From Salipiger bermudensis (GTDB lineage Bacteria; Pseudomonadota; Alphaproteobacteria; Rhodobacterales; Rhodobacteraceae), in the NCBI RefSeq assembly GCF_020171625.1, contig NZ_JAIUZY010000005.1, forward strand, positions 372,001-436,000: a DNA stretch of 64,000 nucleotides, read 5' to 3'. The notes beneath the pieces were generated by a model. The model was not told where the DNA came from. It did no database searches and saw only the letters and a list, made by a program, of their open reading frames with translations. How positions within the stretch are numbered: the first letter of the stretch is position 1; each line of letters opens with the position of its first letter. Both the position numbers and the translations under genes were made by a program. Shown in pieces: positions 1 through 64,000 of the stretch.

Positions 1-93
1 GCGACGCTCTCGGCGGCGACCGAGGCCTGTCTGGAGGCCGGCGCAGCCGATGTTTGCGTCTGCACACTGGCGCGGGTGGTCAAGGACACCTAG
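1..93 (+). CDS. comF: C-terminal end of ComF family phosphoribosyltransferase-like protein (partial)
   Basis: The first 30 codons read in frame from base 1 to a TAG at 91-93 and look like the tail of a ComF / double zinc ribbon PRTase-fold protein. The visible pattern, T-L-S-A-A-T-E-A-C then a short hydrophobic strand and V-C-T-L-A-R-V, matches the helix and strand that follow the PRPP loop in that family. ComF-like proteins are linked to DNA uptake in some bacteria, but their role in Rhodobacterales is not established. The rest of the gene lies upstream of the window. grxC follows 38 bp downstream on the same strand and may be co-transcribed. The identification rests on 30 residues and gene context. 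Confidence 0.6.
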   Translation, partial: ATLSAATEACLEAGAADVCVCTLARVVKDT

Positions 94-131
94 ATCAGAC
101 CTAAATTCCAGTGCAACCGGAAGGACCAGAC

Positions 132-389
132 ATGCCAGCGATCGAGATCTACACCACCCCCATCTGCGGCTTCTGTCACGCCGCGAAGCGTCTGCTGACC
201 CAGAAGAACGCCGCGTTCACCGAGATCGACGTGATGCAGGAACCCAAGCGTCGCGCCGAGATGACACAGCGCGCCAATGGCGGCCGCACGGTGCCGCAGA
301 TCTTCATCGGCGAGACCCATGTGGGCGGCTGCGATGAGCTCTACGCACTCGAGCGCGCGGGCAAGCTCGACGCGCTTCTGGCGGGCTGA
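132..389 (+). CDS. grxC: Glutaredoxin 3
   Basis: An 85-residue single-domain thioredoxin fold, the usual length for GrxC. The redox motif C-G-F-C lies near residues 12-15, with the T-V-P-Q-I-F cis-proline segment and a G-G-C-D-E-L glutathione-binding turn downstream. It reduces protein and mixed disulfides with glutathione in the cytoplasm. I chose the ATG at 132 because GGAAGGA lies a few bases upstream and the product then starts directly with the first beta strand. An in-frame GTG at 111 would add seven residues outside the family alignment. In related genomes this gene commonly sits beside comF, as here. Confidence 0.93.
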   Translation: MPAIEIYTTPICGFCHAAKRLLTQKNAAFTEIDVMQEPKRRAEMTQRANGGRTVPQIFIGETHVGGCDELYALERAGKLDALLAG

Positions 390-493
390 GCCTGTGTCGC
401 GGCGGCGACACTCTCTATTGACCTCCGGTGGCCCGGGGGTCAGAAGTACCGGACCCCGCCCATGACCCACTGTTCAGATCTCATCGTACCGGA

Positions 494-934
494 ATGACCG
501 AGTCCCAGAACGCGCTTGCCATCTCGCTGTTCAGCGAGCTTCTGATGGCCGATCAGCTGCTTCGCAACCGGCTGACGCGGGTGCTTCCGAACAAGATGGA
601 GATCTCGCACTTCTCGGTGCTGAACCACCTCGCGCGGGTGCAGGAAGAGCGCACGCCGGCGCAGCTGGCGCGCAGCTTTCACGTCACCCGTGGGGCGATG
701 ACCAACACGCTGACCAAGCTCGAGATTGCCGGCTACGTGCACATCCGTCCCGACTGGGACGATGCCCGGCGCAAGATGGTCGCGATCAGCCCGGCGGGCC
801 AGCGCGCCCGCGAGGCGGCGCTGGCGGCGATGGCGCCGGTGATTGCCGAGATGGTGGGAGAGCTTGGGGCCGAGAAGGTGCGCGCCGCGCTGCCGGTCCT
901 GCGCGAGCTGCGCCTCAAGCTTGAGGCGGACTAG
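494..934 (+). CDS. MarR family transcriptional regulator
   Basis: 146 residues with the MarR winged-helix layout: an N-terminal dimerisation helix, an HTH around residues 50-85 (T-P-A-Q-L-A then V-T-R-G-A-M-T-N recognition helix), the wing with the family D-x-R motif (D-W-D-D-A-R-R-K), and a C-terminal dimer helix. Such proteins usually repress nearby genes and are released by small phenolic or oxidant ligands. The ATG at 494 is preferred to upstream in-frame starts because it gives family length. The neighbours grxC and, convergently, the YciI protein do not reveal the regulon. Confidence 0.85.
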   Translation: MTESQNALAISLFSELLMADQLLRNRLTRVLPNKMEISHFSVLNHLARVQEERTPAQLARSFHVTRGAMTNTLTKLEIAGYVHIRPDWDDARRKMVAISPAGQRAREAALAAMAPVIAEMVGELGAEKVRAALPVLRELRLKLEAD

Positions 935-946
935 GCCGGCGCCGGC

Positions 947-1249
947 TCAGGCGAGGGCCGGATGCCGGTTCGAGGCGGCGAATTCGGTGATCTGCACCTT
1001 CACGACACCTTCGGTCACGAACGGATCCTCGGCCATCAGCGCCTCGACGGCGGCAAGCGACCTGCCGATGGCGATGACGATGCCGCCGGTGCGCGGGTTT
1101 TTCGGCCCCGAGCACAGGAAATGCCCGTCCGCATAGCCCTGCTTGACGAAGGCCATGTGCGGCTCGAGCACCGGCTCGATCTGCTCGAAGGGCACGATAT
1201 AGTCGATATCGACCACGAAGAGCGTGTGCCCCTCGGGGATCACGCCCAT
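947..1249 (-). CDS. YciI family protein
   Basis: 100 residues forming one YciI / dimeric alpha-beta barrel domain: F-V-V-D-I near the N-terminus, a central [13 protein letters not shown] then T-G-G-I, and [10 protein letters not shown] near the C-terminus. Family members are small dimeric proteins with a conserved His-Asp pair and mostly unknown substrates. The ATG at 1249 lies inside the last codons of ubiG (10-bp overlap), so the two genes are probably translationally coupled. A second, distinct YciI gene occurs at 32319-32591. Confidence 0.8.
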
Positions 1250-1992
1250 GCCGCCGCCTCCGGCTTGATCGCCGCCGTCACGTAGTTCACCGACAGGTCG
1301 CGGTCCGAGATCTTCCAGGTCCAGCTGACCGGGTTGAACACGTAGCCCTTGCGGTCCACCGGTTCGAGTCCCGCCTGCCGCAGCAGATCGAACAGCTCGT
1401 CGGGCGTGATGAACTTCGACCATTCATGCGTGCCCTTGGGCAGCCAGCGCATCACCCATTCCGCGCCGACAATGGCCATCGCGAAGCTCTTGGGATTGCG
1501 GTTGATGGTCGAGCAAAGATGCAGCCCGCTGGGCTTCAGCAGCGCCTGACAGGCCTTGAGGTAGGCCAGCGGGCTGGCCACGTGCTCGACCACTTCCATG
1601 TTGATCACCACGTCGAAAAGCTCGTTCTCCGCGGCCAGCGCCTCGGCGGTGGTGTGACGGTAGTCGATCTCGAGCTCCGACTGCTCGGCATGAAGACGTG
1701 CGACGGGAATGTTGCGCTCGGCGGCGTCGACGCCCACGACCTCGGCCCCGAGCCGCGCCATCGGCTCGCAGAGCAGCCCTCCGCCGCAGCCGATATCGAC
1801 GATGCGCAGCCCCTCGAACGGCTTCGCCGCAGAGAGGTCGCGGTCATACTCGCCCGCGATCTGCCGGGTGATGTAGTCGAGCCGCACCGGGTTCATCATG
1901 TGCAGCGGTTTGAACTTGCCGTTCGGGTCCCACCACTCGGCGGCCATGGCCTCGAATTTCGCGATTTCGCTCGGGTCGACGGTTTCGGTCAT
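1240..1992 (-). CDS. ubiG: Ubiquinone biosynthesis O-methyltransferase UbiG
   Basis: 250 residues, class I SAM-dependent methyltransferase. The N-terminus has the UbiG/Coq3 signature [13 protein letters not shown]. The SAM motif D-I-G-C-G-G-G-L-L lies near residues 66-74, and motif II ([11 protein letters not shown]) around 125-135. It catalyses both O-methylations of the ubiquinone head group at the inner membrane. The start at 1992 gives the complete family N-terminus. It overlaps the downstream yciI-like gene by 10 bp and is divergent from pip. Confidence 0.95.
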
Positions 1993-2044
1993 CGGTCGTT
2001 TTTCCCCATGGTCTTTTGGGTGTCGCTGTTAATATAGATGGAAC

Positions 2045-3043
2045 ATGGACAAATACCCGGGCCCAAAGCGCGCAGTGCAGTATCTCTACCCGTCCATCGA
2101 CCCCTTCGATCAACGCATGATCGACATGGGGGACGGACACAAGATCTATGTCGAACAATGCGGAAATCCACGCGGCATTCCGGTGATCGTGCTGCATGGC
2201 GGCCCGGGCGGGGGCTGCTCGCCGGGGATGCGACGCTACTTCGATCCGCGCGTGTTCCGGGTCGTGCTGTTCGACCAGCGCGGCTGCGGTCGCTCGCGGC
2301 CCCACGCCAGCGTCACCGACAACACCACGTGGCACCTCGTCTCCGATATCGAGCGCATCCGCGAGACCCTCGGGATCGAGCGGTTCATCGTGTTCGGCGG
2401 CAGCTGGGGCGCGACGCTGGCGCTGATCTACGGCATCAGCCACCCCGAGCGGGTGCGCAATCTCGTGCTGCGCGGCGTGTTCATGATGACCCGCACCGAG
2501 CTTGACTGGTTCTATGGCGGTGGCGCCGGCCAGTTCTGGCCCGAGCCGTGGGCGCGCTTCTCCGAGCTGATCCCGGAAGACGAGCGCGGCGACCTGATCG
2601 GCGCCTATCACCGGCGGCTGTTCTCGGGCGACATCCGCGAAGAGACCCGCTTTGCCAGGGCCTGGTCGAGCTGGGAGAACGCGCTGGCCTCGGTCTATTC
2701 CAACGGCTCGGGTGGCGATGCGCCCGGCGATTACGCCCGCGCCTTCGCGCGGCTCGAGAACCACTATTTCGTCAACGAGGGCTTCCTCGAGGAAGATGGC
2801 TGGATCCTCAACAATGTCGACCGGCTGCACGGCATCCCCGGCGTCATCGTGCAGGGCCGCTATGACATGATCTGCCCGCCCAGACGTGCCTGGGAGCTGG
2901 CGCAGGCCTGGCCCGACGCCGATCTGCGGATGATCCGCAACGCCGGCCATGCGCTGTCCGAGCCGGGGATCAGTGCCGAACTTGTGCGCGTGATGGACCA
3001 GATTGCCGAGCAAGAGGGTTTACAGGACAGCGCCGGGGTTTAA
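2045..3043 (+). CDS. pip: Prolyl aminopeptidase (proline iminopeptidase)
   Basis: 332 residues, alpha/beta hydrolase of peptidase family S33. The oxyanion region H-G-G-P-G-G-G is followed by the nucleophile elbow G-G-S-W-G-A (Ser about 120), the late acid in G-R-Y-D-M-I-C-P and the catalytic His in G-H-A-L-S. It releases N-terminal proline from peptides in the cytoplasm. A TAATAT -10-like hexamer at 2030-2035 lies only about 10 bp before the ATG and no good ribosome binding site is visible, so the transcript may be nearly leaderless. It is divergent from ubiG. Confidence 0.93.
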   Translation: MDKYPGPKRAVQYLYPSIDPFDQRMIDMGDGHKIYVEQCGNPRGIPVIVLHGGPGGGCSPGMRRYFDPRVFRVVLFDQRGCGRSRPHASVTDNTTWHLVSDIERIRETLGIERFIVFGGSWGATLALIYGISHPERVRNLVLRGVFMMTRTELDWFYGGGAGQFWPEPWARFSELIPEDERGDLIGAYHRRLFSGDIREETRFARAWSSWENALASVYSNGSGGDAPGDYARAFARLENHYFVNEGFLEEDGWILNNVDRLHGIPGVIVQGRYDMICPPRRAWELAQAWPDADLRMIRNAGHALSEPGISAELVRVMDQIAEQEGLQDSAGV

Positions 3044-3109
3044 TCTCGGCCAGCCGCAGGCGAGACTGCAGGGACTCGCCGTTGCAACGCAGGAAAGACC
3101 GACCGTCCC

Positions 3110-4657
3110 ATGAGTGGCTTCAAACGCCGTCGCCTGATCCAGACAGCCCTCGCCGCCGCGGTGCTGGGCGCGTCCGGCGTGGCCGCCGCGCCGGCCCGCT
3201 CGGGTGGCACGCTACGCGCCGGGCTCGGCGGGGCGCATCCGGGCGACAGCTGGGATGCGAGGTCCCATTCCGACCTCTTCATGATCGCGGCAGCGCAGGG
3301 CGCGGTCTTCGACACGCTGACCGAGGTGGCCGCCGACGGCTCGCTGCGCGGCGAGCTGGCCACCGGCTGGGAGGCCAGCGCCGATGCCCGCATCTGGACC
3401 GTGACGCTGCGCGAAGGCGTGCGCTTTCACAACGGCACGCCCTTCACCGCGCGCGACGTGATCGCCTCGCTCAACCTGCACCTCGCGCCCGGCACCGCCT
3501 CGGGCGCACGCCCGCTGGTCGAGACCATCGCCCGGATGGAGCGGCTCTCGGATCACCGCCTGCGGTTCACCCTGGCCGAGGGCAATGCCGATTTCCCCTA
3601 CCTGCTCGCCGATTATCACCTGCTGATCTACCCGGCCGACCAGACCGACGCGGCCATCGCGCAGGGCATCGGCACCGGGCTCTACCGGGTCGAGCACTTC
3701 GAGCCGGGCCGGCGCTTCATCGGGCGGCGGGTCGCGGGCCATTACAAGGACGGGCAGGCGGGCTGGTTCGATCAGATCGAGCTCTACGCGATGAATGACG
3801 GCGCCGCGCGGGTGGCGGCGCTGCGCAGCGGGCAGGTCGACACCATCAGCCGCGTGGCGCCGCAGCGCGCCGCACGGCTTCGAGCCGAGCCGAGCCTGCG
3901 GCTGCAGGACATCCCCGGCAACCAGTATTACGGCTTTGCCATGCAGACCGGCGCCGCGCCCTTCGACGCGCTGCACATCCGGCAGGCGCTGAAACACGCC
4001 ATCGACCGGCAGGCGATCCTCGACCGGGTGCTGCTGGGGCACGGCCGCATCGGCGCAGACAGCCCGCTCGGGCCCGCCAACCAGTACACCGCCGATCTCG
4101 CGGTGCCGGCCTATGATCCCGACCGCGCCCGGCATCACCTCAGGCAGGCCGGGCTGTCGCGCCTGACCCTGCCGCTTTCGGTCTCGGACGCGGCGTTTGA
4201 TGGTGCCCACGAGGCCGCGGAGCTCTTTGCCGAGAGCGCCGGCGCCGCCGGGATCGACATCGCCCCGGTGGTCGAGCCGGGCGCCGGCTACTGGTCGGAG
4301 GTCTGGCGCAACCGGCCCTTCAGCGCCTGCGCGTGGTCGGGCCGGGTCACCGAGGACTGGATGCTCTCGACCCAGATGCGCGAGGGCGCACCGTGGAACG
4401 ACACCCAGTGGGGCATGGCGCAAAGCCCGCGCTTCCAGTCCCTGCTGCTCGAGGCGCGCGCCGCGCTCGACAGCGCCCGGCGCCGGGCGCTCTATGGCGA
4501 GATGCAGCAGATCCTGCGCGACGAGGGCGGGCTTCTGGTGCCGGTCTTTGCCAACCACCTGCAGGCCCATAGCGACCGCATCGCCACCCCGGGCCGCATC
4601 GGCGCGCTCTGGGCCATGGACAACGCCCGCTTCGCGGAACGCTGGTGGCGCGCCTGA
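3110..4657 (+). CDS. ABC transporter substrate-binding protein, SBP_bac_5 (peptide/oligosaccharide) family
   Basis: 515 residues. The N-terminus has a twin-arginine-like signal (K-R-R-R-L-I-Q, then an alanine-rich core ending A-A-P-A) predicted to send it to the periplasm. The mature part follows the family 5 binding-protein pattern: D-T-L-T-E, L-A-T-G-W-E, W-T-V-T-L-R-E-G-V-R-F-H-N-G-T-P-F, and later A-L-K-H-A-I-D-R. Such proteins bind peptides, nickel or sugars for an inner-membrane permease. No permease or ATPase gene is adjacent, so it is an orphan in this window and its ligand cannot be named. Confidence 0.88.
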   Translation: MSGFKRRRLIQTALAAAVLGASGVAAAPARSGGTLRAGLGGAHPGDSWDARSHSDLFMIAAAQGAVFDTLTEVAADGSLRGELATGWEASADARIWTVTLREGVRFHNGTPFTARDVIASLNLHLAPGTASGARPLVETIARMERLSDHRLRFTLAEGNADFPYLLADYHLLIYPADQTDAAIAQGIGTGLYRVEHFEPGRRFIGRRVAGHYKDGQAGWFDQIELYAMNDGAARVAALRSGQVDTISRVAPQRAARLRAEPSLRLQDIPGNQYYGFAMQTGAAPFDALHIRQALKHAIDRQAILDRVLLGHGRIGADSPLGPANQYTADLAVPAYDPDRARHHLRQAGLSRLTLPLSVSDAAFDGAHEAAELFAESAGAAGIDIAPVVEPGAGYWSEVWRNRPFSACAWSGRVTEDWMLSTQMREGAPWNDTQWGMAQSPRFQSLLLEARAALDSARRRALYGEMQQILRDEGGLLVPVFANHLQAHSDRIATPGRIGALWAMDNARFAERWWRA

Positions 4658-4673
4658 GCCGCGCGCCGCAGGC

Positions 4674-5351
4674 TCAGAGCCTGTCGGCGTAGTCCGACAC
4701 CAGCAGGTGCAGCGGCGGCTCGTCTTCCTCGATCTCCGAGAAGCGGCCGATCTCCATCTCGAAGATGTTGTCGGTGAGATCGTCGTTGACCGTCGAGACC
4801 TCGCCGATCAGCACATCGCTGCCCTCGCCCCAGAAGGCGTGCCACGTGGTCGGGAAGAGCGTCAGCGACTCGCCGGGATCGAGCTTCAGATGGCCGCCCG
4901 CAGGCAGCGTACGCTCCATGCCGTCGCAGAGCACCGTCACCGGCGCGTGGCGGTCGATTTCGCCCTCCGGCGTCGCCGCGAACAGCTCGAGCACCAGCGT
5001 GCCGCCACCGCGGTTGATGATGTCCTCGACTTTGATGTCGTGGCGGTGATTGGGGCTGAGCTGGTCGCGCCGCGAGATCATGATCTTCTCGGCGTAGAGC
5101 ATGGCGCTGTGCTTGCCGAGATCGGCGTTGAGGCCGTTGCGGGTGGTGAAGAGAAACAGCCCCATCCGGTCGAAATCGCCGGCGCCGTAATCGGTGATGT
5201 CCCAGCCCATGTTGCGGCGCTTGATCTCGCCATGCTCGGCGGCGCGCAGCTCGTCGGGCGAGAGATAGGCGAAGGGCGGCAGGCAGAAGTCGTGGCTGCG
5301 GATGAAGGCGTCGCCTTCGCGGATGATCTCGTTGATGCGCGAGCGTTTCAT
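4674..5351 (-). CDS. D-lyxose/D-mannose isomerase (D-lyxose ketol-isomerase)
   Basis: 225 residues, a cupin-fold sugar isomerase. The metal site appears as P-N-H-R-H followed by K-V-E-D-I-I-N-R-G-G-G, and the second cupin motif as L-F-P-T-T-W-H-A-F-W. The N-terminal block (K-R-S-R-I-N-E-I-I, then P-P-F-A-Y-L-S-P-D-E) matches the lyxose isomerase family. It interconverts D-lyxose and D-xylulose, or D-mannose and D-fructose, in the cytoplasm. Its GGGAGGAG ribosome binding site is well placed before the ATG at 5351. It ends 16 bp from the convergent binding-protein gene; no sugar operon is attached. Confidence 0.88.
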   Translation of the reverse strand: MKRSRINEIIREGDAFIRSHDFCLPPFAYLSPDELRAAEHGEIKRRNMGWDITDYGAGDFDRMGLFLFTTRNGLNADLGKHSAMLYAEKIMISRRDQLSPNHRHDIKVEDIINRGGGTLVLELFAATPEGEIDRHAPVTVLCDGMERTLPAGGHLKLDPGESLTLFPTTWHAFWGEGSDVLIGEVSTVNDDLTDNIFEMEIGRFSEIEEDEPPLHLLVSDYADRL

Positions 5352-5412
5352 GCGGCTCCTCCCTTGGATGTCGTGGCGACGATAGCCAGAGCGCCGCGCC
5401 GGCGGTAGGGGC

Positions 5413-5725
5413 GGGACGCCTCCGGCGGGAGTATTTTTGACGAAGAGAAGAGGGGGGCGGTGTGGCGGGCGGCGGTTCGGTGGGAGCCCGGCGGTGGCTC
5501 GGGCTTGGCGAGGGGGGGACGCCTCCGGCGGGAGTATTTTTGACGAAGAGAAGAGGGGGGCGGTTTGGCGGGCGGCGGTTCGGCGGGCGCCCGGCTGTGC
5601 CGGTCTTGGCGAGGGGAGGGACGCCTCCGGCGGGAGTATTTTGACGAAGAGAAGAGGGGAGCGGTTGGGCGGGCCGTGGTTCGGCGGGAGCCCGTCGGGG
5701 GTGCGGCGGCTTCGCGGGGCAAGGG
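5413..5725. repeat. Three tandem copies of a ~103-bp intergenic element
   Basis: The gap between the lyxose isomerase and hslU holds three direct copies starting at 5413, 5516 and 5618 (103- and 102-bp spacing). Each starts GGGACGCCTCCGGCGGGAG, then TATTTTT, GACGAAGAGAAGAGGGG and a GC-rich tail; copy 3 has a shorter T run and a divergent tail. Within each copy CTCC-GGCG-GGAG can form a 4-bp stem followed by T residues on the + strand, like a small terminator. I recall similar CTCCGGCGGGAG-TATTTTT elements as common between Rhodobacterales genes, but this is from memory. Reading frames crossing it are repetitive and not protein-like. Confidence 0.85.
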
Positions 5726-5750
5726 AGAAGAGCGGGGGTGCCGCTCTTCT
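5726..5750 (-). terminator. Hairpin at the 3' end of hslU
   Basis: A perfect 10-bp inverted repeat (AGAAGAGCGG and CCGCTCTTCT) with a 5-nt loop starts 11 bp beyond the hslU stop. It is followed on the minus strand by CCCTTG rather than a clean T run, so termination is plausible but not certain. Confidence 0.65.
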
Positions 5751-5760
5751 CGGAGGGGGG

Positions 5761-7071
5761 TCAGAGCACGTAGCGGCTCAGGTCGGCGGAGCGGGTGAGC
5801 TCGCCGAGATAGGTCTCGACGAAGGCGTCATCCACCGTGATCTTGTCGCCGGCGCGGTCGGGGGCGGTGAAGGACAGCTCCTCGAAGACCCGCTCCATCA
5901 CCGTGTAGAGCCGGCGGGCGCCGATGTTCTCGACGCTCTCGTTGACCTGCGCGGCGATGCGGGCGAGCGCGTGGATGCCGTCTTCGGTGAACTCGACCGT
6001 GACCTCCTCGGTGGCCATCAGCGCGGTGTACTGGCGCGTCAGCGCGTTGTCGGTCTCGGTCAGGATGCGGACGAAATCGTCCTCGGTCAGCGCCCGCAGG
6101 TTCACCCGGATCGGCAGGCGGCCCTGAAGCTCGGGCAGCAGGTCCGACGGCTTGGCGATGTGGAACGCACCCGAGGCGATGAACAGGATGTGGTCGGTCT
6201 TGACCGGGCCGTGCTTGGTCGAGACCGTGGTGCCCTCGATCAGCGGCAGCAGGTCGCGCTGCACCCCCTCTCGGGAGACATCGCCGCCGCGGGTCTCCTG
6301 CCGCGCCGCCACCTTGTCGATCTCGTCGAGGAAGACGATGCCGTTCTGCTCCACCGCCTCGAGCGCAGCCTTCTTGACCACCTCGTCGTCGAGCAGCTTG
6401 TCGGCCTCTTCCTGGATCAGGATCTCGTAGCTTTCCGCCACCGTCAGCTTCTTGCGCGTGGTGCGGCCGCCGAACGCCTTTCCGAACATCTCGGAGAGGT
6501 TCATCATGCCCATGCCGCCCTGACCCGGCTGGCCGGGGATCTCCATCATCGGGAAGGGCGAGGCGGTCTCGGCCACGTCGAGCTCGATCTCGGTGCCGTC
6601 GAGCTCACCGTTGCGCAGCTTCTTGCGGAACATCTCGCGGGTGGACTCGCGCGCGTCGGTGCCGGCGATGGCCTCGATCACCCGGTCCTCGGCGGCCTTG
6701 TGGGCGGCGGCCTTCACCTCTTCGCGCATGTGCTCGCGGGTCAGCGCGATCGAGCTGTCGGCCAGATCGCGGATGATCTGCTCGACGTCGCGCCCGACAT
6801 AGCCCACCTCGGTGAACTTGGTCGCCTCGACCTTGATGAACGGCGCCTTGGCGAGCTTCGCCAGCCGCCGCGAGATCTCGGTCTTGCCGACGCCGGTGGG
6901 GCCGATCATAAGGATGTTCTTCGGATAGACCTCGTCTCGCAGGTCCTCGCTGAGCTGCTTGCGCCGCCAGCGGTTGCGCAGCGCCACCGAGACGGCGCGC
7001 TTGGCATCCTGCTGGCCGATGATGAAACGGTCGAGTTCCGAGACGATCTCGCGGGGGGTCAGGTCGGTCAT
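5761..7071 (-). CDS. hslU: ATP-dependent protease ATPase subunit HslU
   Basis: 436 residues, AAA+ unfoldase. The Walker A motif G-P-T-G-V-G-K-T lies at about 57-64, preceded by the diagnostic [12 protein letters not shown]. The pore loop G-Y-V-G-R-D is present, an inserted I-domain occupies roughly 110-235, and Walker B (I-V-F-L-D-E-I-D-K) follows at about 245. The C-terminus ends S-R-Y-V-L, the tail that docks into HslV pockets. It unfolds cytoplasmic substrates for HslV. It lies 20 bp downstream of hslV in the same operon and shares its heat-shock promoter. Confidence 0.98.
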
Positions 7072-7091
7072 GTTGGTCCTTTCGCGGCGTC

Positions 7092-7649
7092 TCAGGCCGA
7101 AATGGTCTCTACGGTGAGGTTGCCGTTGGTGTAGACGCAGATATCGGCGGCGATGCTCATGGCGCGGCGGGCGATCTCTTCCGCCGAACGCTCGCTGTCC
7201 ATCATGCCGCGCGCCGCGGCGAGGGCGAAGTTGCCGCCCGAGCCGATCGCCGCGATGTCATGCTCGGGTTCGAGCACATCGCCGGCGCCGGTGATCACGT
7301 AGAGCTCGCGCCCGTCGGTGACGATCAGCATCGCCTCGAGCTTCTGCAGGTACTTGTCGGTGCGCCAGTCCTTGGCAAGCTCGACGCAGGCACGCTGCAG
7401 CTGGCCGGGGGTCTTCTCGAGCTTGGCTTCGAGCCGCTCGAGCAGGGCGAAGGCATCCGCGGTGGAGCCGGCAAAGCCGCAGACCACGTCCGAGCCGCCC
7501 GGCGACAGGCGCCGCACCTTGCGGGCCGAGCCCTTGATCACGGTCTGGCCAAGGCTCACCTGCCCGTCGCCCGCGACCACCACCTGTCCGCCCTTGCGGA
7601 CGCCGATGATCGTGGTGCCATGCCAGCCGGGGAATTCCTGATCGGCCAT
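7092..7649 (-). CDS. hslV: ATP-dependent protease peptidase subunit HslV
   Basis: 185 residues, proteasome-beta-like threonine peptidase. The sequence [10 protein letters not shown] places the catalytic N-terminal threonine at residue 12 after propeptide removal, followed by the family blocks [11 protein letters not shown] and [10 protein letters not shown]. It degrades substrates unfolded by HslU. The start at 7649 is supported by AAGGAGA just upstream; frames extending further give no family similarity. An RpoH-like promoter lies about 30-60 bp upstream. Confidence 0.97.
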
Positions 7650-7677
7650 GTTTCGTCTCCTTCTCGTGCTGGGCGCC

Positions 7678-7706
7678 ATATGGGGGCTGGACATTGCCGC
7701 GACAAG
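7678..7706 (-). promoter_or_regulatory. RpoH (sigma-32)-type promoter of hslVU
   Basis: Reading the minus strand, CTTGTC (7706-7701) is followed after 15 bp by CCCCATAT (7685-7678), close to the sigma-32 pattern CTTGAA-N13-15-CCCCATNT. The position, with a predicted start near 7671 and a 20-nt leader to the hslV ATG, and the heat-shock function of the operon support it. The same spacing recurs at 39834-39862 in front of an RNA candidate. Confidence 0.75.
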
Positions 7707-7745
7707 GCGATGCCCTCGGATCGGACATAGAGCAGGGGCACGCGG

Positions 7746-8717
7746 ATGGAAATGCGGGGCGGGGATCTCGAGGCGGCGGCGCTGGCGCTCTGGCCGGATC
7801 TGGCGCGCGAGATGGGCGAGAAGGCCGGGCTCTGGCGGGCCGCGCCGCTGGCCCGGCGCGAGGATGCACGGGTGGCGCGGGTGCTGCTCCGGCTCGACGG
7901 GCCGGAGGGGCGGCGGCTGGTGCTGAAGCATCAGGCGCTCCCCCTCGCCCCCGACAAATTCGCGGACGGCATCGCCGCGCATATGGCGGTGCAGGAGGTC
8001 TGGCCGGAGGGGCTGCCGCTGATGCGGTCGGTCGATCTCGCGCGACAGGCCTGCGTGATGGACTATCTTCCCGCGCGACCGCTCTCGGTGCTTCTCGACG
8101 GGGCGCCGCTTGCGGATCAGGCGGCGCTGCTGCGGCGCGCAGGGGCGTGGATGGCGGGGTTTCACCGGGCGCTGCCGGGCGAGGCGCGGGTGTTCCAGCC
8201 GAAATTCACCATCCGCTTCCTGCGCTCGGTGATGGGCGAACTGCGCGCCGGGGACCGGCAGGTGGCGGAGCCGGAGCGCTTCCTCGCCTGCGCCGAGGCT
8301 TTGTGCGCCATGCAGCCGCGTTTCGAGGGGCAGGAGACGGTGACCGCGCAGACCCACGGCGATCTGCACCAGCGCAACCTCGTGCTCGACGAGACGCGCT
8401 GCTGGGGCGTGGATTTCGCCGGCGGCCGGGTGGTGCCGGTCGGGCATGACATCGCGCGGCTGCTGACCGACTACGCCATCCTCCACGCGCCGAAAGAGGC
8501 GATCCCGGCGGGGCATGTCCTGCCGCCCGAGGCGCTTGCCGGCTTTATCGAGGGCTACGGGCTGGTCGGCCCCGACGATCCGTCGGTGCAGCTTTTGCTG
8601 CGCAACCGGGTGCTGGCGGAGTGGTGGGGCCTGCCGTCGCGAGAGGCCGAGCGCAGCCGGGCGCAGGTGCGCCGCTTCGCACGGCTGACGGCGCTGGCAG
8701 AGAGGGTGTTCGGCTGA
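7746..8717 (+). CDS. APH-fold phosphotransferase of unknown substrate
   Basis: 323 residues with the aminoglycoside-phosphotransferase / choline-kinase fold. The Brenner motif [10 protein letters not shown] lies about two thirds along, with the metal-binding V-D-F-A-G-G after it. The N-terminal lobe has V-L-K-H-Q for the ATP lysine. The family phosphorylates antibiotics, sugars or lipids; nothing here fixes the substrate, and resistance is only one option. The gene stands alone, divergent from hslV, and is closed by the strong terminator at 8750-8780. Confidence 0.78.
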
Positions 8718-8749
8718 CGCCGTGCGCGTTGCGACACAGGCCGGAAACG

Positions 8750-8780
8750 AAAAATGCGCCCCGCGGGGAGGCGCATTTTT
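8750..8780. terminator. Bidirectional intrinsic terminator
   Basis: AAAAATGCGCC and GGCGCATTTTT form a perfect stem around a 9-nt loop, with A and T tracts on the two sides. It lies between the convergent phosphotransferase and trxA genes and can serve both. Confidence 0.93.
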
Positions 8781-8804
8781 CCGTGTCTGACGATCGGGTC
8801 GCGC

Positions 8805-9125
8805 TTACATCGCTTCCTTGATCCAGCTCTCGATCGAGGCCTTGGGCGCCGCGCCGGTGCGGTTCGAGACGACCTCGCCATCCTTGAACAGGAACAGGGC
8901 GGGGATGCCGCGCACGCCGAGCTGGGCGGCAACGGCCTGATCGTGGTCGACGTTGATCTTGGCGACCTTGACCTTGCCTTCGTACTGCTCGGACAGCTCT
9001 TCGAGCGCCGGGCCGATCTGTTTGCACGGGCCGCACCATTCGGCCCAGAAATCGACCACGACGGGGATGTCGGAGTTCTTCACTTCCTCGTCGAAGGTCG
9101 CGTCGGTGACGGGAACGGTGGCCAT
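8805..9125 (-). CDS. trxA: Thioredoxin 1
   Basis: 106 residues, the standard thioredoxin length. It has [12 protein letters not shown] with the redox pair about residues 31 and 34, the buried Asp upstream, the cis-proline in R-G-I-P-A-L, and the C-terminal F-K-D-G-E-V turn. It is the general cytoplasmic disulfide reductant. The start is supported by AAGGAGA before the ATG at 9125. It lies 80 bp downstream of addA in the same direction. Confidence 0.97.
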
Positions 9126-9205
9126 GGTTTTCTCCTTAACGGGTGTGGAACGGGTGAGGCAGCCGGTGACTTGAGGCGTGAAGGTAGGTATCGCCCGCTG
9201 AGAGG

Positions 9206-12200
9206 TCAAGCCGTCGTGGCCCGGGCCAGCGCGGCAGACACAAGATCGTGCGGCAGCGCCATGTAGCTTTGCGTCGCCGTCCAGATCAGCCCCGTTTCCA
9301 CCTCGCGCCCGGGCCAGATCTGCGCCAGTGCCGCCGCATAGGCCCCCATCTGGCGCAGCAGGCCCTCGGGCACCTCTGCCGGCGTCGCGGGCACGGTGCG
9401 GTTCGACTTGAAGTCCACCGCGATGACCTTGTCGGGGGTGACCAGAAGCCGGTCGATGACGCCGTGGATCCGTCCGACCGGCGCGATGCTGGCGGAAATC
9501 GGCACCTCGGCAAGGCTGCCGGGCGCGAAGAACGGCGCGAGGTTGCTGGCCGACAGGACCCGCATGGCATCCCTGACGAGGCTGTTTGTCTCTTCCGGGC
9601 AATCCTCGAGAATGGCCAGCACATGCTCGGATTTTGCGAGCCGCTGGTCTTCGGGCAGCTCGGAGAGATGCTCGAGCAGGAAGTGCAGCGCCGTGCCGCG
9701 GCGCTTGGCCTCCTCCTCGTCGTCCGCGAGCTCGCCGTCACGCGGCTCAGAGCCGATGACCTTGGCGCCACCAAGCCCGGATGGGGAAACCGCCTCCGCC
9801 GCCGGGTCGGGCGCCGCTGCCGGATGGCGGAACACCTCCGGCAGATCCACCTCGATGCGGGGCGTCTCCTCGACTGTCTCGTGCGGCAGGTCGCTCCAGT
9901 CGACGCGGCCCAGCGTCAGCCCCTCGCCGCTGCCCCAGCTGCCGAAGCCGAACTCGACAGGCTCCGCGCCCGAGCGCTCCATGCCGATCCGCACCTGATC
10001 GTACCAGGCGTTGCCCTGACTGCCGAGCTTGCCGGCGGCGGCGACCACCAGCCACTTCTCGGCCCGGGTCAGAGCCACGTAGAGCAGCCGGTCCCGCTCG
10101 CGCTGGTCGGCCTCCTTGGCCTCGGCCAGGGCCTGCGCCTGCACCTGCGGCTGGCCGTCGGCGCTGGCCTTCCAGACCGTGCCGGTCTCGCCCTCGAGCA
10201 GGCTGTCGCGGATCTGGCTGTTGGGCTCGGCGCAGTCGGGCAGGATCACGATCGGCGCCTCGAGGCCCTTCGCCCCGTGCACCGTCATCACCCGGATGCG
10301 GCTGCCGGCGCTGTCGGGGGCGCGCTTGATCTCGAGATCGTCGGTCTGCATCCATTCGAGGAAGCCGGTCAGCGAGGGCACCTCGGTCTGCTCGTAGGCC
10401 AGCGCCTGCGCGAGCAGCGCGTTGATGCCGTCCTCGGCCTCTTCGCCCAGCCGCCCGAGCAGCCGCTTGCGCCCGTCATGGCGCGTCAGGATGCGTTCGA
10501 TCAGGTCGTAGGGGCGCAGGAAGTCGGTCTCGCTGCGCAGGTCGTCGAGCACCGCCATCACGCGCGGCAAGGCTTCTCGGTTCCTGCGCAACTCTGCCCA
10601 GAGATAGCCCTTGCGACCCTGCGCCAGCGTGAAGAGCTGTTGCTGCGACAGGCCAAAGAGTGGCGAGCGCAGCGCGGTGGCGAGCGAGAGGTCATCCTCG
10701 GGCGTGGCGAGGAACGCCAGCAGCGCGCCGATGTCCTTCACCGCCAGCTCCGACATCACCTTGAGCCGGTCGGCCCCGGCAATCGGCAGGTTGTGCTGCT
10801 TGCAGGCGCGGATGATCTCGGAGAACAGCGTGCCGCGCCCGCGCACGAGGATCAGGAAATCGCCGGCATGGGCTGGGCGCGTCTTGTAGCTGCCGCTATG
10901 GCCGATCTCTTCAGGCAGCGGCGTGCCGATGGTGCGGTCGATGAAGCCCGCGATGCGGTTGGCGAGGATCACCGCATGATGGCGCTGGCCGATGCGGTCG
11001 ACCGGCTCGTACCAGTCGGCCTCTTCCTCGTCGTCCTTGGTGGATTCCACGTGCGGCCAGAGATCGACCCGGCCGGGCATCTCGGACTTGAAGGCGCGGT
11101 GGGTCTGATCCTGCGAGAACCCCGCCGCCTCTCGCCCGTCGAAGGTGTTGTCCACCAGCCGCAGGATCGGCTCGGCCGAGCGGAAGCTGTATTCCAGCAT
11201 CATCCGGCTGAGCGGGGCCTCGGTGCGCTGCAGGCGTTCGGCAAATTCGTCGCACATGCGGTCGAACTCGCGCGGGTCGGCGCCCTGGAACGAGTAGATC
11301 GATTGTTTCTTGTCACCCACCACGAAGATCGTGCGCCGCACGTCGGCGCGCGCGCCCTCGCCGGAGGTGAACTCGTGCGCCAGCCGCTCGATGACCTGCC
11401 ACTGCACCGGCGAGGTGTCCTGGGCCTCGTCCACGAGGATGTGGTCGATGCCGCCATCGAGCCGGTAGAGCACCCATTCCGCCACCCGCTCGTGCGAGAG
11501 CAGATCGCGCGCGCGGGTCACCAGATCGTCGAAATCGAGCCAGCCGCGGCGCTGCTTCTCGGTCTCGTAGGCGGGCAGGAACGCCTGCGCGAAGCGGTGC
11601 AGCGCCAGCTCGCGCCCCACGGCACCAAGCGCCAGCCGGGTCTCGCGCGCCTGTTCGACCCTTCGCATGAGGTCTTCGAGCCGGGTCATCAGCGGCTCGA
11701 GCGCGCCGGTGCGCAGCCCCTTGGTGGGGAAGCTGCCGATCTTGGCGGTGAACGGCTCCTTCGCGGCCTTGCCGGTGAGCAGCACGCCCTCGAGAATCTG
11801 CAGCGCGTCGAGATCGGGGGCGGTGATGCGGGACAGTTGCAGGCCCGCCTTCTGGTCGTTCTTGCCCGATCCGGCCAGCGCCGCCGCCAACTCGCGCAGC
11901 AGCTCGATCTCGCCGCCGAGGAAGACCGACGCCAGCAGCGTCTCGTCGCTGTCGTCGGGCGAAAGGCCGTACATGGCAAGGATGTCTTCCCGCGCGCGGG
12001 CCGGCAGGAACGCCTCCTTGGTGCGGCAGATCTCGGCCAGCAGCTTGTCGGGATCGTCGGTCAGGTAACGCGCAAGCTCGGCCACCAGAGCCTGTTGCGG
12101 GCCTTCCGAGAGCCGGTCGAGTACCTCGGCGCGCAAAAGCTGCGCCGCGCGGTCCTCCATCTCGTGGAACTGCGGAGAGACACCGGCCTCGAGCGGGAAG

Positions 12201-12598
12201 CGCCGCAGGAGCGAGGCGCAGAACGAGTGGATGGTCTGGATGCGCAGACCGCCCGGTGTCTCGATGGCGCGGGCAAAGAGCGTACGCGCGCCGGCCAGTC
12301 GGTCGGGCGGCAGCGGTCCGTCGAGGCCAAGCTGGCGCAGCTCGGCCCGGAGCGCCTCGTCATCCAGCATCGCCCAGGCGCCGAGACGGCGGAACAGGCG
12401 GTTCTGCATCTCGGTGGCGGCGGCCTTGGTGTAGGTCAGGCACAGGATGTGCTCGGGCAGCACCCCGTCGAGCAGCAGCCGCGCCACCCGGTCGGTGAGC
12501 ACGCGGGTCTTGCCCGATCCGGCATTGGCCGAGAGCCATGTCGACAGGTCCGGTCGCGCGGCGCGGACCTGCGCCTCGGTTGCCTCGTCGCGCTTCAT
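9206..12598 (-). CDS. addA: Double-strand break repair helicase-nuclease AddA
   Basis: 1130 residues, UvrD-like SF1A helicase fused to a nuclease. The Walker A motif A-N-A-G-S-G-K-T lies at about 24-31; motif Ia L-T-Y-T-K-A-A-A follows, then the helicase DEAQD box (V-D-E-A-Q-D-T), V-G-D-K-K-Q-S-I-Y, and late motifs [10 protein letters not shown] and V-A-L-T-R-A. The C-terminal PD-(D/E)xK nuclease shows V-D-F-K-S-N near residue 1061. With AddB it resects broken ends for RecA. Its ATG overlaps the addB stop as ATGA, so I start at 12598 and not at in-frame codons further upstream. Confidence 0.96.
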
Positions 12599-15525
12599 TC
12601 CAGCACCTCGCGGTCGGCTTCGTCGACCACGTCCCATTCGCCGAAGCGCGACAGGTGGTCATACTCGGACAGGTCCTTCTCCCGTACCAGCGCGGCGCGG
12701 GCGGTATAGCCGCGATCGGGCTCGAACCAGCGGGTCATCAGGGTCTCGAACTCGGCCCAGACCTGCTGCGCCGGCATCTCTTCGAGGGGCGCCGGCACCT
12801 CGCGCGGCGTGTTCGCGACCGAGACGAACACGGCCTGTTCCGTGTGCCGTGGCTGCAGGTCCTTGAACGCGCCGCGCTCGACCATCGCCGCCTCGAGAAG
12901 AAGCTGCTTGTCGAAATGGCGCTGCTGGCTCTCGGTCGGGGCGGCGCCGGTCTTGTAGTCGTAGAGATGCGCGCCGCCGCGATCGTCGATGTCGATCCGG
13001 TCGGCCTTGCCCCGCAGGGTGAACCCCAGCGCCGGGATCTCGGCATGGCCCATGATCTCGAAATGCGCCGGGCGGGCGATGGCCTGCCGGTCGCGCTCGG
13101 TCTCTGCGAACCACTCCGCCACGCGCCCGAGCCGCGCCTGCCAGAGATGCCGGGTCGTGGGGTAGGGCACGCGCTCCGGGTCACCGATCAGCGCGGAGGT
13201 GCGGCGCAGCAGCGCCTCGGTGCTGAGCTGCGACGGATCCGCGAGGCTCTCCTTCACGAACTCCTCGAGCACCTCGTGGATCAGGATGCCGCGCAGCAGC
13301 GCATCGGGGGCGCGTTGCAGCGGATTGAGCGGCGCGAGCCGCAGCACCCGCTTGGCGTAGATGTGGAACGGGTCGCGGATCAGGTGCTTGATCTCGGTGA
13401 CCGACAGGCTGCGGGGGCGCGCTTCGACCGGCGGCGCCGGCGAGGGCCGGGTCGCCGGCGGGCTTGGTTGCGGCTTTTCCAGCGCGCGGGCCAGCGCCAG
13501 CCAGTGACGGCCCCGCGCTTTCATTGCGCTAAGCGCCTGCGGCCCGCTGCGGTCGGGCAGGCCGTTCATCAGGTTCATCAGGCGGTTGAGCCAGCGCGAG
13601 GGCACCGTCTCGGCATCGTCGGACTTGAGCGCACGGGTCAGCCAGACCTGCGGCGCGGCCACCGCCTGCTGGAAGTCATGCGCGGCGAGGCCGATGCGCC
13701 GCTCGGGCACCAGAAGGCCCGCCTTGTGGCGCATCCGGCGGTTCAGCCACGGATCGGCGCCGGGGAGTTCCGGCCACGAGCCTTCGTTGAGCCCGCCGAG
13801 GATCAGCAGGTCGGCCCCCATCACGCGGGCCTCGAGCGTGCCCCAGATCAGGATGCGCGGGTGCGGCGCGTCGCGGTCGCGCAGCTCGTGCTGCTGCAGG
13901 ATCGCCGCGAAGAGATCGCCGTAATCGCGCGCGTCGAGATCGGTGCCAAAGCCCGCCTCGTCGCGCAGACCCTCGACCACCGCCCGCGCTTTGCGCCCGG
14001 CGGCCTCTTTCCAGAGCTCGGAATCTTCACCCTGCGGCCCGGCGGCGATGGCCTCGGCGCGGGCGACATGATCCTCCAGCCAGTCCGACAGCGCGCGTTT
14101 GCCGCGCCGGGGCGGTTGGCAGAAGCTGTCGGCAACCCAGTTCGCCCAGCTCTCCATCTCCTCCGCCACGCCCCAGGCGCGGATCAGCTCGGGGCGCGGG
14201 TAGGGCCAGGACTTGTTGCGGATATGCAGCTCGAGCTCGCGGGTGGCGCGCAGGTGCTCGCCGCGGTCATGGCCGGAATGGCAAAGCGGGTGCTTGAGCA
14301 GGGTCAGCAGGGCTTCGGCGGTCAGATCGTGCTGGAACAGGGTCGCCACGTGGCGCAGGAAGCGCCCCGGTGGTGACAGCTGCAGCGGCGTGCCGGCGGA
14401 ATCGTCGGGCAGGATGTTCCAGCGGTCGAGCGCCGCCGTGACCTGCCGCGTCAGCATCCGGTCGGGGGTGATCAGCGCCGCCGTGACGCCCTCCTCGGTG
14501 GCCTGCCGCAGTCGCAGCGCGATGGCGGTGGCCTCGTCGCGCTGCGAGGCGGCCTCGACCAGCGTCAGATCGTCGGTGGCGGCAATCAGGTCGGGCAGCC
14601 TCGGCCCCTCGTCGCGCCACTGGTCGGTGACGGGGGCAGGGCGCAGCGCCAGCGAAATCAGCCGGTTGCGCGCCGCGCTCGGCGGCTCGGCCTCGGACCA
14701 GCGCAGCACCTCGCCGGCCTGCATCCCGAGGTCGTTGACCAGCTTGGCAAAGCGGAACTGCGGGTGGTCCTCGCTGGCCAGCGCATCGGTCAGCCCGTGC
14801 CAGACGCTTTCGGGCGTATCGAAATCGAAGCCCGGCAGCACCAAAGCGCCCTGCGGCAGCCGCGCCACCGCGCGCATCAGTTCGTTCGTGCCCCCGCGAG
14901 AGCCGGTCGAACCGGCAAGGATCACCGGATGGGCCGGCGGGTTGACCTCCCAGTCGGACAGCCTCTGTTGCAGCGCCAGCCGGCGGAACGCGGTAGTGTC
15001 GGGCGCATCCTCGGCGCTGTCGAAATAGCGCTGCACGATGTTGAGAAAGCTCAGCGCGCGCTGCCAGTGGCCGGACTCGTCGCTGACATCGAGCGCCGCG
15101 ATATCCTCGGGCGAGACGCCCTCGTCCTGCATCTGGTCCATCAGCGTGGCGAGGCTGTCGGCGAGGTCGAAAAGCGCGGTGCGCGGGGCAAGGTCGGGTT
15201 GCGAGTCGAGCAGGCCCGAGACCAGCCCGGTCAGCTCCAGCCGCCGCCGCAGGGGCGAGACCGGCGCCGGCAGATGGCTCAGCGCGATCGGGTCGGCGAC
15301 ATTGCTCAGGAGGCGGATGCGCGGCAGCAAGGTCGCCGGCCCGCGGTCAAAGATCTGCCGGATTCGCCGCGCCATGCGGGTGGTGTTCACGATCAGCTCG
15401 ACCCGCGCCATGGCCTCGGGCGGCTGGCCGTCCATGCGCGCACGCAGCCCCGCGACCAGCGCCTCGGGGAAGTCGATGCCGGGGGCCACGGCAAAGACGC
15501 GCGGGGCGGCGGAGGGCTCAAACAT
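12595..15525 (-). CDS. addB: Double-strand break repair protein AddB
   Basis: 976 residues, the alphaproteobacterial AddB type. The inactive helicase-like part occupies roughly 1-650. The C-terminal nuclease starts S-V-T-E-I-K-H-L-I-R-D-P-F and carries R-G-K-A-D-R-I-D-I-D and Y-D-Y-K-T-G-A-A-P, the usual metal-binding residues. The final ~280 residues contain no cysteine, so the Fe-S cluster described for Bacillus AddB is probably absent. It pairs with AddA, overlaps addA by 4 bp and murU by 8 bp, and is part of one operon. Confidence 0.94.
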   Translation of the reverse strand: MFEPSAAPRVFAVAPGIDFPEALVAGLRARMDGQPPEAMARVELIVNTTRMARRIRQIFDRGPATLLPRIRLLSNVADPIALSHLPAPVSPLRRRLELTGLVSGLLDSQPDLAPRTALFDLADSLATLMDQMQDEGVSPEDIAALDVSDESGHWQRALSFLNIVQRYFDSAEDAPDTTAFRRLALQQRLSDWEVNPPAHPVILAGSTGSRGGTNELMRAVARLPQGALVLPGFDFDTPESVWHGLTDALASEDHPQFRFAKLVNDLGMQAGEVLRWSEAEPPSAARNRLISLALRPAPVTDQWRDEGPRLPDLIAATDDLTLVEAASQRDEATAIALRLRQATEEGVTAALITPDRMLTRQVTAALDRWNILPDDSAGTPLQLSPPGRFLRHVATLFQHDLTAEALLTLLKHPLCHSGHDRGEHLRATRELELHIRNKSWPYPRPELIRAWGVAEEMESWANWVADSFCQPPRRGKRALSDWLEDHVARAEAIAAGPQGEDSELWKEAAGRKARAVVEGLRDEAGFGTDLDARDYGDLFAAILQQHELRDRDAPHPRILIWGTLEARVMGADLLILGGLNEGSWPELPGADPWLNRRMRHKAGLLVPERRIGLAAHDFQQAVAAPQVWLTRALKSDDAETVPSRWLNRLMNLMNGLPDRSGPQALSAMKARGRHWLALARALEKPQPSPPATRPSPAPPVEARPRSLSVTEIKHLIRDPFHIYAKRVLRLAPLNPLQRAPDALLRGILIHEVLEEFVKESLADPSQLSTEALLRRTSALIGDPERVPYPTTRHLWQARLGRVAEWFAETERDRQAIARPAHFEIMGHAEIPALGFTLRGKADRIDIDDRGGAHLYDYKTGAAPTESQQRHFDKQLLLEAAMVERGAFKDLQPRHTEQAVFVSVANTPREVPAPLEEMPAQQVWAEFETLMTRWFEPDRGYTARAALVREKDLSEYDHLSRFGEWDVVDEADREVLE

Positions 15526-16198
15526 CGGCGGCCAGCATGTCTTCTGCGAGACGGATGCCGTCGGGGTGGCCCACGTCGCACCAATGGCCCGGATAGGGCA
15601 GCCCGCAGAGCCGGCCTTGCTCGGCCATCTGGTTCCAGACCACGTTCAGCGAGAAAACCGGCTCTGTCACGGCGCGAAGCGCCTCGGTTTTGACGATCTG
15701 CGCACCGCTATAGACGAGATCTCCGCCACGGCTGAGCCGGCCATCGCCCAAGATGTCGAAATCGCCGCCGCCCTTGCGGCCCACGGCGTTTGCAAGCGGC
15801 ACGCAAAGCAGCAGCGCGTCCATGCGCGCCGGGTCCCACGCCTCGGCCAGCAGGCGCAGAGGGTTGGGGCCGGACCAGACCGCGTCGGTGTTGAGCGTGA
15901 AGACCGGGTCCGCGCCCAGCAGCGGCAGCGCGTGTCGCAGCCCGCCGCCGGTGTCGAGGATCTCGGGTTCCTCGCGCGAGACGGTGACGTCGCGGGGGGC
16001 GAGATGCGCCTCGAGCTGGTCCGCGCGATAATGCGCATTGGCAACCCGGCGCAGCGGGCCGAAGCCCTCGGCCAGCGCCAGCGCGTGGTCGATCAGTGGC
16101 CGGCCTGCGACCTCGATCAGCGGCTTGGGGCGGTCGGCGGTGAGGGCGCCCATGCGGGTGCCGAAACCGGCGGCAAAGAGCATCAGGGCGTCGGGCAT
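15518..16198 (-). CDS. murU: N-acetylmuramate alpha-1-phosphate uridylyltransferase MurU-like nucleotidyltransferase
   Basis: 226 residues, NTP_transferase fold. The nucleotide loop A-A-G-F-G-T-R-M is followed by the activating lysine in R-P-K-P-L, and the metal-binding N-T-D-A-V-W near residue 100. The MurU assignment rests mainly on the overlapping upstream kinase gene, which resembles AmgK; together they convert MurNAc to UDP-MurNAc in the recycling route that bypasses de novo synthesis. Sequence alone would also fit a mannose-1-phosphate guanylyltransferase. It overlaps amgK by 16 bp and addB by 8 bp. Confidence 0.85.
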   Translation of the reverse strand: MPDALMLFAAGFGTRMGALTADRPKPLIEVAGRPLIDHALALAEGFGPLRRVANAHYRADQLEAHLAPRDVTVSREEPEILDTGGGLRHALPLLGADPVFTLNTDAVWSGPNPLRLLAEAWDPARMDALLLCVPLANAVGRKGGGDFDILGDGRLSRGGDLVYSGAQIVKTEALRAVTEPVFSLNVVWNQMAEQGRLCGLPYPGHWCDVGHPDGIRLAEDMLAADV

Positions 16199-17160
16199 GG
16201 GGATTTCAGCCTTTGCAGGATCTCGGGCGATGGCGCGGGAAGCGCCGGATGCAGGATCGCGGCGATCTCTGCAAGGGCCGGGTGGCGCAGGTCGGCCTGC
16301 AGGTGGCCCCAGACCCGCGGGATCAGGTCGATATAGCCGGGCTTGCCCCGGGTCGCCGAGAGCCGGGCAAAGACCCCGAGGATGCGCAGGTTGCGCTGGG
16401 CGCCCAGCACCGCCAGGGCGGTGCGGAAGGGCGTCTCGGGCAGGCGGGTCTGCGCGAGATAGTGACGGATCGCGGCCTCGGCGGTCTCGGGCGCCACGTC
16501 GCGGCGGGCATCCTCGATCAGCGAGACGAGATCATAGGCGCGGTGGCCCTGCAGCGCGTCCTGGAAATCGAGCAGCCCGGCGCGGGCGGGGCCTTCGCGC
16601 TCCGGCAGCCAGAGGATGTTCTCGGCGTGATAGTCGCGCAGGATCATCACGTCGGTCTCGGGGGTGTGGGCTGCGAGCGCACGCTCGAAGGCCTGCGCGC
16701 AGGCCTCTAGGGTGCCGGGCGGCGGGGCAAGGCCCGCGTTGGTGGCGTAGCAGGTGAAGGCGAGATCGGTCATCGTCGCGAGATTCTGCGGATCGGCCCT
16801 TGGCAGATCGGGCGGCGGTGCGTGGCGATGCAGCGCGATGAGGGCGTCGGTCGCTGCGAGATAGAGCCGCTTTTCGGTCTCGGGATCGGTGGCGAGCCGG
16901 GCGATGAGCCCGTCGCCCAGATCCTCGAGCAGCAGCTTGCCCGGGGCTTCGGCAAGGATCTGCGGCGCGCTCAGGCCAAGCGACAGCAGATGCCGCGAGA
17001 GCCGGGCGAAGAGCGCGGTGTCGCCCTCGGGGTCGTCCATCAGGATCGCCCGCGCGGCCCCCTTGGCCAACCGCGTGTAGCGCCGGGCCGAGGCATCGCC
17101 GGCGATCGGCGTGGCGGTGGCCTCGGCCCAGCCGGCCTCGGCGAGGAAGCGGTCGGTCAT
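16183..17160 (-). CDS. amgK: Anomeric MurNAc/GlcNAc kinase AmgK-like phosphotransferase
   Basis: 325 residues, APH-fold kinase. The N-terminus A-G-D-A-S-A-R-R-Y-T-R is typical of the tsaE-linked kinase group; the catalytic loop L-R-D-Y-H-A-E-N-I-L-W and metal-binding L-L-D-F-Q-D-A follow. AmgK phosphorylates MurNAc and GlcNAc at C1, feeding MurU. The start at 17160 overlaps the tsaE stop as ATGA. The conserved order tsaE-amgK-murU supports the role; substrate specificity is inferred from that context. Confidence 0.86.
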   Translation of the reverse strand: MTDRFLAEAGWAEATATPIAGDASARRYTRLAKGAARAILMDDPEGDTALFARLSRHLLSLGLSAPQILAEAPGKLLLEDLGDGLIARLATDPETEKRLYLAATDALIALHRHAPPPDLPRADPQNLATMTDLAFTCYATNAGLAPPPGTLEACAQAFERALAAHTPETDVMILRDYHAENILWLPEREGPARAGLLDFQDALQGHRAYDLVSLIEDARRDVAPETAEAAIRHYLAQTRLPETPFRTALAVLGAQRNLRILGVFARLSATRGKPGYIDLIPRVWGHLQADLRHPALAEIAAILHPALPAPSPEILQRLKSPCPTP

Positions 17161-17630
17161 GTCGTCAGCTCCGGCACGATGGTGTCCCAGCGCGCATCGC
17201 TCCAGTCGATCGTCAGCGCGCGGCTGTCCTCGGCTGCGCCTGCGTCGAAACTCAGCGAGAGCGCGTCGGCGGGGGCCAGATCCTCGAGCCGGTCGGGCCA
17301 TTCGACGAGGCAGATCGCGGTCTCGAAGGCGTCGGCGAGGCCAAGCTCCTCGCATTGGTCCGGGTCGGAGAGGCGGTAGAGATCGGCGTGCCAGAGCTCG
17401 CCGGCCACGGTGTCGTAGACCTGCACCAGCGTGAAGGTCGGCGAGGGCACATCCTCGGGCGGGTCCTGCAGGGCGTGGATCAGGCAGCGGGCGAAATGGG
17501 TCTTTCCGGCCCCGATACCGCCCGAGAGCAGCAGCACGTCGCCGGGCGAGAGCCGCGTCGCCAGTCGGCGGGCGAGGGCACAGGTCGCCTCGGGCGAGGT
17601 CAGGGTGAGAGCGGCGCGCGGCGAGGTCAT
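17157..17630 (-). CDS. tsaE: tRNA threonylcarbamoyladenosine biosynthesis protein TsaE
   Basis: 157 residues, P-loop ATPase. The Walker A motif S-G-G-I-G-A-G-K-T-H lies at about 36-45, followed by the family motif S-P-T-F-T-L-V and a Y-R-L-S-D-P stretch, and W-P-D-R near the end. It powers the TsaD-containing complex that makes t6A37 on ANN-decoding tRNAs; tsaD is encoded 16 kb away at 33552-34631. The ATG at 17630 gives the family length. It is the first gene of the amgK-murU-addB-addA operon. Confidence 0.94.
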   Translation of the reverse strand: MTSPRAALTLTSPEATCALARRLATRLSPGDVLLLSGGIGAGKTHFARCLIHALQDPPEDVPSPTFTLVQVYDTVAGELWHADLYRLSDPDQCEELGLADAFETAICLVEWPDRLEDLAPADALSLSFDAGAAEDSRALTIDWSDARWDTIVPELTT

Positions 17631-17686
17631 GGCCGCGAAGATACCCGCCCGCCGCGCCGGCGCAAGCGGGTTCCCGAGACAGCCGC

Positions 17687-19221
17687 TCAGAGCTGGGCGA
17701 GCGGTTCCGGCTGCCGCATGGGCAGCCGGCTGAAGCGCACCATCGTGGCGCCGCCGGGCAGGGGGGCGGCGTGGCAGCACAGGGGGCGGCCATCGTGGTC
17801 GTGCAGCTCGGCATCCCACGGGGCGCGATCACGCTCTAGCGTCACGAACTCGCGCAGGTCGCCCCAGATCGGGCTGGGCCGAAACGCGGCGCGCCAGTGC
17901 TGCGTGGCCTCTCCGATGCAGTGGTCGGCGACGCTTTCTTCTGGGTCGGCCCCCCACATCTCGCGGTAGGGGGCGTTGCAGAAGGCGAGCTTTCCGGTGC
18001 GGGAGAACACGGCGATGGCCTCGTCGAGGCTGTCGATCACCGATTGAGAGGTTTCGAGCTCCTGCCGGAAATGCCGGGTGAGAGAGACCTCGGCGCTGAT
18101 ATCCTCGAACAGGAAGGCGATGCCGCCATCGGGATTGGGCCGGCCGGTCATCCGGTAGGTTGCCCCCGACGGCAGCGACCACGTCTCGACATAGTGGTCG
18201 CTGCTGGCGGCGGCGATGACCTCCCCAGCTTGTCGCGCCAGCTGCGGTAGTCGCGCGGCTCGGGCAGGACCTGCCGGTCGCGCAGCATGTCAAAGAAGCT
18301 GAGCAGGTTGGGGCGGCCGGTCAGGAAATCCGCCGGCAGGCGGGTCAGGTCGAGCAGGGCCGGGTTGAACAGCGCCAGCCGACGCTCCCTGTCGAACACC
18401 GCGAGCGCGATCGGCAGATGCGCGAAGATCCGGCTCAGCGTTTGCATGAAGTTGCGCTGGGTGGTCTCGGCGGCGATCACCGCGTCGATGTTCTGGGCAT
18501 AGTGCAGCCAGCCGTCCGACACGCGGCACGACTGGACCTCGTACCACGCGGCGGGGCCGTCGCCCTCTCCGCCAAGTCTCGTGCGGGTGACCCGCCGCGG
18601 CTGCGCCGGATCGGGCGGCAAGGAGAACGGCGCGCTGCCGGGCGCCGCGCCCGCCTGCGCGTGCAGATCGTCGAAGAACGTGTTGCTCCAGGTCACGGCG
18701 TGGGCGCTGTCCGTCATCCAGATGGCCAGCGGCGCGCGGCCCACGACACGGTGGAGGCGCATCGCCTCTGGTTCGTTGAGGCGCAGTCTCAGCGCCTCTC
18801 CGCTGGGCAGGGGCGGGGCCGCGATCTCGAGGCGGAGGCTGTCGCCCTCCGGCGTGAGGGTCAGCCGGGTCTGCGTATCCTGCACCGCGGTGTAGTGGCC
18901 CGGTGATTGCGGCGGCGCGTCGGGCAGGGGGCCGAAGAGCGGCTGCAGGGTCGCGACGATCTCGGCCCAGCCGAGCGGGGCCACGGTGGTGTGGCCAAAC
19001 AGCCGGTCGGCCTGCGAGGAGCTGTCGATCACCACGCCGTCGCGCAGCAGCAGCGTGATCGGCGGCTCCGGCGCCTTGGCAAGCTCTGCCTTGGGGATCC
19101 GCCGGGTGGAGCGGTTGACCAGCCATCCCGCGAGGAAGGCGGCGCCGCCGGCGATCAGGCCGGTGAAAAGAGCGAGCGTTGGTTCGACCAAGGCGCAGAT
19201 CCCGAAATATGTCCCTCCCAT
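17687..19221 (-). pseudogene. PAS-domain signalling protein interrupted by a single frameshift
   Basis: Two frames join into one ~510-residue protein. Part 1 starts at 19221 with a membrane segment (residues about 12-32) and PAS-like repeats, and runs in frame to F-F-D-M-L-R-D-R-Q and R-S-W-R-D-K-L-G. Part 2 continues in another frame with E-V-I-A-A-A, Y-V-E-T-W-S-L-P-S-G and T-G-R-P-N-P-D-G-G-I-A-F-L-F-E-D-I-S-A-E to the stop at 17687. The frames meet at the C4 run 18223-18226 (G4 on the coding strand); one more G restores the protein. No histidine-kinase core is visible. It lies directly downstream of regB. Either a real mutation or a base-calling error is possible. Confidence 0.8.
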
Positions 19222-19275
19222 TGGGTACGGCAGGAAGGGTTAATCCGGGGTTAAACGGCGCTATCGAAGGTTGTG

Positions 19276-20667
19276 TCAGGCGTCGAAGCGGCGGTTCTCG
19301 CCGATGCCGGTCCCGATCGGAGCGGCGGGCGGCACGATGCTGTCGCGGGGCCAGACGACCTCGACGATGGCGCCGGTGCGCGCGCTGCCGCGGCCCTCGG
19401 TCACGGAGGCGGCCCCGTTGGCGAAACTGACCTCCGCGCCGCTGCGCTCGAGCAGCGTCTTGGCGATGAACAGGCCCAGCCCCATGCCCTCGTATTCCGG
19501 TCGGGCACGGCGGTCGGCCTCGCTGCGGCGGCGGCGCATCAGCGGATCGCCCAGCCGTCCGATCAGGTGCGAGGGATAGCCCGCCCCGTCGTCCAGGATG
19601 CGCACGGTGACGGTGTCGCCGCTCCAGTGCGCCTCGACCCAGACCTCGCGGCTGGCGAAGTCCACCGCGTTCTGGATCAGGTTGCGTAGCCCGTGGATGA
19701 TCTCGGGCCGGCGCAGGATCTGCGGCACCGCGGGGTCGTCGGGGTCGGGCCGGGTCTCGATGCCGATGGTCTTGCCGCGATCCTCGTGCGGCTCCGCCGC
19801 CTCCCGGATCACCTCGGTTAGCGGGGCCTGCCGCATGTGCAGGTCGTCCTTCCCGGCGCGGCCCATGCTGCGCAGGATGTCGCGGCAGCGGTCGGCCTGA
19901 TCGCGGATCAGGCGCGCGTCCTCCTGGCTGTCGGGGCGGTCGTCGAGATCCTCGATCAGCTCGGCGGAGGTGAGCTTGATGGTGGCCAAGGGCGTGCCAA
20001 GCTCATGCGCTGCGGCCGCCACCACGCCGCCCAGATCGTTGAGCTTCTGTGCTCGCCCGAGCGCCATCTGGGTGGCGATGAGGGCGTCCGACATGGCGTT
20101 CATCTCGGTGGTGACGCGGCGGGCATAGACCGAGATGAACACCAGCGCGATGGTGATCGCCACCCACTCGCCGAAGATGAAGACCTGCGGCAGCTCCAGC
20201 ACCGGCCCATCGACCGGGCGCAGCGGGATGTGCCAGAAGGTCATGATCGTCACCAGCACGAAGGCGGTGGCATTGAGCAGGATGGTCGAGCGCAGCGACA
20301 GCACCGTGGCCGAGACCGTCACCGGGGCCAGCACCAGCATCGAGAACGGGTTGTTCAGCCCGCCGGTGAGGAACAGCAGGAACGAGAGCTGCAACAGGTC
20401 GAACATGACCATCAGCGTGTTCTCGGCCTCGGACAGGCGCTTGTTCTCGGGAAAGACGAACATCGCCACGAGGTTGCCGGCCACCGACACGCCCACGGCG
20501 AGATAGCACAAGCCCAGCTCGAGCTGCAGCCCATAGAGCTGCCGCGCCACCGAGATGGCGATGAGCTGGCCGCCGATGGCGACCCAGCGCAGGACGATCA
20601 TGGTGCGCAGGCGAATGAAGTTGCCGCGCTGGTCCTCGTCCAGAAGTCCCAGATCCTCTTCGCTCAT
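19276..20667 (-). CDS. regB: Redox sensor histidine kinase RegB (PrrB/ActS)
   Basis: 463 residues. About six membrane helices occupy residues 25-180, including the quinone-binding heptad G-G-L-N-N-P-F at 102-108. The H-box A-A-A-A-H-E-L-G-T-P-L-A-T-I gives phospho-acceptor His221. The redox-active cysteine is present as D-R-C-R-D-I-L (Cys261), and the ATPase domain shows N-L-I-Q-N-A-V-D-F-A and G-M-G-L-G-L-F-I-A. It autophosphorylates under reducing conditions and passes phosphate to RegA. I start at the second in-frame Met (20667). It is divergent from senC-regA, as in Rhodobacter. Confidence 0.96.
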   Translation of the reverse strand: MSEEDLGLLDEDQRGNFIRLRTMIVLRWVAIGGQLIAISVARQLYGLQLELGLCYLAVGVSVAGNLVAMFVFPENKRLSEAENTLMVMFDLLQLSFLLFLTGGLNNPFSMLVLAPVTVSATVLSLRSTILLNATAFVLVTIMTFWHIPLRPVDGPVLELPQVFIFGEWVAITIALVFISVYARRVTTEMNAMSDALIATQMALGRAQKLNDLGGVVAAAAHELGTPLATIKLTSAELIEDLDDRPDSQEDARLIRDQADRCRDILRSMGRAGKDDLHMRQAPLTEVIREAAEPHEDRGKTIGIETRPDPDDPAVPQILRRPEIIHGLRNLIQNAVDFASREVWVEAHWSGDTVTVRILDDGAGYPSHLIGRLGDPLMRRRRSEADRRARPEYEGMGLGLFIAKTLLERSGAEVSFANGAASVTEGRGSARTGAIVEVVWPRDSIVPPAAPIGTGIGENRRFDA

Positions 20668-20751
20668 CTGCGCGCTTTCGTCTCTTTGATCCCGTCGCGG
20701 CAATTGTTAGATCTGCCCCCGCAGATACGCAAACAACTCCGGAATCGTCTC

Positions 20752-21372
20752 ATGCGCTGGATCGCCGCCGTTGCCGCCGCCCTCGTCCTCGTCCTGCTGA
20801 TCGGGGGAACGTGGCTCTACACGCGCCAGAGCGCCGCGGCCGACCCCTTCGAGCCCTGCCGTACCGGGGCCATCGCCGGGGGAGCGGGCGAGATCGGCGG
20901 GCCGTTCGAGCTGGTCAACGCGCAGGGCGAGACGGTGACCGACAAGGACGTGATCACCGAGCCGTCGCTGCTCTATTTCGGCTATACCTTCTGCCCCGAT
21001 GTCTGCCCGCTCGACACCGCGCGCAACGCCGAGGCGGTGGACCTGCTCGAGGCGCAGGGCAAGATGGTGACGCCGGTCTTCATCACCATCGACCCGGAGC
21101 GCGACACCCCCGAGGCGGTGGGCGACTTTGCCTTCAACATGCACGAGCGTATGATCGGCCTGACCGGCTCGCCCGAGCAGATCCAGGCCGCGAGCAAGGC
21201 CTACCGGACCTACTACAAGAAGCAGGATGCCGAGGACGAGTTCTACCTCGTGGATCACTCGACCTTCACCTATCTCGTGCTGCCCGAACACGGCTTCGTC
21301 GAGTACTTCCGCCGCGACAAGTCGCCGGAAGAGGTGGCCACCGCCGCGGCCTGCTTCATCGACCGGATGTAA
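20752..21372 (+). CDS. senC: SCO1/SenC/PrrC family copper chaperone
   Basis: 206 residues. An N-terminal membrane anchor (about 4-22) precedes a periplasmic thioredoxin-like domain with the copper site C-P-D-V-C-P (Cys81, Cys85) and the distal His169 in V-D-H-S-T-F. It delivers copper to cytochrome c oxidase and is linked genetically to RegB signalling. The ATG at 20752 gives the anchor directly; a longer frame upstream is the antisense of regB. regA follows 80 bp downstream. Confidence 0.95.
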   Translation: MRWIAAVAAALVLVLLIGGTWLYTRQSAAADPFEPCRTGAIAGGAGEIGGPFELVNAQGETVTDKDVITEPSLLYFGYTFCPDVCPLDTARNAEAVDLLEAQGKMVTPVFITIDPERDTPEAVGDFAFNMHERMIGLTGSPEQIQAASKAYRTYYKKQDAEDEFYLVDHSTFTYLVLPEHGFVEYFRRDKSPEEVATAAACFIDRM

Positions 21373-21452
21373 CAAGTTCGATATCGCGGTTTACCCTCGG
21401 CGCCCCGCGGGCTATTTGAATCAACGGGATAAGATGGGGTGAGGGTACGGAC

Positions 21453-22007
21453 GTGTCGGAACACAGGATCGAAGACCTCGGCGACGATCGCTCGCTTCTA
21501 CTTGTCGATGACGACGAGCCGTTCCTGAAACGCCTCGCCAAGGCGATGGAAAAACGCGGCTTCGAGGTCGAGACCTCCGAGTCCGTCGCCGGTGGCCGCG
21601 CCATCGCCACCGCCCGCCCGCCGGCCTACGCGGTGGTCGACCTGCGTCTCGGGGATGGCAACGGGCTCGACGTGGTCGAGGTGCTGCGAGAACGCCGCCC
21701 CGACAGCCGCATCGTCGTGCTGACCGGCTACGGCGCCATCGCCACCGCGGTCGCCGCGGTCAAGATCGGCGCCACCGACTACCTGTCCAAGCCCGCCGAC
21801 GCCACCGACATCACCAATGCGCTGCTCTCCAAGGGCGAAGACCTGCCGCCGCCGCCGGAAAACCCGATGAGCGCCGACCGGGTGCGCTGGGAGCACATCC
21901 AGCGGGTCTACGAGCTTTGCGACCGCAACGTCTCGGAAACCGCGCGACGTCTCAACATGCACCGCCGCACCCTGCAGCGCATCCTCGCCAAGCGCTCGCC
22001 GCGCTGA
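21453..22007 (+). CDS. regA: Redox response regulator RegA (PrrA/ActR)
   Basis: 184 residues, the exact family length. The receiver domain carries L-V-D-D-D-E-P-F and phospho-acceptor Asp63 in V-V-D-L-R-L-G-D-G. The C-terminal Fis-type HTH is V-S-E-T-A-R-R-L-N-M-H-R-R-T-L-Q-R-I-L-A-K-R, nearly invariant in the order. It controls photosynthesis, respiration, carbon and nitrogen fixation genes in relatives. It starts with GTG. A proline run (P-P-P-P-E) links the two domains, as in known RegA proteins. Confidence 0.98.
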   Translation: MSEHRIEDLGDDRSLLLVDDDEPFLKRLAKAMEKRGFEVETSESVAGGRAIATARPPAYAVVDLRLGDGNGLDVVEVLRERRPDSRIVVLTGYGAIATAVAAVKIGATDYLSKPADATDITNALLSKGEDLPPPPENPMSADRVRWEHIQRVYELCDRNVSETARRLNMHRRTLQRILAKRSPR

Positions 22008-22050
22008 GCGAGCGGCCTGCGCTGCAATCGGGGCGCGGCCGGTGCCGCGC

Positions 22051-22536
22051 TCAGAGGTCGTAGCGCTTGAGCACCTTGTCCACGACCTGACCGTTGGCCA
22101 TGACGTAGCCGCGAATGGCGCCGTACTCCTCGAAACCGCGGCTCTGGTAGTAGATCAGCCCGCCCTCGTTGTCGGCGCGGATCTCGGCGTTGATCCACGT
22201 ATAGCCTGCCGCCCGTGCCGCCCGCGTGGTGGCCTCGAACAGTTTAGAGCCGATGCCGAGCCCGGTCTTGCCGATGCGCGCGAAGGTGGCGATCTGGCCG
22301 ACGGTCTCGCCATGCTCGGGATGCGGCTCGATCCACTGAAACCCCATCAAGGCGCCCGCCGCATCCTCGGCCACGTGCCAGATCGAGCGCGGAGCGGCCT
22401 CCATCCGGCGCAGCAGGTCCTCGCGGCTCACCGGGTCGGTGATCGCAGTGGTGCCGCCGGCCTCGATGATCTCGTTGAGCATCTCGGCCATCTGGCGGGC
22501 ATCCAGCGGGGCGGCGCGGCGGGTGGTGATGGTCAT
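22051..22536 (-). CDS. GNAT family N-acetyltransferase
   Basis: 161 residues, one GNAT domain. Motif A appears as [16 protein letters not shown], the acetyl-CoA phosphate loop, and motif B as [10 protein letters not shown]. The N-terminus [12 protein letters not shown] and A-I-T-D-P-V-S are typical of the group. The substrate is unknown. Its ATG overlaps the stop of the HD-domain gene by 4 bp, so the two are probably translated together. Confidence 0.85.
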
Positions 22537-23129
22537 GGCATTTGCTCCAGCAGTTCGGCGTGGCGGGCGGTGAAGGCGTGGCGGGCCTCGACCGGCGGAC
22601 GCAGGTGAATGTCGAGCCCCTGCATCAGCGCATCATCGGGCCGTCCGAAGAACTTCTTCGCCTCGGCCTCGGTGAAGCCCGCGATCTGCGTCGCTTCCAT
22701 GAAGGCCGAGACCATGTCGGCCTTCTTGATGCGCTTCTTGAGCGTCACCGGGCAGAGCGCCGGCAGGCCGAAGCGGATGTGGATGGCCGCCTCGAGCCGC
22801 TTGTCGAGCTCCTTGTATTCCGGCCCCACCGCCGCCTTCACCGGCGAGATCATGTCGCCGATGACGTATTCCGGCGCGTCGTGCAGCAGCGCGGTGAGCT
22901 GCTGGGCGGGCGTGGCATTGGGATACATGCGCGAGAACAGCGCCTCGACCAGCAGCGAGTGCTCGGCCACGGAATAGGGAAAGTCGCCCTCGGTCTGGCC
23001 GTTCCAGCGCGCCACGAAGGCGAGCCCGTGGGCGATGTCCTCGATCTCGATATCCACCGGCGTCGGGTCGAGCAGGTCGAGCCTGCGGCCCGAGAGCATC
23101 CGTTGCCATGCGCGGCTCTGTTTTGCCAT
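22533..23129 (-). CDS. HD-domain phosphohydrolase, YfbR-like
   Basis: 198 residues, one HD domain: S-V-A-E-H-S-L (first His), [13 protein letters not shown] (HD doublet) and K-K-A-D-M-V-S (final Asp). The H-D-A-P-E signature is characteristic of the YfbR / COG1896 type, some of which are 5'-deoxynucleotidases. GGAGG sits 8 bp before the ATG at 23129; a TTG one codon upstream is possible. The upstream unknown gene stops at 23133, so the genes are nearly contiguous. Confidence 0.85.
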
Positions 23130-23132
23130 CAA

Positions 23133-23489
23133 TCAGACCTCCAGAGGGTCGCAGCTATAGACGTGAGTGCCGGGCAGCCTGCCGCGACGGGCATGGGCCG
23201 GCACGAGGATCGGCATCGATTGATGCACGACGTGGCAGGCCCCGCGCAGCGCGTGCGGCTCTGGGCCTTCGGTTTGATCCGGCGACAGCGCGGGAAGGAC
23301 ATCCCCGGACAAGGGTCCGGCGCGGAGGATGTCGCACTCACCTGCGTGCCGGCGCAGAACGCGGAGCGTGTCGGGCGCATCGGCGCGCCCGGCGACCATC
23401 GCGGGGGCGGTAGGCCGGGCCTCGACCCCGTGCGGCACGCAAAAGCGTCCGTCCTCGTTCGCGGGATAGACCGCGCCGGCCTCGTCCAT
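23133..23489 (-). CDS. Conserved-looking hypothetical protein, 118 residues
   Basis: I do not recognise this protein. The frame from the ATG at 23489 ends 3 bp before the HD gene start, in the same direction, which suggests an operon. The product has short aromatic and Cys/His-containing blocks ([11 protein letters not shown] near residue 15, G-E-C-D-I-L near 55, [10 protein letters not shown] near 85, and H-V-Y-S-C-D at the end). No signal peptide or membrane segment is seen. The four cysteines and repeated histidines might bind metal; that is a guess. The frame could be spurious, but no competing frame covers the interval. Confidence 0.5.
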
Positions 23490-23630
23490 GTGCTGCGCTC
23501 CGCCTGCTGCCGTTTTCGTCGCGGCATCGTTATCGTTCTGTTGGTGCCGATTTCTGATCCACGTTGCCGGGCATTTCAAGGGATGCTACCTCCCCATCAA
23601 ACCCGTTTTGCAGGATTGGAGCGCCGGAAC

Positions 23631-25016
23631 ATGGCTGAAGACTATATCGTCAAGGACATCGCGCTGGCCGAGTTCGGCCGCAAGGAACTTGATATCGCCG
23701 AGACCGAGATGCCGGGCCTGATGGCCTGCCGCGCCGAATTCGGCGAAGCGCAGCCGCTCAAGGGCGCCCGCATCGTCGGCTCGCTGCACATGACGATTCA
23801 GACCGCGGTGCTGATCGAGACCCTCGTGGCGCTGGGCGCCGATGTGCGCTGGGCATCGTGCAACATCTTCTCGACGCAGGACCACGCCGCCGCCGCGATC
23901 GCCGCGGGCGGCACGCCGGTCTTCGCCATCAAGGGCCAGACCCTGACGGAGCACTGGGATTACCTCGACCGGTCGTTCCAGTTCCCCGAGGGCGCCAACA
24001 TGATCCTCGACGATGGCGGCGACGCCACGCTCTACATCCTGCTGGGCGCGCGCGCCGAGGCGGGCGAGGATCTGGGCGTGCCGACCTCGGAAGAGGAAGA
24101 GGTGATCCACGCGCAGATCAAGACGCGCATGGAGCAGAGCCCCGGCTGGTTCACCAAGACCCGCGAGGCGATCATGGGCGTCTCGGAAGAGACCACCACC
24201 GGCGTGCACCGTCTTTACGACCTGCAGAAGAAGGGCCTGCTGCCGTTCCCCGCGATCAACGTGAACGACAGCGTCACCAAGTCCAAGTTCGACAACAAGT
24301 ACGGCTGCAAGGAATCGCTCGTCGACGGCATCCGCCGCGCCACCGACACCATGATGGCCGGCAAGGTCGCCGTGGTCTGCGGCTATGGCGACGTGGGCAA
24401 GGGCTCGGCGGCGTCGCTGCGCGGCGCAGGCGCGCGCGTCAAGGTGACCGAGGCCGACCCGATCTGCGCGCTTCAGGCGGCGATGGACGGGTTCGAGGTG
24501 GTGCTACTGGAAGACGTGGTCTCGAGCGCCGACATCTTCATCACCACCACCGGCAACAAGGACGTGATCCGCATCGAGCACATGCGCGAGATGAAGGACA
24601 TGGCCATCGTCGGCAACATCGGCCACTTCGACAACGAGATCCAGGTCGCCTCGCTCAAGAACCACAAGTGGACCAACATCAAGGACCAAGTGGACATGAT
24701 CGAGATGCCTTCGGGCGCCCGGATCATCCTGCTCTCCGAAGGCCGTCTGCTGAACCTCGGCAACGCCACCGGCCACCCGAGCTTCGTGATGTCGGCCTCG
24801 TTCACCAACCAGGTGCTGGCGCAGATCGAGCTGTTCAAGAACGGCGACCAGTACGAGAACAAGGTCTACATCCTGCCCAAGCACCTCGACGAGAAGGTCG
24901 CGCGTCTGCATCTCGACCGCATCGGCGTGAAGCTGACCACCCTCTCGAACGAGCAGGCCGCCTATATCGGCGTCACGCCGGAAGGTCCGTTCAAGCCGGA
25001 ACACTACCGGTACTGA
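23631..25016 (+). CDS. ahcY: Adenosylhomocysteinase (S-adenosylhomocysteine hydrolase)
   Basis: 461 residues. NAD site [14 protein letters not shown]; family blocks [24 protein letters not shown] and the C-terminal H-Y-R-Y, whose Lys/Tyr residues reach the neighbouring NAD site. It splits SAH to adenosine and homocysteine, keeping methylation such as that of UbiG running. The ATG at 23631 follows GGATTGGAG. In Rhodobacter the regA locus is likewise close to ahcY. I saw no convincing SAH riboswitch in the 140 bp upstream. Confidence 0.98.
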
Positions 25017-25053
25017 TGATCTCGCGGGCAGGTTTGCCCGGCCCGTAAGACAC

Positions 25054-25081
25054 AGACGCCCCGCCCCCGTGCGGGGCGTCT
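25054..25081 (+). terminator. Intrinsic terminator after ahcY
   Basis: AGACGCCCCGC and GCGGGGCGTCT form a perfect 11-bp stem with a 6-nt loop, followed by TCTGTTCT. It starts 37 bp past the ahcY stop. Confidence 0.88.
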
Positions 25082-25165
25082 TCTGTTCTGGCCCCTCCGT
25101 CTTTGCGTGATAGATCAGGGGCGTGCCGCATCGCGGCAGGCGCAGAGACGGAAAGGACGGGCATC

Positions 25166-26134
25166 ATGCGGATCATCATTCACGGCGTGGGCGCCATCGG
25201 GGGCGTCGTCGGCGCGGCGCTGGTCGAAGCAGGCTACGAGGTGCTGGGCATCGCGCGGGGGCGGATGCTCGAGGCGATCCGCGCGCGCGGACTGACGATG
25301 ATCTCGCCCAAGGGCCGGGTGACGGTGGATCTGCCCTGCGTCACATCCCCCTCGGAGATCACGTTCCGCCCCGACGATGTCGTCCTGCTCTGCGTGAAGG
25401 GGCAGGACAGCGAGGCGGCGCTCCTCGATCTGCGCGCCGCCGGCATGACCGACCAGCCGCTGTTCTGCCTGCAGAACGGCACCGCGAACGAACGCACGGC
25501 GCTGCGCTATTTCCCCAACGTGCACGGCGTCACGGTGATGATGCCGGCGACCTATCTCGAGCCCGGCGAGGTCATCACCCACGGCGCGCCCTGCTACGGC
25601 CTGTTCGAGATCGGCCGCTGCCCGCAGGGCTCCGACGCGGACGATGAAGCGCTGAAGGAGGTGCTCGACACGGCCAACATCAAGACCTTCGTCTCCGAGG
25701 CGGTGATGGAGGCGAAATACGGCAAGCTGCTGCTGAACCTCGGCAACATCGTCGACGCCATGCTGCCGCTCGAGGCCGACAAGCCGCGCTTCACCGACCG
25801 GCTGAAGGACGAGGCGAGGGCGGTGTTCGAGGCGGCGGGGATCGCGTGGCGCGACACCGGCCTCGACGATCCGCGCCGCAAGGAATTCATGCAGATCACC
25901 GAGATCGAGGGCACGCCCCGCACCGGCAACTCGACCCGTCAGAGCATCGCGCGCGGGGCTGGCAGCGTCGAGACCGACTACCTCAACGGCGAGGTCGCGC
26001 TGATCGCACGCCTGCACGGGCAGGATGCGCCGCTGAACGCCCGGATGACCGCGCTCGCCGCGCGCATGATCGCCGCCGGCAAGGGCGCGGGCGAGATGTC
26101 GGAAGACGAGATGGAGCAGGTGTTTTCGGGCTGA
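25166..26134 (+). CDS. Ketopantoate reductase (PanE/ApbA) family protein
   Basis: 322 residues. The N-terminal Rossmann motif I-I-I-H-G-V-G-A-I-G-G-V-V-G-A-A is followed by C-V-K-G-Q-D and L-Q-N-G-T-A-N-E, and the C-terminal helical domain has K-L-L-L-N-L-G-N-I and a late T-G-N-S-T-R-Q-S stretch. The family reduces 2-dehydropantoate or other 2-oxoacids with NADPH. Several paralogues exist in most Rhodobacterales, so panE itself is not certain. The ATG at 25166 has GAAAGGA upstream. Confidence 0.85.
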   Translation: MRIIIHGVGAIGGVVGAALVEAGYEVLGIARGRMLEAIRARGLTMISPKGRVTVDLPCVTSPSEITFRPDDVVLLCVKGQDSEAALLDLRAAGMTDQPLFCLQNGTANERTALRYFPNVHGVTVMMPATYLEPGEVITHGAPCYGLFEIGRCPQGSDADDEALKEVLDTANIKTFVSEAVMEAKYGKLLLNLGNIVDAMLPLEADKPRFTDRLKDEARAVFEAAGIAWRDTGLDDPRRKEFMQITEIEGTPRTGNSTRQSIARGAGSVETDYLNGEVALIARLHGQDAPLNARMTALAARMIAAGKGAGEMSEDEMEQVFSG

Positions 26135-26528
26135 GCACCGGGCGGGGCGTCTGATCGGGAGGCGCTTTGGCGGCCGGCCGTAACGGTCGGTCGGCCTGCT
26201 GACATCCTCACCTCCTTCCGACCGTCAGGCGCCCGGCTCTGCCCGGGATCCTGACACGCGCCTCCCCGAAAGACCGGTAGAGCCTAATACCCAAGTAAAA
26301 CACTTGACAATTCCCCCGCCGTGCGGCTAGGCCAAGCGCAGGCGCCAGCTGAAACCAAACGGACCTCCCTCTGTCCGCCGTTTCGCCAGCCAGTTTTTCT
26401 ACATTGAAAATCACTTCGGTCAGCCGCGCTGCCAACCGCTTCAGGCGGGTGTTTGGCGTGGGGCCGTCCGGCCGGTTCGACTGCACAGGCAGCTGCGCCG
26501 GTCCGGGGCAGGGACAAGGACGGACGCA
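26135..26528. promoter_or_regulatory. Intergenic leader of the TonB receptor gene with candidate promoter
   Basis: This 394-bp gap has no gene. An imperfect hairpin at 26172-26196 (GGCCGGCC / GGTCGGCC) could end the upstream gene. TTGACA at 26304-26309, a 17-bp spacer and CTAGGC at 26327-26332 make a candidate promoter, leaving a leader of almost 190 nt before the ATG at 26529. The leader can fold a small hairpin (GGAC-CTCCCTCT-GTCC) near 26370. I found no B12 box or other riboswitch I recognise, and no clear Fur, Irr or RirA box. Confidence 0.5.
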
Positions 26529-28529
26529 ATGAACCCTCGAGCAGTCTACCGGAATGCCACCGCCATCGCGCTGGCGCTCGCGGCGATGACGACAGGCGCG
26601 GCGGCACAGGATACCGCCGCAGACGACACCCTCTATCTTGGCCGCATCGTGCTGGACACGTCTCGGGACGGCACCCCGGTCTACGCCGGTGAGAACGTCT
26701 CGCGGCTCGAAGGCACCGCGGTCACGGCGCAGGGCGGCACCGCCACCATCGACGACGTGGTGCGCCAGGTGCCTGGCGCGCAGACCCGCCTCAACCCCGG
26801 CCAGCCCGGCGTCGCGGTCTCGATCCGCGGTCTGCAGGGGCAGGGCCGCGTGGCGATGACCGTCGAGGGCGTGCCGCAGAACTTCCGCTTCAACGGCCAC
26901 GCCTCGGAAGGCTACGCCAATTTCGACCCGCTCTTCCTGCAGGGCATCGACATCACCCGTGGCGCGGTGCTGACCGCCGGCGGCAGCGGCTCGGCGGGCG
27001 CGGTGGATTTCCGGCTGATCGACGCCGAGGACGTCGTCGACGGCTATGGCGCGGGCGGCCGGGTCAGGCTCAGCTATGGCGACAACGGCGACAATTTCGG
27101 CCGCATGGCGGCGGCGGGCTACGTCGATGAGCGCGTCTCGCTGCTTGGCGCCTATGCCCGCACCACCGCCGATGCGTTCGAGGACGGCGCCGGCCACACT
27201 GTCGACAACACCGGCCGCGATCTCGACAGCTACCTGCTGCGCGGCGGCTACCAGTTGACCGAGACCCAGAGCCTCGAGTTCCTGGCGACGCGGATGAACG
27301 CCGATTACGCGTCGAACTCCTATTTCCAGGAGATGACCTCGGACATCTACAAGCTGAGCTACCATCTCGACCACAGCCCGGCGATCAATCTGAGCGCCAA
27401 TCTCTACCGCTCGGTGACCGATAACGAGTACACCGGCTCGATCACCGGCACCGGCTCCTATGTCGGGCGCCAGATGGAGACCATCACCACCGGCATCGAC
27501 GTCACCAATGTCAGCGACTTCATGCTCGGCGGCTGGAGCGTGACCTCGACCAACGGGGTCGAGTATATCGAGGACGTGCTCGGCGGCGCCGAGGGCGGGG
27601 CCAACCCGACTTATGGCGATGCGAAAAGGCTCGGCGTCTTCACCGAGAACGTGTTCAGCAACGGCCCGTGGGAGATCATGGCCGGGCTGCGCTACAGCGA
27701 TTACAGGCTGCACGGCCGGCTCGACAACGAGCTGCAGTCGGGCGACGTGGATATCGACGACAGCTCGATCGACCCCAAGATCAGCGTCGCCTATCAGGTC
27801 AATGACTGGCTGCAGCCCTATGTCGCGTTCTCGCGCAGCACCCGGGCGCCGTCGCTGCAGGAAACTCTGCAGGAAAGCTTCCACGGTTACGGAACCGTCA
27901 ACCTCTATCTCGGGCCGAATCCGGATCTCGAGACCGAGACCTCGGAAGGCGGCGAGATCGGTGTGAACATCGCCAGGCAGGACCTGTTCACCGCCGGCGA
28001 CAGCCTCACTGCGCGCGTCGCCTACTACAAGATGAACGTCGACAACTACGTGGCCTATGTGCAGGAGGGGGGCTTCACCTCGGTCGGGCCGACCATTCTG
28101 TCCTATTACGACAATATCCCCGGCACCACGGTCACGCAGGGCCTCGAGATCGAGGCCGCCTATGACAGCGAACTGTGGGCGGCGGCGCTGTCCTACACGA
28201 ACTCCGACTCGACCCCGCCCTCGGGCTATGATGACTACGAGCTGCAACCGCCCGAGACCTTCTCGGCCACGCTGGCGCGGCACTTCCTGAACGGCGATCT
28301 GACGACCGGGGCGACCTACAGCTACACCGCTTCGGCGGACTCGCTCGACAGCCAGTCGGAGAGCGACGACTACGGGCTCTGGGACGTGTTCGCGAGCTAT
28401 CAGGCGATGGACAACCTCTTCGTCTCGGCCAAGGTCGCGAACCTGACCGACGAGGAATACGAGCCTTGGGCGTCGACGGGGAACGGCCCAGGCCGGACCT
28501 ACTACGTGGGGCTCGAACTGACCTTCTGA
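26529..28529 (+). CDS. TonB-dependent receptor, heme/hemoglobin-type
   Basis: 666 residues. A signal peptide (cleavage about residue 26, A-A-A-Q) precedes the plug domain with I-D-D-V-V-R-Q-V-P-G and S-I-R-G-L-Q-G-Q-G-R-V, and then the 22-strand barrel ending in the outer-membrane signature Y-Y-V-G-L-E-L-T-F. Two blocks resemble heme-receptor marks: S-R-S-T-R-A-P (FRAP-like) and N-P-D-L-E-T-E (NPNL-like), which supports heme uptake. No hmu or has transport genes are adjacent, so the receptor must use a distant system. An iron-responsive promoter is likely but not shown. Confidence 0.88.
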   Translation: MNPRAVYRNATAIALALAAMTTGAAAQDTAADDTLYLGRIVLDTSRDGTPVYAGENVSRLEGTAVTAQGGTATIDDVVRQVPGAQTRLNPGQPGVAVSIRGLQGQGRVAMTVEGVPQNFRFNGHASEGYANFDPLFLQGIDITRGAVLTAGGSGSAGAVDFRLIDAEDVVDGYGAGGRVRLSYGDNGDNFGRMAAAGYVDERVSLLGAYARTTADAFEDGAGHTVDNTGRDLDSYLLRGGYQLTETQSLEFLATRMNADYASNSYFQEMTSDIYKLSYHLDHSPAINLSANLYRSVTDNEYTGSITGTGSYVGRQMETITTGIDVTNVSDFMLGGWSVTSTNGVEYIEDVLGGAEGGANPTYGDAKRLGVFTENVFSNGPWEIMAGLRYSDYRLHGRLDNELQSGDVDIDDSSIDPKISVAYQVNDWLQPYVAFSRSTRAPSLQETLQESFHGYGTVNLYLGPNPDLETETSEGGEIGVNIARQDLFTAGDSLTARVAYYKMNVDNYVAYVQEGGFTSVGPTILSYYDNIPGTTVTQGLEIEAAYDSELWAAALSYTNSDSTPPSGYDDYELQPPETFSATLARHFLNGDLTTGATYSYTASADSLDSQSESDDYGLWDVFASYQAMDNLFVSAKVANLTDEEYEPWASTGNGPGRTYYVGLELTF

Positions 28530-28650
28530 TCTTTCCAAGAGAAGACGGAAGCGCCTCCCGCACGGCACGGCGGGAGCGCACCGAGGCAGCCTCTCACCCC
28601 CCTTTTCCCTCGGGGCCGGTGCGGGCTTGCAGGCAACAGGCACGAAACCG

Positions 28651-28678
28651 AAGAGGGGCGCCGCAAGGCGCCCCTCTT
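28651..28678. terminator. Terminator hairpin between the receptor and symporter genes
   Basis: AAGAGGGGCGCC and GGCGCCCCTCTT form a perfect 12-bp stem with a GCAA tetraloop, followed on the + strand by GTCGTTG. It lies between two convergent genes and may act in both directions. Confidence 0.85.
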
Positions 28679-28699
28679 GTCGTTGCACGGGTGGGCGGG

Positions 28700-30241
28700 T
28701 CAGCCCTTGAAGCGCTTGATCTCACCGGATTTGAGCCGGCCGACATAGCTCGCCAGCTCGCGCTTCACGATCGGCATCAGCAGGTAGAGCGCGATCACGT
28801 TGACCACCGCCATCGAGAACAGCATGGCGTCGGAGAAGTCGATCACCGGGCCAAGATTGGCCGAGGCGCCGATCACGATGAACAGGCAGAAGATCAGCTT
28901 GAAGATGGTCTCCTTGGCCGCACCCTCGCCGAACATGTAGGTCCACGCCTTCAGCCCGTAATAGCTCCACGAGATCATCGTCGAGAAGGCGAAGAGCACC
29001 ACCGCGATGGCCAGCAGCGCCGGGAACCACGAGAAGGCCTGCGCATAGGCCGCCGAGGTCAGCTCGACGCCCGCGACCTCTCCGGCGGTCGAGATCCGCC
29101 CGGCTTCGGCATTCCAGACATAGAGCCCGGTCTCGGGATCGACGTTGAGCACCCCGGTGATGACGATCACCAGCGCGGTCATGGTGCAGATCACCACCGT
29201 GTCGATGAACGGCTCGAGCAGGGCGACATAGCCTTCCGTCACCGGCTCCTTGGTGCGCACCGCCGAGTGGGCGATGGCGGCCGAGCCGATGCCCGCCTCG
29301 TTGGAAAAGGCGGCGCGACGGAAGCCCTGGATCAGCGCCCCGGTGAAGCCGCCCAGCACGCCGAGGCCGGTGAAGGCACCCTCGAAGATGCGTCCGAAGG
29401 CCCAGCCGATCTGGTCGAAATTCATCAACAGAATGATCAGAGAGACGCCGACATAGAAGATGCCCATGAACGGCACCACCTTCTCGGTCACCTGGGCGAT
29501 CGACTTGATGCCGCCCACGATGACGAGGAAGGTCACCACGGCGAGGATCAGGCCGGTGATCCAGCCCGGATAGTCGCCCAGCACGCCCGAGAGCTGCGCG
29601 TGCGCCTGATTGGCCTGGAACATGTTGCCGCCGCCGAGGGCGCCGAGAATGGTGAAGATGCAGAACAGGATCGCGAAGACCTTGCCGCCCGGCAGGCCGC
29701 GTTCCTTGAAGCCCTTGACCATGTAGTACATCGGGCCGCCCGAGACGCGCCCGTCGGGATACTCGTTGCGGTATTTCACGCCGAGGGTGCATTCGGTGAA
29801 CTTGGTCGCCATCCCGAACAGGCCCGCCATGACCATCCAGAAGGTGGCGCCCGGTCCGCCGATGCCGACCGCGACCGCGACCCCGGCGATATTGCCGAGA
29901 CCGACGGTGCCCGAAAGCGCCGTGGCGAGCGCTTGGAAATGGCTGACCTCGCCGGCGTCATCCGGGTCGGAGTAGTCGCCTTTCACCAGCGAGATCGAAT
30001 GCGCGAAGCCGCGCAGCTGGATGGCGCCGAAATAGATCGTGAAGACCAGCGCGGCGACCACGAGCCAGAGCGCAATCCACGAGAAGTTGGTGCCGGGCAG
30101 ATCCGCGAAGATGAGCGCCACGTACCAGCCGGTATAGTCGGCGAAGATCGTGTTGATGGTTTCGTCGATGCCCTGCGCCGCGGCCTGAACGGGCAGGAGC
30201 ACGGCAACGAGCGCGACGAGCGAAGCAATACGATTGAACAA
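28700..30241 (-). CDS. Alanine/glycine:cation symporter family protein (AGCS)
   Basis: 513 residues with about 11 membrane helices. AGCS signatures are present: F-Q-A-L-A-T-A-L-S-G-T-V-G-L-G-N-I-A-G-V, P-G-A-T-F-W-M, the conserved K-Y-R block after C-T-L-G, G-G-P-M-Y-Y, and F-S-N-E-A-G-I-G-S-A. It imports small amino acids with Na+. The N-terminal hydrophobic stretch ending V-Q-A-A-A-Q looks like an additional signal-like segment. It lies 18 bp downstream of the universal stress gene, so the two probably form one operon. Confidence 0.92.
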   Translation of the reverse strand: MFNRIASLVALVAVLLPVQAAAQGIDETINTIFADYTGWYVALIFADLPGTNFSWIALWLVVAALVFTIYFGAIQLRGFAHSISLVKGDYSDPDDAGEVSHFQALATALSGTVGLGNIAGVAVAVGIGGPGATFWMVMAGLFGMATKFTECTLGVKYRNEYPDGRVSGGPMYYMVKGFKERGLPGGKVFAILFCIFTILGALGGGNMFQANQAHAQLSGVLGDYPGWITGLILAVVTFLVIVGGIKSIAQVTEKVVPFMGIFYVGVSLIILLMNFDQIGWAFGRIFEGAFTGLGVLGGFTGALIQGFRRAAFSNEAGIGSAAIAHSAVRTKEPVTEGYVALLEPFIDTVVICTMTALVIVITGVLNVDPETGLYVWNAEAGRISTAGEVAGVELTSAAYAQAFSWFPALLAIAVVLFAFSTMISWSYYGLKAWTYMFGEGAAKETIFKLIFCLFIVIGASANLGPVIDFSDAMLFSMAVVNVIALYLLMPIVKRELASYVGRLKSGEIKRFKG

Positions 30242-30259
30242 GGGACTGTCTCCTCGGGC

Positions 30260-30697
30260 TCAGGGAACGATGACGGTGGGAACCGGTGCAAGCTGGGCAA
30301 GCCCCAGCGTCACCGAGCCGAAGACCCGCGCGGCCATCGACTGGGAGCCGGAGCGCCCGACATAGATCACCGTGGCGCTGGCCTTGCGGGTTTCCTCGAG
30401 GATCAGCTCGACGACCTGCCCGTAGCGGATCACGCCATCGGCGACGACGCCCGCCGCCTCGCATTTCTGCAATGCCGGGGCCATCACCACCTCGTTGGCG
30501 CGCGACAGCTCCTGCTTGCGGCGACCATGCCGCTCCTCGACCTCCTGCGGCGTCAGGAAGGAATAGGCGGACCATTCCAGAACATGCACCAGCAGCAGCT
30601 TCGCGCCCTCGGCCTTGGCCCGGATCATCGCGTAATCGAGCACCGCCGGATCGTCGGGATCGCCCTCGAAGGCGACGACGAACGTCTCTGAACTCAT
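30260..30697 (-). CDS. Universal stress protein (UspA family)
   Basis: 145 residues, one Usp domain: V-V-A-F-E-G-D-P-D-D-P-A-V-L-D-Y-A at the N-terminus, L-L-L-V-H-V-L, and the C-terminal nucleotide motif V-G-R-S-G-S-Q-S-M-A-A-R-V-F-G-S-V-T with P-V-P-T-V-I-V-P at the end. Such proteins bind ATP and modulate stress physiology or a partner transporter. Fused or adjacent Usp-transporter pairs are common, and it directly precedes the AGCS symporter. I chose the ATG at 30697; one at 30706 is equally possible. The leader just upstream is rich in CAA-type triplets. Confidence 0.88.
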   Translation of the reverse strand: MSSETFVVAFEGDPDDPAVLDYAMIRAKAEGAKLLLVHVLEWSAYSFLTPQEVEERHGRRKQELSRANEVVMAPALQKCEAAGVVADGVIRYGQVVELILEETRKASATVIYVGRSGSQSMAARVFGSVTLGLAQLAPVPTVIVP

Positions 30698-30984
30698 TTC
30701 AACCATCCCCGTTGTTGTCGTGTTGTTGTTGTGTTTGGCGCGGCGCGCTTGGTGGCGCCGTGCAGGAGTTAATGCTCGACGACAATCCTCCAAAAAGCCA
30801 AGAATTTTTTTCTGATCAACCTAGAATTGTCATTCTGTCGCGCATCGGATGCGGGGACATCCAAGACCGGAGCGCGAAAAACACCTTTTTATCAGGAGCG
30901 ATAGGGCTAAGCTGACCGGGGTCGCAGCGTTGAGCGCTGCGGGAAATGGAGGCGGCACTGACCGCGCAAACTTGGAGACCGACC

Positions 30985-31326
30985 ATGGGCAAGAGAGACG
31001 AGCTGATCGAGAAATACGCCGAGGATCTGCGCAGCAAGTGCGGCATGGAGCCTGACATGGCGCTGCTGACCAAGGTGACCATCGGCTGCGGTCCGGCGAT
31101 CTACAACGACGATTCCTCGACCGTGGCATCGAGCCAGCCGGGCGAGCTCGAGACCGTGAAGGACAACTTCCTCGTCAAGAAGCTTGGCCTGTCGGACGGC
31201 CCGGAGCTGATGGACGCGATCAACGCGGTGGTCGAGACCTATGGCCGCTCGGAGCGCAACAAGTACCGCGCCGTGGTCTACTACATGCTGACCAAGCATT
31301 TCGGCAAGGAAGCGGTCTACGCCTGA
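30985..31326 (+). CDS. DUF2853 family protein
   Basis: 113 residues, helical and charged. The start M-G-K-R-D-E-L-I-E-K-Y-A and the block M-A-L-L-T-K-V-T-I-G-C-G-P-A-I-Y with a C-terminal Y-R-A-V-V-Y-Y-M-L are the features I associate with DUF2853, a family of unknown function frequent in Rhodobacterales. GGAG lies 8 bp before the ATG. A hairpin GCAGCG-TTGAG-CGCTGC at about 30925-30941 sits in the leader. The gene is divergent from usp. Confidence 0.8.
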   Translation: MGKRDELIEKYAEDLRSKCGMEPDMALLTKVTIGCGPAIYNDDSSTVASSQPGELETVKDNFLVKKLGLSDGPELMDAINAVVETYGRSERNKYRAVVYYMLTKHFGKEAVYA

Positions 31327-31902
31327 CCGACGCGCGGGGCGGGGCCGGGTGTCCCAGACGGTTGGCCCGTCTTGCGCTGTGCTGGTGCAGACGGAGGCTA
31401 GGGCACCAGCCCCGATGTCTGGCATTTTACGAAGATCGGCTTTGTCGCAGCGGCCGCGGTCAGGTACAAAGGGACAGGGCCAGAATGGCCGGATCCGCAC
31501 CGAACCGTGCGCTGCGTGGGAGCAGCCAAGGGGTGAGAGCGGGGCCCGGCCAGCCCGGGCCCCGTGTCATGAGACGGTGTCTGTGGCGCGAGGCGGTGCT
31601 TGTGACGGCGAGGCTTTAGCCGTGTCGCGAGACCGTGCCTTTGTCGCGAGACCCTACTCGTATCGTGAGGCCGGAACAGAATGCGCTGGGTCGTCCTGCG
31701 CCGCGTTCGGCTGGCCTGAGCGGAACTACCTCTGTCCAGCGACCTGCGCGATCGCCTCGGAACAGCACCAGCCTGCACCGAACCTCTCGCAACCGACTGC
31801 CGCATCGCCACGGCCGAACCGCATCAGTTAGACACGTCGAAGCGCGCTTCTTCCGCGAAATGGCCTCGCCACCAAGGCAGAAGCCGAAGCCGGGCGGTCC
31901 GC
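31327..31902. other. Convergent intergenic region with hairpins and a tandem repeat; no gene seen
   Basis: This 576-bp gap lies between two convergent genes. It holds a hairpin with 8-bp arms GCTGGTGC / GCACCAGC (31381-31410), a strong GC hairpin CGGGGCCCGG / CCGGGCCCCG (31540-31564), and directly after it the 19-bp repeat array listed separately. Frames through it lack ribosome binding sites and protein-like composition. Confidence 0.7.
31565..31679. repeat. Degenerate tandem array, six units of 19 bp (one of 20)
   Basis: Six consecutive units begin TGTCATGAGACG, TGGCGCGAGGCG, TGACGGCGAGGC, TGTCGCGAGACC, TGTCGCGAGACC and TATCGTGAGGCC. The shared core is close to TGTCGCGAGACCGTG. The units are diverged, so the array is old or under selection only for the core. 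Its function is unknown. Confidence 0.8.
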
Positions 31903-32322
31903 CTACGGCGCGAGCCCGGCCATCTCGCAGACCAGCCGCCATTCGGCCTCGGTCACCGGCTGCACCGACAGGCGGGCGCTTTTCACCAGCGCCATCTCCG
32001 AGAGCGCTGGCTCCTGCTTGATCCGGTCCAGCGTGACCGGCGTCTTGGCAGCCTGCACCGCCTTGATGTCGACGCACTCCCAGCGGGGATCATCGGTGCT
32101 GCTGTCGGGGTGGGCCTCGGAGATCACCTCGACGGTGCCCACCACGGCCTTTTCTTTCTGGGAGTGGTAGAAGAAGCCCCGGTCGCCCACCGCCATCTGG
32201 CGCATGAAGTTGCGGGCCTGGTAGTTGCGCACGCCGTCCCATTCCTCGCCCGCATCGCCCTTGGCGACCTGATCCTGCCAGGACCAGGTCGACGGCTCGG
32301 ACTTGAACAGCCAGTAGTTCAT
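31903..32322 (-). CDS. EVE domain-containing protein
   Basis: 139 residues, one EVE domain (PUA-like fold): N-Y-W-L-F-K-S-E-P at the N-terminus, W-D-G-V-R-N-Y-Q-A-R-N-F-M-R, G-D-R-G-F-F-Y-H-S and W-E-C-V-D-I-K. EVE proteins are thought to bind modified nucleobases in DNA or RNA. The ATG at 32322 overlaps the stop of the YciI gene as ATGA and gives the standard N-terminus. The order gpsA-yciI-EVE is a recurring Rhodobacterales arrangement to my recollection. Confidence 0.92.
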   Translation of the reverse strand: MNYWLFKSEPSTWSWQDQVAKGDAGEEWDGVRNYQARNFMRQMAVGDRGFFYHSQKEKAVVGTVEVISEAHPDSSTDDPRWECVDIKAVQAAKTPVTLDRIKQEPALSEMALVKSARLSVQPVTEAEWRLVCEMAGLAP

Positions 32323-32591
32323 CCGATCACCTTGTTCCACGCCACCAGCTCGACGCGCTCGAAGAGGCCCGCCTTGGCGTAGGGGTCGTTGGCCGCCCAG
32401 TCCTGCGCCGCGGTCATGTCGGTCACGTCGAGGATCACCAGGCTGCCCGCCATCTCGCCCGCCTCGTCGAGCAGCGGCCCGGCCTGCGCCACGACACCGG
32501 TCGAGTCGATATAGGCGAGATGGGCATCGCGGTTGTCCTTGCGGGTCTGCAGCGCGTTCGTCTTGTCCTTGGCGATGAGGGCGATCAGCAT
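32319..32591 (-). CDS. YciI family protein
   Basis: 90 residues, a complete YciI domain: M-L-I-A-L-I-A-K-D at the N-terminus, R-D-A-H-L-A-Y-I with the conserved His, G-P-L-L-D-E-A-G-E-M-A-G-S-L, and the catalytic-type Asp in A-N-D-P-Y-A-K-A-G-L-F. Substrate unknown. It starts 1 bp after the gpsA stop and overlaps the EVE gene by 4 bp, so it is in the tsaD-gpsA operon. Confidence 0.9.
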   Translation of the reverse strand: MLIALIAKDKTNALQTRKDNRDAHLAYIDSTGVVAQAGPLLDEAGEMAGSLVILDVTDMTAAQDWAANDPYAKAGLFERVELVAWNKVIG

Positions 32592-32592
32592 G

Positions 32593-33555
32593 TCATTCTT
32601 CCTTCAGTGGTCGGTTGAGCAGGTAGGTGATGGCCTCGGACACGCTGGTGCCGCCGGCGCCAACCTCTTGCACCATGGCGCAGATCGGCAGCTCGATCCC
32701 GAGGCTCTCGGCCAGCCGCGTCACCGCCTCGGCGGTCTTCACACCCTCGACGGTGAGGCTTGGGTCGAAGCGCTCGCGCTTTCCGAGGGAGAGGCCGAAC
32801 CGGTAATTGCGCGACAGCTCGGAGGTGCAGGTCAGCGCCAGATCGCCAAGACCGGACAGGCCGGCAAGGGTTTCGGGCTTTGCGCCCAGCTTGGCGGCAA
32901 GGCGGGTCATCTCGGAGAAGCCACGGGTCATCAGCGCGGCGCGGGCGCTGTCGCCCAGCCCCGCGCCGATGCAGGCGCCGCAGGCGATGGCGATGACGTT
33001 CTTCAGCGCCCCGCCAAGCTCGGCACCGCTGGTATCGGTGGTGCGATAGAGCCGCAGCGCGCCGGTGGAGAGCTGCTGCTGCAGCGCGGCCCCGGTCGCC
33101 TCGTCGCGGCAGGCCAGCGTCAGCGCGGTGGGCAGGTTGCGGGCGATGTCGTCGGCGAAGCTCGGTCCGGTGAGGATCGCCGGGATCGCCTGCGGCTTGG
33201 CATGGGCGATGACACCTGTGGGGCCGGTCAGCTCGCGCAGGTCGAGGCCCTTGCAGCAGGCCACCAGACGCTGTCCGGCAAGCGGGCTTTCGATGCGGGT
33301 CAGCACCGCATGGAGCGACTGCATCGGGACGGCGAGCAGCAGTGTCCCGGCTTGGGCGACGGTCTCGATCTCGGTGCTGGCAGAGATCGCCTCGGGCAGC
33401 GGGATGGCGGGCAGGCGAGGCGCGCGGCGCTCGGTGTTGATCGCGTCGACGGTGGCGGGGTCGCGGGCCCAGATGGTGATCTCGTGGCCCTCCCGCGCGA
33501 GGCTGAGGGCGAGGGCGGTGCCGAAGGCGCCGGCGCCGAGGACCGCGATGCTCAT
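32593..33555 (-). CDS. gpsA: Glycerol-3-phosphate dehydrogenase [NAD(P)+]
   Basis: 320 residues. The N-terminal nucleotide motif [12 protein letters not shown] is followed by [21 protein letters not shown] and the C-terminal catalytic block with [15 protein letters not shown] and [11 protein letters not shown]. It makes glycerol-3-phosphate for phospholipids. It overlaps tsaD by 4 bp. Confidence 0.96.
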
Positions 33556-34631
33556 GCCTTGGCCCCCTTCTTGCCGGAGCCCAGAAGCGGCGCGGCGGCC
33601 CGGTCGAGCGGCCAGCGAGGGCGTGCCGAGAGCGCCATGTCGGAGGTCTCGCCCTCGGCCAGAAGCTCGCCCCCGGCATAGGCGATCATCGCGGCGTTGT
33701 CGGTGCAGAGCCTGAGCGGCGGGGCGGTGAAGGTCACGCCGCGCTCGGCGCAGAGCGTCTCGAGCGCGCCGCGAATGGCTCCGTTGGCGGCGACGCCCCC
33801 GGCGATGGCGAAGGCCGGGACGGCGGGGGCCTCGTCCAGATAGAGCGCCAGCGCCCGGCGGGTCTTTTCCGCCAGAACGTCGCGCACCGCGGCCTGGAAC
33901 CCGGCGCAGAGATCGGCGCGGTCGGCCTCGTGCAGGCCGCCCTGCGCCGCGACCAGCTTGTCGCGCATCCGCAGCAGCGCGGTCTTGAGGCCGGAGAAGC
34001 TCAGGTCACAGCCCTCGCGGTCGAGCAGCGGGCGGGGGAAGCGGAAGCGGCTTTCGTCGGCTCCTTTTGCGGCGCTCTCGACCGAAGGGCCGCCGGGTTG
34101 CGGCAGCCCGAGCAGGCGGGCGGTCTTGTCGAACGCCTCGCCCGGGGCGTCGTCGATGGTGCCGCCGAGGCGGGTGAAGTCCTGCGCGCCGCGCACGATC
34201 AGGAACTGGCAGTGCCCGCCGGAGACCAGCAGCATCAGGTAGGGATAGGCCAGCCCGTCGGTCAGCCTCGGCGTCAGCGCGTGCCCGGCAAGGTGGTTCA
34301 CGCCGACGAGCGGCTTGCCGAGCCCCGCCGCCAGCCCCTTGGCCAGCATCACGCCCGACAGCACGCCGCCGATCAGCCCCGGCCCGGCGGTCACCGCGAT
34401 GGCGTCGATGCCGGACAGCGGCAGATCGGCCTCGGCCAGCGCCTGCTCGACGGCAAGATCGAGCTTTTCCGCATGGGCGCGGGCGGCGATCTCGGGCACC
34501 ACGCCGCCAAAGGCCGCGTGCAGCTCGGTCTGGCCCATCACCACCGAGGACAGGATCTCGCGTCCGCGCAGCACGGCGGCGGCGGTGTCATCGCAACTGC
34601 TTTCCAGTCCAAGGATGATCGGATCGGGCAT
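33552..34631 (-). CDS. tsaD: tRNA N6-adenosine threonylcarbamoyltransferase TsaD
   Basis: 359 residues, Kae1/TsaD ASKHA fold. G-L-E-S-S-C-D-D-T at the N-terminus, the metal pair His113 and His117 in [18 protein letters not shown], and late V-A-A-N-G-A-I-R and D-N-A-A-M-I-A. It transfers threonylcarbamoyl to A37 of tRNAs, with TsaB and TsaE (17157-17630). First gene of tsaD-gpsA-yciI-EVE, divergent from hemD. Confidence 0.97.
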
Positions 34632-34703
34632 CGGCGGGTCCGTTGCATTGTCGTCCCCTTGCAGCTACCACCTGCTCATCCGCCCCACAATGCCGGAGCG
34701 CCC

Positions 34704-35450
34704 ATGCCCCCGCCCGAGCCCATCCTGCTGCTGACCCGCCCCGAGGCGGCCTCGCGGCAGTTCCTGACGGCGGTGGAGGCGGGCGGGGGGAGCGGATTTC
34801 GCAGCATCATCAGCCCGCTGATCGGCATCGAGGTGACCGGCCCGCTGCCCGATCTGCAGGGCGTCGGCGGGGTGATTTTCACTTCCGCCAACGGCGTGCG
34901 CGCCTATGAAGCGCTTGGCGGGCCGGTGCTGCCGCTGTGCTACACGGTGGGGGACGCCACCGCAGACGCCGCCCGGAACGCGGGATTCGCGCCAAAGATC
35001 GCGGCCGGGGACGCCGCGTCGCTGGTGGCATTGATCCTCGCGGAGGCGCCAGAGGTGCCGCTCCTGCATCTGAGGGGGACGCACGCCCGGGGGGCGGTGG
35101 CCGAGCGTCTGAGGGCCGGAGGGCTCCGCGCCGGAGAGGCGGTGATCTACGATCAGCCTGCACAGGAATTGAGCGCCGCGGCGAAAGCGGCGCTTCAGGG
35201 CGATGCCCCTGTGATCGTTCCGCTTTTCTCTCCGCGCAGCGCGGCCCAGTTTGCCGGGGGCGCCCATGGGGACGCGCCTTTGCTCGTCGTTGCGATGAGC
35301 AGAGATGTGGCCGCGGCGCTTGAGGCGCTATATGTGACTCGACTGGAGATTCTGGCACGGCCCGATGCCAAGGAGATGCGGCGGGTGGTGATTGATTTTC
35401 TGAGGGACCTCGGGGCGCTTGTGAAACCTCGCGGGTCTGTGAAAGGTTAG
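34704..35450 (+). CDS. hemD: Uroporphyrinogen-III synthase
   Basis: 248 residues, HemD fold with little conserved sequence. The recognisable pieces are L-L-L-T-R-P-E-A-A-S at the N-terminus, G-V-I-F-T-S-A-N-G-V-R-A-Y, C-Y-T-V-G-D-A-T-A-D-A-A, and L-L-H-L-R-G then V-I-V-P-L-F-S-P-R-S-A. It closes hydroxymethylbilane to uroporphyrinogen III. The ATG at 34704 has GGAGCG upstream. Divergence from tsaD and the following mitofilin-like and hemY genes match the usual alphaproteobacterial locus. Confidence 0.9.
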   Translation: MPPPEPILLLTRPEAASRQFLTAVEAGGGSGFRSIISPLIGIEVTGPLPDLQGVGGVIFTSANGVRAYEALGGPVLPLCYTVGDATADAARNAGFAPKIAAGDAASLVALILAEAPEVPLLHLRGTHARGAVAERLRAGGLRAGEAVIYDQPAQELSAAAKAALQGDAPVIVPLFSPRSAAQFAGGAHGDAPLLVVAMSRDVAAALEALYVTRLEILARPDAKEMRRVVIDFLRDLGALVKPRGSVKG

Positions 35451-35496
35451 ACAGGCGCGATTACCGTGCCGAAGCAAGATTTTGAAAGGGTGGAGC

Positions 35497-37041
35497 GTGG
35501 CCGACGAAAAAAAGCCAGTGGACGGCACCGAGGAACAGGCGGACGAGGCGAAGTCGCCCGAAACGGAACTGACCCCGGAGACAACCTCGGACGCGGTTGT
35601 GACCGAAGAGGACGACGCCGCGATCGTCTCTGACGCAGAGGACCGCGAGACGCCGGCCACCCCGGACGCGGCCCGCTCCGACGAAGACACCCTCGACGCC
35701 GCTGACGACGCCGCTCCCGGCGATGCCAAGGTGCGCGACGACGCAGAGCTGACCGAGACGGTCTTCGCAGATGGCGAGGACAGCGTGGCCGACACCGGCC
35801 ACGACACCGTGTCCGACAGCGACCTGTCCGACAGCGACGGCCTGGACGCCGAGGGCCGGGACACGCTTTCCGACGACGCGCAGATCCATTCCGCCGGCGA
35901 GGCCGAGATGCTCGCCGCCGACACGCACAGCTCGGAGAGCGAAGCGCGCGCCTCAGACCCGGCCTCGGTGCACGAACGGCTCGCCAGTTCCCGCGCAGCA
36001 TCGGCGGCCTCCGCCACCACTGGCGCGACAACCGCGGAGCGCACGTCGCATGAGACCGTGGTCGAGCGCAGAGGCGGGTTCGTCCCGATGCTGCTGGGTG
36101 GCGTGATCGCGGCCGCGCTGGGGTTCGGCGCGTCGTCCTACCAGTCCGGCACGTGGCCCTTCGAGACCGCGTCCGAGCCCGACAGCTTCCGCGAAGACAC
36201 CACCGCCGCGCTGGACGAGCAGGGCGCGCGCCTCGACGTGCTGGCCGCCGACGTGCAGAGCGCGACGGACACCGCCAACGGCATCGACCTTTCGGAACTC
36301 GAGAGCGCGGTCGAGGGGCTGCGCGCCGATCTTGATGCCGCGTCCGGGTCGTATGACGCACTCGCAGGGCGCATCGACGCCATCGAGCGGCGCCCGATCG
36401 AGGAATCGGTCTCTCCCGAAGCGATGGCCGCCTACGAGAACGAGCTGAACCTGCTGCGCGACGCCATCGCCCAGCAGCGTCAGGAGGTCGAGGAAATGAC
36501 CCAGCAGGCGCTCGATGCCGAATCAAACGCCGAGCAGCAGGCGGCGCTGTCGAAGGCCCGCGCCGCCCTCTCCGAGGTCTACGCCGCGCTGAGCGCCGGC
36601 GCGCCCTATGCCGAAGAGGTCAACACCATCGAAGCCAATGGCGTCTCGGTGCCCGCCGAGCTGTCCGGACCGGCCGGCGACGGCGTTCCGACGCTCTCCG
36701 CGCTCACCGAGGATTACCCCCCGGCGGCGCGCGAGGCGCTGTCGCAGGCACGCAGGCTCGAGAACGACGAGGCCAGCGGCACCCGGCGCTTTGCCACCTT
36801 CCTCGCCGACCAGGTCGGCGCCCGGTCGGTGACGCCCCGCGCGGGCGATGCCCCGGATGCGATCCTGTCGCGGGCCGAGGCGGCGCTGCGGGACGGCGAT
36901 CTGCAACAGGCGCTGACCGAGCTCGAGGCCCTGCCGGACGAGGCCAAGGCACCGCTGTCGGACTGGATGGACCGGGCGCGCACCCGGGTCGCGGCGGTGT
37001 CTGCCGCCGACGGTCTGGCTCAGGAACTGAACAAGGAATAA
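35497..37041 (+). CDS. Mitofilin-like inner membrane protein (COG4223 type)
   Basis: 514 residues. An acidic, Ala/Asp/Glu/Ser-rich disordered N-terminus (about 1-190) precedes one membrane helix (about 194-213), a coiled-coil region with repeated L-E-S/L-D-A heptads (about 225-350) and a helical C-terminal domain with A-A-R-E-A-L-S-Q-A. This is the layout of alphaproteobacterial mitofilin (Mic60) relatives, placed between hemD and hemY. It may shape the cytoplasmic membrane. I prefer the GTG at 35497, with AAAGGG 6 bp upstream. The acidic tail is exceptionally rich in D-S and E-D pairs. Confidence 0.85.
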   Translation: MADEKKPVDGTEEQADEAKSPETELTPETTSDAVVTEEDDAAIVSDAEDRETPATPDAARSDEDTLDAADDAAPGDAKVRDDAELTETVFADGEDSVADTGHDTVSDSDLSDSDGLDAEGRDTLSDDAQIHSAGEAEMLAADTHSSESEARASDPASVHERLASSRAASAASATTGATTAERTSHETVVERRGGFVPMLLGGVIAAALGFGASSYQSGTWPFETASEPDSFREDTTAALDEQGARLDVLAADVQSATDTANGIDLSELESAVEGLRADLDAASGSYDALAGRIDAIERRPIEESVSPEAMAAYENELNLLRDAIAQQRQEVEEMTQQALDAESNAEQQAALSKARAALSEVYAALSAGAPYAEEVNTIEANGVSVPAELSGPAGDGVPTLSALTEDYPPAAREALSQARRLENDEASGTRRFATFLADQVGARSVTPRAGDAPDAILSRAEAALRDGDLQQALTELEALPDEAKAPLSDWMDRARTRVAAVSAADGLAQELNKE

Positions 37042-37051
37042 GGGTCGCACA

Positions 37052-38587
37052 ATGATTTGGTCACTTCTGAAGATCATTCTCTTCGTCGCCGTCGTGGCGG
37101 CCCTGACCCTTGGCGCGGGCTACGTGATGGAAAGCCAAGGCGGCCTCCAGATCACCGCCGGCGGGTACGAGTTCAACCTCGGGCCGCTGCAGTCGGTGAT
37201 CGCCGTCATCCTGCTGGTTATCGCGCTCTACGTGGTGTTCAAGCTGGTCTCGCTGCTCATCGCACTGCTCAGGTTCATCAACGGCGACGACACGGCGCTG
37301 TCGCGCTATTTCGACCGCAACCGCGAGCGCAAGGGTTACCAGGCGCTCTCGGAAGGGATGCTGGCGCTGAGCTCCGGCGAGGGCAAGCTCGCGATGGCCA
37401 AGGCCCAGAAGGCCGACCGCTACCTGCATCGCCCGGGCCTGACCAACCTGCTGACCGCGCAGGCCGCCGAGATGACCGGCGACACGCGCAAGGCGGAAGA
37501 GGTCTACAAGAAGCTCATCACCCATGACGAGACCCGCTTTGTCGGCATCCGTGGTATGATGAAGCTGAAGCTCGCCAAGGGGGACACGGAAACGGCGCTG
37601 AAGCTGGCCGAGCGCGCCTTTGCGCTCAAGCCCAAGCACCCCGAGATCCAGGACACGCTGCTGCAGCTTCAGGCCCAGCAGCACGACTGGCGCGGGGCGC
37701 GCCAGACCCTCTCGGCCAAGCTCAAGCACGGCTCCATGCCGCGCGACGTCTATCGCCGCCGCGACGCTGTGCTGGCGCTGTCCGAGGCCAAGGACATCTT
37801 TGCCGAGGACAAGCCGATCGAGGCGCGCGAGGCGGCGATTGCCTCGGCCAAGGGCTCGCCCGACCTGATCCCCGGGGCCTGCATGGCCGCCCGCGCCTAC
37901 ATCGCGCGCGGCGAGCAGAAGAAGGCCGTGCGCATCCTCAAGAAGACCTGGAGCGTGCAGCCGCATCCCGATCTCGCCGCCGCCTTCGCCGAGATCGCAC
38001 CCGACGAGACCCCGGCAGAGCGCATGAAGCGCTTCCGCACGCTCACCTCGGTGCGCCCCGATCACCGCGAGACCCGTCTGCTGCGCGCCGAGCTTGCGCT
38101 CGCCGCCGAGGACTTCCCCGAGGCGCGTCGCGCCATGGGGGATCTGGTCGACAAGGAACCGGATGCCCGCACCCTCACGGTGATGGCAGCGATTGCCCGC
38201 GGCGAGGGCGCGCCCGAATCCGAGGTGCGTGGCTGGCTGGCCAAGGCGCTGGTCGCACCGCGCGGGCCGCAATGGGTCTGCGACGCCTGCGGTCACGTGC
38301 ATTCCGAATGGGAGCCCGTCTGCGAGAATTGCGGGGGCTTCGACACGCTGAGCTGGACCACGCCGCCGCATTCCGATGCCGCCGTGCCGGGGGCCGCGAT
38401 GCTGCCCCTGATCGTGGGCGGTGTGGATGCCGCGGAGCCGCGCGACAGCACCAGGGCGGAGGCCGAAGAGGCGCCCGAGATCCTTACGCCCAACCCTCCG
38501 ACCGAGGATGGCAAGGTCGCATCCGACGAGGCGGTCGAGGATGCCGAGGAAGTCTCCGACGCCCCTGAAAAGGAAGGCGCAAAATAG
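37052..38587 (+). CDS. hemY: HemY-like TPR membrane protein with C-terminal zinc ribbon
   Basis: 511 residues. Two membrane helices (about 5-25 and 48-72) form the HemY_N domain, followed by TPR-like helices (about 100-395). A CxxC-CxxC zinc ribbon lies at residues 410-427 (C-D-A-C, then C-E-N-C), reminiscent of the rubredoxin-like metal site of LapB/YciM, and a low-complexity acidic tail follows. Despite its name, HemY of this type is not the protoporphyrinogen oxidase; its role in the hem operon is unclear. It starts 10 bp after the mitofilin-like gene. Confidence 0.88.
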   Translation: MIWSLLKIILFVAVVAALTLGAGYVMESQGGLQITAGGYEFNLGPLQSVIAVILLVIALYVVFKLVSLLIALLRFINGDDTALSRYFDRNRERKGYQALSEGMLALSSGEGKLAMAKAQKADRYLHRPGLTNLLTAQAAEMTGDTRKAEEVYKKLITHDETRFVGIRGMMKLKLAKGDTETALKLAERAFALKPKHPEIQDTLLQLQAQQHDWRGARQTLSAKLKHGSMPRDVYRRRDAVLALSEAKDIFAEDKPIEAREAAIASAKGSPDLIPGACMAARAYIARGEQKKAVRILKKTWSVQPHPDLAAAFAEIAPDETPAERMKRFRTLTSVRPDHRETRLLRAELALAAEDFPEARRAMGDLVDKEPDARTLTVMAAIARGEGAPESEVRGWLAKALVAPRGPQWVCDACGHVHSEWEPVCENCGGFDTLSWTTPPHSDAAVPGAAMLPLIVGGVDAAEPRDSTRAEAEEAPEILTPNPPTEDGKVASDEAVEDAEEVSDAPEKEGAK

Positions 38588-38632
38588 CCCTTCCCCCCGG
38601 GCGGCCCCGGTGCTAAGAGGCCGCCCACCAGT

Positions 38633-38708
38633 GCCGGTGTAGCTCAGCTGGTAGAGCACGTCATTCGTAATGATGGGGTCGTAGGTTCGAGTCCTATCAC
38701 CGGCACCA
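38633..38708 (+). tRNA. tRNA-Thr (anticodon CGT)
   Basis: A complete 76-nt cloverleaf. Acceptor GCCGGTG pairs with CACCGGC, D-stem GCTC/GAGC, anticodon stem CGTCA/TGATG with loop TTCGTAA (anticodon CGT, codon ACG), T-stem GTAGG/CCTAT with TTCGAGT, discriminator A and an encoded CCA end. It is a t6A37 substrate, so it depends on TsaE/TsaD encoded in this window. No integrase or duplicated 3' end is visible downstream. Confidence 0.97.
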
Positions 38709-39372
38709 CGGTCCACCCCCGCAAAATGTCACAGTGATTCGCCGCTTTGAGCGCGGGGGCCGCGTTTTGCCGTCTGCGACGCGGCGAAGCTGCAATCTCA
38801 GGTATTTCCTAACGGTAGCTAAATACCGGATTTCGCGGTATACGCCCGTATGCCGCAGCGCAGCGGAAAATTTTCTGGACTTTGAGCGCGTCGTGATGTG
38901 TCGTGCGCTTCACAGGATACAAGGTCGACCCGCCGGGAGGAGGCGGGCCGACCGTCAGACGGATGGCGCTGAAAAGGGAGAGGGCCATCCTGTCGAGTAC
39001 CGGTCGCCCCTGGGGAGGTTTTGGGGCGGCCGGGCGTCTTCTACCGACCTAATCGCTCTGTCCTGAATCGCAACTCTGTCGTTGCCGCAAACCCGCCACC
39101 TGCGACCAATTGGCATATCTGCTGCACATCTTTTCAGCGCAGATCCCGCCAAAAGCGCGCCGCGCGCACAGCGAACGAGATCACGTCCTAGTCGTGTAAA
39201 CCTCTTCGAAACCCGTCCAGGGGTATCGAAGTCTTGGTTGCGCTACCGTTTCGTGCTAAAAAGAAGACCCGTCACTGCTCGGACGGGTTGCCACACAGGA
39301 AGGCCCACTCACTGGACAGCGCGTCTGTCCACGTCTTCCTGCCTGTTCAGCAATCCTTAGGGAGAGGATCAC
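38709..39372. other. 664-bp non-coding interval after tRNA-Thr
   Basis: No protein gene is supportable here. The interval contains three stem-loops with pyrimidine-rich minus-strand loops (38923-39031, annotated separately) and, just before the 56-codon gene, two + strand hairpins: ACCCGTC / GACGGGT at 39267-39288 and GGACAG / CTGTCC at 39314-39330. The latter could form a structured 5' leader. No convincing promoter was found. Confidence 0.6.
38923..39031 (-). ncRNA. Candidate anti-Shine-Dalgarno hairpin RNA (cuckoo-like), three stem-loops
   Basis: Read on the minus strand from 39031: stem GGCCGCCCC / GGGGCGACC (one G-U) with loop AAAACCTCCCCA; stem GGATGGC / GCCATCC with a 16-nt loop containing CCTCTCCC; then stem of 12 bp (38953-38923, one G-U) around TCCTCCC, the whole tip reading CCTCCTCCC. 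Cuckoo/CcsR/alpha-r14 RNAs of Alphaproteobacteria consist of adjacent stem-loops exposing CCUCCUCCC. Strand is inferred from that family. No clear promoter was seen, so it might belong to a longer transcript from 39827. Confidence 0.55.
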
Positions 39373-39543
39373 ATGACATTTTTCAATCGCGAACAATCCG
39401 CCGCCGTCGATACGCTGCTCAAGCGCGGCATGTCCGACTTCGACATCGCGCGCAGCGTCTGCGCCGACAACGAAGACCCCGAACTGCTGCTCGAGGCAGT
39501 CTCGACCCAGCGCGAACGCCGCGAGCGTTCCAGCGCGCTCTGA
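39373..39543 (+). CDS. Small protein of 56 residues, unknown function
   Basis: An ATG at 39373 preceded by AGGGAGAGG at ideal spacing opens a 57-codon frame. The protein is helical and charged: M-T-F-F-N-R-E-Q at the start, L-L-K-R-G-M-S-D-F-D-I-A-R-S-V-C in the middle, P-E-L-L-L-E-A-V, and an Arg/Glu-rich end. G-M-S-D-F-D-I-A resembles a short HTH-like helix turn, but I would not assign a fold. Codons show the expected GC-rich third positions. It lies between two hairpin RNA candidates encoded on the other strand; its G-rich ribosome binding site is a potential target of their CCUCC loops. Confidence 0.65.
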   Translation: MTFFNREQSAAVDTLLKRGMSDFDIARSVCADNEDPELLLEAVSTQRERRERSSAL

Positions 39544-39714
39544 CCCGTACACACGCAAACACCGACCGCGGGCGGCGATGGGTCGCCCACGGTCCCGTCT
39601 AGGGCTACGGCCAGACACCTTCACTCCACATTCGCAGCACGGACCGACGCAACGCCATGACAGGGCGATGCGCGACTTGACGTGTCGCGGTGTGGGTATG
39701 GCAGTCTAAGGGGG

Positions 39715-39827
39715 GGAGGAGCGCGGCGACCCTCAGGGAGGAGGAGAGAGGGCCGCCGCTGATTTCCGGGGTTCAGGGAGGAGGAGAGAACCCCAGGAAA
39801 CTTCTAGACACCGTGTCGGCGTCGTTG
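39715..39827 (-). ncRNA. Twin-hairpin anti-Shine-Dalgarno sRNA (cuckoo / CcsR-like)
   Basis: On the minus strand two stem-loops follow each other. Hairpin 1 (39800-39763) has stem TTTCC+GGGGTTC / GAACCCC+GGAAA with one bulged base. Hairpin 2 (39759-39723) has stem GCGGCGGCCCTC / GAGGGTCGCCGC with one G-U pair. Both present the identical 13-nt loop TCTCCTCCTCCCT, which contains CCUCCUCCC, the hallmark of cuckoo RNAs (CcsR1-4 in Rhodobacter sphaeroides, alpha-r14 in rhizobia). Another CTCCTCCCCCC run follows hairpin 2. The stems differ while the loops are identical, the expected sign of selection on the loop. The ends are estimates. Confidence 0.78.
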
Positions 39828-39833
39828 AGGAGC

Positions 39834-39862
39834 ATTTAGGGTCTGCCGCGATGCGGAACAAG
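39834..39862 (-). promoter_or_regulatory. RpoH-type promoter of the twin-hairpin RNA
   Basis: On the minus strand CTTGTT (39862-39857), a 15-bp spacer and CCCTAAAT (39841-39834) mirror the hslV promoter CTTGTC-N15-CCCCATAT in this window. The predicted start near 39827 lies 27 nt before the first hairpin. CcsR RNAs of R. sphaeroides are known to be driven by RpoHI/RpoHII, which supports strand and identity. Confidence 0.65.
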
Positions 39863-40021
39863 ACCTCTTTCTGCAAGGCAGCATTGAAATTTTTGCATGG
39901 CCTTTCCGGCACATGGAGGTTTCCCTCGTGACCGCACGTCCTGCGAGCCGGCGGCGGGGGCCCACGGAAGACCCCCGCCACGTCCGGCTCAAGCAGAAAG
40001 ACGGACCGGTCGTACAGACCG

Positions 40022-40276
40022 AAACTCGTCACATCGACAACACTCGTACCGTCAAAACTGGCACCCGACGGCCAACATGGCCGTGACCATTTACCCACTC
40101 GTTACGCGAACAGACACTCGTACACCCTTCCCGGACAGAACCTTGCCCCAAACACACAGGGCCAACCTGTCCTGTCCAGGTCACTCGCTACCGCACTCCC
40201 CGACACACTCGTGACCGCACGGAAAAGAACACTCGTTAACAAACATCCCGAAACACTCGTACCGAACCTCCTTGGC
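40022..40276. repeat. Array of ACACTCGT-type direct repeats
   Basis: The core (A/C)ACTCG(T/C) recurs with CTCG(T/C) at 40025, 40043, 40098, 40117, 40184, 40208, 40232 and 40256; a further weaker CTCGT is at 39925. The last four units are exactly 24 bp apart; the pairs 40025/40043 and 40098/40117 are 18 and 19 bp apart. Several continue as ACCGCAC or ACCG. Only the 8-bp core is conserved. On the minus strand the array lies upstream of the cuckoo-RNA promoter, so regulator binding is possible. Confidence 0.75.
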
Positions 40277-40323
40277 GGGCCCCGAACACACATTGGGGCG
40301 CCGCACATCTCGTTGAGCGGGCC

Positions 40324-41334
40324 TCAGCCCGCCGCGCGCCGGTTTTCCACCGACCCGCCCAACCGCTCTGCGATCAGGTTGTTCCACGCCGCAGCGAATT
40401 CCGTTGCGGCGCCCGTGGCCCGGCTCTTGTCGGTCGCCTCGGCGCCGGAGCGCAGGGCGAGCGAGAGCGCGTTGCTCCAGCTTGCGATGCCGTGTCCGGG
40501 CACGAAGCGGGCATCGGGTCCGGCGCTGTCGCGCAGCCCGTCGACATCGGCCACCACCAGCTTGCGGCCCGCGGCCCGCGCCTCGAGCGCCACCAGCCCG
40601 AAGGCCTCCCAGCGCGAGGGCATGGCCACCAGATCGACGGCCCGCATCGCCGCCTCGGGCGATCGCGCGTGGCCGTGGAAGGTGATGCGGGAATCTCCCT
40701 CGGCGAGGGCGCGCAGCGACATTTCCTCGGCGCCGGTGCCGAAAATCTCGAGCCGCAGCGCGGGGTCGCGGATCTCGCGGACGGCGCGGATCAGCACGTC
40801 GAAGCCCTTTTGCCGATCGAGCCGCCCGATGGCGCCGATGGTGCACCCCTCCGGGCGCGGCGCGGGCAGGGCGCGGAAGCTGCTCAGATCGACCGCCGAG
40901 GGGATCACCCGCAGCGCCTGCGGCTGCACCAGCCGGCGCGCGGTGAGCCAGTCACCCTGTGCGTGGCTGACCGCCACCACGGTGTCGAACAGCGCGTAGG
41001 CGTTGCGCAGCAGGGTGAAGAACCGCATCTTGAATGGCACGTTCAGCGCCGTGAAGGCCTCGGTGTAGCTGTGCTCCACATGCACCAGCGGCAGGTGGGC
41101 ATGGCGGGCGCGCAGGGAGACCAGCGCCGGCAGCCGCCGCCAGCTCACCGAGAGATGCGAGACGATCATGTCGGCCTGAACCGCGGGGATGCCCTTGTTG
41201 CGTGGCACGGCGCGGATTTCGTGACGGCCGGCCTGAGCCATCAGCGGCGAGGCGTAGATGTGATCCAGCACGCGCATGACTCCGCCGGGCGTGGTGTCGT
41301 CGACAAGGTGAACGATGTGGGGAAGCTTGGTCAT
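40324..41334 (-). CDS. Glycosyltransferase family 4 (GT-B) protein
   Basis: 336 residues. The GT-B acceptor half has V-D-D-T-T-P-G-G-V-M-R-V-L and H-V-E-H-S-Y; the donor half has I-G-A-I-G-R-L-D-R-Q-K-G-F-D-V-L-I, then the E-x7-E-like block S-R-W-E-A-F-G-L-V-A-L-E-A. It adds a sugar from a nucleotide donor to a growing lipid-linked oligosaccharide at the cytoplasmic face. The ATG at 41334 has AAGGAGA upstream. Last gene of the flippase-GT2-GT2-GT4 operon. Confidence 0.9.
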   Translation of the reverse strand: MTKLPHIVHLVDDTTPGGVMRVLDHIYASPLMAQAGRHEIRAVPRNKGIPAVQADMIVSHLSVSWRRLPALVSLRARHAHLPLVHVEHSYTEAFTALNVPFKMRFFTLLRNAYALFDTVVAVSHAQGDWLTARRLVQPQALRVIPSAVDLSSFRALPAPRPEGCTIGAIGRLDRQKGFDVLIRAVREIRDPALRLEIFGTGAEEMSLRALAEGDSRITFHGHARSPEAAMRAVDLVAMPSRWEAFGLVALEARAAGRKLVVADVDGLRDSAGPDARFVPGHGIASWSNALSLALRSGAEATDKSRATGAATEFAAAWNNLIAERLGGSVENRRAAG

Positions 41335-41363
41335 CACGAAACTCTCCTTCGGCAATCGAACAC

Positions 41364-42350
41364 TCAGGACCGGCCGGCGGTCAGCACATTGCGGGCAAGC
41401 CGCATCGGGGCGTCGCCGTAGCGGGCGCAGAGCCGGGCGGCGGCGAGGGTGGTGAGGCTGCGAACCGGCTCTTCGTAGAGCGGCGCGCGGGATTCGGCGA
41501 AGGCGCGCGCGACCAGGTCGCAGGCGGTGTCGCCATCGTTGCTGCTCACCGCGCGGCGGGCGAGGTAGCGCAGCTGGTAGGCGCGCGCGGCGGGCTCATG
41601 GCGCGCGAAGAAGGCCGGGTCGGTGGGGCGCAGCTTGGTCACCATGCGCTCCCACGCGGCGAGTTGCGCATCGGTGCGGGCCGAGAGACCGGTGGCGTTG
41701 ATGCGGTACTCGGTGAGCAGGCCGGGCACGCCCTCCATGCTCCAATCGGTGGTGAGCGCAAAGCGCATCCAGCACTCGATGTCCTCGGACTGGCGGAAGG
41801 TCTCGTCGAACACCCAGTCGCGCTTGGTCTCGCTCTCGGGGCGCCACGAGATCGCTTCGAGCGCCTCGCGCCGGAACACCGGCGTCGAGCCGTTGCCCAC
41901 CGGGTTGCGCTTGAACACATGCGCGGTGCTGACATTGCTCAGGCGCGGACGCATCGCGTGGCCGGTGCGGCGACCGGTTTCGTCGATGAAGGCCGAGCCG
42001 GCATAGCTCAGGCCGACATGCGGCGCGGTGGCGAGGTGCAGCACGTGGGTGTCGAGCTTCTCGGGCATCCAGCGGTCGTCGGAGTCGCAGAACCCGATCA
42101 GCGCGCCGCGGGCGCGGGCGATGCCGGTGTTGCGCGCGCCGGCGAGGCCGCGGTTGTTCTGCTGCACAAGGCGGACGCGGCGGTCGGTCTTGGCATGGGC
42201 TTCGGCAATCGCGGCGGTGGCGTCGGTGGAGCCGTCGTCGACGACGATGATCTCGAAGTCGCCGAAGGTCTGAGCCGAGAGCGAGTCCAGCGTCTCGGGC
42301 AGGGTGGCGGCGGCGTTGAACGCGGGAACGACGATGGAGGCGTAAGACAT
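41364..42350 (-). CDS. Glycosyltransferase family 2 protein
   Basis: 328 residues, GT-A fold: V-V-P-A-F-N-A-A-A-T-L near the N-terminus, I-I-V-V-D-D-G-S-T-D, R-N-T-G-I-A-R-A-R-G and the metal-binding C-D-S-D-D-R-W near residue 90. The donor and acceptor are unknown. The close similarity to the neighbouring GT2 at 42362-43285 suggests an old duplication. 11 bp separate the two genes. Confidence 0.92.
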   Translation of the reverse strand: MSYASIVVPAFNAAATLPETLDSLSAQTFGDFEIIVVDDGSTDATAAIAEAHAKTDRRVRLVQQNNRGLAGARNTGIARARGALIGFCDSDDRWMPEKLDTHVLHLATAPHVGLSYAGSAFIDETGRRTGHAMRPRLSNVSTAHVFKRNPVGNGSTPVFRREALEAISWRPESETKRDWVFDETFRQSEDIECWMRFALTTDWSMEGVPGLLTEYRINATGLSARTDAQLAAWERMVTKLRPTDPAFFARHEPAARAYQLRYLARRAVSSNDGDTACDLVARAFAESRAPLYEEPVRSLTTLAAARLCARYGDAPMRLARNVLTAGRS

Positions 42351-42361
42351 CTTGAGGTTCC

Positions 42362-43285
42362 TTACTTCGAGAACAGGCTGTGGCGCAGCGGCGCGGGAAG
42401 CACCGGGGCGAGCATCGCGGCCAGCGCGGTCGCGGCGCCGCGGTGCAGCGGGAACAGGAAGGCACGCGCGTCGCGGCGCAGACCCGAGAGCGCGAGGCGC
42501 AGGGCGAGGCGCGGCTCGCAGCCGACGCGCAGCGCGCGGCGGGCGAGGTAGCGCAGGTGGATGGCCTCGGCGCGTCCGTCCGGGGCAAAGCCGAAGCGGC
42601 GGGCGGTTTCCATCGCCTGCTCGCGGCCCCGGAGCATGGCAGTCAGGTCGGAAGACAGGCCGCCGGCGCTAGTGCGGTAGCGGATCTGGTCCTCGTGCTG
42701 GCCGCAGAGCTCGTAGCCGCTGCCCACGAGGCGGATCAGCCATTCGAGATCCTCGTTGTGGACCATGTCTGCGCGGAAGCCGCCGAGTTTGCGGAACACG
42801 TCGGCGCGGACGCTGAGGTTCGACATGGTGCAGACCGGGTTCTCGCCCATCAGCATCGGCACGGTGACCTGGCCCTCGGGCACGGTCGAGCGGGCGCCGA
42901 CCTGCGCCGGGTCGCTTTCGAAGAAGCCGATGCGGCCGAACACCGCGTCGGCCTCGCCAAGCAGCAGCGCGCTTGCGACCGAGGAGAGTTTGCCCGGCAG
43001 CCAGATGTCGTCGGCATCGCAGAAGGCGATGACCGAGCCCCGTGCGAGGTCGAGGGCGCCGTGATTGCGGGCATCGCTGGGGCCCTTGCCCGGGTTGCGC
43101 ACCACGATCAGGCGCGGCTCATCGGCGGCGAGTCTCTGGGCCATGTCGAAGGTGTCGTCCTGCGAGCCGTCCTCGACGATGATGGCCTGCCAGTCGACCC
43201 AGCTCTGACGGGTCAGGCTCTGAACCGTTGCGGGGAGGGTCTTGGCTGCGTTGTAGGCCGGGATGACGATGGTGATCAGGGACAT
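42362..43285 (-). CDS. Glycosyltransferase family 2 protein
   Basis: 307 residues, GT-A fold: I-V-I-P-A-Y-N-A-A-K-T-L, I-V-E-D-G-S-Q-D-D, A-R-N-H-G-A and the metal-binding F-C-D-A-D-D-I-W-L near residue 92. Like its neighbour it carries the C-terminal block R-Y-L-A-R-R-A. It probably contributes one linkage of the repeat unit. It begins 4 bp after the flippase stop. Confidence 0.92.
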   Translation of the reverse strand: MSLITIVIPAYNAAKTLPATVQSLTRQSWVDWQAIIVEDGSQDDTFDMAQRLAADEPRLIVVRNPGKGPSDARNHGALDLARGSVIAFCDADDIWLPGKLSSVASALLLGEADAVFGRIGFFESDPAQVGARSTVPEGQVTVPMLMGENPVCTMSNLSVRADVFRKLGGFRADMVHNEDLEWLIRLVGSGYELCGQHEDQIRYRTSAGGLSSDLTAMLRGREQAMETARRFGFAPDGRAEAIHLRYLARRALRVGCEPRLALRLALSGLRRDARAFLFPLHRGAATALAAMLAPVLPAPLRHSLFSK

Positions 43286-43289
43286 GGGC

Positions 43290-44531
43290 TTACACTTTCA
43301 CGAGGGTCTTGGCGAAGACCGGACCGAAGGCGAAACGAAGGGCGGGCAGGGAGACCGCGACCATGGTGAGGGTGGCGGTGGCGAGGTAACCCCAGGCGAT
43401 GGTCTCGAGGCCGTGGGGGGCGGTGAGGGCGATGTTGGCCATCAGCGCAGCGGTGAGGAGCACGGTGGCGAGCAGTTCCTGCTGCGGCCGGCCCTCGGCG
43501 CGCATCCAGCCGGCGGCGGCGGTCCAGAGCATCGTGGGGATCGCGGCGAGGCAGAGGATCGAGACCACGCCGCTGAGATCGGCCCAGTCATCCCCCAGCA
43601 GCAGCGGCACGTACCAGGGCGCCAGCAGCGCCTGAAGCACCACCGCGGGGCCCACGAGGCCGAGCGAGACGCCGAGCCCCTGGCGCAGCGCCGCTTTGCG
43701 GTCGCTGCTGCTGCACAGGTGCGGGAAGAGCACGGCGGCGAAGGCGGTCGAGAACGAGGTGGCGAGGCTGAGGCCGGCGTTGAAGGCCATGAAGTACATG
43801 CCGAGCGCGGCCGGGCCGAGCAGGGCACCGACGATCAGCTTGTCGGCCTGCATCCGCGCGGCCTTGACGATCTCGACCCCGAGCACCGCCCAGCCGAAGG
43901 ACAGGAAGGGACGGATCGGCGCCTTCCCGGCGGCCTTGTCGGCTTTCCACGGGTGCAGGGCGCGCATGGCGACGAGCCAGAACGGCGCGGTCAGCAGGCG
44001 CGGCAGCACCAGCGCCAGCGGGCTCGGCCAGACCAGTGCCAGCAGCACCGAGAGCAGGTTCGCCATCACCGCCTGACCACCGGCAATCGCCGCGGTCTGC
44101 TTGAGCTTGCCGGCGCGCAGCGCGAGGCCGGTCTGCACCAGACCGCCCGGCATGAAGAGGTATTCGCCGGCGAGCACGAGGATCATCAGCGCCAGCGGCA
44201 CGTTGCCGGTCAGGGCCCAGACGCAAGCGGCGATGGCGCTCTGAACGGTGAAGAGACCGAGGCACCACGCCCAGTTGAGGCCGTGGGCGCGGTTGCAGGT
44301 CGCGGAAAGGTCGGTGTCGGACGCTGCGATAATACGTTGCCCGACACCGTTCTCCGTGAGTGATTTCAGCAGGTCCCCGGTGGCCAGCGCCGCCGCCGCG
44401 ACACCGATCTCGGTGGCGTCGAGGGTGCGGGCAACCGCAATGACGACACCCAGCCGCGACAGCTTGGTGGCGACTTCGGAGGCGCCGTAAGCGAGCAGGT
44501 GGCTCATCAGTGGGGTTGCGGGGCGAGGCAC
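43290..44531 (-). CDS. Wzx-type lipopolysaccharide/exopolysaccharide flippase (MOP superfamily)
   Basis: 413 residues with about 11-12 membrane helices, beginning A-S-E-V-A-T-K-L-S-R-L-G-V-V-I-A and with the central K-A-A-R-M-Q-A-D-K-L-I-V-G-A-L-L typical of the polysaccharide transport (PST) family. It moves the lipid-linked repeat unit across the inner membrane. A GTG start at 44531 is chosen because AAGGAGA lies at good spacing. It is the first gene of the operon and is divergent from the export lipoprotein; the shared 189-bp gap holds the palindrome at 44628. Confidence 0.88.
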   Translation of the reverse strand: MPRPATPLMSHLLAYGASEVATKLSRLGVVIAVARTLDATEIGVAAAALATGDLLKSLTENGVGQRIIAASDTDLSATCNRAHGLNWAWCLGLFTVQSAIAACVWALTGNVPLALMILVLAGEYLFMPGGLVQTGLALRAGKLKQTAAIAGGQAVMANLLSVLLALVWPSPLALVLPRLLTAPFWLVAMRALHPWKADKAAGKAPIRPFLSFGWAVLGVEIVKAARMQADKLIVGALLGPAALGMYFMAFNAGLSLATSFSTAFAAVLFPHLCSSSDRKAALRQGLGVSLGLVGPAVVLQALLAPWYVPLLLGDDWADLSGVVSILCLAAIPTMLWTAAAGWMRAEGRPQQELLATVLLTAALMANIALTAPHGLETIAWGYLATATLTMVAVSLPALRFAFGPVFAKTLVKV

Positions 44532-44627
44532 GATCAGGTTCTCCTTCAGGTTGGAGTAACCATAAATCGCGGGGTCGGGACTGTCGCGTGCCCGAGGGGG
44601 GAGCCAAGCAACTCATGAGAGAGTATT

Positions 44628-44645
44628 CCTATCCTTCAGGATAGG
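44628..44645. promoter_or_regulatory. EPS palindrome copy 1 (CCTATCC-TTCA-GGATAGG)
   Basis: Perfect 7-bp arms around a 4-bp centre, in the gap between the divergent flippase and export lipoprotein genes. It matches the consensus CTATCC-N4-GGATAG found at four other places in the locus. Confidence 0.75.
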
Positions 44646-44720
44646 TTGGCACTGCACATCTGCGAATTTTCTGTCATGCTGACGACAGATAACAAGAAAA
44701 GCGAAGCACGTGAGGGTTGC

Positions 44721-45938
44721 ATGTCGAGCGCAAGCCGCAAAACCTTGAGCCTATGTCTGGGGCTGGTCGTGGTGGCTGGCTGCGGCCCGGCACCGTCGCC
44801 CAGGAACCTCGGGCCGATCGATGCCGGCGGCGGATACCAGGCGCAGTATCGCGATCCGCCGCTGAATTTCGCCGAGACCCCGATGCTGCAGTCCGAGCGG
44901 CTGAACGCCGCGCGCTGCAAGCCCTTCGCGGGCGGCGCCGGGGGCGGCGATGGCAAGGCCGGCGGGCTGGCGCATCACGCGCTGCGCGGCGAGCGACTGT
45001 CGCGCAACGATCTGGTCGACATCCGGGTCGCCGACGACGTCACCTTCGTCGGCAATTACGTGGTCTCGCGCGATGGCACGCTGAAGCTGCCCTTCCTGCC
45101 GCCGATCCGCGCCGAGGGGCGCACCACCGGGCAGATCGAGGCCGACCTGATCTCCGCCTTGCTCAAGGACGAGTTCTACGACGAGGCGCCGCGCGTCTCG
45201 GTGCGGGTGGCGGATTTCGCCGGCGTGTCGGTGGCGGTCTCGGGCGCGGTGTTCGAGCCACGCGCGACCGAGATCGGTCGTGTCTCGGGCGACGATCTGG
45301 ACATCGCGCGGCAGACCGCGCTTGGCGCCTCGACCGAGGGCCGGAACCTGTCGGCCGCGATCCGCGCCGCCGGCGGCGTCCGTCCCGACGCGGATATTTC
45401 GGCCGTCGAGCTGTACCGTGGCGGTCAGCGCTATGTGCTCGACATGCGCGGCGTGTTCGAGGGGCGCAACGCGGTGGACGTGATGCTCATCACCGGCGAC
45501 GAGGTCGTGGTGCCGTCGCGCCAGTGCTTCCAGGAAGACCTGATGCGCCCCAGCCCGATCTCGCCGCCGGGCGTGTCGATGTTCCTGTCGAACCTCACTG
45601 TGCCCGCCACCGGCAACGCGCCCTCGGCGATTGGCCGGGAAGTGCGCGAGGTGCCCTATGGCACGCGTATGATGCAGGCGGTGATCGATACCAACTGCGT
45701 GGGCGGCACCCGCACCACCAGCGCGCACCGCTCGGCGATTCTCGTCACCCGCGACCCGGTCACGCAGGTCTCGACGGTGATCGAGCGCAGCATCGAGAAC
45801 CAGCTGCGCCGCCCGGATCGCGACGATTACGACCCGTTCCTGCTGCCGGGCGATGGCATCGCCTGCTACGACAGCAGCGTCACCAACCTGACGCAGGCGC
45901 TGCTGGCGGTGGGTGTCGCCAAGACGGTGCTGCCCTGA
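44721..45938 (+). CDS. Polysaccharide biosynthesis/export outer-membrane lipoprotein (Wza/OPX family)
   Basis: 405 residues. A lipoprotein signal ends V-V-V-A-G-C with Cys21 as the lipidated residue. The Poly_export domain follows (D-L-V-D-I-R-V-A, V-S-R-D-G-T-L-K-L-P-F-L-P-P-I), then SLBB-like repeats (V-S-V-A-V-S-G-A-V-F-E-P, and Y-V-L-D-M-R-G-V with L-I-T-G-D-E-V-V-V-P). It forms the outer-membrane exit channel for the polymer. The ATG at 44721 has a GAGGG site; 44676 is an alternative. It is divergent from the flippase operon. Confidence 0.9.
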   Translation: MSSASRKTLSLCLGLVVVAGCGPAPSPRNLGPIDAGGGYQAQYRDPPLNFAETPMLQSERLNAARCKPFAGGAGGGDGKAGGLAHHALRGERLSRNDLVDIRVADDVTFVGNYVVSRDGTLKLPFLPPIRAEGRTTGQIEADLISALLKDEFYDEAPRVSVRVADFAGVSVAVSGAVFEPRATEIGRVSGDDLDIARQTALGASTEGRNLSAAIRAAGGVRPDADISAVELYRGGQRYVLDMRGVFEGRNAVDVMLITGDEVVVPSRQCFQEDLMRPSPISPPGVSMFLSNLTVPATGNAPSAIGREVREVPYGTRMMQAVIDTNCVGGTRTTSAHRSAILVTRDPVTQVSTVIERSIENQLRRPDRDDYDPFLLPGDGIACYDSSVTNLTQALLAVGVAKTVLP

Positions 45939-45957
45939 GGCGCGCGCAGCCCCGCGC

Positions 45958-48456
45958 CTAGCTGATGAGGCTGGGCTCGGGGGCGGCCTTCCACGCCGCC
46001 TGCGCCTCGTTGATGGCGATCACGAGATCCTCGCGGTCGCCGGACTCGGCCACCTGCTCGACCAGCAACAGTGCCTCGCGCACGCCGGGCTGCCCGAAGG
46101 CGGCGGCGCTGCCTGCGATCTGGTGGGCACGGTTGGCGATGGCCTGGGTGTCCTCGGGCAGGCCGGCCAGCCATTCGAAGAGCGCACTGGTCTCGGAGAT
46201 GTAGCGCGCGCGCAGCTTTTCCATCGGGCTCTCCTTCTTCTTCACAAGCAGCGGGGTGGTGCCGTCCAGCGTCACCCGGCGTTCGCGGCCGGCGCAGAAA
46301 CGGACGATGATCTGGGCAAGCTCGCTGCGTTGCAGCGGCTTGCCGAGGAAATCCGACATGCCGGCGGCGGCGAAGCGATCCCGCGCCTCGGGCAGGACGT
46401 TGGCCGAGAAGGCCACGATCGGCGCATCCCAGTTCGGCCCGTCGCCCTCGCGGATCATCTTGGTCGCGGTGAGGCCGTCCATCACCGGCATCCGGATGTC
46501 CATGAGAACAAGGTCGAACGGGCGCTTGTTCGCGACGTCCACCGCCTCCTGCCCGTCGCGGGCCTCGGTGACGTGGTGCCCCATGCCGACAAGCACCTCG
46601 TAGGCGAGCTGCATGTTGATGTCGTTGTCCTCGACCAGCAGGATCTCGAGATCGCTGGGCGCTTCGCTCTCGGGGAGGGCGCCTTTGTCTTCGGACGGCT
46701 CCTCGGCGGGCATCACCGGGATGCGCAGCCAGAAGGTGCTGCCCTCGCCCAGCGTGCTCTCGACGCCGATCTCGCCGCCCATGGCCTGCACGAAGCGGCG
46801 CACGATGCCGAGGCCGAGGCCGGTGCCGCCGACGCTGTCGCTGACCTGATGCGAGACGGTCTGGAAATCCTCGAAGATGCGCGCCAGATCGCCCTCGGCG
46901 ATGCCGCTGCCCGTGTCGCTGACACGGATCTCGATCTGGGCGGGCTCGCCCGGTTCGATCATCTCGGCCTCGATGCTGATGCGCCCTTCGCGGGTGAACT
47001 TGATGGCGTTGCCCACGAGGTTGAGAAGGATCTGCTGCAGGCGCGAGCTGTCGACCTCGACCCATTCCTCGGGCGTGCCGACCCAGCCCCATTGCAGGGC
47101 ATTGCCATGGGCGTGGGCGGCGCTGGTCTGAGAATCGACGAGGTCCTGCATCAGATGGCCCAGATGGGTGACATCCTCCTGCGCCGTGTCGGCCCCGGAT
47201 TCGAAGCGCGCCACGTCGAGCACCGCATCCACGTGCCGCATCAAGAGCTCGCCCGAGATCTTCATGTTGCGCATGTAGCGCGCCTGATCGCTGCTGAGCT
47301 TGGTGTCCTCCATCAGCGACAGGTTGCCGAGGATGCCGTTGAGCGGGGTGCGGATCTCGTGCGTCATCATGGCCAGGAACTCGGCCTTCGCCTGCTCCCC
47401 GGCGAGCGCCTTGTCACGGGCTTGGACCAGCTCGTTCTCGGACGCCACGCGATGCGAGATGTCGCGCAGGAAGGCCACCAGAAGCTGCTCCTCGCCGGCA
47501 TGGGCGGTCTCGATCGCAAGCTCGACCGGGAACACCTCGCCGTTGGCGCGCATCCCCTCGAGCTTCACGCGGCCCTGCCCGATCACCCGGCGTTCGCCAT
47601 CGGCGGCAAAGCGGGCCATGCCCCGATCGTGAGCCTCGCGCAAATGCTCGGGCACGATGATGTCGCCGATGTGCTTGTTGCGCACATCCTTCAGGCGGCG
47701 GCCGAAGATCCGCTCCGCCGCCGGGTTAAAGTTCTGCACCCGGCCCTCGGTGTCGGTCACCACGACGGCGTCGAGCGAGGTGTTGAGGATGGTGTTCAGG
47801 CGGGCATAGGCGATAGCAAGTTCCTTGCCACGCTTGTCGGTCTGCTGGGCGGTGCGGTACGCGTGCATCAGCAACGCCGCCAATGCGAGCAGCAACAGCC
47901 CCGTGAACACCGCAAGCCGAAGCAGCGTCGTCGCGAGCGAGGTGCGCAGTTCGTCGGATTCGAGCGCGAAATGCTGCAGGCCGGTGGTGGCGATGCTGCG
48001 CACGAGGGCGCGCATATCCTCGATCTGCGCCGCGAGATCGTCGAGCCCCGCGCGCAGGTCCTCGCGCGGGCCGTCGATCAGCGGGATCATCCCGTTGAGC
48101 CGGTCGCGCACCTCGACCAGGGGGGCATCGAAGGCCGGGTCTTCGCGCAACGGCGAATACTGAGAGCCGTTGGCCAGCGTCGAGGTCCGGCTGTAGAACA
48201 CGTCGAACTCGACGATGACGGTGCTCAGCGGGGTCTCGGGCACGGTGCGGGCCCAGTTCACCGCGTTGCGGAATTCGAGGAATTCGACCTCGGCTTGCGA
48301 CAGCGTCCAGTGAACGTTGTCGGAGTCGGCCGAGCTGAGAAACCTCAGCTCCTTGACGACATCTTTCACCAGCACGGCGATGGCCACCAAACAAAGGAAG
48401 GCGAGAGCCAAGAGGACGTCCCGCCCGGCGCGCCGGAAACCGTTTGCTAGCGTCAT
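45958..48456 (-). CDS. Hybrid sensor histidine kinase with PAS, receiver and HPt domains
   Basis: 832 residues. Membrane helices at about 12-31 and 177-199 flank a helical periplasmic sensor; a PAS domain lies at about 215-335; HisKA has the H-box T-H-E-I-R-T-P-L-N-G (His366); the ATPase domain carries N-L-V-G-N-A-I-K-F and G-T-G-L-G-L-G-I-V; the receiver has L-V-E-D-N-D-I-N and Asp653 in L-M-D-I-R-M-P; a C-terminal HPt has H-Q-I-A-G-S-A-A-A-F-G (His778). A complete phosphorelay, so the final receiver is probably the LuxR regulator at 50829. GGAGG precedes the ATG at 48456. The SUOX-like gene lies 32 bp upstream in the same direction. Confidence 0.93.
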   Translation of the reverse strand: MTLANGFRRAGRDVLLALAFLCLVAIAVLVKDVVKELRFLSSADSDNVHWTLSQAEVEFLEFRNAVNWARTVPETPLSTVIVEFDVFYSRTSTLANGSQYSPLREDPAFDAPLVEVRDRLNGMIPLIDGPREDLRAGLDDLAAQIEDMRALVRSIATTGLQHFALESDELRTSLATTLLRLAVFTGLLLLALAALLMHAYRTAQQTDKRGKELAIAYARLNTILNTSLDAVVVTDTEGRVQNFNPAAERIFGRRLKDVRNKHIGDIIVPEHLREAHDRGMARFAADGERRVIGQGRVKLEGMRANGEVFPVELAIETAHAGEEQLLVAFLRDISHRVASENELVQARDKALAGEQAKAEFLAMMTHEIRTPLNGILGNLSLMEDTKLSSDQARYMRNMKISGELLMRHVDAVLDVARFESGADTAQEDVTHLGHLMQDLVDSQTSAAHAHGNALQWGWVGTPEEWVEVDSSRLQQILLNLVGNAIKFTREGRISIEAEMIEPGEPAQIEIRVSDTGSGIAEGDLARIFEDFQTVSHQVSDSVGGTGLGLGIVRRFVQAMGGEIGVESTLGEGSTFWLRIPVMPAEEPSEDKGALPESEAPSDLEILLVEDNDINMQLAYEVLVGMGHHVTEARDGQEAVDVANKRPFDLVLMDIRMPVMDGLTATKMIREGDGPNWDAPIVAFSANVLPEARDRFAAAGMSDFLGKPLQRSELAQIIVRFCAGRERRVTLDGTTPLLVKKKESPMEKLRARYISETSALFEWLAGLPEDTQAIANRAHQIAGSAAAFGQPGVREALLLVEQVAESGDREDLVIAINEAQAAWKAAPEPSLIS

Positions 48457-48488
48457 TCTGCCTCCACGGGCAATGGTTGAGTGCGCTG

Positions 48489-49004
48489 CTAGTCTATCGC
48501 CATACGGTCGAGTTGCCAGATACTCCGTGAGTAGATCACCTCGGTCCGGTACGCGGCATTCGACGCGTAGGGGTAGATCAGCCAAAGCGGACCCTTGTCG
48601 CGGCGCGACATCAGCCGCCCGTCCATTTCATAAGCGAGGATGGGGCCGTCTTCGACGGCATCCTCGACCGGAACCACCACGGTGTAGTTGTTGATCGCGG
48701 TCGCATCGATCTCTGTCCCGGTGGCGCCGACATGTTCGAGCAGGGTCTTCAGCTCCACGCCGGTGAAGGTGATGGTGCCCGGGGTCCAGATCGTATCGGT
48801 GGTGACTTCGGTGGCACCGAGCGCGCGCAGCATCTCGAGGTCGAACGCTGCGGTGCCCTCGCCATTGGTGTTCTCGATCTCGCCACTGATGGTCAGGAGG
48901 ACGGGCCCGGTGGGCTCCTCGAGCGTGCCTGCGGCGACGGAGGTGGCACCGAAGATGAGAAGCAGACCTGCCGCGCCGGCAAATCGTTCTATGAGTTTAT
49001 ACAT
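48489..49004 (-). CDS. Periplasmic molybdopterin-binding-domain-like (SUOX-fold) protein without the Moco cysteine
   Basis: 171 residues. A signal peptide (about 1-26, ending S-V-A-A-G) is followed by a domain resembling the oxidoreductase molybdopterin-binding family: L-T-I-S-G-E-I, F-T-G-V-E-L-K-T-L-L-E-H-V-G, and L-A-Y-E-M-D-G-R-L with D-K-G-P-L-W-L-I-Y-P. There is no cysteine at all, so the molybdenum ligand is absent and catalysis is unlikely. Its tight linkage to the hybrid kinase suggests a ligand-binding partner of the sensor. The ATG at 49004 is chosen; a TTG at 49019 is possible. The promoter likely includes TATACT at 49042-49047 (minus strand). Confidence 0.78.
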   Translation of the reverse strand: MYKLIERFAGAAGLLLIFGATSVAAGTLEEPTGPVLLTISGEIENTNGEGTAAFDLEMLRALGATEVTTDTIWTPGTITFTGVELKTLLEHVGATGTEIDATAINNYTVVVPVEDAVEDGPILAYEMDGRLMSRRDKGPLWLIYPYASNAAYRTEVIYSRSIWQLDRMAID

Positions 49005-49026
49005 GCGACCAGCTTTCAATTCGAAT

Positions 49027-49059
49027 CCTGTAAATACTGCCAGTATACAGGTTTTTTTT
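49027..49059 (+). terminator. Hairpin followed by T8 on the + strand, orientation puzzling
   Basis: CCTGT...ACAGG with inner ATACTG / CAGTAT (two unpaired A residues in the left arm) is followed by eight T. As an intrinsic terminator it would end a + strand transcript, yet both flanking genes are on the minus strand. The same bases also contain the best minus-strand -10 candidate of the 48489 gene, so promoter or operator function is an alternative. Confidence 0.4.
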
Positions 49060-49079
49060 CATGCGGGGATCGGGACAGT

Positions 49080-49103
49080 GGCCCTATCCGAAAGGATAGG
49101 GCC
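49080..49103. promoter_or_regulatory. EPS palindrome copy 2 (10-bp arms GGCCCTATCC / GGATAGGGCC)
   Basis: The longest copy: perfect 10-bp arms around GAAA. It lies 76 bp upstream of the SUOX-like gene, centred about 56 bp before a predicted start that follows TATACT with no recognisable -35. That geometry fits activation. Confidence 0.78.
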
Positions 49104-49137
49104 GGCATGTATGTTCCCGATCCCAATGACATTTCGC

Positions 49138-50517
49138 TCAGTATGCACCCCGTCCCGAGAACACCGCCTGTGCCGTCAGGCCGAGCAGGACGAGGTCGAG
49201 CAGAAGGCTGCGCGAGCGGACATAGGCGATGTCCATGTCGACCATCTTGTCGAAGCCGATATCGGCGCGGCCCGAGACCTGCCAGAGACCGGTGATGCCG
49301 GGGCGCGCCTCGAGCCGCTCCAGCGCGTGCGCCGGGTAGGCGGCGACCTCGGAGGGCAGGGCCGGGCGCGGGCCGACCAGTGACATGTGCCCGAAGAGCA
49401 CGTTGAAGATCTGCGGCAGCTCGTCGATCGAGTAGCGGCGCAGAACGCGGCCGACGCGGGTCACCCGGGGATCGCTGCGCGACTTGAAGCAGATGCCCTC
49501 GCGGTCGGAACTGGCGCGCAGTTCGGCCAGGCGTTCGGCCGCGTCGGTATGCATGGTGCGGAACTTGAAGATGGTGAACGGCTTGCCGTTGCGCCCGACG
49601 CGGGTCTGGCGGAACAGCACCGGCCCGCGGCTGTCGGCGCGGATCAGCGCGGCCACCAGCAGAAGCAGCGGCGCCAGCATGAGGGTGAGCGCGAGGCTGC
49701 CCGCGAAATCCACAACCCGCTTGGCGATGCCCTGCGCGCCGGCGAGGCGAAGCGCGTGGCGCGCGGCGCGGGCCATGAAGGTCGCGTTGCCGAGAAGGTA
49801 GCGTCCAGCCATGCGGCGCGGCTCCATCGCCAGCCGCCAGGCCCACTCCATCCGCGCCTTGCGCACCGGTGCCGGCGCGCGTTGCACGTTCTCGGCAAGG
49901 AAGTCGAACAGCGCCCCGACGCCAAGCACCAGACCGGGCGCGAGGGCTGCGAGGTGGCGGTCGATCCACAGCTCCTGCTGCGGCACGCCCATGGCGACGA
50001 GCAGGATGTCGGCGCCCGAGGCGTTGATCTCGCGGATCGCATCGGCGCTGTCGGCGGCGCCGGCATAGCCGTCGCGGGTGCCGGCGATGCGCAGGCCGGG
50101 GATCTTGATGGCCAGCTTGCGGGCCGCGGTCTCGGCGGTGCCGGGGGTGGCGCCGAACAGGAAGACCGAGAGACCGCGCCGGGCGGCGGCGTGCAGCAGC
50201 GCCGGGGTGAAATCGGTGCCGTTGAGGTTCTCGGTCAGTTCGGTGCCGGTCATGCGGGCGGCGAGCTCGACGCCGATGCCGTCGGGCAGCACCGCCCCGG
50301 CGCGGGCCAGCGCCGCGGCATAGTGCGGATCACGGGCGCGGATGTTGGCGCAATGGGCATTCAGGAAGAAGACCGTACGCGCGGCGCCGCCGAGCAGGGC
50401 GTCGACGCAGTCGGAGGTCGTGGCATCGACCACCGGCAGGCCAAGCACGCGCTTGGTGGGCAGGGCGGGGGTGGCGGAAAGCGAACGGTCGAAAGCGGCG
50501 GCGGGCGTCATCTTCAT
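49138..50517 (-). CDS. Fused GT26 (WecG/TagA/CpsF) glycosyltransferase and polyprenyl-phosphate sugar transferase
   Basis: 459 residues with two enzymes in one chain. Residues about 20-240 form GT26: F-F-L-N-A-H-C-A-N-I, V-L-P-D-G-I-G-V-E-L, and V-A-M-G-V-P-Q-Q-E-L-W. Residues about 270-459 form a WcaJ/WbaP-type phosphoglycosyl transferase core: one hydrophobic helix, F-K-F-R-T-M, and S-I-D-E-L-P-Q-I-F-N-V-L then M-S-L-V-G-P-R-P-A-L-P. The second half would load the first sugar on undecaprenyl phosphate and the first half add the second. AGGAGG precedes the ATG at 50517. Divergent from the LuxR regulator. Confidence 0.92.
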   Translation of the reverse strand: MKMTPAAAFDRSLSATPALPTKRVLGLPVVDATTSDCVDALLGGAARTVFFLNAHCANIRARDPHYAAALARAGAVLPDGIGVELAARMTGTELTENLNGTDFTPALLHAAARRGLSVFLFGATPGTAETAARKLAIKIPGLRIAGTRDGYAGAADSADAIREINASGADILLVAMGVPQQELWIDRHLAALAPGLVLGVGALFDFLAENVQRAPAPVRKARMEWAWRLAMEPRRMAGRYLLGNATFMARAARHALRLAGAQGIAKRVVDFAGSLALTLMLAPLLLLVAALIRADSRGPVLFRQTRVGRNGKPFTIFKFRTMHTDAAERLAELRASSDREGICFKSRSDPRVTRVGRVLRRYSIDELPQIFNVLFGHMSLVGPRPALPSEVAAYPAHALERLEARPGITGLWQVSGRADIGFDKMVDMDIAYVRSRSLLLDLVLLGLTAQAVFSGRGAY

Positions 50518-50658
50518 GGTAGGTCTCCTCCTGGGTGAGTGGCCCCTCCTGCATCGCTTGAAGACAGCGTTAACCTCAATTTCCCAGCCGGTGAGGTGGG
50601 TGGCGCGGACGGCGCGCCTCCTCGCCGGACGCAGCGTCACCGGCGCGTTCATCCCAGC

Positions 50659-50680
50659 CGCCTATCCGGCGGGATAGGCG
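50659..50680. promoter_or_regulatory. EPS palindrome copy 3 (9-bp arms CGCCTATCC / GGATAGGCG)
   Basis: Perfect 9-bp arms around GGCG, in the gap between the fused transferase gene (minus strand) and the LuxR regulator gene (+ strand). Confidence 0.76.
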
Positions 50681-50707
50681 CCCTACTCGGGCGTTTGCGA
50701 AAGCCGC

Positions 50708-50723
50708 CTATACCTGTGGATAG
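50708..50723. promoter_or_regulatory. EPS palindrome copy 4 (CTATAC-CTGT-GGATAG)
   Basis: One mismatch from the consensus, 46 bp from copy 3 centre to centre. TTGACG at 50739-50744 follows and may be the -35 of the LuxR gene. A half-site GGCCTATTCC lies at 50726-50735. Confidence 0.6.
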
Positions 50724-50828
50724 TCGGCCTATTCCGCTTTGACGTAAGGGCGCGCAGAATTGCCTTAACGGGGTACGGGCACTCGTGTAGCGTGTAGATC
50801 TGAAAGTAAGATCTTACGGTGCCCCGAT

Positions 50829-51443
50829 ATGCGCGTACTCATCGCAGACGACCACGACCTGCTTCGCGACACGCTGATCGCCTTCCTCGATGACGAAGAC
50901 GGAATCGAGACCGGCAGCGCGTCGAGCTTCGACGAGGCGCTGCAGCGCATGAAGACCGATGCGGTCTATGATCTTGTTCTGCTCGACTACAAGATGCCGG
51001 GCATGAACGGGCTTCAGGGGCTGAAGCAGGCGCTGGCCACCGAGGGCGCCCGCCACGTGGCGCTGATCTCGGGCGAGGCCACGCGCGAGATCGCCGAAGA
51101 GGCGCTCGAGCTTGGCGCCGCGGGCTTCGTGCCCAAGACGCTGCCGGCCAAGTCCCTTGTCAACGCAGTGCGCTTCATGGCGATGGGCGAGCAGTACGCC
51201 CCCATCGCCTTCATGACCGCCGCCGAGGAGGTCGAGGAGCACCCGCTGGCCAAGAGCCTCACCAAGCGCGAGATGGAAGTGCTCAAGGGGCTGACCGAGG
51301 GCAAGTCCAACAAGGAGATCGCCCGCGATCTCGAGATCACCGAGCCGACGATCAAGCTTCACGTGAAGACGCTGTATCGCAAGCTCGACGTGAACAACCG
51401 CACGCAGGCCGCCATCGTGGCGCGCGACGCGGGGATCTTCTGA
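50829..51443 (+). CDS. LuxR/NarL-family response regulator
   Basis: 204 residues. The receiver domain begins L-I-A-D-D-H-D-L-L-R and has phospho-acceptor Asp53 in L-V-L-L-D-Y-K-M-P-G; the conserved Lys is in F-V-P-K-T-L. The C-terminal LuxR-type HTH (about 140-187) is L-T-K-R-E-M-E-V-L-K-G-L-T-E-G-K-S, N-K-E-I-A, then T-I-K-L-H-V-K-T-L-Y-R-K-L. It is the likely end of the phosphorelay from the kinase at 45958 and the best candidate to bind the CTATCC-N4-GGATAG palindromes that flank its own gene. Partnership is inferred from position. Confidence 0.93.
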   Translation: MRVLIADDHDLLRDTLIAFLDDEDGIETGSASSFDEALQRMKTDAVYDLVLLDYKMPGMNGLQGLKQALATEGARHVALISGEATREIAEEALELGAAGFVPKTLPAKSLVNAVRFMAMGEQYAPIAFMTAAEEVEEHPLAKSLTKREMEVLKGLTEGKSNKEIARDLEITEPTIKLHVKTLYRKLDVNNRTQAAIVARDAGIF

Positions 51444-51458
51444 TCCGGACAGGCCAGG

Positions 51459-51474
51459 GCCTCTCCGAAGGGAT
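51459..51474. promoter_or_regulatory. EPS palindrome copy 5 (CTCTCC-GAAG-GGATAG)
   Basis: One mismatch from the consensus. It lies 96 bp before the Wzz-like gene, starting 15 bp after the LuxR stop. Confidence 0.6.
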
Positions 51475-51569
51475 AGGGGGCGGGCGCATCCGAGACCCTC
51501 GGCCCTCCGCCCGCGCAGCGGTATTCATACACGCTTAAGGTTAATGTCACGGGCAACGGAGGATTGCCC

Positions 51570-53042
51570 ATGACCCTTGCCGACCAGACCCTCGCCGACC
51601 AGACCGTGACCGACCCGTCCGGTGCAGCTCCCGCCCGCCGCCGGTTCCGGCTGTGGCCGCGCAAGATCAGCCTGCGCCGGCTGCTGATGGGGGGCTCGAC
51701 GCTCGATCTCAGCCGCCTGCCGCGCTACCTGTGGATCTTCGCGCTGGGCGCGGCGGCGATCTGGGCGCCGATCACCGGCTATCTCAAGACCGCGCCGCTG
51801 AAATACGCCAGCCACATGTCGCTGATCCTGCCGGGCTCCGGGGCGTCGGCCTCGGTCAACCTCGCCGATATCGGGCAGGCGTCGAGCTATTCCAACTCGG
51901 CCTTCTCGAGCAACTCGGTCAGCCCGACGGAGACATACAAGCGCCTGCTTGCCGCCGACCGCGTGCTGCGCGATGCCGCCGACCGGCTGGGCACCGACAA
52001 GGCCGGGTTCGGAGAACCGCGGGTGCGGCTGGTGGACCAGACCGCGTTCATCCATGTCGAGATGGTGGGCCCCAGCGCCGAGGCAGCACGCGCCCGCAAC
52101 GGCGCGCTGCTGGCCGCCTTCTTCGACGAGATCGACCGCCTGCGGGGCGACGAGCAGGACAGCCGCCAGACCGGCGGTCTGGCCGCGATCGAGGAATACC
52201 AGGGCTCGGTCGCCGCCACCCGCAACGACATTGCCCGCCTGCAGGCGGAGAGCGGGCTGCACTCGTCCGAGCAATACCGCCGCCAGCTCGACGAGCTCGA
52301 CAACCTGCGGATGCAGCTTGAAACCCTGAGCGCCGAGCACCGCAACAAGCTTGCCGCCGTGGCGCAGCTCGAGGCCCAGCTTGGCACCGATGCGGCGCAG
52401 GCGGCGATCATCCTGCGTCTGAACGGCGATTCCGATTACCTCGCCCTGCTCGAGACCATGTCAGAAGCCTCGACCGAGCTGGCCAGCGCCAGCGCCCGCT
52501 ATGGACGGCAGCACCCGGAGGTGGTGAAGGCCGCCACCGCCTACGAGGCCGCAAGCTCGGAGGCGCAGGCCCGCGCGCGGGCGCTGACCGGCGGGACCGG
52601 CCAGCTCGAGCGCGCCATCGACGGCGGCCGCGCCACGCTGCTTACCGAACTGGTGCGGCAGGAGGCCGAGCGCACCGGCGTCGCGGCGCAGGTCGCGGGG
52701 CTGACCGCGCATATCGAAGCCGAGAGCGCGCGACTGGCGGCTCTGGCCCCGCTCGCCGCGCGGCTCGAGGATCTGCAGCGCGATTTCAGCGTCGCCGAGG
52801 CGGTCTTTGCCTCGGCCATCGCCCGCACCCAGTCGAGCAAGACCGACATCTACGCCTCGTACCCTCTGGTGCAGGTGCTCGAGGATCCGTCGCTGCCCGA
52901 TGGGCCGTCCTCGCCCAAGCGCAAGCTGGCCGTCGTGGCCGGGGCGGGGGCCACGGTCCTGCTGCTGTTCTCGCTGAGCCTCGCATGGCTCCGGCTGGCG
53001 CTGATCCGGCGGCTGCTCTTCACCAAGGCCGAACGCACATGA
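51570..53042 (+). CDS. Wzz/GumC-like polysaccharide chain-length or co-polymerase protein without kinase domain
   Basis: 490 residues. A first membrane helix at about 50-70 (L-W-I-F-A-L-G-A-A-A-I-W) and a second near 450-475 flank a long periplasmic part rich in coiled coil (about 180-420, many E-L-D/L-E-x-L heptads). The motif Y-P-L-V-Q-V-L-E-D-P-S-L-P before the second helix matches the GumC/Wzz proline region. No Walker kinase motif follows, so control by tyrosine autophosphorylation is absent from this protein. GGAGG lies 8 bp before the ATG at 51570. Its stop overlaps the next gene as ATGA. Confidence 0.88.
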   Translation: MTLADQTLADQTVTDPSGAAPARRRFRLWPRKISLRRLLMGGSTLDLSRLPRYLWIFALGAAAIWAPITGYLKTAPLKYASHMSLILPGSGASASVNLADIGQASSYSNSAFSSNSVSPTETYKRLLAADRVLRDAADRLGTDKAGFGEPRVRLVDQTAFIHVEMVGPSAEAARARNGALLAAFFDEIDRLRGDEQDSRQTGGLAAIEEYQGSVAATRNDIARLQAESGLHSSEQYRRQLDELDNLRMQLETLSAEHRNKLAAVAQLEAQLGTDAAQAAIILRLNGDSDYLALLETMSEASTELASASARYGRQHPEVVKAATAYEAASSEAQARARALTGGTGQLERAIDGGRATLLTELVRQEAERTGVAAQVAGLTAHIEAESARLAALAPLAARLEDLQRDFSVAEAVFASAIARTQSSKTDIYASYPLVQVLEDPSLPDGPSSPKRKLAVVAGAGATVLLLFSLSLAWLRLALIRRLLFTKAERT

Positions 53043-54343
53043 TCGCGCCGCAGAACCCCGCCGAGGGCATGGTCTGGAAGACCATCGTCTGGACCTGGCC
53101 GCTCTACGGCATCGGCGCGCTCTACGTGGTCGGGCCGGTGCTGGCCTGGCTGCTCGCGATGCTGGCGGTGCTGGCGCTCTATCTCGGCCCGGTGATCCGC
53201 AGCGACCTGCGCGCCACCGGGCCGGTGCCGCCGGTGGTCTGGGGCTGGATCATCGGCATGGCGGTGATGCTTGTGGCGCTCTGGGCCGGTCATCTCGACT
53301 GGGGGCTGGGGCTGAAGCAGACCATCAAGTCCTCGATCGGCTGGGCCAAGGGCTGGGCGCTGCTGGCGCTGTTCCCGCTCGCCGGCGCGGTGCTGCCGAT
53401 CCGGCGCGAGATTCTCGTCCGGGCGCAGTGCAAGCTCGGGTTCTACACGCTCTGCATCGCGCCGGTCCTGCTGATCGCCCCGACGCTGGGCCTGCCCGAG
53501 CGCATCTTCACCTCGCCGCTCAAGGCCATCGGCGGGCCGGGGCCGGAGTATTTCTCGGTCTACCTCTTCACCTTCGATCCGGCCTCGTGGACGCCGCGCT
53601 GGCAGTTCTTCGCGCCGTGGTCGCCCTTTGCGGCGCTTCTCGGCGTGACCACCGTGCTCTTCGCGCTGGAGGAGAAAGAAAACAAGTGGCGCGCCGCGGG
53701 CGTGGCGGCGGGCGTGCTGATGATCCTTGCCTCGAAGTCGCGCATGGGGCTGGTGGGGCTGGTGGCCTGCACCATCGGGCCGCGGATGATGCCGCTGATC
53801 CTCAAGGGCTGGGCCTGGGGCGCCTTTGCCGGGCTGACCGCCTCGATGGCCATCGTCGGTCCGGGGCTGCTCCGCGCCATCGACAGCGGCGTGTCGGCCT
53901 TCAAGGGCGCGCGCGCCGACAGCACGCGGGTGCGCGAGACGCTGCAGCGCATCGCGCATGAGCGCTGGCAGGAAGAGGCGGTGTGGTTCGGCCACGGCAC
54001 CGTGCATCCGGGGCCGCATATCGTCGAATACATGCCCATCGGCAGCCATCACACGTGGTTCGGGCTGCTGTTCGTGAAGGGCCTGACGGGGCTTCTGGCC
54101 TTTGCCGTGCCGCTGGTCTGGCAGATCTGGATCGCGCTCAAGGATGCCGCGCTGGGGCCGCGCGGGCGGCTGCCGCTCGGCATCTGCATGGTGCTGGTGC
54201 TGCTCTCGTTCGGTGAGAACATCGAGATCGAGGCCTACCTGCTCTGGCCGGCGCTCGTGGTGCTCGGCCTGCACGCCCGCGAGGTCGCGGATGCGCGGGC
54301 CGAGGCACGGCAAGCGCCGGAGGCCGAGCCCGTCGCGGCCTGA
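53039..54343 (+). CDS. O-antigen ligase/polymerase-like membrane protein (Wzy_C family)
   Basis: 434 residues, about 10-11 membrane helices. A large loop between late helices has R-x-E-T-L-Q-R-I-A, then W-F-G-H-G-T-V-H-P-G-P-H and I-G-S-H-H-T-W-F-G-L-L-F-V-K-G, the histidine-containing pattern of Wzy_C enzymes, followed by S-F-G-E-N. It probably polymerises the flipped repeat units or transfers the chain to an acceptor. It is translated from the ATGA overlap with the Wzz-like gene. Confidence 0.83.
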   Translation: MIAPQNPAEGMVWKTIVWTWPLYGIGALYVVGPVLAWLLAMLAVLALYLGPVIRSDLRATGPVPPVVWGWIIGMAVMLVALWAGHLDWGLGLKQTIKSSIGWAKGWALLALFPLAGAVLPIRREILVRAQCKLGFYTLCIAPVLLIAPTLGLPERIFTSPLKAIGGPGPEYFSVYLFTFDPASWTPRWQFFAPWSPFAALLGVTTVLFALEEKENKWRAAGVAAGVLMILASKSRMGLVGLVACTIGPRMMPLILKGWAWGAFAGLTASMAIVGPGLLRAIDSGVSAFKGARADSTRVRETLQRIAHERWQEEAVWFGHGTVHPGPHIVEYMPIGSHHTWFGLLFVKGLTGLLAFAVPLVWQIWIALKDAALGPRGRLPLGICMVLVLLSFGENIEIEAYLLWPALVVLGLHAREVADARAEARQAPEAEPVAA

Positions 54344-54344
54344 C

Positions 54345-55166
54345 CTAGCCCGCCTTGGTCAGGTCGTCGATCGCCCGGAGGCCCTTGAGCAGCCGTCCGA
54401 GATCCGAGATCGGCACCATGTTGGGGCCGTCCGACGGCGCGTTGTCGGGATCTTCGTGGGTCTCGATGAAGACCGCGCCGGCCCCAACCGCCAGCGCCGC
54501 GCGGGCCAGTGGCTCGACGAACTGGCGCTGGCCGCCCGAGCTTGCGCCCTGACCGCCGGGAAGCTGCACCGAATGGGTGGCGTCGAACACCACCGGGTAG
54601 CCGGTCTCGGCCATGATCGGCAGCGACCGCATGTCCGACACCAGCATGTTGTAGCCGAAACTCGCGCCGCGCTCGCAGAGCATGATGCGCTCGTTGCCGG
54701 TGCTGGCGATCTTGTCGGCGACGTTAGCCATGTCCCACGGTGCGAGGAACTGGCCCTTCTTGACGTTGATCGCGGCGCCGGTTTCGCCCGCTGCGAGCAG
54801 CAGGTCGGTCTGGCGCGACAGGAAGGCCGGGATCTGCAGCACGTCGACCGCCTCGGCCACGGTGGCGCATTGCTCGGGGCCGTGCACGTCGGTCAGCACC
54901 GGCACGCCGAACTCGCGGCCGATGGTCGACAGGATCGACAGCCCCGCCTCCATCCCGATGCCGCGCTTGCCCGAGAGCGACGAGCGGTTGGCCTTGTCGT
55001 AGCTGCCCTTGAAGATCCACGGCGTGCGCGCGGCCTCGGCCGCGGCGGCGATCTGCTCGGCCAGCATCCGCGCATGATCAAGGCTTTCGAGCTGGCAGGG
55101 GCCGGCGATCAGCGCGAAGGGCGCGGTGTTCGAGACGGACATCTCGCCGATGGTGACGGTCTTCAT
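54345..55166 (-). CDS. kdsA: 3-deoxy-8-phosphooctulonate synthase
   Basis: 273 residues, DAHP/Kdo8P synthase TIM barrel: I-A-G-P-C-Q-L-E-S at the N-terminus, [33 protein letters not shown] and [11 protein letters not shown]. It condenses arabinose-5-phosphate with PEP. It overlaps kdsB by 4 bp; kdsD-kdsB-kdsA form one operon. The Kdo8P phosphatase gene kdsC is not in the window. Confidence 0.97.
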
Positions 55167-55951
55167 GCGATCCCTTCCTTCTTCAGAACGCCCTCGATGC
55201 GGGCCACGTCGACGGGGTTGTTGAGCTCCCAGAACACCCGGCCGCGCGCGTCGACCTCGACGCAGGTCACCGGCACGCCGTTCTCGAGAAAGCGCAGCTG
55301 TTCAAGCCCTTCGGCCTTTTCGAGCGGCCCCTCGGCCCAGCCCGCGTAGCGGCGCAGCGCGGCGGGGCGGTAGCCGTACACGCCGACATGGTGCCAGACC
55401 TCGGGCGGGGTTTCGAGATTGCCCACGTAGGGCAGCACTTCCTTGGAGAAGTAGAGCGCCGCGCCGTCGGGCCGCATCACCGCGGTGGTGCCGCCGACGC
55501 GACCGTTCTGGCGGTCGGTGACGAAATGCACCAGCGTTTCGTGATCGGTCTTCAGCACCGGGGTGGCCATCTCGACCGCCGGGTCCTGCATCCGCTCGAT
55601 CAGCGCCTCAACGAACCAAGGCGGGGTCAGCGGCGCGTCGCCCTGCAGGTTGATCACCGCGTCGGGCTCGGAGGGCAGCTGCGCCACCGCCTCGGCGCAG
55701 CGCTCGGTGCCGTTGCGCGCCTCGGATGAGGTCATCAGCACATCGGCGCCAAAGCCGCGCGCCGCCTCGGCGATGCGCTCGTCATCGGTGAGCACATAGA
55801 CCGCGTCGGCCCCCGTCACGCTTTGCGCGCAGTCCCAAGCGCGGCGGATCAGGGATTTCTTCTCGCCGGTGGCGCCGGTCAGTTCGACCAACGGCTTGCC
55901 CGGGTAGCGGGTCGAGGCGTAGCGGGCGGGGATGAAGATGACGGCGCTCAT
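55163..55951 (-). CDS. kdsB: CMP-Kdo synthetase (3-deoxy-manno-octulosonate cytidylyltransferase)
   Basis: 262 residues: [17 protein letters not shown] at the N-terminus, [29 protein letters not shown] near residue 100, and H-V-G-V-Y-G-Y-R late. It activates Kdo as CMP-Kdo in the cytoplasm. The ATG at 55951 overlaps the kdsD stop by 4 bp. Confidence 0.96.
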
Positions 55952-56901
55952 GCGACACCTGCGCGGAGCGCGTCGTGAATATGCACGAGGCCGACCAGCG
56001 TGCGGTCCTCCTCGACGGCGAACAACGCCGAGATCTTGCGGGCGTTCATCATGCCAAGAGCCTCTGTCAGCAGCGCGTCGGGAGCGATGGCGCGCGGGTT
56101 GCGGGTGGCGACATCGCCGGCTTTGCGCTCCATCAATCCCTCGAGATTGCGGCGAAGGTCGCCATCGGTGATGACGCCTTCGAGCTTGCCGTCCTCGACC
56201 AGCGCGGCCACGCCGAAGCCCTTCTGCGACATGATCACCAGCGCCTCGCCCATCGGGGTGTCGGCCTCGACCACCGGCAGCTCGTCGCCGCGATGCATCA
56301 CCGCCGAGACCCGCAGCAGCTGCGCGCCCAGCGAGCCGCCCGGGTGGAAGGCGAGGAAGTTCTCGCGGTCGAAGCCGCGCAACTGCATCAGCGCCACCGC
56401 CAGCGCATCGCCGAGCGCCATGGCCATGGTCGTCGACGTGGTGGGCGCCATGCCGATGGCGCAGGCCTCGGGCGCGTCGGGCATCAGCAGCACATGCGTG
56501 GCCGAACGCGCCAGCGTGCTGTCGGCGCGGCGGGTCATGGCGATCATTGGGATCGAGAAGCGGCTGCAATGGGCGATCATGTCCGCAAGCTCGCGGGTCT
56601 CGCCGGAGTTGGAGATCAGGATCACCACGTCATCGGGCGTGATCATGCCGAGATCGCCGTGGCTGGCCTCGCCGGGATGCACCACCTGCGCGGGGGCGCC
56701 GGTCGAGGCGAGCGTGGCTGCGATCTTGCCGGCGACATGGCCGGACTTACCCATGCCCGACACGATGATGCGCCCGTTGATATGCAGCAGCAGCGCGATG
56801 ATGTCGTCGAAGGCAGCGGGCAACTCCTCTGCCAGACGTGTCAGCGCCTGAGCCTCGGTCGCAAGCACCGTGCGGGCGATTTCGGAAGAGGTCTGGGACA
56901 T
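55948..56901 (-). CDS. kdsD: Arabinose-5-phosphate isomerase (KpsF/GutQ family)
   Basis: 317 residues. The SIS domain (about 35-170) has I-V-S-G-M-G-K-S-G-H-V-A-G-K-I-A-A-T and I-S-N-S-G-E-T-R-E, plus P-T-T-S-T-T-M-A-M-A-L-G-D-A-L-A. Two CBS domains follow (about 200-315). It converts ribulose-5-phosphate to arabinose-5-phosphate, the first Kdo step. First gene of kdsD-kdsB-kdsA. Confidence 0.95.
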   Translation of the reverse strand: MSQTSSEIARTVLATEAQALTRLAEELPAAFDDIIALLLHINGRIIVSGMGKSGHVAGKIAATLASTGAPAQVVHPGEASHGDLGMITPDDVVILISNSGETRELADMIAHCSRFSIPMIAMTRRADSTLARSATHVLLMPDAPEACAIGMAPTTSTTMAMALGDALAVALMQLRGFDRENFLAFHPGGSLGAQLLRVSAVMHRGDELPVVEADTPMGEALVIMSQKGFGVAALVEDGKLEGVITDGDLRRNLEGLMERKAGDVATRNPRAIAPDALLTEALGMMNARKISALFAVEEDRTLVGLVHIHDALRAGVA

Positions 56902-57107
56902 GGATCTACCGTCAATGAGTCTTGTCGCCTGTTACCCTGCAAAGCGGGCGCTGTCCAATTGTGGCTTCCGGCGCGGAGGTCGGGGATCGGTCCTGTCCCG
57001 CAGAGCCACGGCGGCGTTGCGCAGGCGTCGCCTGCCGGAGCGGGAGGGCGCCATGGCGAGACGGGCGGTCGCCCGAGCGGGCGGTGCCACGTGGCGTCAG
57101 GTCCGGA

Positions 57108-57608
57108 TCAGTCGCGGATCTCGTCCGGGGCGACGCCCCAGAGCGCCGTTTTCGGCGCCCAGCCGTCGTAGCCGCCGGCCGAAAGCTCGCACCACGCGGT
57201 GTCGCATTTGCCGAGCCGCGCCACCACGCCGAGCGCCAGCTTGGCGGTGACCGGGGCGTCTTCGTCCGGGCGGCCGTGCAGTTCGAGCATGTCCTGCTGC
57301 ACCAGCACCGTGCGAACGCCCGACAGCAGCGAGTAATGCACCCAGCCGCCCGCGCCGTCGGAATCGCGCACGCGGCGCCAGTGGCCGTACTCGGCGGTGA
57401 TCTCGAGCGGCATGTCGCGCCGTGTATAGATCCAGTCGATGCGGTGGGTGAGCGACGGGCCGCGGCGCACGTTGCCCTCGGCCGCCTTCATCGAGACATA
57501 GCGCGGCAAGGGCAGATTGGTGACCGGGCCACGCTCGTCGGTGGCGGCGGAGACGGTACCGGTCAACAGGGCGGCCATCAGCCCCAAGATCAAAGCGGCC
57601 ATGCGCAT
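57108..57608 (-). CDS. SH3-like domain secreted protein
   Basis: 166 residues. A signal peptide (M-R-M-A-A-L-I-L-G..., cleavage about residue 22 after V-S-A-A) precedes two bacterial SH3-like segments: Y-V-S-M-K-A-A-E-G-N-V-R-R-G-P-S with W-R-R-V-R-D-S-D-G-A-G-G-W-V-H, and D-T-A-W-C-E-L-S-A-G-G-Y-D-G-W-A-P-K. This is the COG3807-type periplasmic protein, thought to touch peptidoglycan. The ATG at 57608 with AGGAC upstream is preferred. Divergent from the dehydrogenase gene. Confidence 0.83.
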   Translation of the reverse strand: MRMAALILGLMAALLTGTVSAATDERGPVTNLPLPRYVSMKAAEGNVRRGPSLTHRIDWIYTRRDMPLEITAEYGHWRRVRDSDGAGGWVHYSLLSGVRTVLVQQDMLELHGRPDEDAPVTAKLALGVVARLGKCDTAWCELSAGGYDGWAPKTALWGVAPDEIRD

Positions 57609-57713
57609 TTCACTGTCCTGCCCGAGTTTTTCAGGCGGGGTTCTTGTGCCCCGCACGCTCATGGGACACTGTGCCATCGGAGACGAGCAGTGGAAAGGGA
57701 GGGGAGGCGCGCC

Positions 57714-58700
57714 ATGCCTCAGAAACGCCTGAGTGTTGTCGTGACGCGACGCTTGCCCGAAGCGGTCGAGACCCGTCTGAGCGAGCTGTTCAACGTGACC
57801 CTGCGTGACAGCGACGCGCCGATGTCGCGTGCCGAGCTGGCCGAGGCCATGGCCGATTGCGACGTGCTGGTGCCGACCATCACCGACCAGATCGATGCCG
57901 GGCTGATCGGTCAGGCTGGCGAGCGGCTCAAGCTGATCGCGAATTACGGCGCCGGGGTCGATCATATCGACGTCGAGACCGCCCGCCGCCGCGGCATCCT
58001 CGTCTCGAACACGCCCGGCGTGATGACCGACGACACCGCCGACATGGTCATGGGCCTGATGCTCGCGGTGACCCGCCGCGTGCAGGAAGGGCTTGCGGTG
58101 ATGCAGGCCGGCAGCTGGGACGGCTGGGCGCCCAACGCGTTCCTCGGGACGCGGCTGGGCGGCAAGCGGCTGGGCATCCTCGGCATGGGTCGGATCGGGC
58201 AGGCGGTGGCCAAGCGCGCGCAGGCCTTCGGGATGCAGATCCACTATCACAACCGGCGCCGCCTGCGGGCCGAGACCGAGGAGGCCTTCGAGGCGACCTA
58301 CTGGGAAAGCCTCGACCAGATGGTGGCGCGGATGGACGTGATCTCGGTCAACTGCCCGCACACGCCCTCGACCTTCCACCTGCTCAACGCGCGCCGGCTG
58401 AAGCTGATGAAGCCCTCGGCGGTGCTGGTGAACACCTCGCGCGGCGAGGTCATCGACGACAGTGCGCTGACCCGGATGCTCAAGGCAGGCGATCTGGCGG
58501 GCGCCGGGCTCGACGTCTACCAGCACGGCATCAAGGGCAATCCCGAGCTCGTCAACATGCCCAACGTGGTGATGCTGCCGCACATGGGCTCGGCCACCAT
58601 CGAGGGCCGGATCGAGATGGGCGAGAAGGTGTTGCTCAACGTCAAGACCTTCGCCGATGGCCACCGGCCACCGGATCAGGTGGTCCCCTCCATGCACTGA
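57714..58700 (+). CDS. D-2-hydroxyacid dehydrogenase (glyoxylate reductase-like)
   Basis: 328 residues. NAD-binding G-I-L-G-M-G-R-I-G-Q-A-V-A, catalytic Arg in N-T-S-R-G-E-V-I-D and His in L-P-H-M-G-S-A-T; the preceding block is N-T-P-G-V-M-T-D-D-T-A-D. The match to GyaR/GhrB-type enzymes suggests reduction of glyoxylate or hydroxypyruvate, but specificity cannot be fixed. GGGAGGGGAGG precedes the ATG at 57714. Confidence 0.92.
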   Translation: MPQKRLSVVVTRRLPEAVETRLSELFNVTLRDSDAPMSRAELAEAMADCDVLVPTITDQIDAGLIGQAGERLKLIANYGAGVDHIDVETARRRGILVSNTPGVMTDDTADMVMGLMLAVTRRVQEGLAVMQAGSWDGWAPNAFLGTRLGGKRLGILGMGRIGQAVAKRAQAFGMQIHYHNRRRLRAETEEAFEATYWESLDQMVARMDVISVNCPHTPSTFHLLNARRLKLMKPSAVLVNTSRGEVIDDSALTRMLKAGDLAGAGLDVYQHGIKGNPELVNMPNVVMLPHMGSATIEGRIEMGEKVLLNVKTFADGHRPPDQVVPSMH

Positions 58701-58706
58701 GCGTGC

Positions 58707-58730
58707 GGGCCGGTCCCTGCGCCGGCCCTT
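58707..58730 (+). terminator. Terminator hairpin after the hydroxyacid dehydrogenase
   Basis: GGGCCGG and CCGGCCC form a 7-bp stem around an 8-nt loop, followed by TTTCGG, 7 bp past the stop. Confidence 0.7.
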
Positions 58731-58871
58731 TCGGCTCATCGTTTACAATGGCTTAAGCTTTCGAAAAGCCTTGTGGGCAAGCGCCCCGCTATTGCCGTTT
58801 TTTCACGCCGGTCGGCGCCCTTGCCCCGGATAACTGTGCCCCTTGTGAGCGTATCAAGGGCTGAACAGTGA

Positions 58872-59801
58872 GTGAGAACAGTGCTAGGGTATATCTTCGA
58901 ACGTCTTATCAAACCGCTCTCGGTGGGCGGCGCGGCCGTCGCATCGGAGGACGGGGCCGAACCTTCGGAAGAGGTCGAGGGGCCACCTTCCGGAGAGCGC
59001 GACGAGAGCCTCGAGGCCGAGGCCAACGCATCCTATGGCGAGGAGCTTTTCCACGGGCGCCGCATGGCCGGTCTTTCGACACTGAAATTCGAGGGCGACG
59101 GCAGCGTGCGCGGTCTGCGCAATGCCACCGTGAGCCTCGGCTTCGTGGTGCCGCTCGAAGAGGTCGCGACCTCCGACGAGATGGCGCCGCAGGTCCCGGG
59201 CTGGATGGGGCAGGTGGACATGGACAGCGAGAAGCGCGGTCTGGCCTGCGATGCGTTGACCACGACGCTCGAGGGCGATGAGGCGGACCCCGCGGCGCCG
59301 ATCCTGTCCTGGGCCGCCTCGGGTCTGCGCAATGGCGGTGCCGAGGCCCGGCGACAGGCCGCGACGGAGCCGGCGCTGCGCAAGTCCGGCGCACCGGCAT
59401 CGACTCTGGATGCGGAGCACGCCGCGGGCGATCTGCCTGAGGCGGTGTTTTCGATCACCGAGGCGGCCTCTCCCACGCCCCTGTTCTTCACCACGGTCGC
59501 GGCCAGCAATCTGGTCGTCGGCCCGACCGCGGCACCGGAACTGGCCGAGATCGCGCTGTTTTTCACGCGTGGCGATCCCGAGAGCTTCGATTTCTACGCG
59601 CCGCAGGAGCTGTCCCACACTGCGCCCGCCGACGTCGATCCGCCGCAAGACGAGGCGATGGTGGAAATCCTGATGCAAGAGGTGATGCGCGAGATCCACG
59701 ACGAGCACGAAGGGTTCGAGCTTGTCGAAGGGGGCGGCTTCGGTACCGCGCTGGTTGAGCCTGCGCTGGCTCATTCCCAGGAGCCCACCGACCTCGCCTA
59801 G
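58872..59801 (+). CDS. Acidic hypothetical protein, 309 residues
   Basis: I do not recognise a family. The product starts with an amphipathic stretch (L-G-Y-I-F-E-R-L-I-K-P-L-S-V), then a Glu/Asp-rich linker, a central block with R-R-M-A-G-L-S-T-L-K-F-E-G-D-G-S-V-R-G-L-R-N-A-T and V-P-G-W-M-G-Q-V-D-M-D, and an acidic C-terminus. No signal peptide, membrane helix or catalytic motif is visible. The GTG at 58872 and an in-frame GTG at 58881 are both possible starts; AAGGG lies 11 bp before the first. The frame is intact and has the codon bias of its neighbours. Confidence 0.65.
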   Translation: MRTVLGYIFERLIKPLSVGGAAVASEDGAEPSEEVEGPPSGERDESLEAEANASYGEELFHGRRMAGLSTLKFEGDGSVRGLRNATVSLGFVVPLEEVATSDEMAPQVPGWMGQVDMDSEKRGLACDALTTTLEGDEADPAAPILSWAASGLRNGGAEARRQAATEPALRKSGAPASTLDAEHAAGDLPEAVFSITEAASPTPLFFTTVAASNLVVGPTAAPELAEIALFFTRGDPESFDFYAPQELSHTAPADVDPPQDEAMVEILMQEVMREIHDEHEGFELVEGGGFGTALVEPALAHSQEPTDLA

Positions 59802-59823
59802 AACGCGATCCCGCCCAGAAAGG

Positions 59824-59854
59824 AAAAGCGCCCGCCCTTACGGGGACGGGCGCT
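59824..59854 (-). terminator. Intrinsic terminator of leuA
   Basis: On the minus strand AGCGCCCG and CGGGCGCT form a stem around an 11- to 12-nt loop, followed by TTTTCCTTTC, 15 bp past the leuA stop. Confidence 0.85.
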
Positions 59855-59869
59855 GCTGTGTTGCGAGGA

Positions 59870-61435
59870 TCAGCCGATGTCCTTGTAGCTGATTTCCTTC
59901 TGGTCGGTGCCGGTCTTGTTGCGGCGCACGTGAAGGCGGTTGAGCGCGTTCACATAGGCCTTGGCCGAGGCATAGACCGTGTCGGTATCGGCCGACTGAC
60001 CGGTGGCGATCTTGCCGTCTTCCTCGAGCCGGACAGACACCGTGGCCTGTGCGTCGGTGCCCTCGGTCACCGCGTGCACCTGGTAAAGCTGCAGCCGGGC
60101 CTTGTTCGGGTAGAGCGCACGCACTGCCTTGAAGGTGGCGTCGACCGGGCCGTCGCCTTGCTCGGTCGCCGACGCCTCTTCGCCGCCGACCTCCATCTCG
60201 AGCGTCGCTTCCGCCGGGCCGCCGGTGCCGCAGGTCACCTTGAGCGAGACGATCTCGAGGTGATCGGCGCCGTCGGTCATGGCCGCGGTCACGAGCGCGA
60301 GGATGTCCTCGTCGTAGACCTCTTTCTTGCGGTCGGCGAGATCCTTGAACCGCACGAAGATGTCCTTGAGTTGGTTGTCACCGACCTCGGCCCCGAGCTC
60401 CTTGAGCTTGGCGCGGAGCGCGGCGCGGCCCGAGTGCTTGCCAAGCGGCAGCGAGGTGCCGGCGAGGCCCACGTCCTCGGGGCGCATGATCTCGAAGGTT
60501 TCGGCGTTCTTGAGCATCCCGTCCTGGTGGATGCCGCTCTCGTGCGCGAAGGCGTTCTTGCCGACGATGGCCTTGTTGAACTGCACCGGGAAGCCCGACA
60601 CCGTCGCGACGCGGCGCGAGATGTGCATGATCTTGCGGGTGTCGATCTCGGTGTCGAAGGGCATGATGTCGCCGCGGGTGCGCAGCGCCATCACCACCTC
60701 TTCGAGCGCGGTGTTGCCGGCGCGCTCGCCGAGGCCGTTGATGGTGCACTCGACCTGACGCGCGCCCGCCTCGACCGCGGCCAGCGAGTTCGCCGTCGCC
60801 ATGCCGAGGTCGTTGTGGCAGTGGGTCGCGAAGATCACCTCGTCGGCGCCGGGCACGGTCTCGATCAGGCGGCGGATGAGGTCCGCCGATTCGCGCGGCG
60901 CGGTGTAGCCCACGGTGTCGGGGATGTTGATCGTGGTGGCACCAGCCTTGATGGCGATCTCGATGGTGCGGCAGAGATAATCCCATTCCGTCCGCGTCGC
61001 GTCCATCGGCGACCACTGCACGTTGTCGCAGAGATTGCGGGCGTGGGTCACGGTGTCGTGGATGCGGTCCGCCATCTCGTCCATGCTGAGGTTGGGGATG
61101 GCGCGGTGCAGCGGCGAGGTGCCGATGAAGGTGTGGATGCGCGGGCGCGGCGCGCGCTTCACGGCCTCCCAGCAGCGGTCGATATCCGGAAGCTGGGCGC
61201 GGGCGAGGCCACAGATCACCGTTTCCTTGCTGCGCTCGGCGATCTCGGCGACGGCCTTGAAGTCGCCCTCCGAGGCGATCGGGAAGCCGGCCTCGATGAT
61301 GTCGACGCCCATATCCTCGAGCAGCTCGGCGATCTCGAGCTTTTCGGCATGGGTCATGGTGGCGCCGGGCGATTGCTCGCCGTCGCGGAGCGTCGTGTCG
61401 AAAATGTACACGCGGTCTTTGGTCTGGTCGGTCAT
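59870..61435 (-). CDS. leuA: 2-isopropylmalate synthase
   Basis: 521 residues. The catalytic TIM barrel shows F-D-T-T-L-R-D-G-E-Q-S-P-G, E-A-G-F-P-I-A-S, H-C-H-N-D-L-G-M-A-T-A-N-S and N-G-L-G-E-R-A-G-N; a linker H-E-S-G-I-H-Q-D-G and the C-terminal LeuA dimer/allosteric domain (about 395-521) follow. It condenses acetyl-CoA with 2-oxoisovalerate and is feedback-inhibited by leucine in this family. Expression is probably also controlled by the leader at 61477-61615. Confidence 0.97.
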   Translation of the reverse strand: MTDQTKDRVYIFDTTLRDGEQSPGATMTHAEKLEIAELLEDMGVDIIEAGFPIASEGDFKAVAEIAERSKETVICGLARAQLPDIDRCWEAVKRAPRPRIHTFIGTSPLHRAIPNLSMDEMADRIHDTVTHARNLCDNVQWSPMDATRTEWDYLCRTIEIAIKAGATTINIPDTVGYTAPRESADLIRRLIETVPGADEVIFATHCHNDLGMATANSLAAVEAGARQVECTINGLGERAGNTALEEVVMALRTRGDIMPFDTEIDTRKIMHISRRVATVSGFPVQFNKAIVGKNAFAHESGIHQDGMLKNAETFEIMRPEDVGLAGTSLPLGKHSGRAALRAKLKELGAEVGDNQLKDIFVRFKDLADRKKEVYDEDILALVTAAMTDGADHLEIVSLKVTCGTGGPAEATLEMEVGGEEASATEQGDGPVDATFKAVRALYPNKARLQLYQVHAVTEGTDAQATVSVRLEEDGKIATGQSADTDTVYASAKAYVNALNRLHVRRNKTGTDQKEISYKDIG

Positions 61436-61476
61436 GTCACTGAATCTCTTGTTGGTCTTCGTCCTGGTGTCTCGCC

Positions 61477-61532
61477 GGCGCGAAACGATGCCTCCTCTGA
61501 GCGGTCGCGCCGGGGGACTGCGCGCTCAGAGG
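61477..61532 (-). promoter_or_regulatory. leuA attenuator-like mutually exclusive hairpins
   Basis: Minus-strand hairpin A pairs CCTCTGAGCG (61532-61523, covering the leader-peptide stop) with CGCTCAGAGG (61503-61494). Hairpin B pairs GGCGCGA (61511-61505, in the loop of A) with TCGCGCC (61483-61477). A and B interlock and cannot coexist as simple hairpins. No U-tract follows either, so the switch may act on translation or Rho rather than intrinsic termination. Confidence 0.65.
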
Positions 61533-61615
61533 CGGATTAGGAGAAGACGCAGGCCAAGCGCAAGCGACGCGCCGAGGGCACGGGAGGTTGCAGCGATATG
61601 GCCGGTGGTCATCAT
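61526..61615 (-). CDS. leuL: Leucine-rich leader peptide of leuA (29 residues)
   Basis: A short frame M-M-T-T-G-H-I-A-A-T then S-R-A-L-G-A-S-L-A-L-G-L-R-L-L-L-I-R-L ends 90 bp before leuA. Eight of its last 16 residues are leucine, including one CTA and three CTT codons, which should be uncommon in this GC-rich genome. Its stop codon lies in the left arm of hairpin A, so stalling for leucine would change the fold. No ribosome binding site is visible; a -10 TATAGT places the transcript start at or next to the first ATG, so it looks leaderless, like the trp leader of Sinorhizobium. Confidence 0.75.
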   Translation of the reverse strand: MMTTGHIAATSRALGASLALGLRLLLIRL

Positions 61616-61622
61616 GCGCCGG

Positions 61623-61650
61623 ACTATACGCGCAATCGACCGAATGAAAA
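61623..61650 (-). promoter_or_regulatory. Promoter of leuL-leuA
   Basis: On the minus strand TTTTCA (61650-61645), a 16-bp spacer and TATAGT (61628-61623) form a plausible housekeeping promoter. Seven bases later comes the A of the leader ATG at 61615. Confidence 0.65.
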
Positions 61651-61774
61651 CCCGCAAAATTGACGTGAGTGCCGGGTCCGTGGGAGACAGTGGAGCAGGG
61701 GGCGAGACAGGCCTTGAGCGTGGCGTCGCGCCCGCCATACTGGAGGTCAGGGCCGACCATCCGGGAGAGATCAT

Positions 61775-64000
61775 GTGATCCGACGTATCATCCACGCCGC
61801 CTGCCTCGTGTTGCTCGCGCCGCTCGCCGCGCTGGCGCAGGAGCGGGACGCCGCCAAGGTCTATGTCTTCGGCAACAGCCTCGTGCACCATTTGAACGAG
61901 GAGGGCACTGCCAACGTGCCCTACTGGATGGGCGTGCTGGCCCGCGCCGACGGGCGGTCGCTCGCGCTGGATGGCCAGTGGGGCTTCCTGCGCGATTTCG
62001 CCGCCAGTCTGCCGCCGCGGCCGAACTGGTCGATCCCCGAGGTGACCGGGAACTGGGATGCCGGGCGCGGCGCGTTCGGCGATGCCGGGTTCGACGCGCT
62101 CTGGATCACCCCGGCGAACTTCATCCAGTATCAGGCGCCCGACGCGCCCTATGATTACGACAACGCCGCGAACGAGAGCCCGATGGGCGCGATCCTGAGG
62201 GTCGTCGACTGGATGCACAGCCGGATGCCCGACACCCCGATCTATCTCTACGAGGGCTGGTCCGAGATGAACTCGGTCTCGCGCAGCTACCCGCCCTCGG
62301 CCCGCGCCTCGCGGCGCTACCACGAGATGAACCAGGGCGATTACCACGACTGGTATGAGACCCTGCGCGACGATCTGCGCTCCGAGCGGCCCGAAGCCGA
62401 TATCCGGCTGATCCCGGTGGCGCGGATCCTGTCGGTGCTGCTGGGCGAGGGTGGCCCGCTCGAGGACGTCCCCGCCGAGGCGCTTTACGTGGACCTCGAT
62501 CCGCACGGCACGCCGAGCCTCTATTTCCTCGCCGCGATGATCACCTATGCCGCGACCTTCGAGGCGCCGCCGCCCGCCGACTTCACCCCGCCCGAGACGC
62601 TGCATCCCGAGATCGTCGCCAACTATCCCGAGCTTGCCGCGCTGGTCTGGGACGAGGTCTCGGCCTCGGGCGTGTTCGAAAGCGCCGGGCTTCCCCGGCA
62701 GACCCCCGCCATCACGCGCAGCGCCGAAGCCACGCCCGAGCCGGAGGCCGCGCCCGCGACCGAGCCGATGCCGGCGCGCGGGGAGGTGGTGTTGCCCGAG
62801 CCGGGCGCGCGCCCCGAGGGCGCGCCGGCGCTGGCGATGGGGCTGAACGGCATCGCCGACTGGTCGACGCAGACGCCCTTCCTCGACCATATGAAGACCG
62901 CCCGGCAATGGGTCGGCCACCTGCCCGGTCAATGGGGCGGCGTCGAGGCCGAGGAGCTGCGCGCCGAAGGCGTGCTCGACGAGGCCGGCTGGCCGGTCCG
63001 TATCCCCGAGCGGGTGGAGCGGCTGGAGGCGCTGCTGCTCACCGATATCTCGTCAGAAGCGGCCTACCTGATCGGCACCTACCACGTGTTCTGGGAGGGC
63101 AAGGGCAAACTCGACATCACCGGTCGCGCGAGCCGGGTGCGGCTTGTCGAGGGGGAGGGCCAGTTCTGGTACACCCCGGGCGAGGGCGCGGTCGGGGTCG
63201 CGATCAGCGCCACCGATCCCGACGATCCGATCCGCAACATCCGCATCGTGCGTGAGGACCAGCTTGCGCTCTTCGAGGCCGGCGCCCTGTTCAACCCGCT
63301 CTGGATCGAGCGCATCCGCGACCTGCGCAGCCTGCGGTTCATGGACTGGATGAACACCAACGGCTCCCCGGTGCAGAGTTGGGACGACCGCCCGCGGATG
63401 AGCGATTACAGCTGGACCGCACGGGGCGTGCCGGCGGAAGTGATGCTGCGTCTGGCCAACCGGGTGGGCGCCGACCCGTGGTTCAACATCCCCCACATGG
63501 CCGACGACGAGTACGTGCGCCGGTTCGCCGAACTGGTGAAGGCCCGGCTCGACCCGAACCTCAAGGCCTATGTGGAATACTCCAACGAGGTGTGGAACCA
63601 CATCTTCGAACAGGCGCGCTGGGCCGAGGCGCAGGCCGATGCGCTCTGGGGCCGGTCCGAGGCCGGCTGGATGCAGTATTACGGCCTGCGCGCGGCGCAG
63701 GTCATGCAGATCTGGACCGATGTCTACGGCGACGAGGTTGAGGACCGGCTGGTGCGGGTGGTCTCGACCCATACCGGCTGGCCGGGGCTGGAGGAGAGCG
63801 TGCTGATGGCGCCGCTGGCGTATCTGCAGCTTGGCCACCCGCCGCAGGACCTGTTCGATGCCTACGCGGTGGCGGGGTATTTCGGCTACGAGATGGGCGG
63901 CGAGGAGATGGCGCCGCAGGTCGACGACTGGCTGGCGCGCTCTGAGGCGGCGGCGGTGGCCGCGGGCGAGGCCGAGGGGCTGCGCCGCGTGGCGCTGCGC
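61775..64000 (+). CDS. Large secreted glycosidase-like protein with SGNH-like N-terminus (3' end outside window)
   Basis: 742 codons without a stop to the window edge. A signal peptide (V-I-R-R-I-I-H-A-A-C..., cleavage about residue 22 after A-L-A) precedes an SGNH-like start (K-V-Y-V-F-G-N-S-L-V-H-H) and tryptophan-rich segments. Later A-Y-V-E-Y-S-N-E-V-W-N resembles the N-E acid/base motif of clan GH-A glycosidases, after W-F-N-I-P-H-M-A-D-D-E. From memory, relatives are often labelled cellulose-binding proteins. I start at the GTG at 61775, 5 bp after GGGAGAG; the ATG at 61773 is followed at once by a stop. Substrate unknown. Confidence 0.82.
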   Translation, partial: MIRRIIHAACLVLLAPLAALAQERDAAKVYVFGNSLVHHLNEEGTANVPYWMGVLARADGRSLALDGQWGFLRDFAASLPPRPNWSIPEVTGNWDAGRGAFGDAGFDALWITPANFIQYQAPDAPYDYDNAANESPMGAILRVVDWMHSRMPDTPIYLYEGWSEMNSVSRSYPPSARASRRYHEMNQGDYHDWYETLRDDLRSERPEADIRLIPVARILSVLLGEGGPLEDVPAEALYVDLDPHGTPSLYFLAAMITYAATFEAPPPADFTPPETLHPEIVANYPELAALVWDEVSASGVFESAGLPRQTPAITRSAEATPEPEAAPATEPMPARGEVVLPEPGARPEGAPALAMGLNGIADWSTQTPFLDHMKTARQWVGHLPGQWGGVEAEELRAEGVLDEAGWPVRIPERVERLEALLLTDISSEAAYLIGTYHVFWEGKGKLDITGRASRVRLVEGEGQFWYTPGEGAVGVAISATDPDDPIRNIRIVREDQLALFEAGALFNPLWIERIRDLRSLRFMDWMNTNGSPVQSWDDRPRMSDYSWTARGVPAEVMLRLANRVGADPWFNIPHMADDEYVRRFAELVKARLDPNLKAYVEYSNEVWNHIFEQARWAEAQADALWGRSEAGWMQYYGLRAAQVMQIWTDVYGDEVEDRLVRVVSTHTGWPGLEESVLMAPLAYLQLGHPPQDLFDAYAVAGYFGYEMGGEEMAPQVDDWLARSEAAAVAAGEAEGLRRVALR

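What the first reader, a model, noticed from the sequence alone, without database searches (positions are those of the whole stretch)
39715..39862. Twin-hairpin anti-Shine-Dalgarno RNA behind a heat-shock promoter
Two adjacent stem-loops with unrelated stems carry the identical 13-nt loop containing CCTCCTCCC on the minus strand. The promoter CTTGTT-N15-CCCTAAAT has the same spacing as the hslV promoter in this window. This matches CcsR/cuckoo RNAs, which are RpoH-dependent stress RNAs in Rhodobacter sphaeroides. There they follow a DUF1127 gene; here no such gene is visible, so this would be a differently organised locus.
Basis: partly seen in the sequence, partly recalled or inferred. Interest (0 to 1): 0.85.

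Follow-up and report, generated by a model that had tools for sequence, protein, structure and literature searches.

The report
Stand-alone twin-hairpin anti-Shine-Dalgarno small RNA
This stretch of a marine Salipiger genome encodes a small regulatory RNA with two hairpins that carry the same ribosome-site-blocking loop; it belongs to a known family but stands alone, is one of many scattered copies in this genus, and carries a promoter that points to a LysR-type activator as well as, or instead of, a heat-shock switch.

Summary
The two hairpins are real, and nearly identical in two sister species with sharp conservation edges. The RNA fits the published cuckoo definition (2-4 hairpins with CCUCCUCCC loops). 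It falls below Rfam's cut-offs for ar14 and CcsR1; so does every other copy in this genome for ar14. Three things were not in the finding. (1) The same genome holds the canonical DUF1127 operon with seven tandem units, and a second stand-alone copy. At least 53 stand-alone copies lie in 17 of 20 Salipiger genomes; other genera have almost only arrays. (2) Each stand-alone unit has an extra 5' hairpin, often with a GNRA loop. (3) At -61 to -47 the promoter carries CAATGCTGCCTTGCA, 13/15 identical to the published Brucella VtlR/LsrB box; the 53 copies share this register, and DUF1127 operons of many genera carry the box too. The genome encodes an LsrB-like regulator. The heat-shock core is plausible but undecided: TTG...CTA-NN-T fits R. 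sphaeroides RpoHII and alpha sigma-70 alike, and the CCC is not conserved. Expression, sigma factor, regulator and targets are untested.

The parts
39872..39886 (-). LysR-type (VtlR/LsrB-like) box CAATGCTGCCTTGCA, -61 to -47 if the A of the -10 element is -12
   Evidence: 13/15 identity to the B. abortus VtlR motif quoted in PMC12595884; one of only five one-mismatch sites in the genome; 0 of 20000 shuffles as good and same register in 53 copies
39887..39900 (-). upstream conserved CCATGCA element giving a second T-N11-A frame (TGCAAAAATTTCA) that overlaps the box
   Evidence: conserved in sister species and in the consensus of 53 copies (GCCATGC); role inferred
39857..39862 (-). -35 element CTTGTT (TTG at -36 to -34)
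   Evidence: sequence; TTG aligned in most stand-alone copies
39834..39841 (-). -10 element CCCTAAAT (family pattern NNCTANNT)
   Evidence: sequence; position-wise counts over 48 copies; sigma factor undecided
39807..39823 (-). 5' hairpin H0, 7-bp stem GACGCCG/CGGTGTC; transcript start inferred at about 39825-39826
   Evidence: MFE fold; 47 of 53 copies have a stem of score 5 or more in the leader versus 17% of shuffles, with many compensatory stems and often GNRA loops
39762..39801 (-). hairpin H1, loop UCUCCUCCUCCCU (anti-SD)
   Evidence: fold; compensatory pair changes in 53 copies
39723..39759 (-). hairpin H2, 12-bp stem, same 13-nt loop (anti-SD)
   Evidence: fold; compensatory pair changes
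39708..39722 (-). pyrimidine-rich 3' tail GCTCCTCCCCCCCTT, probable 3' end; not a canonical U-tract terminator
   Evidence: about 15 nt after H2 are 83-92% C/T in 53 copies, then about 50%; conservation stops at about 39710

Best explanation
The locus is a self-standing gene for a trans-acting small RNA of the cuckoo (CCUCCUCCC-loop) family, about 115 nt, starting near 39825 on the minus strand and ending in the C/U-rich tail near 39710. A LysR-type activator of the VtlR/LsrB family binds the -61/-47 box and drives a TTG...CTA-NN-T core promoter read by an RpoH-type or the housekeeping sigma factor. The RNA presents two CUCCUCCUCCC loops that pair with GGGAGGAG Shine-Dalgarno sequences and keep ribosomes off a set of mRNAs, probably rich in transport and catabolic genes. 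It adds dose and independent control to the DUF1127-linked array, which has a similar box but a CCCCATNT -10. Shown here: structure, conservation, copy number, box and its register, presence of a homologous regulator gene. Inferred: transcription, regulator binding, sigma factor, targets and mode of repression.
For: Fold and z-score; ar14 and CcsR1 matches; compensatory changes in 53 relatives and in H0; hairpins 95-100% identical in two sister species with sharp edges; 53 stand-alone copies with one promoter layout; VtlR-like box: the only exact genome hit is the DUF1127 operon promoter, and one of five one-mismatch hits is this promoter; array promoters of many genera carry it; LsrB-like LTTR with 51% identity to a trxB-linked LTTR of another alphaproteobacterium, next LTTR in the genome 34%, best PDB hit LsrB 9HH1 (PMC11975290); NfeR1 (ar14) and AbcR1 are LsrB-activated with boxes at -72/-57 and -61/-49 (PMC10746234, PMC8844928) and VtlR activates DUF1127 genes (PMC12595884); GGGAGGAG-ATG genes include 7 solute-binding proteins among 22 Pfam-annotated, against 1 of 20 for AAAGGAG.
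Against: No expression data exist here. The box is degenerate in most stand-alone copies (mean 9.2/15); those inspected that match well are the window and its two orthologs. No LTTR-binding test. No canonical terminator. The core promoter cannot be assigned to one sigma factor. The target list is a simple pattern scan of the first 30 of 48 sites with one control; its enrichment is weak (one-sided p about 0.03, worked by hand).
Confidence: 0.6

Rival explanations
1. One reading: an RpoH-dependent CcsR-type stress RNA whose promoter is a heat-shock promoter, without need of a LysR activator.
For: CTTGTT-N15-CCCTAAAT has C-37, TTG, C-14, T-13, A-12 and T-9, all features of R. sphaeroides RpoHI/RpoHII logos (PMC3441632); hslV in the window has the same spacing; three RpoH-like sigma factor matches in the genome, one over the curated cut-off; R. 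sphaeroides CcsR are RpoHI/HII dependent (PMC10253847).
Against: CCC is not conserved in orthologs or across copies (4 of 48); the same pattern fits alpha sigma-70 CTTGAC-N17-CTATAT (PMC8844928); a conserved LTTR-like box is left unexplained.
Confidence: 0.25
2. A decayed or unexpressed duplicate of an array unit.
For: Copies are scattered and lineage-specific; the locus is found only in the S. bermudensis group.
Against: Hairpins and loops are the most conserved part of the region, pairs are kept by compensatory change and the promoter layout is kept.
Confidence: 0.07
3. A 3'-UTR or terminator element of the upstream glycosyltransferase gene (40324-41355, minus strand), processed from its mRNA as CcsR is from the DUF1127 mRNA.
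For: Same strand, about 500 nt downstream of that gene's stop.
Against: A conserved promoter lies between gene and RNA; the other copies share the promoter but lie in different places in the genome.
Confidence: 0.06

Closest known systems
Cuckoo RNA family (Reinkensmeier and Giegerich 2015; paper not held, definition taken from citing papers and memory)
   Same: Adjacent hairpins with identical CCUCCUCCC loops and variable stems
   Different: Adds a 5' hairpin without the motif; Salipiger-specific dispersal as stand-alone genes
CcsR1-4 of Rhodobacter sphaeroides (Rfam RF02791)
   Same: Two hairpins, same loop, same bacterial family; the own-genome array is the CcsR-type locus
   Different: Not linked to DUF1127/CcaF1, single unit, own promoter; 46.8 bits against gathering 65.3
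alpha-r14 / NfeR1 of Sinorhizobium meliloti (Rfam RF02344)
   Same: Stand-alone gene, same loops, LTTR box upstream of the core promoter (LsrB at -72/-57 in NfeR1)
   Different: Two motif hairpins instead of three, no motif-bearing third hairpin, 54.3 bits against gathering 58.8; box about 10 nt closer to the start
VtlR/LsrB regulons of Brucella, Agrobacterium and Sinorhizobium
   Same: Box sequence and position; small RNAs and DUF1127 genes as targets
   Different: In Salipiger the LTTR gene is not next to trxB, and regulation is untested

Membership tests
Cuckoo RNA family | 2-4 adjacent hairpins, each loop with CCUCCUCCC | tested here: met
   53 relatives
Cuckoo RNA family | stems variable while loops are constant | tested here: met
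   loop columns invariant, stem pairs with compensatory changes
CcsR1 (RF02791) | score above Rfam gathering cut-off (65.3 bits) | tested here: not met
   46.8 bits, E 2.5e-10
CcsR1 (RF02791) | co-transcribed downstream of a DUF1127 gene | tested here: not met
   no DUF1127 gene found near the locus; the one found with a tandem array is at G000 C4
CcsR1 (RF02791) | RpoHI/RpoHII-dependent expression | tested here: inconclusive
   core matches RpoH logos and sigma-70 alike (PMC3441632)
alpha-r14 / NfeR1 (RF02344) | three hairpins each with the motif | tested here: not met
   only two; the third model hairpin is absent in the alignment
alpha-r14 / NfeR1 (RF02344) | score above gathering cut-off (58.8 bits) | tested here: not met
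   54.3 bits, E 4.1e-9; none of the own-genome copies passes
VtlR/LsrB regulon | VtlR/LsrB box upstream of the core promoter | tested here: met
   13/15 match at -61/-47
VtlR/LsrB regulon | VtlR/LsrB ortholog in the genome | tested here: met
   C1:168074-168937, E 2.6e-92; best PDB hit 9HH1; homology only, no tree was built
VtlR/LsrB regulon | direct binding and expression dependence | not testable with these tools
   needs EMSA and a deletion strain

The most novel reading that the evidence does not exclude
A VtlR/LsrB-type regulator, described as unique to Rhizobiales (PMC11975290), controls the whole anti-Shine-Dalgarno RNA regulon in Rhodobacterales: both the DUF1127-CcsR operon across genera and a set of dispersed stand-alone RNAs in Salipiger. 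That would join the LsrB small-RNA circuit of Rhizobiales and the RpoH/CcsR circuit of Rhodobacter into one ancestral network.
Probability: 0.5. Interest if true: 0.68.

Novelty: new variant of a known kind. Interest (0 to 1): 0.5.

Why it matters
Anti-Shine-Dalgarno loop RNAs are studied in Rhizobiales as NfeR1 (LsrB-activated, stand-alone) and in Rhodobacter as CcsR (RpoH-controlled, DUF1127-linked). A bacterium with both arrangements and a shared regulator box offers a direct way to test whether they are one network, and why one genus keeps one to six extra stand-alone copies. No paper in the held library mentions CcsR together with LsrB or VtlR.

Tried and rejected
Rfam gathering search of the window: only tRNA-Thr. 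Weak ar7, 6C and GP_knot2 matches are probably by-products of the C-rich loops. A trxB-lsrB operon in Salipiger: rejected, trxB is followed by a sulfate adenylyltransferase/APS kinase-like gene (named from its sequence, not scanned). First idea that the promoter is plain sigma-70: withdrawn after reading the RpoHII logo. First MAFFT alignment of array and stand-alone units was misaligned in the loops and not used; RNAalifold on A2 missed H0 because the leader was misaligned, so H0 was tested separately. Intrinsic terminator: no U-tract seen. Key papers PMC4615179, PMC8034643 and PMC4402390 are not held.

Full report
The observation. On the minus strand of 39715-39862 there are two stem-loops with different stems and the same 13-nt loop UCUCCUCCUCCCU. 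Folding is far better than for shuffles (z -5.85). The promoter-like CTTGTT-N15-CCCTAAAT is there, and the hslV promoter of the window has the same spacing.

What family. In a focused search the best Rfam matches are ar14 (54.3 bits, E 4e-9) and CcsR1 (46.8 bits, E 2.5e-10), both below gathering. All other copies in the genome also fall below the ar14 cut-off, so the cut-off is not decisive. The RNA meets the cuckoo definition (2-4 adjacent CCUCCUCCC-loop hairpins), but not the three-hairpin ar14 definition nor the DUF1127 linkage of CcsR.

Where else. The genome is a Salipiger: HemY is 93 and 91% identical in two genomes named S. bermudensis. The same genome holds the canonical operon, a 69-aa DUF1127 gene (Pfam 45.7 bits) followed by seven twin units, the last hairpin carrying the same loop and followed by a T run (L013:4334-5262), and a second stand-alone copy (L014:5108-5195). 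A DNA search of 20 Salipiger genomes finds array and dispersed copies; 53 stand-alone units in 17 genomes (1-6 each) were read in full, and a few more were not. With a model built from them, 28 genomes of other genera in the family give almost only hits clustered in one place; G026, G032 and G043 have weak second sites. Among the neighbourhoods fetched, the window locus is shared only by the two S. bermudensis genomes.

Conservation. Between the window and these two, the hairpins are 95-100% identical, while sequence just 3' falls to 25-33% and sequence upstream of the promoter to 23%; the LTTR-box stretch is 80% and the -35/-10 stretch 57%. In the 53-copy alignment 13 of 19 consensus pairs show compensatory change. 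A third hairpin, immediately downstream of the inferred start, is found in 47 of 53 leaders, against 17% of shuffles, with different but matching stems (GACGCA/TGCGTC, GGCACG/CGTGCC, GAACATT/AATGTTC) and often a GNRA loop. After H2 comes a tail of about 15 nt, 83-92% pyrimidine.

Promoter. The stand-alone copies share a layout: GCCATGC, a box gCA-N3-CgGgTcTGCa, TTG, a CTGC-N3-GCAG dyad in many copies, and NNCTANNT. The box register -61/-47 is where similarity to the VtlR motif CAATGCAGCCATGCA peaks (mean 9.2/15, background 3.7; window 13/15; 0 of 20000 shuffles as good). Genome-wide, the only exact match to TGCATRGCNGCATTG is the DUF1127 promoter, and one of five one-mismatch sites is this promoter. 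Array promoters across the genus and many other genera of the family carry the box with a CCCCATNT -10. The VtlR motif is taken from PMC12595884; LsrB boxes at -61/-49 (AbcR1, PMC8844928) and -72/-57 (NfeR1, PMC10746234) are experimentally supported in S. meliloti. An LTTR with 51% identity to a trxB-linked LTTR of another alphaproteobacterium is present, its next paralog being at 34%; its best solved relative is A. tumefaciens LsrB 9HH1 (PMC11975290, which calls LsrB unique to Rhizobiales). This is homology evidence; no tree was built.

Sigma factor. R. sphaeroides RpoHII promoters favour C-14 T-13 with A-12 and TTG at -36/-34; RpoHI favours C-37 and T-9 (PMC3441632). Stand-alone copies have T-13 in 41/48, A-12 in 48/48, C-14 in 27/48 and T-9 in 40/48 (the anchor was scored partly on CTA, so these counts lean towards it). 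The window copy has all of these bases plus C-37. Alpha sigma-70 (CTTGAC-N17-CTATAT) fits about equally. Three RpoH-like sigma factors match. So the heat-shock claim is possible, not shown.

Targets. GGGAGGAG 3-10 nt before ATG occurs 48 times, against 7 in the reversed control. Of 22 Pfam-annotated genes among the first 30 sites, 7 are solute-binding proteins (5 DctP, 2 Peripla_BP_6), against 1 of 20 for AAAGGAG. This agrees with predicted ABC-transport targets of NfeR1 (PMC10746234) but is a weak test.

Verdict. A real, conserved, stand-alone member of the cuckoo kind in a Salipiger-specific expansion, most likely activated by a LsrB/VtlR-type regulator, with RpoH involvement open.

Noticed in passing
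window 40041-40260 (+): Six of nine CACTCGT heptamers of the window cluster here on one strand between the RNA promoter and the glycosyltransferase gene; three copies in L116, one in L117. Unexplained.
   Followed up: partly
window 39373-39543 (+): 56-aa ORF without Pfam or NCBIfam match, conserved in S. bermudensis, convergent with the RNA; its leader is 80-97% conserved.
   Followed up: partly
window 38918-38960 (-): A 12-bp stem with a TCCTCCC loop gives a weak ar14 hit (33.8 bits).
   Followed up: no
G000 C3:483469-483569 and C7:159136-159244 (L011, L012): Two more weak ar14 hits (31.1 and 30.5 bits), not examined.
   Followed up: no
L013:4644-5207: Spacers between array units contain a short GGGC...GCCC inverted repeat that may correspond to the 5' hairpin of the stand-alone units (read).
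   Followed up: no
G000 C1:168074-168937 (L190): LsrB/VtlR-like LTTR not linked to trxB; homologs of similar identity in all four Rhodobacteraceae genomes tested, in tension with the statement that LsrB is unique to Rhizobiales.
   Followed up: partly
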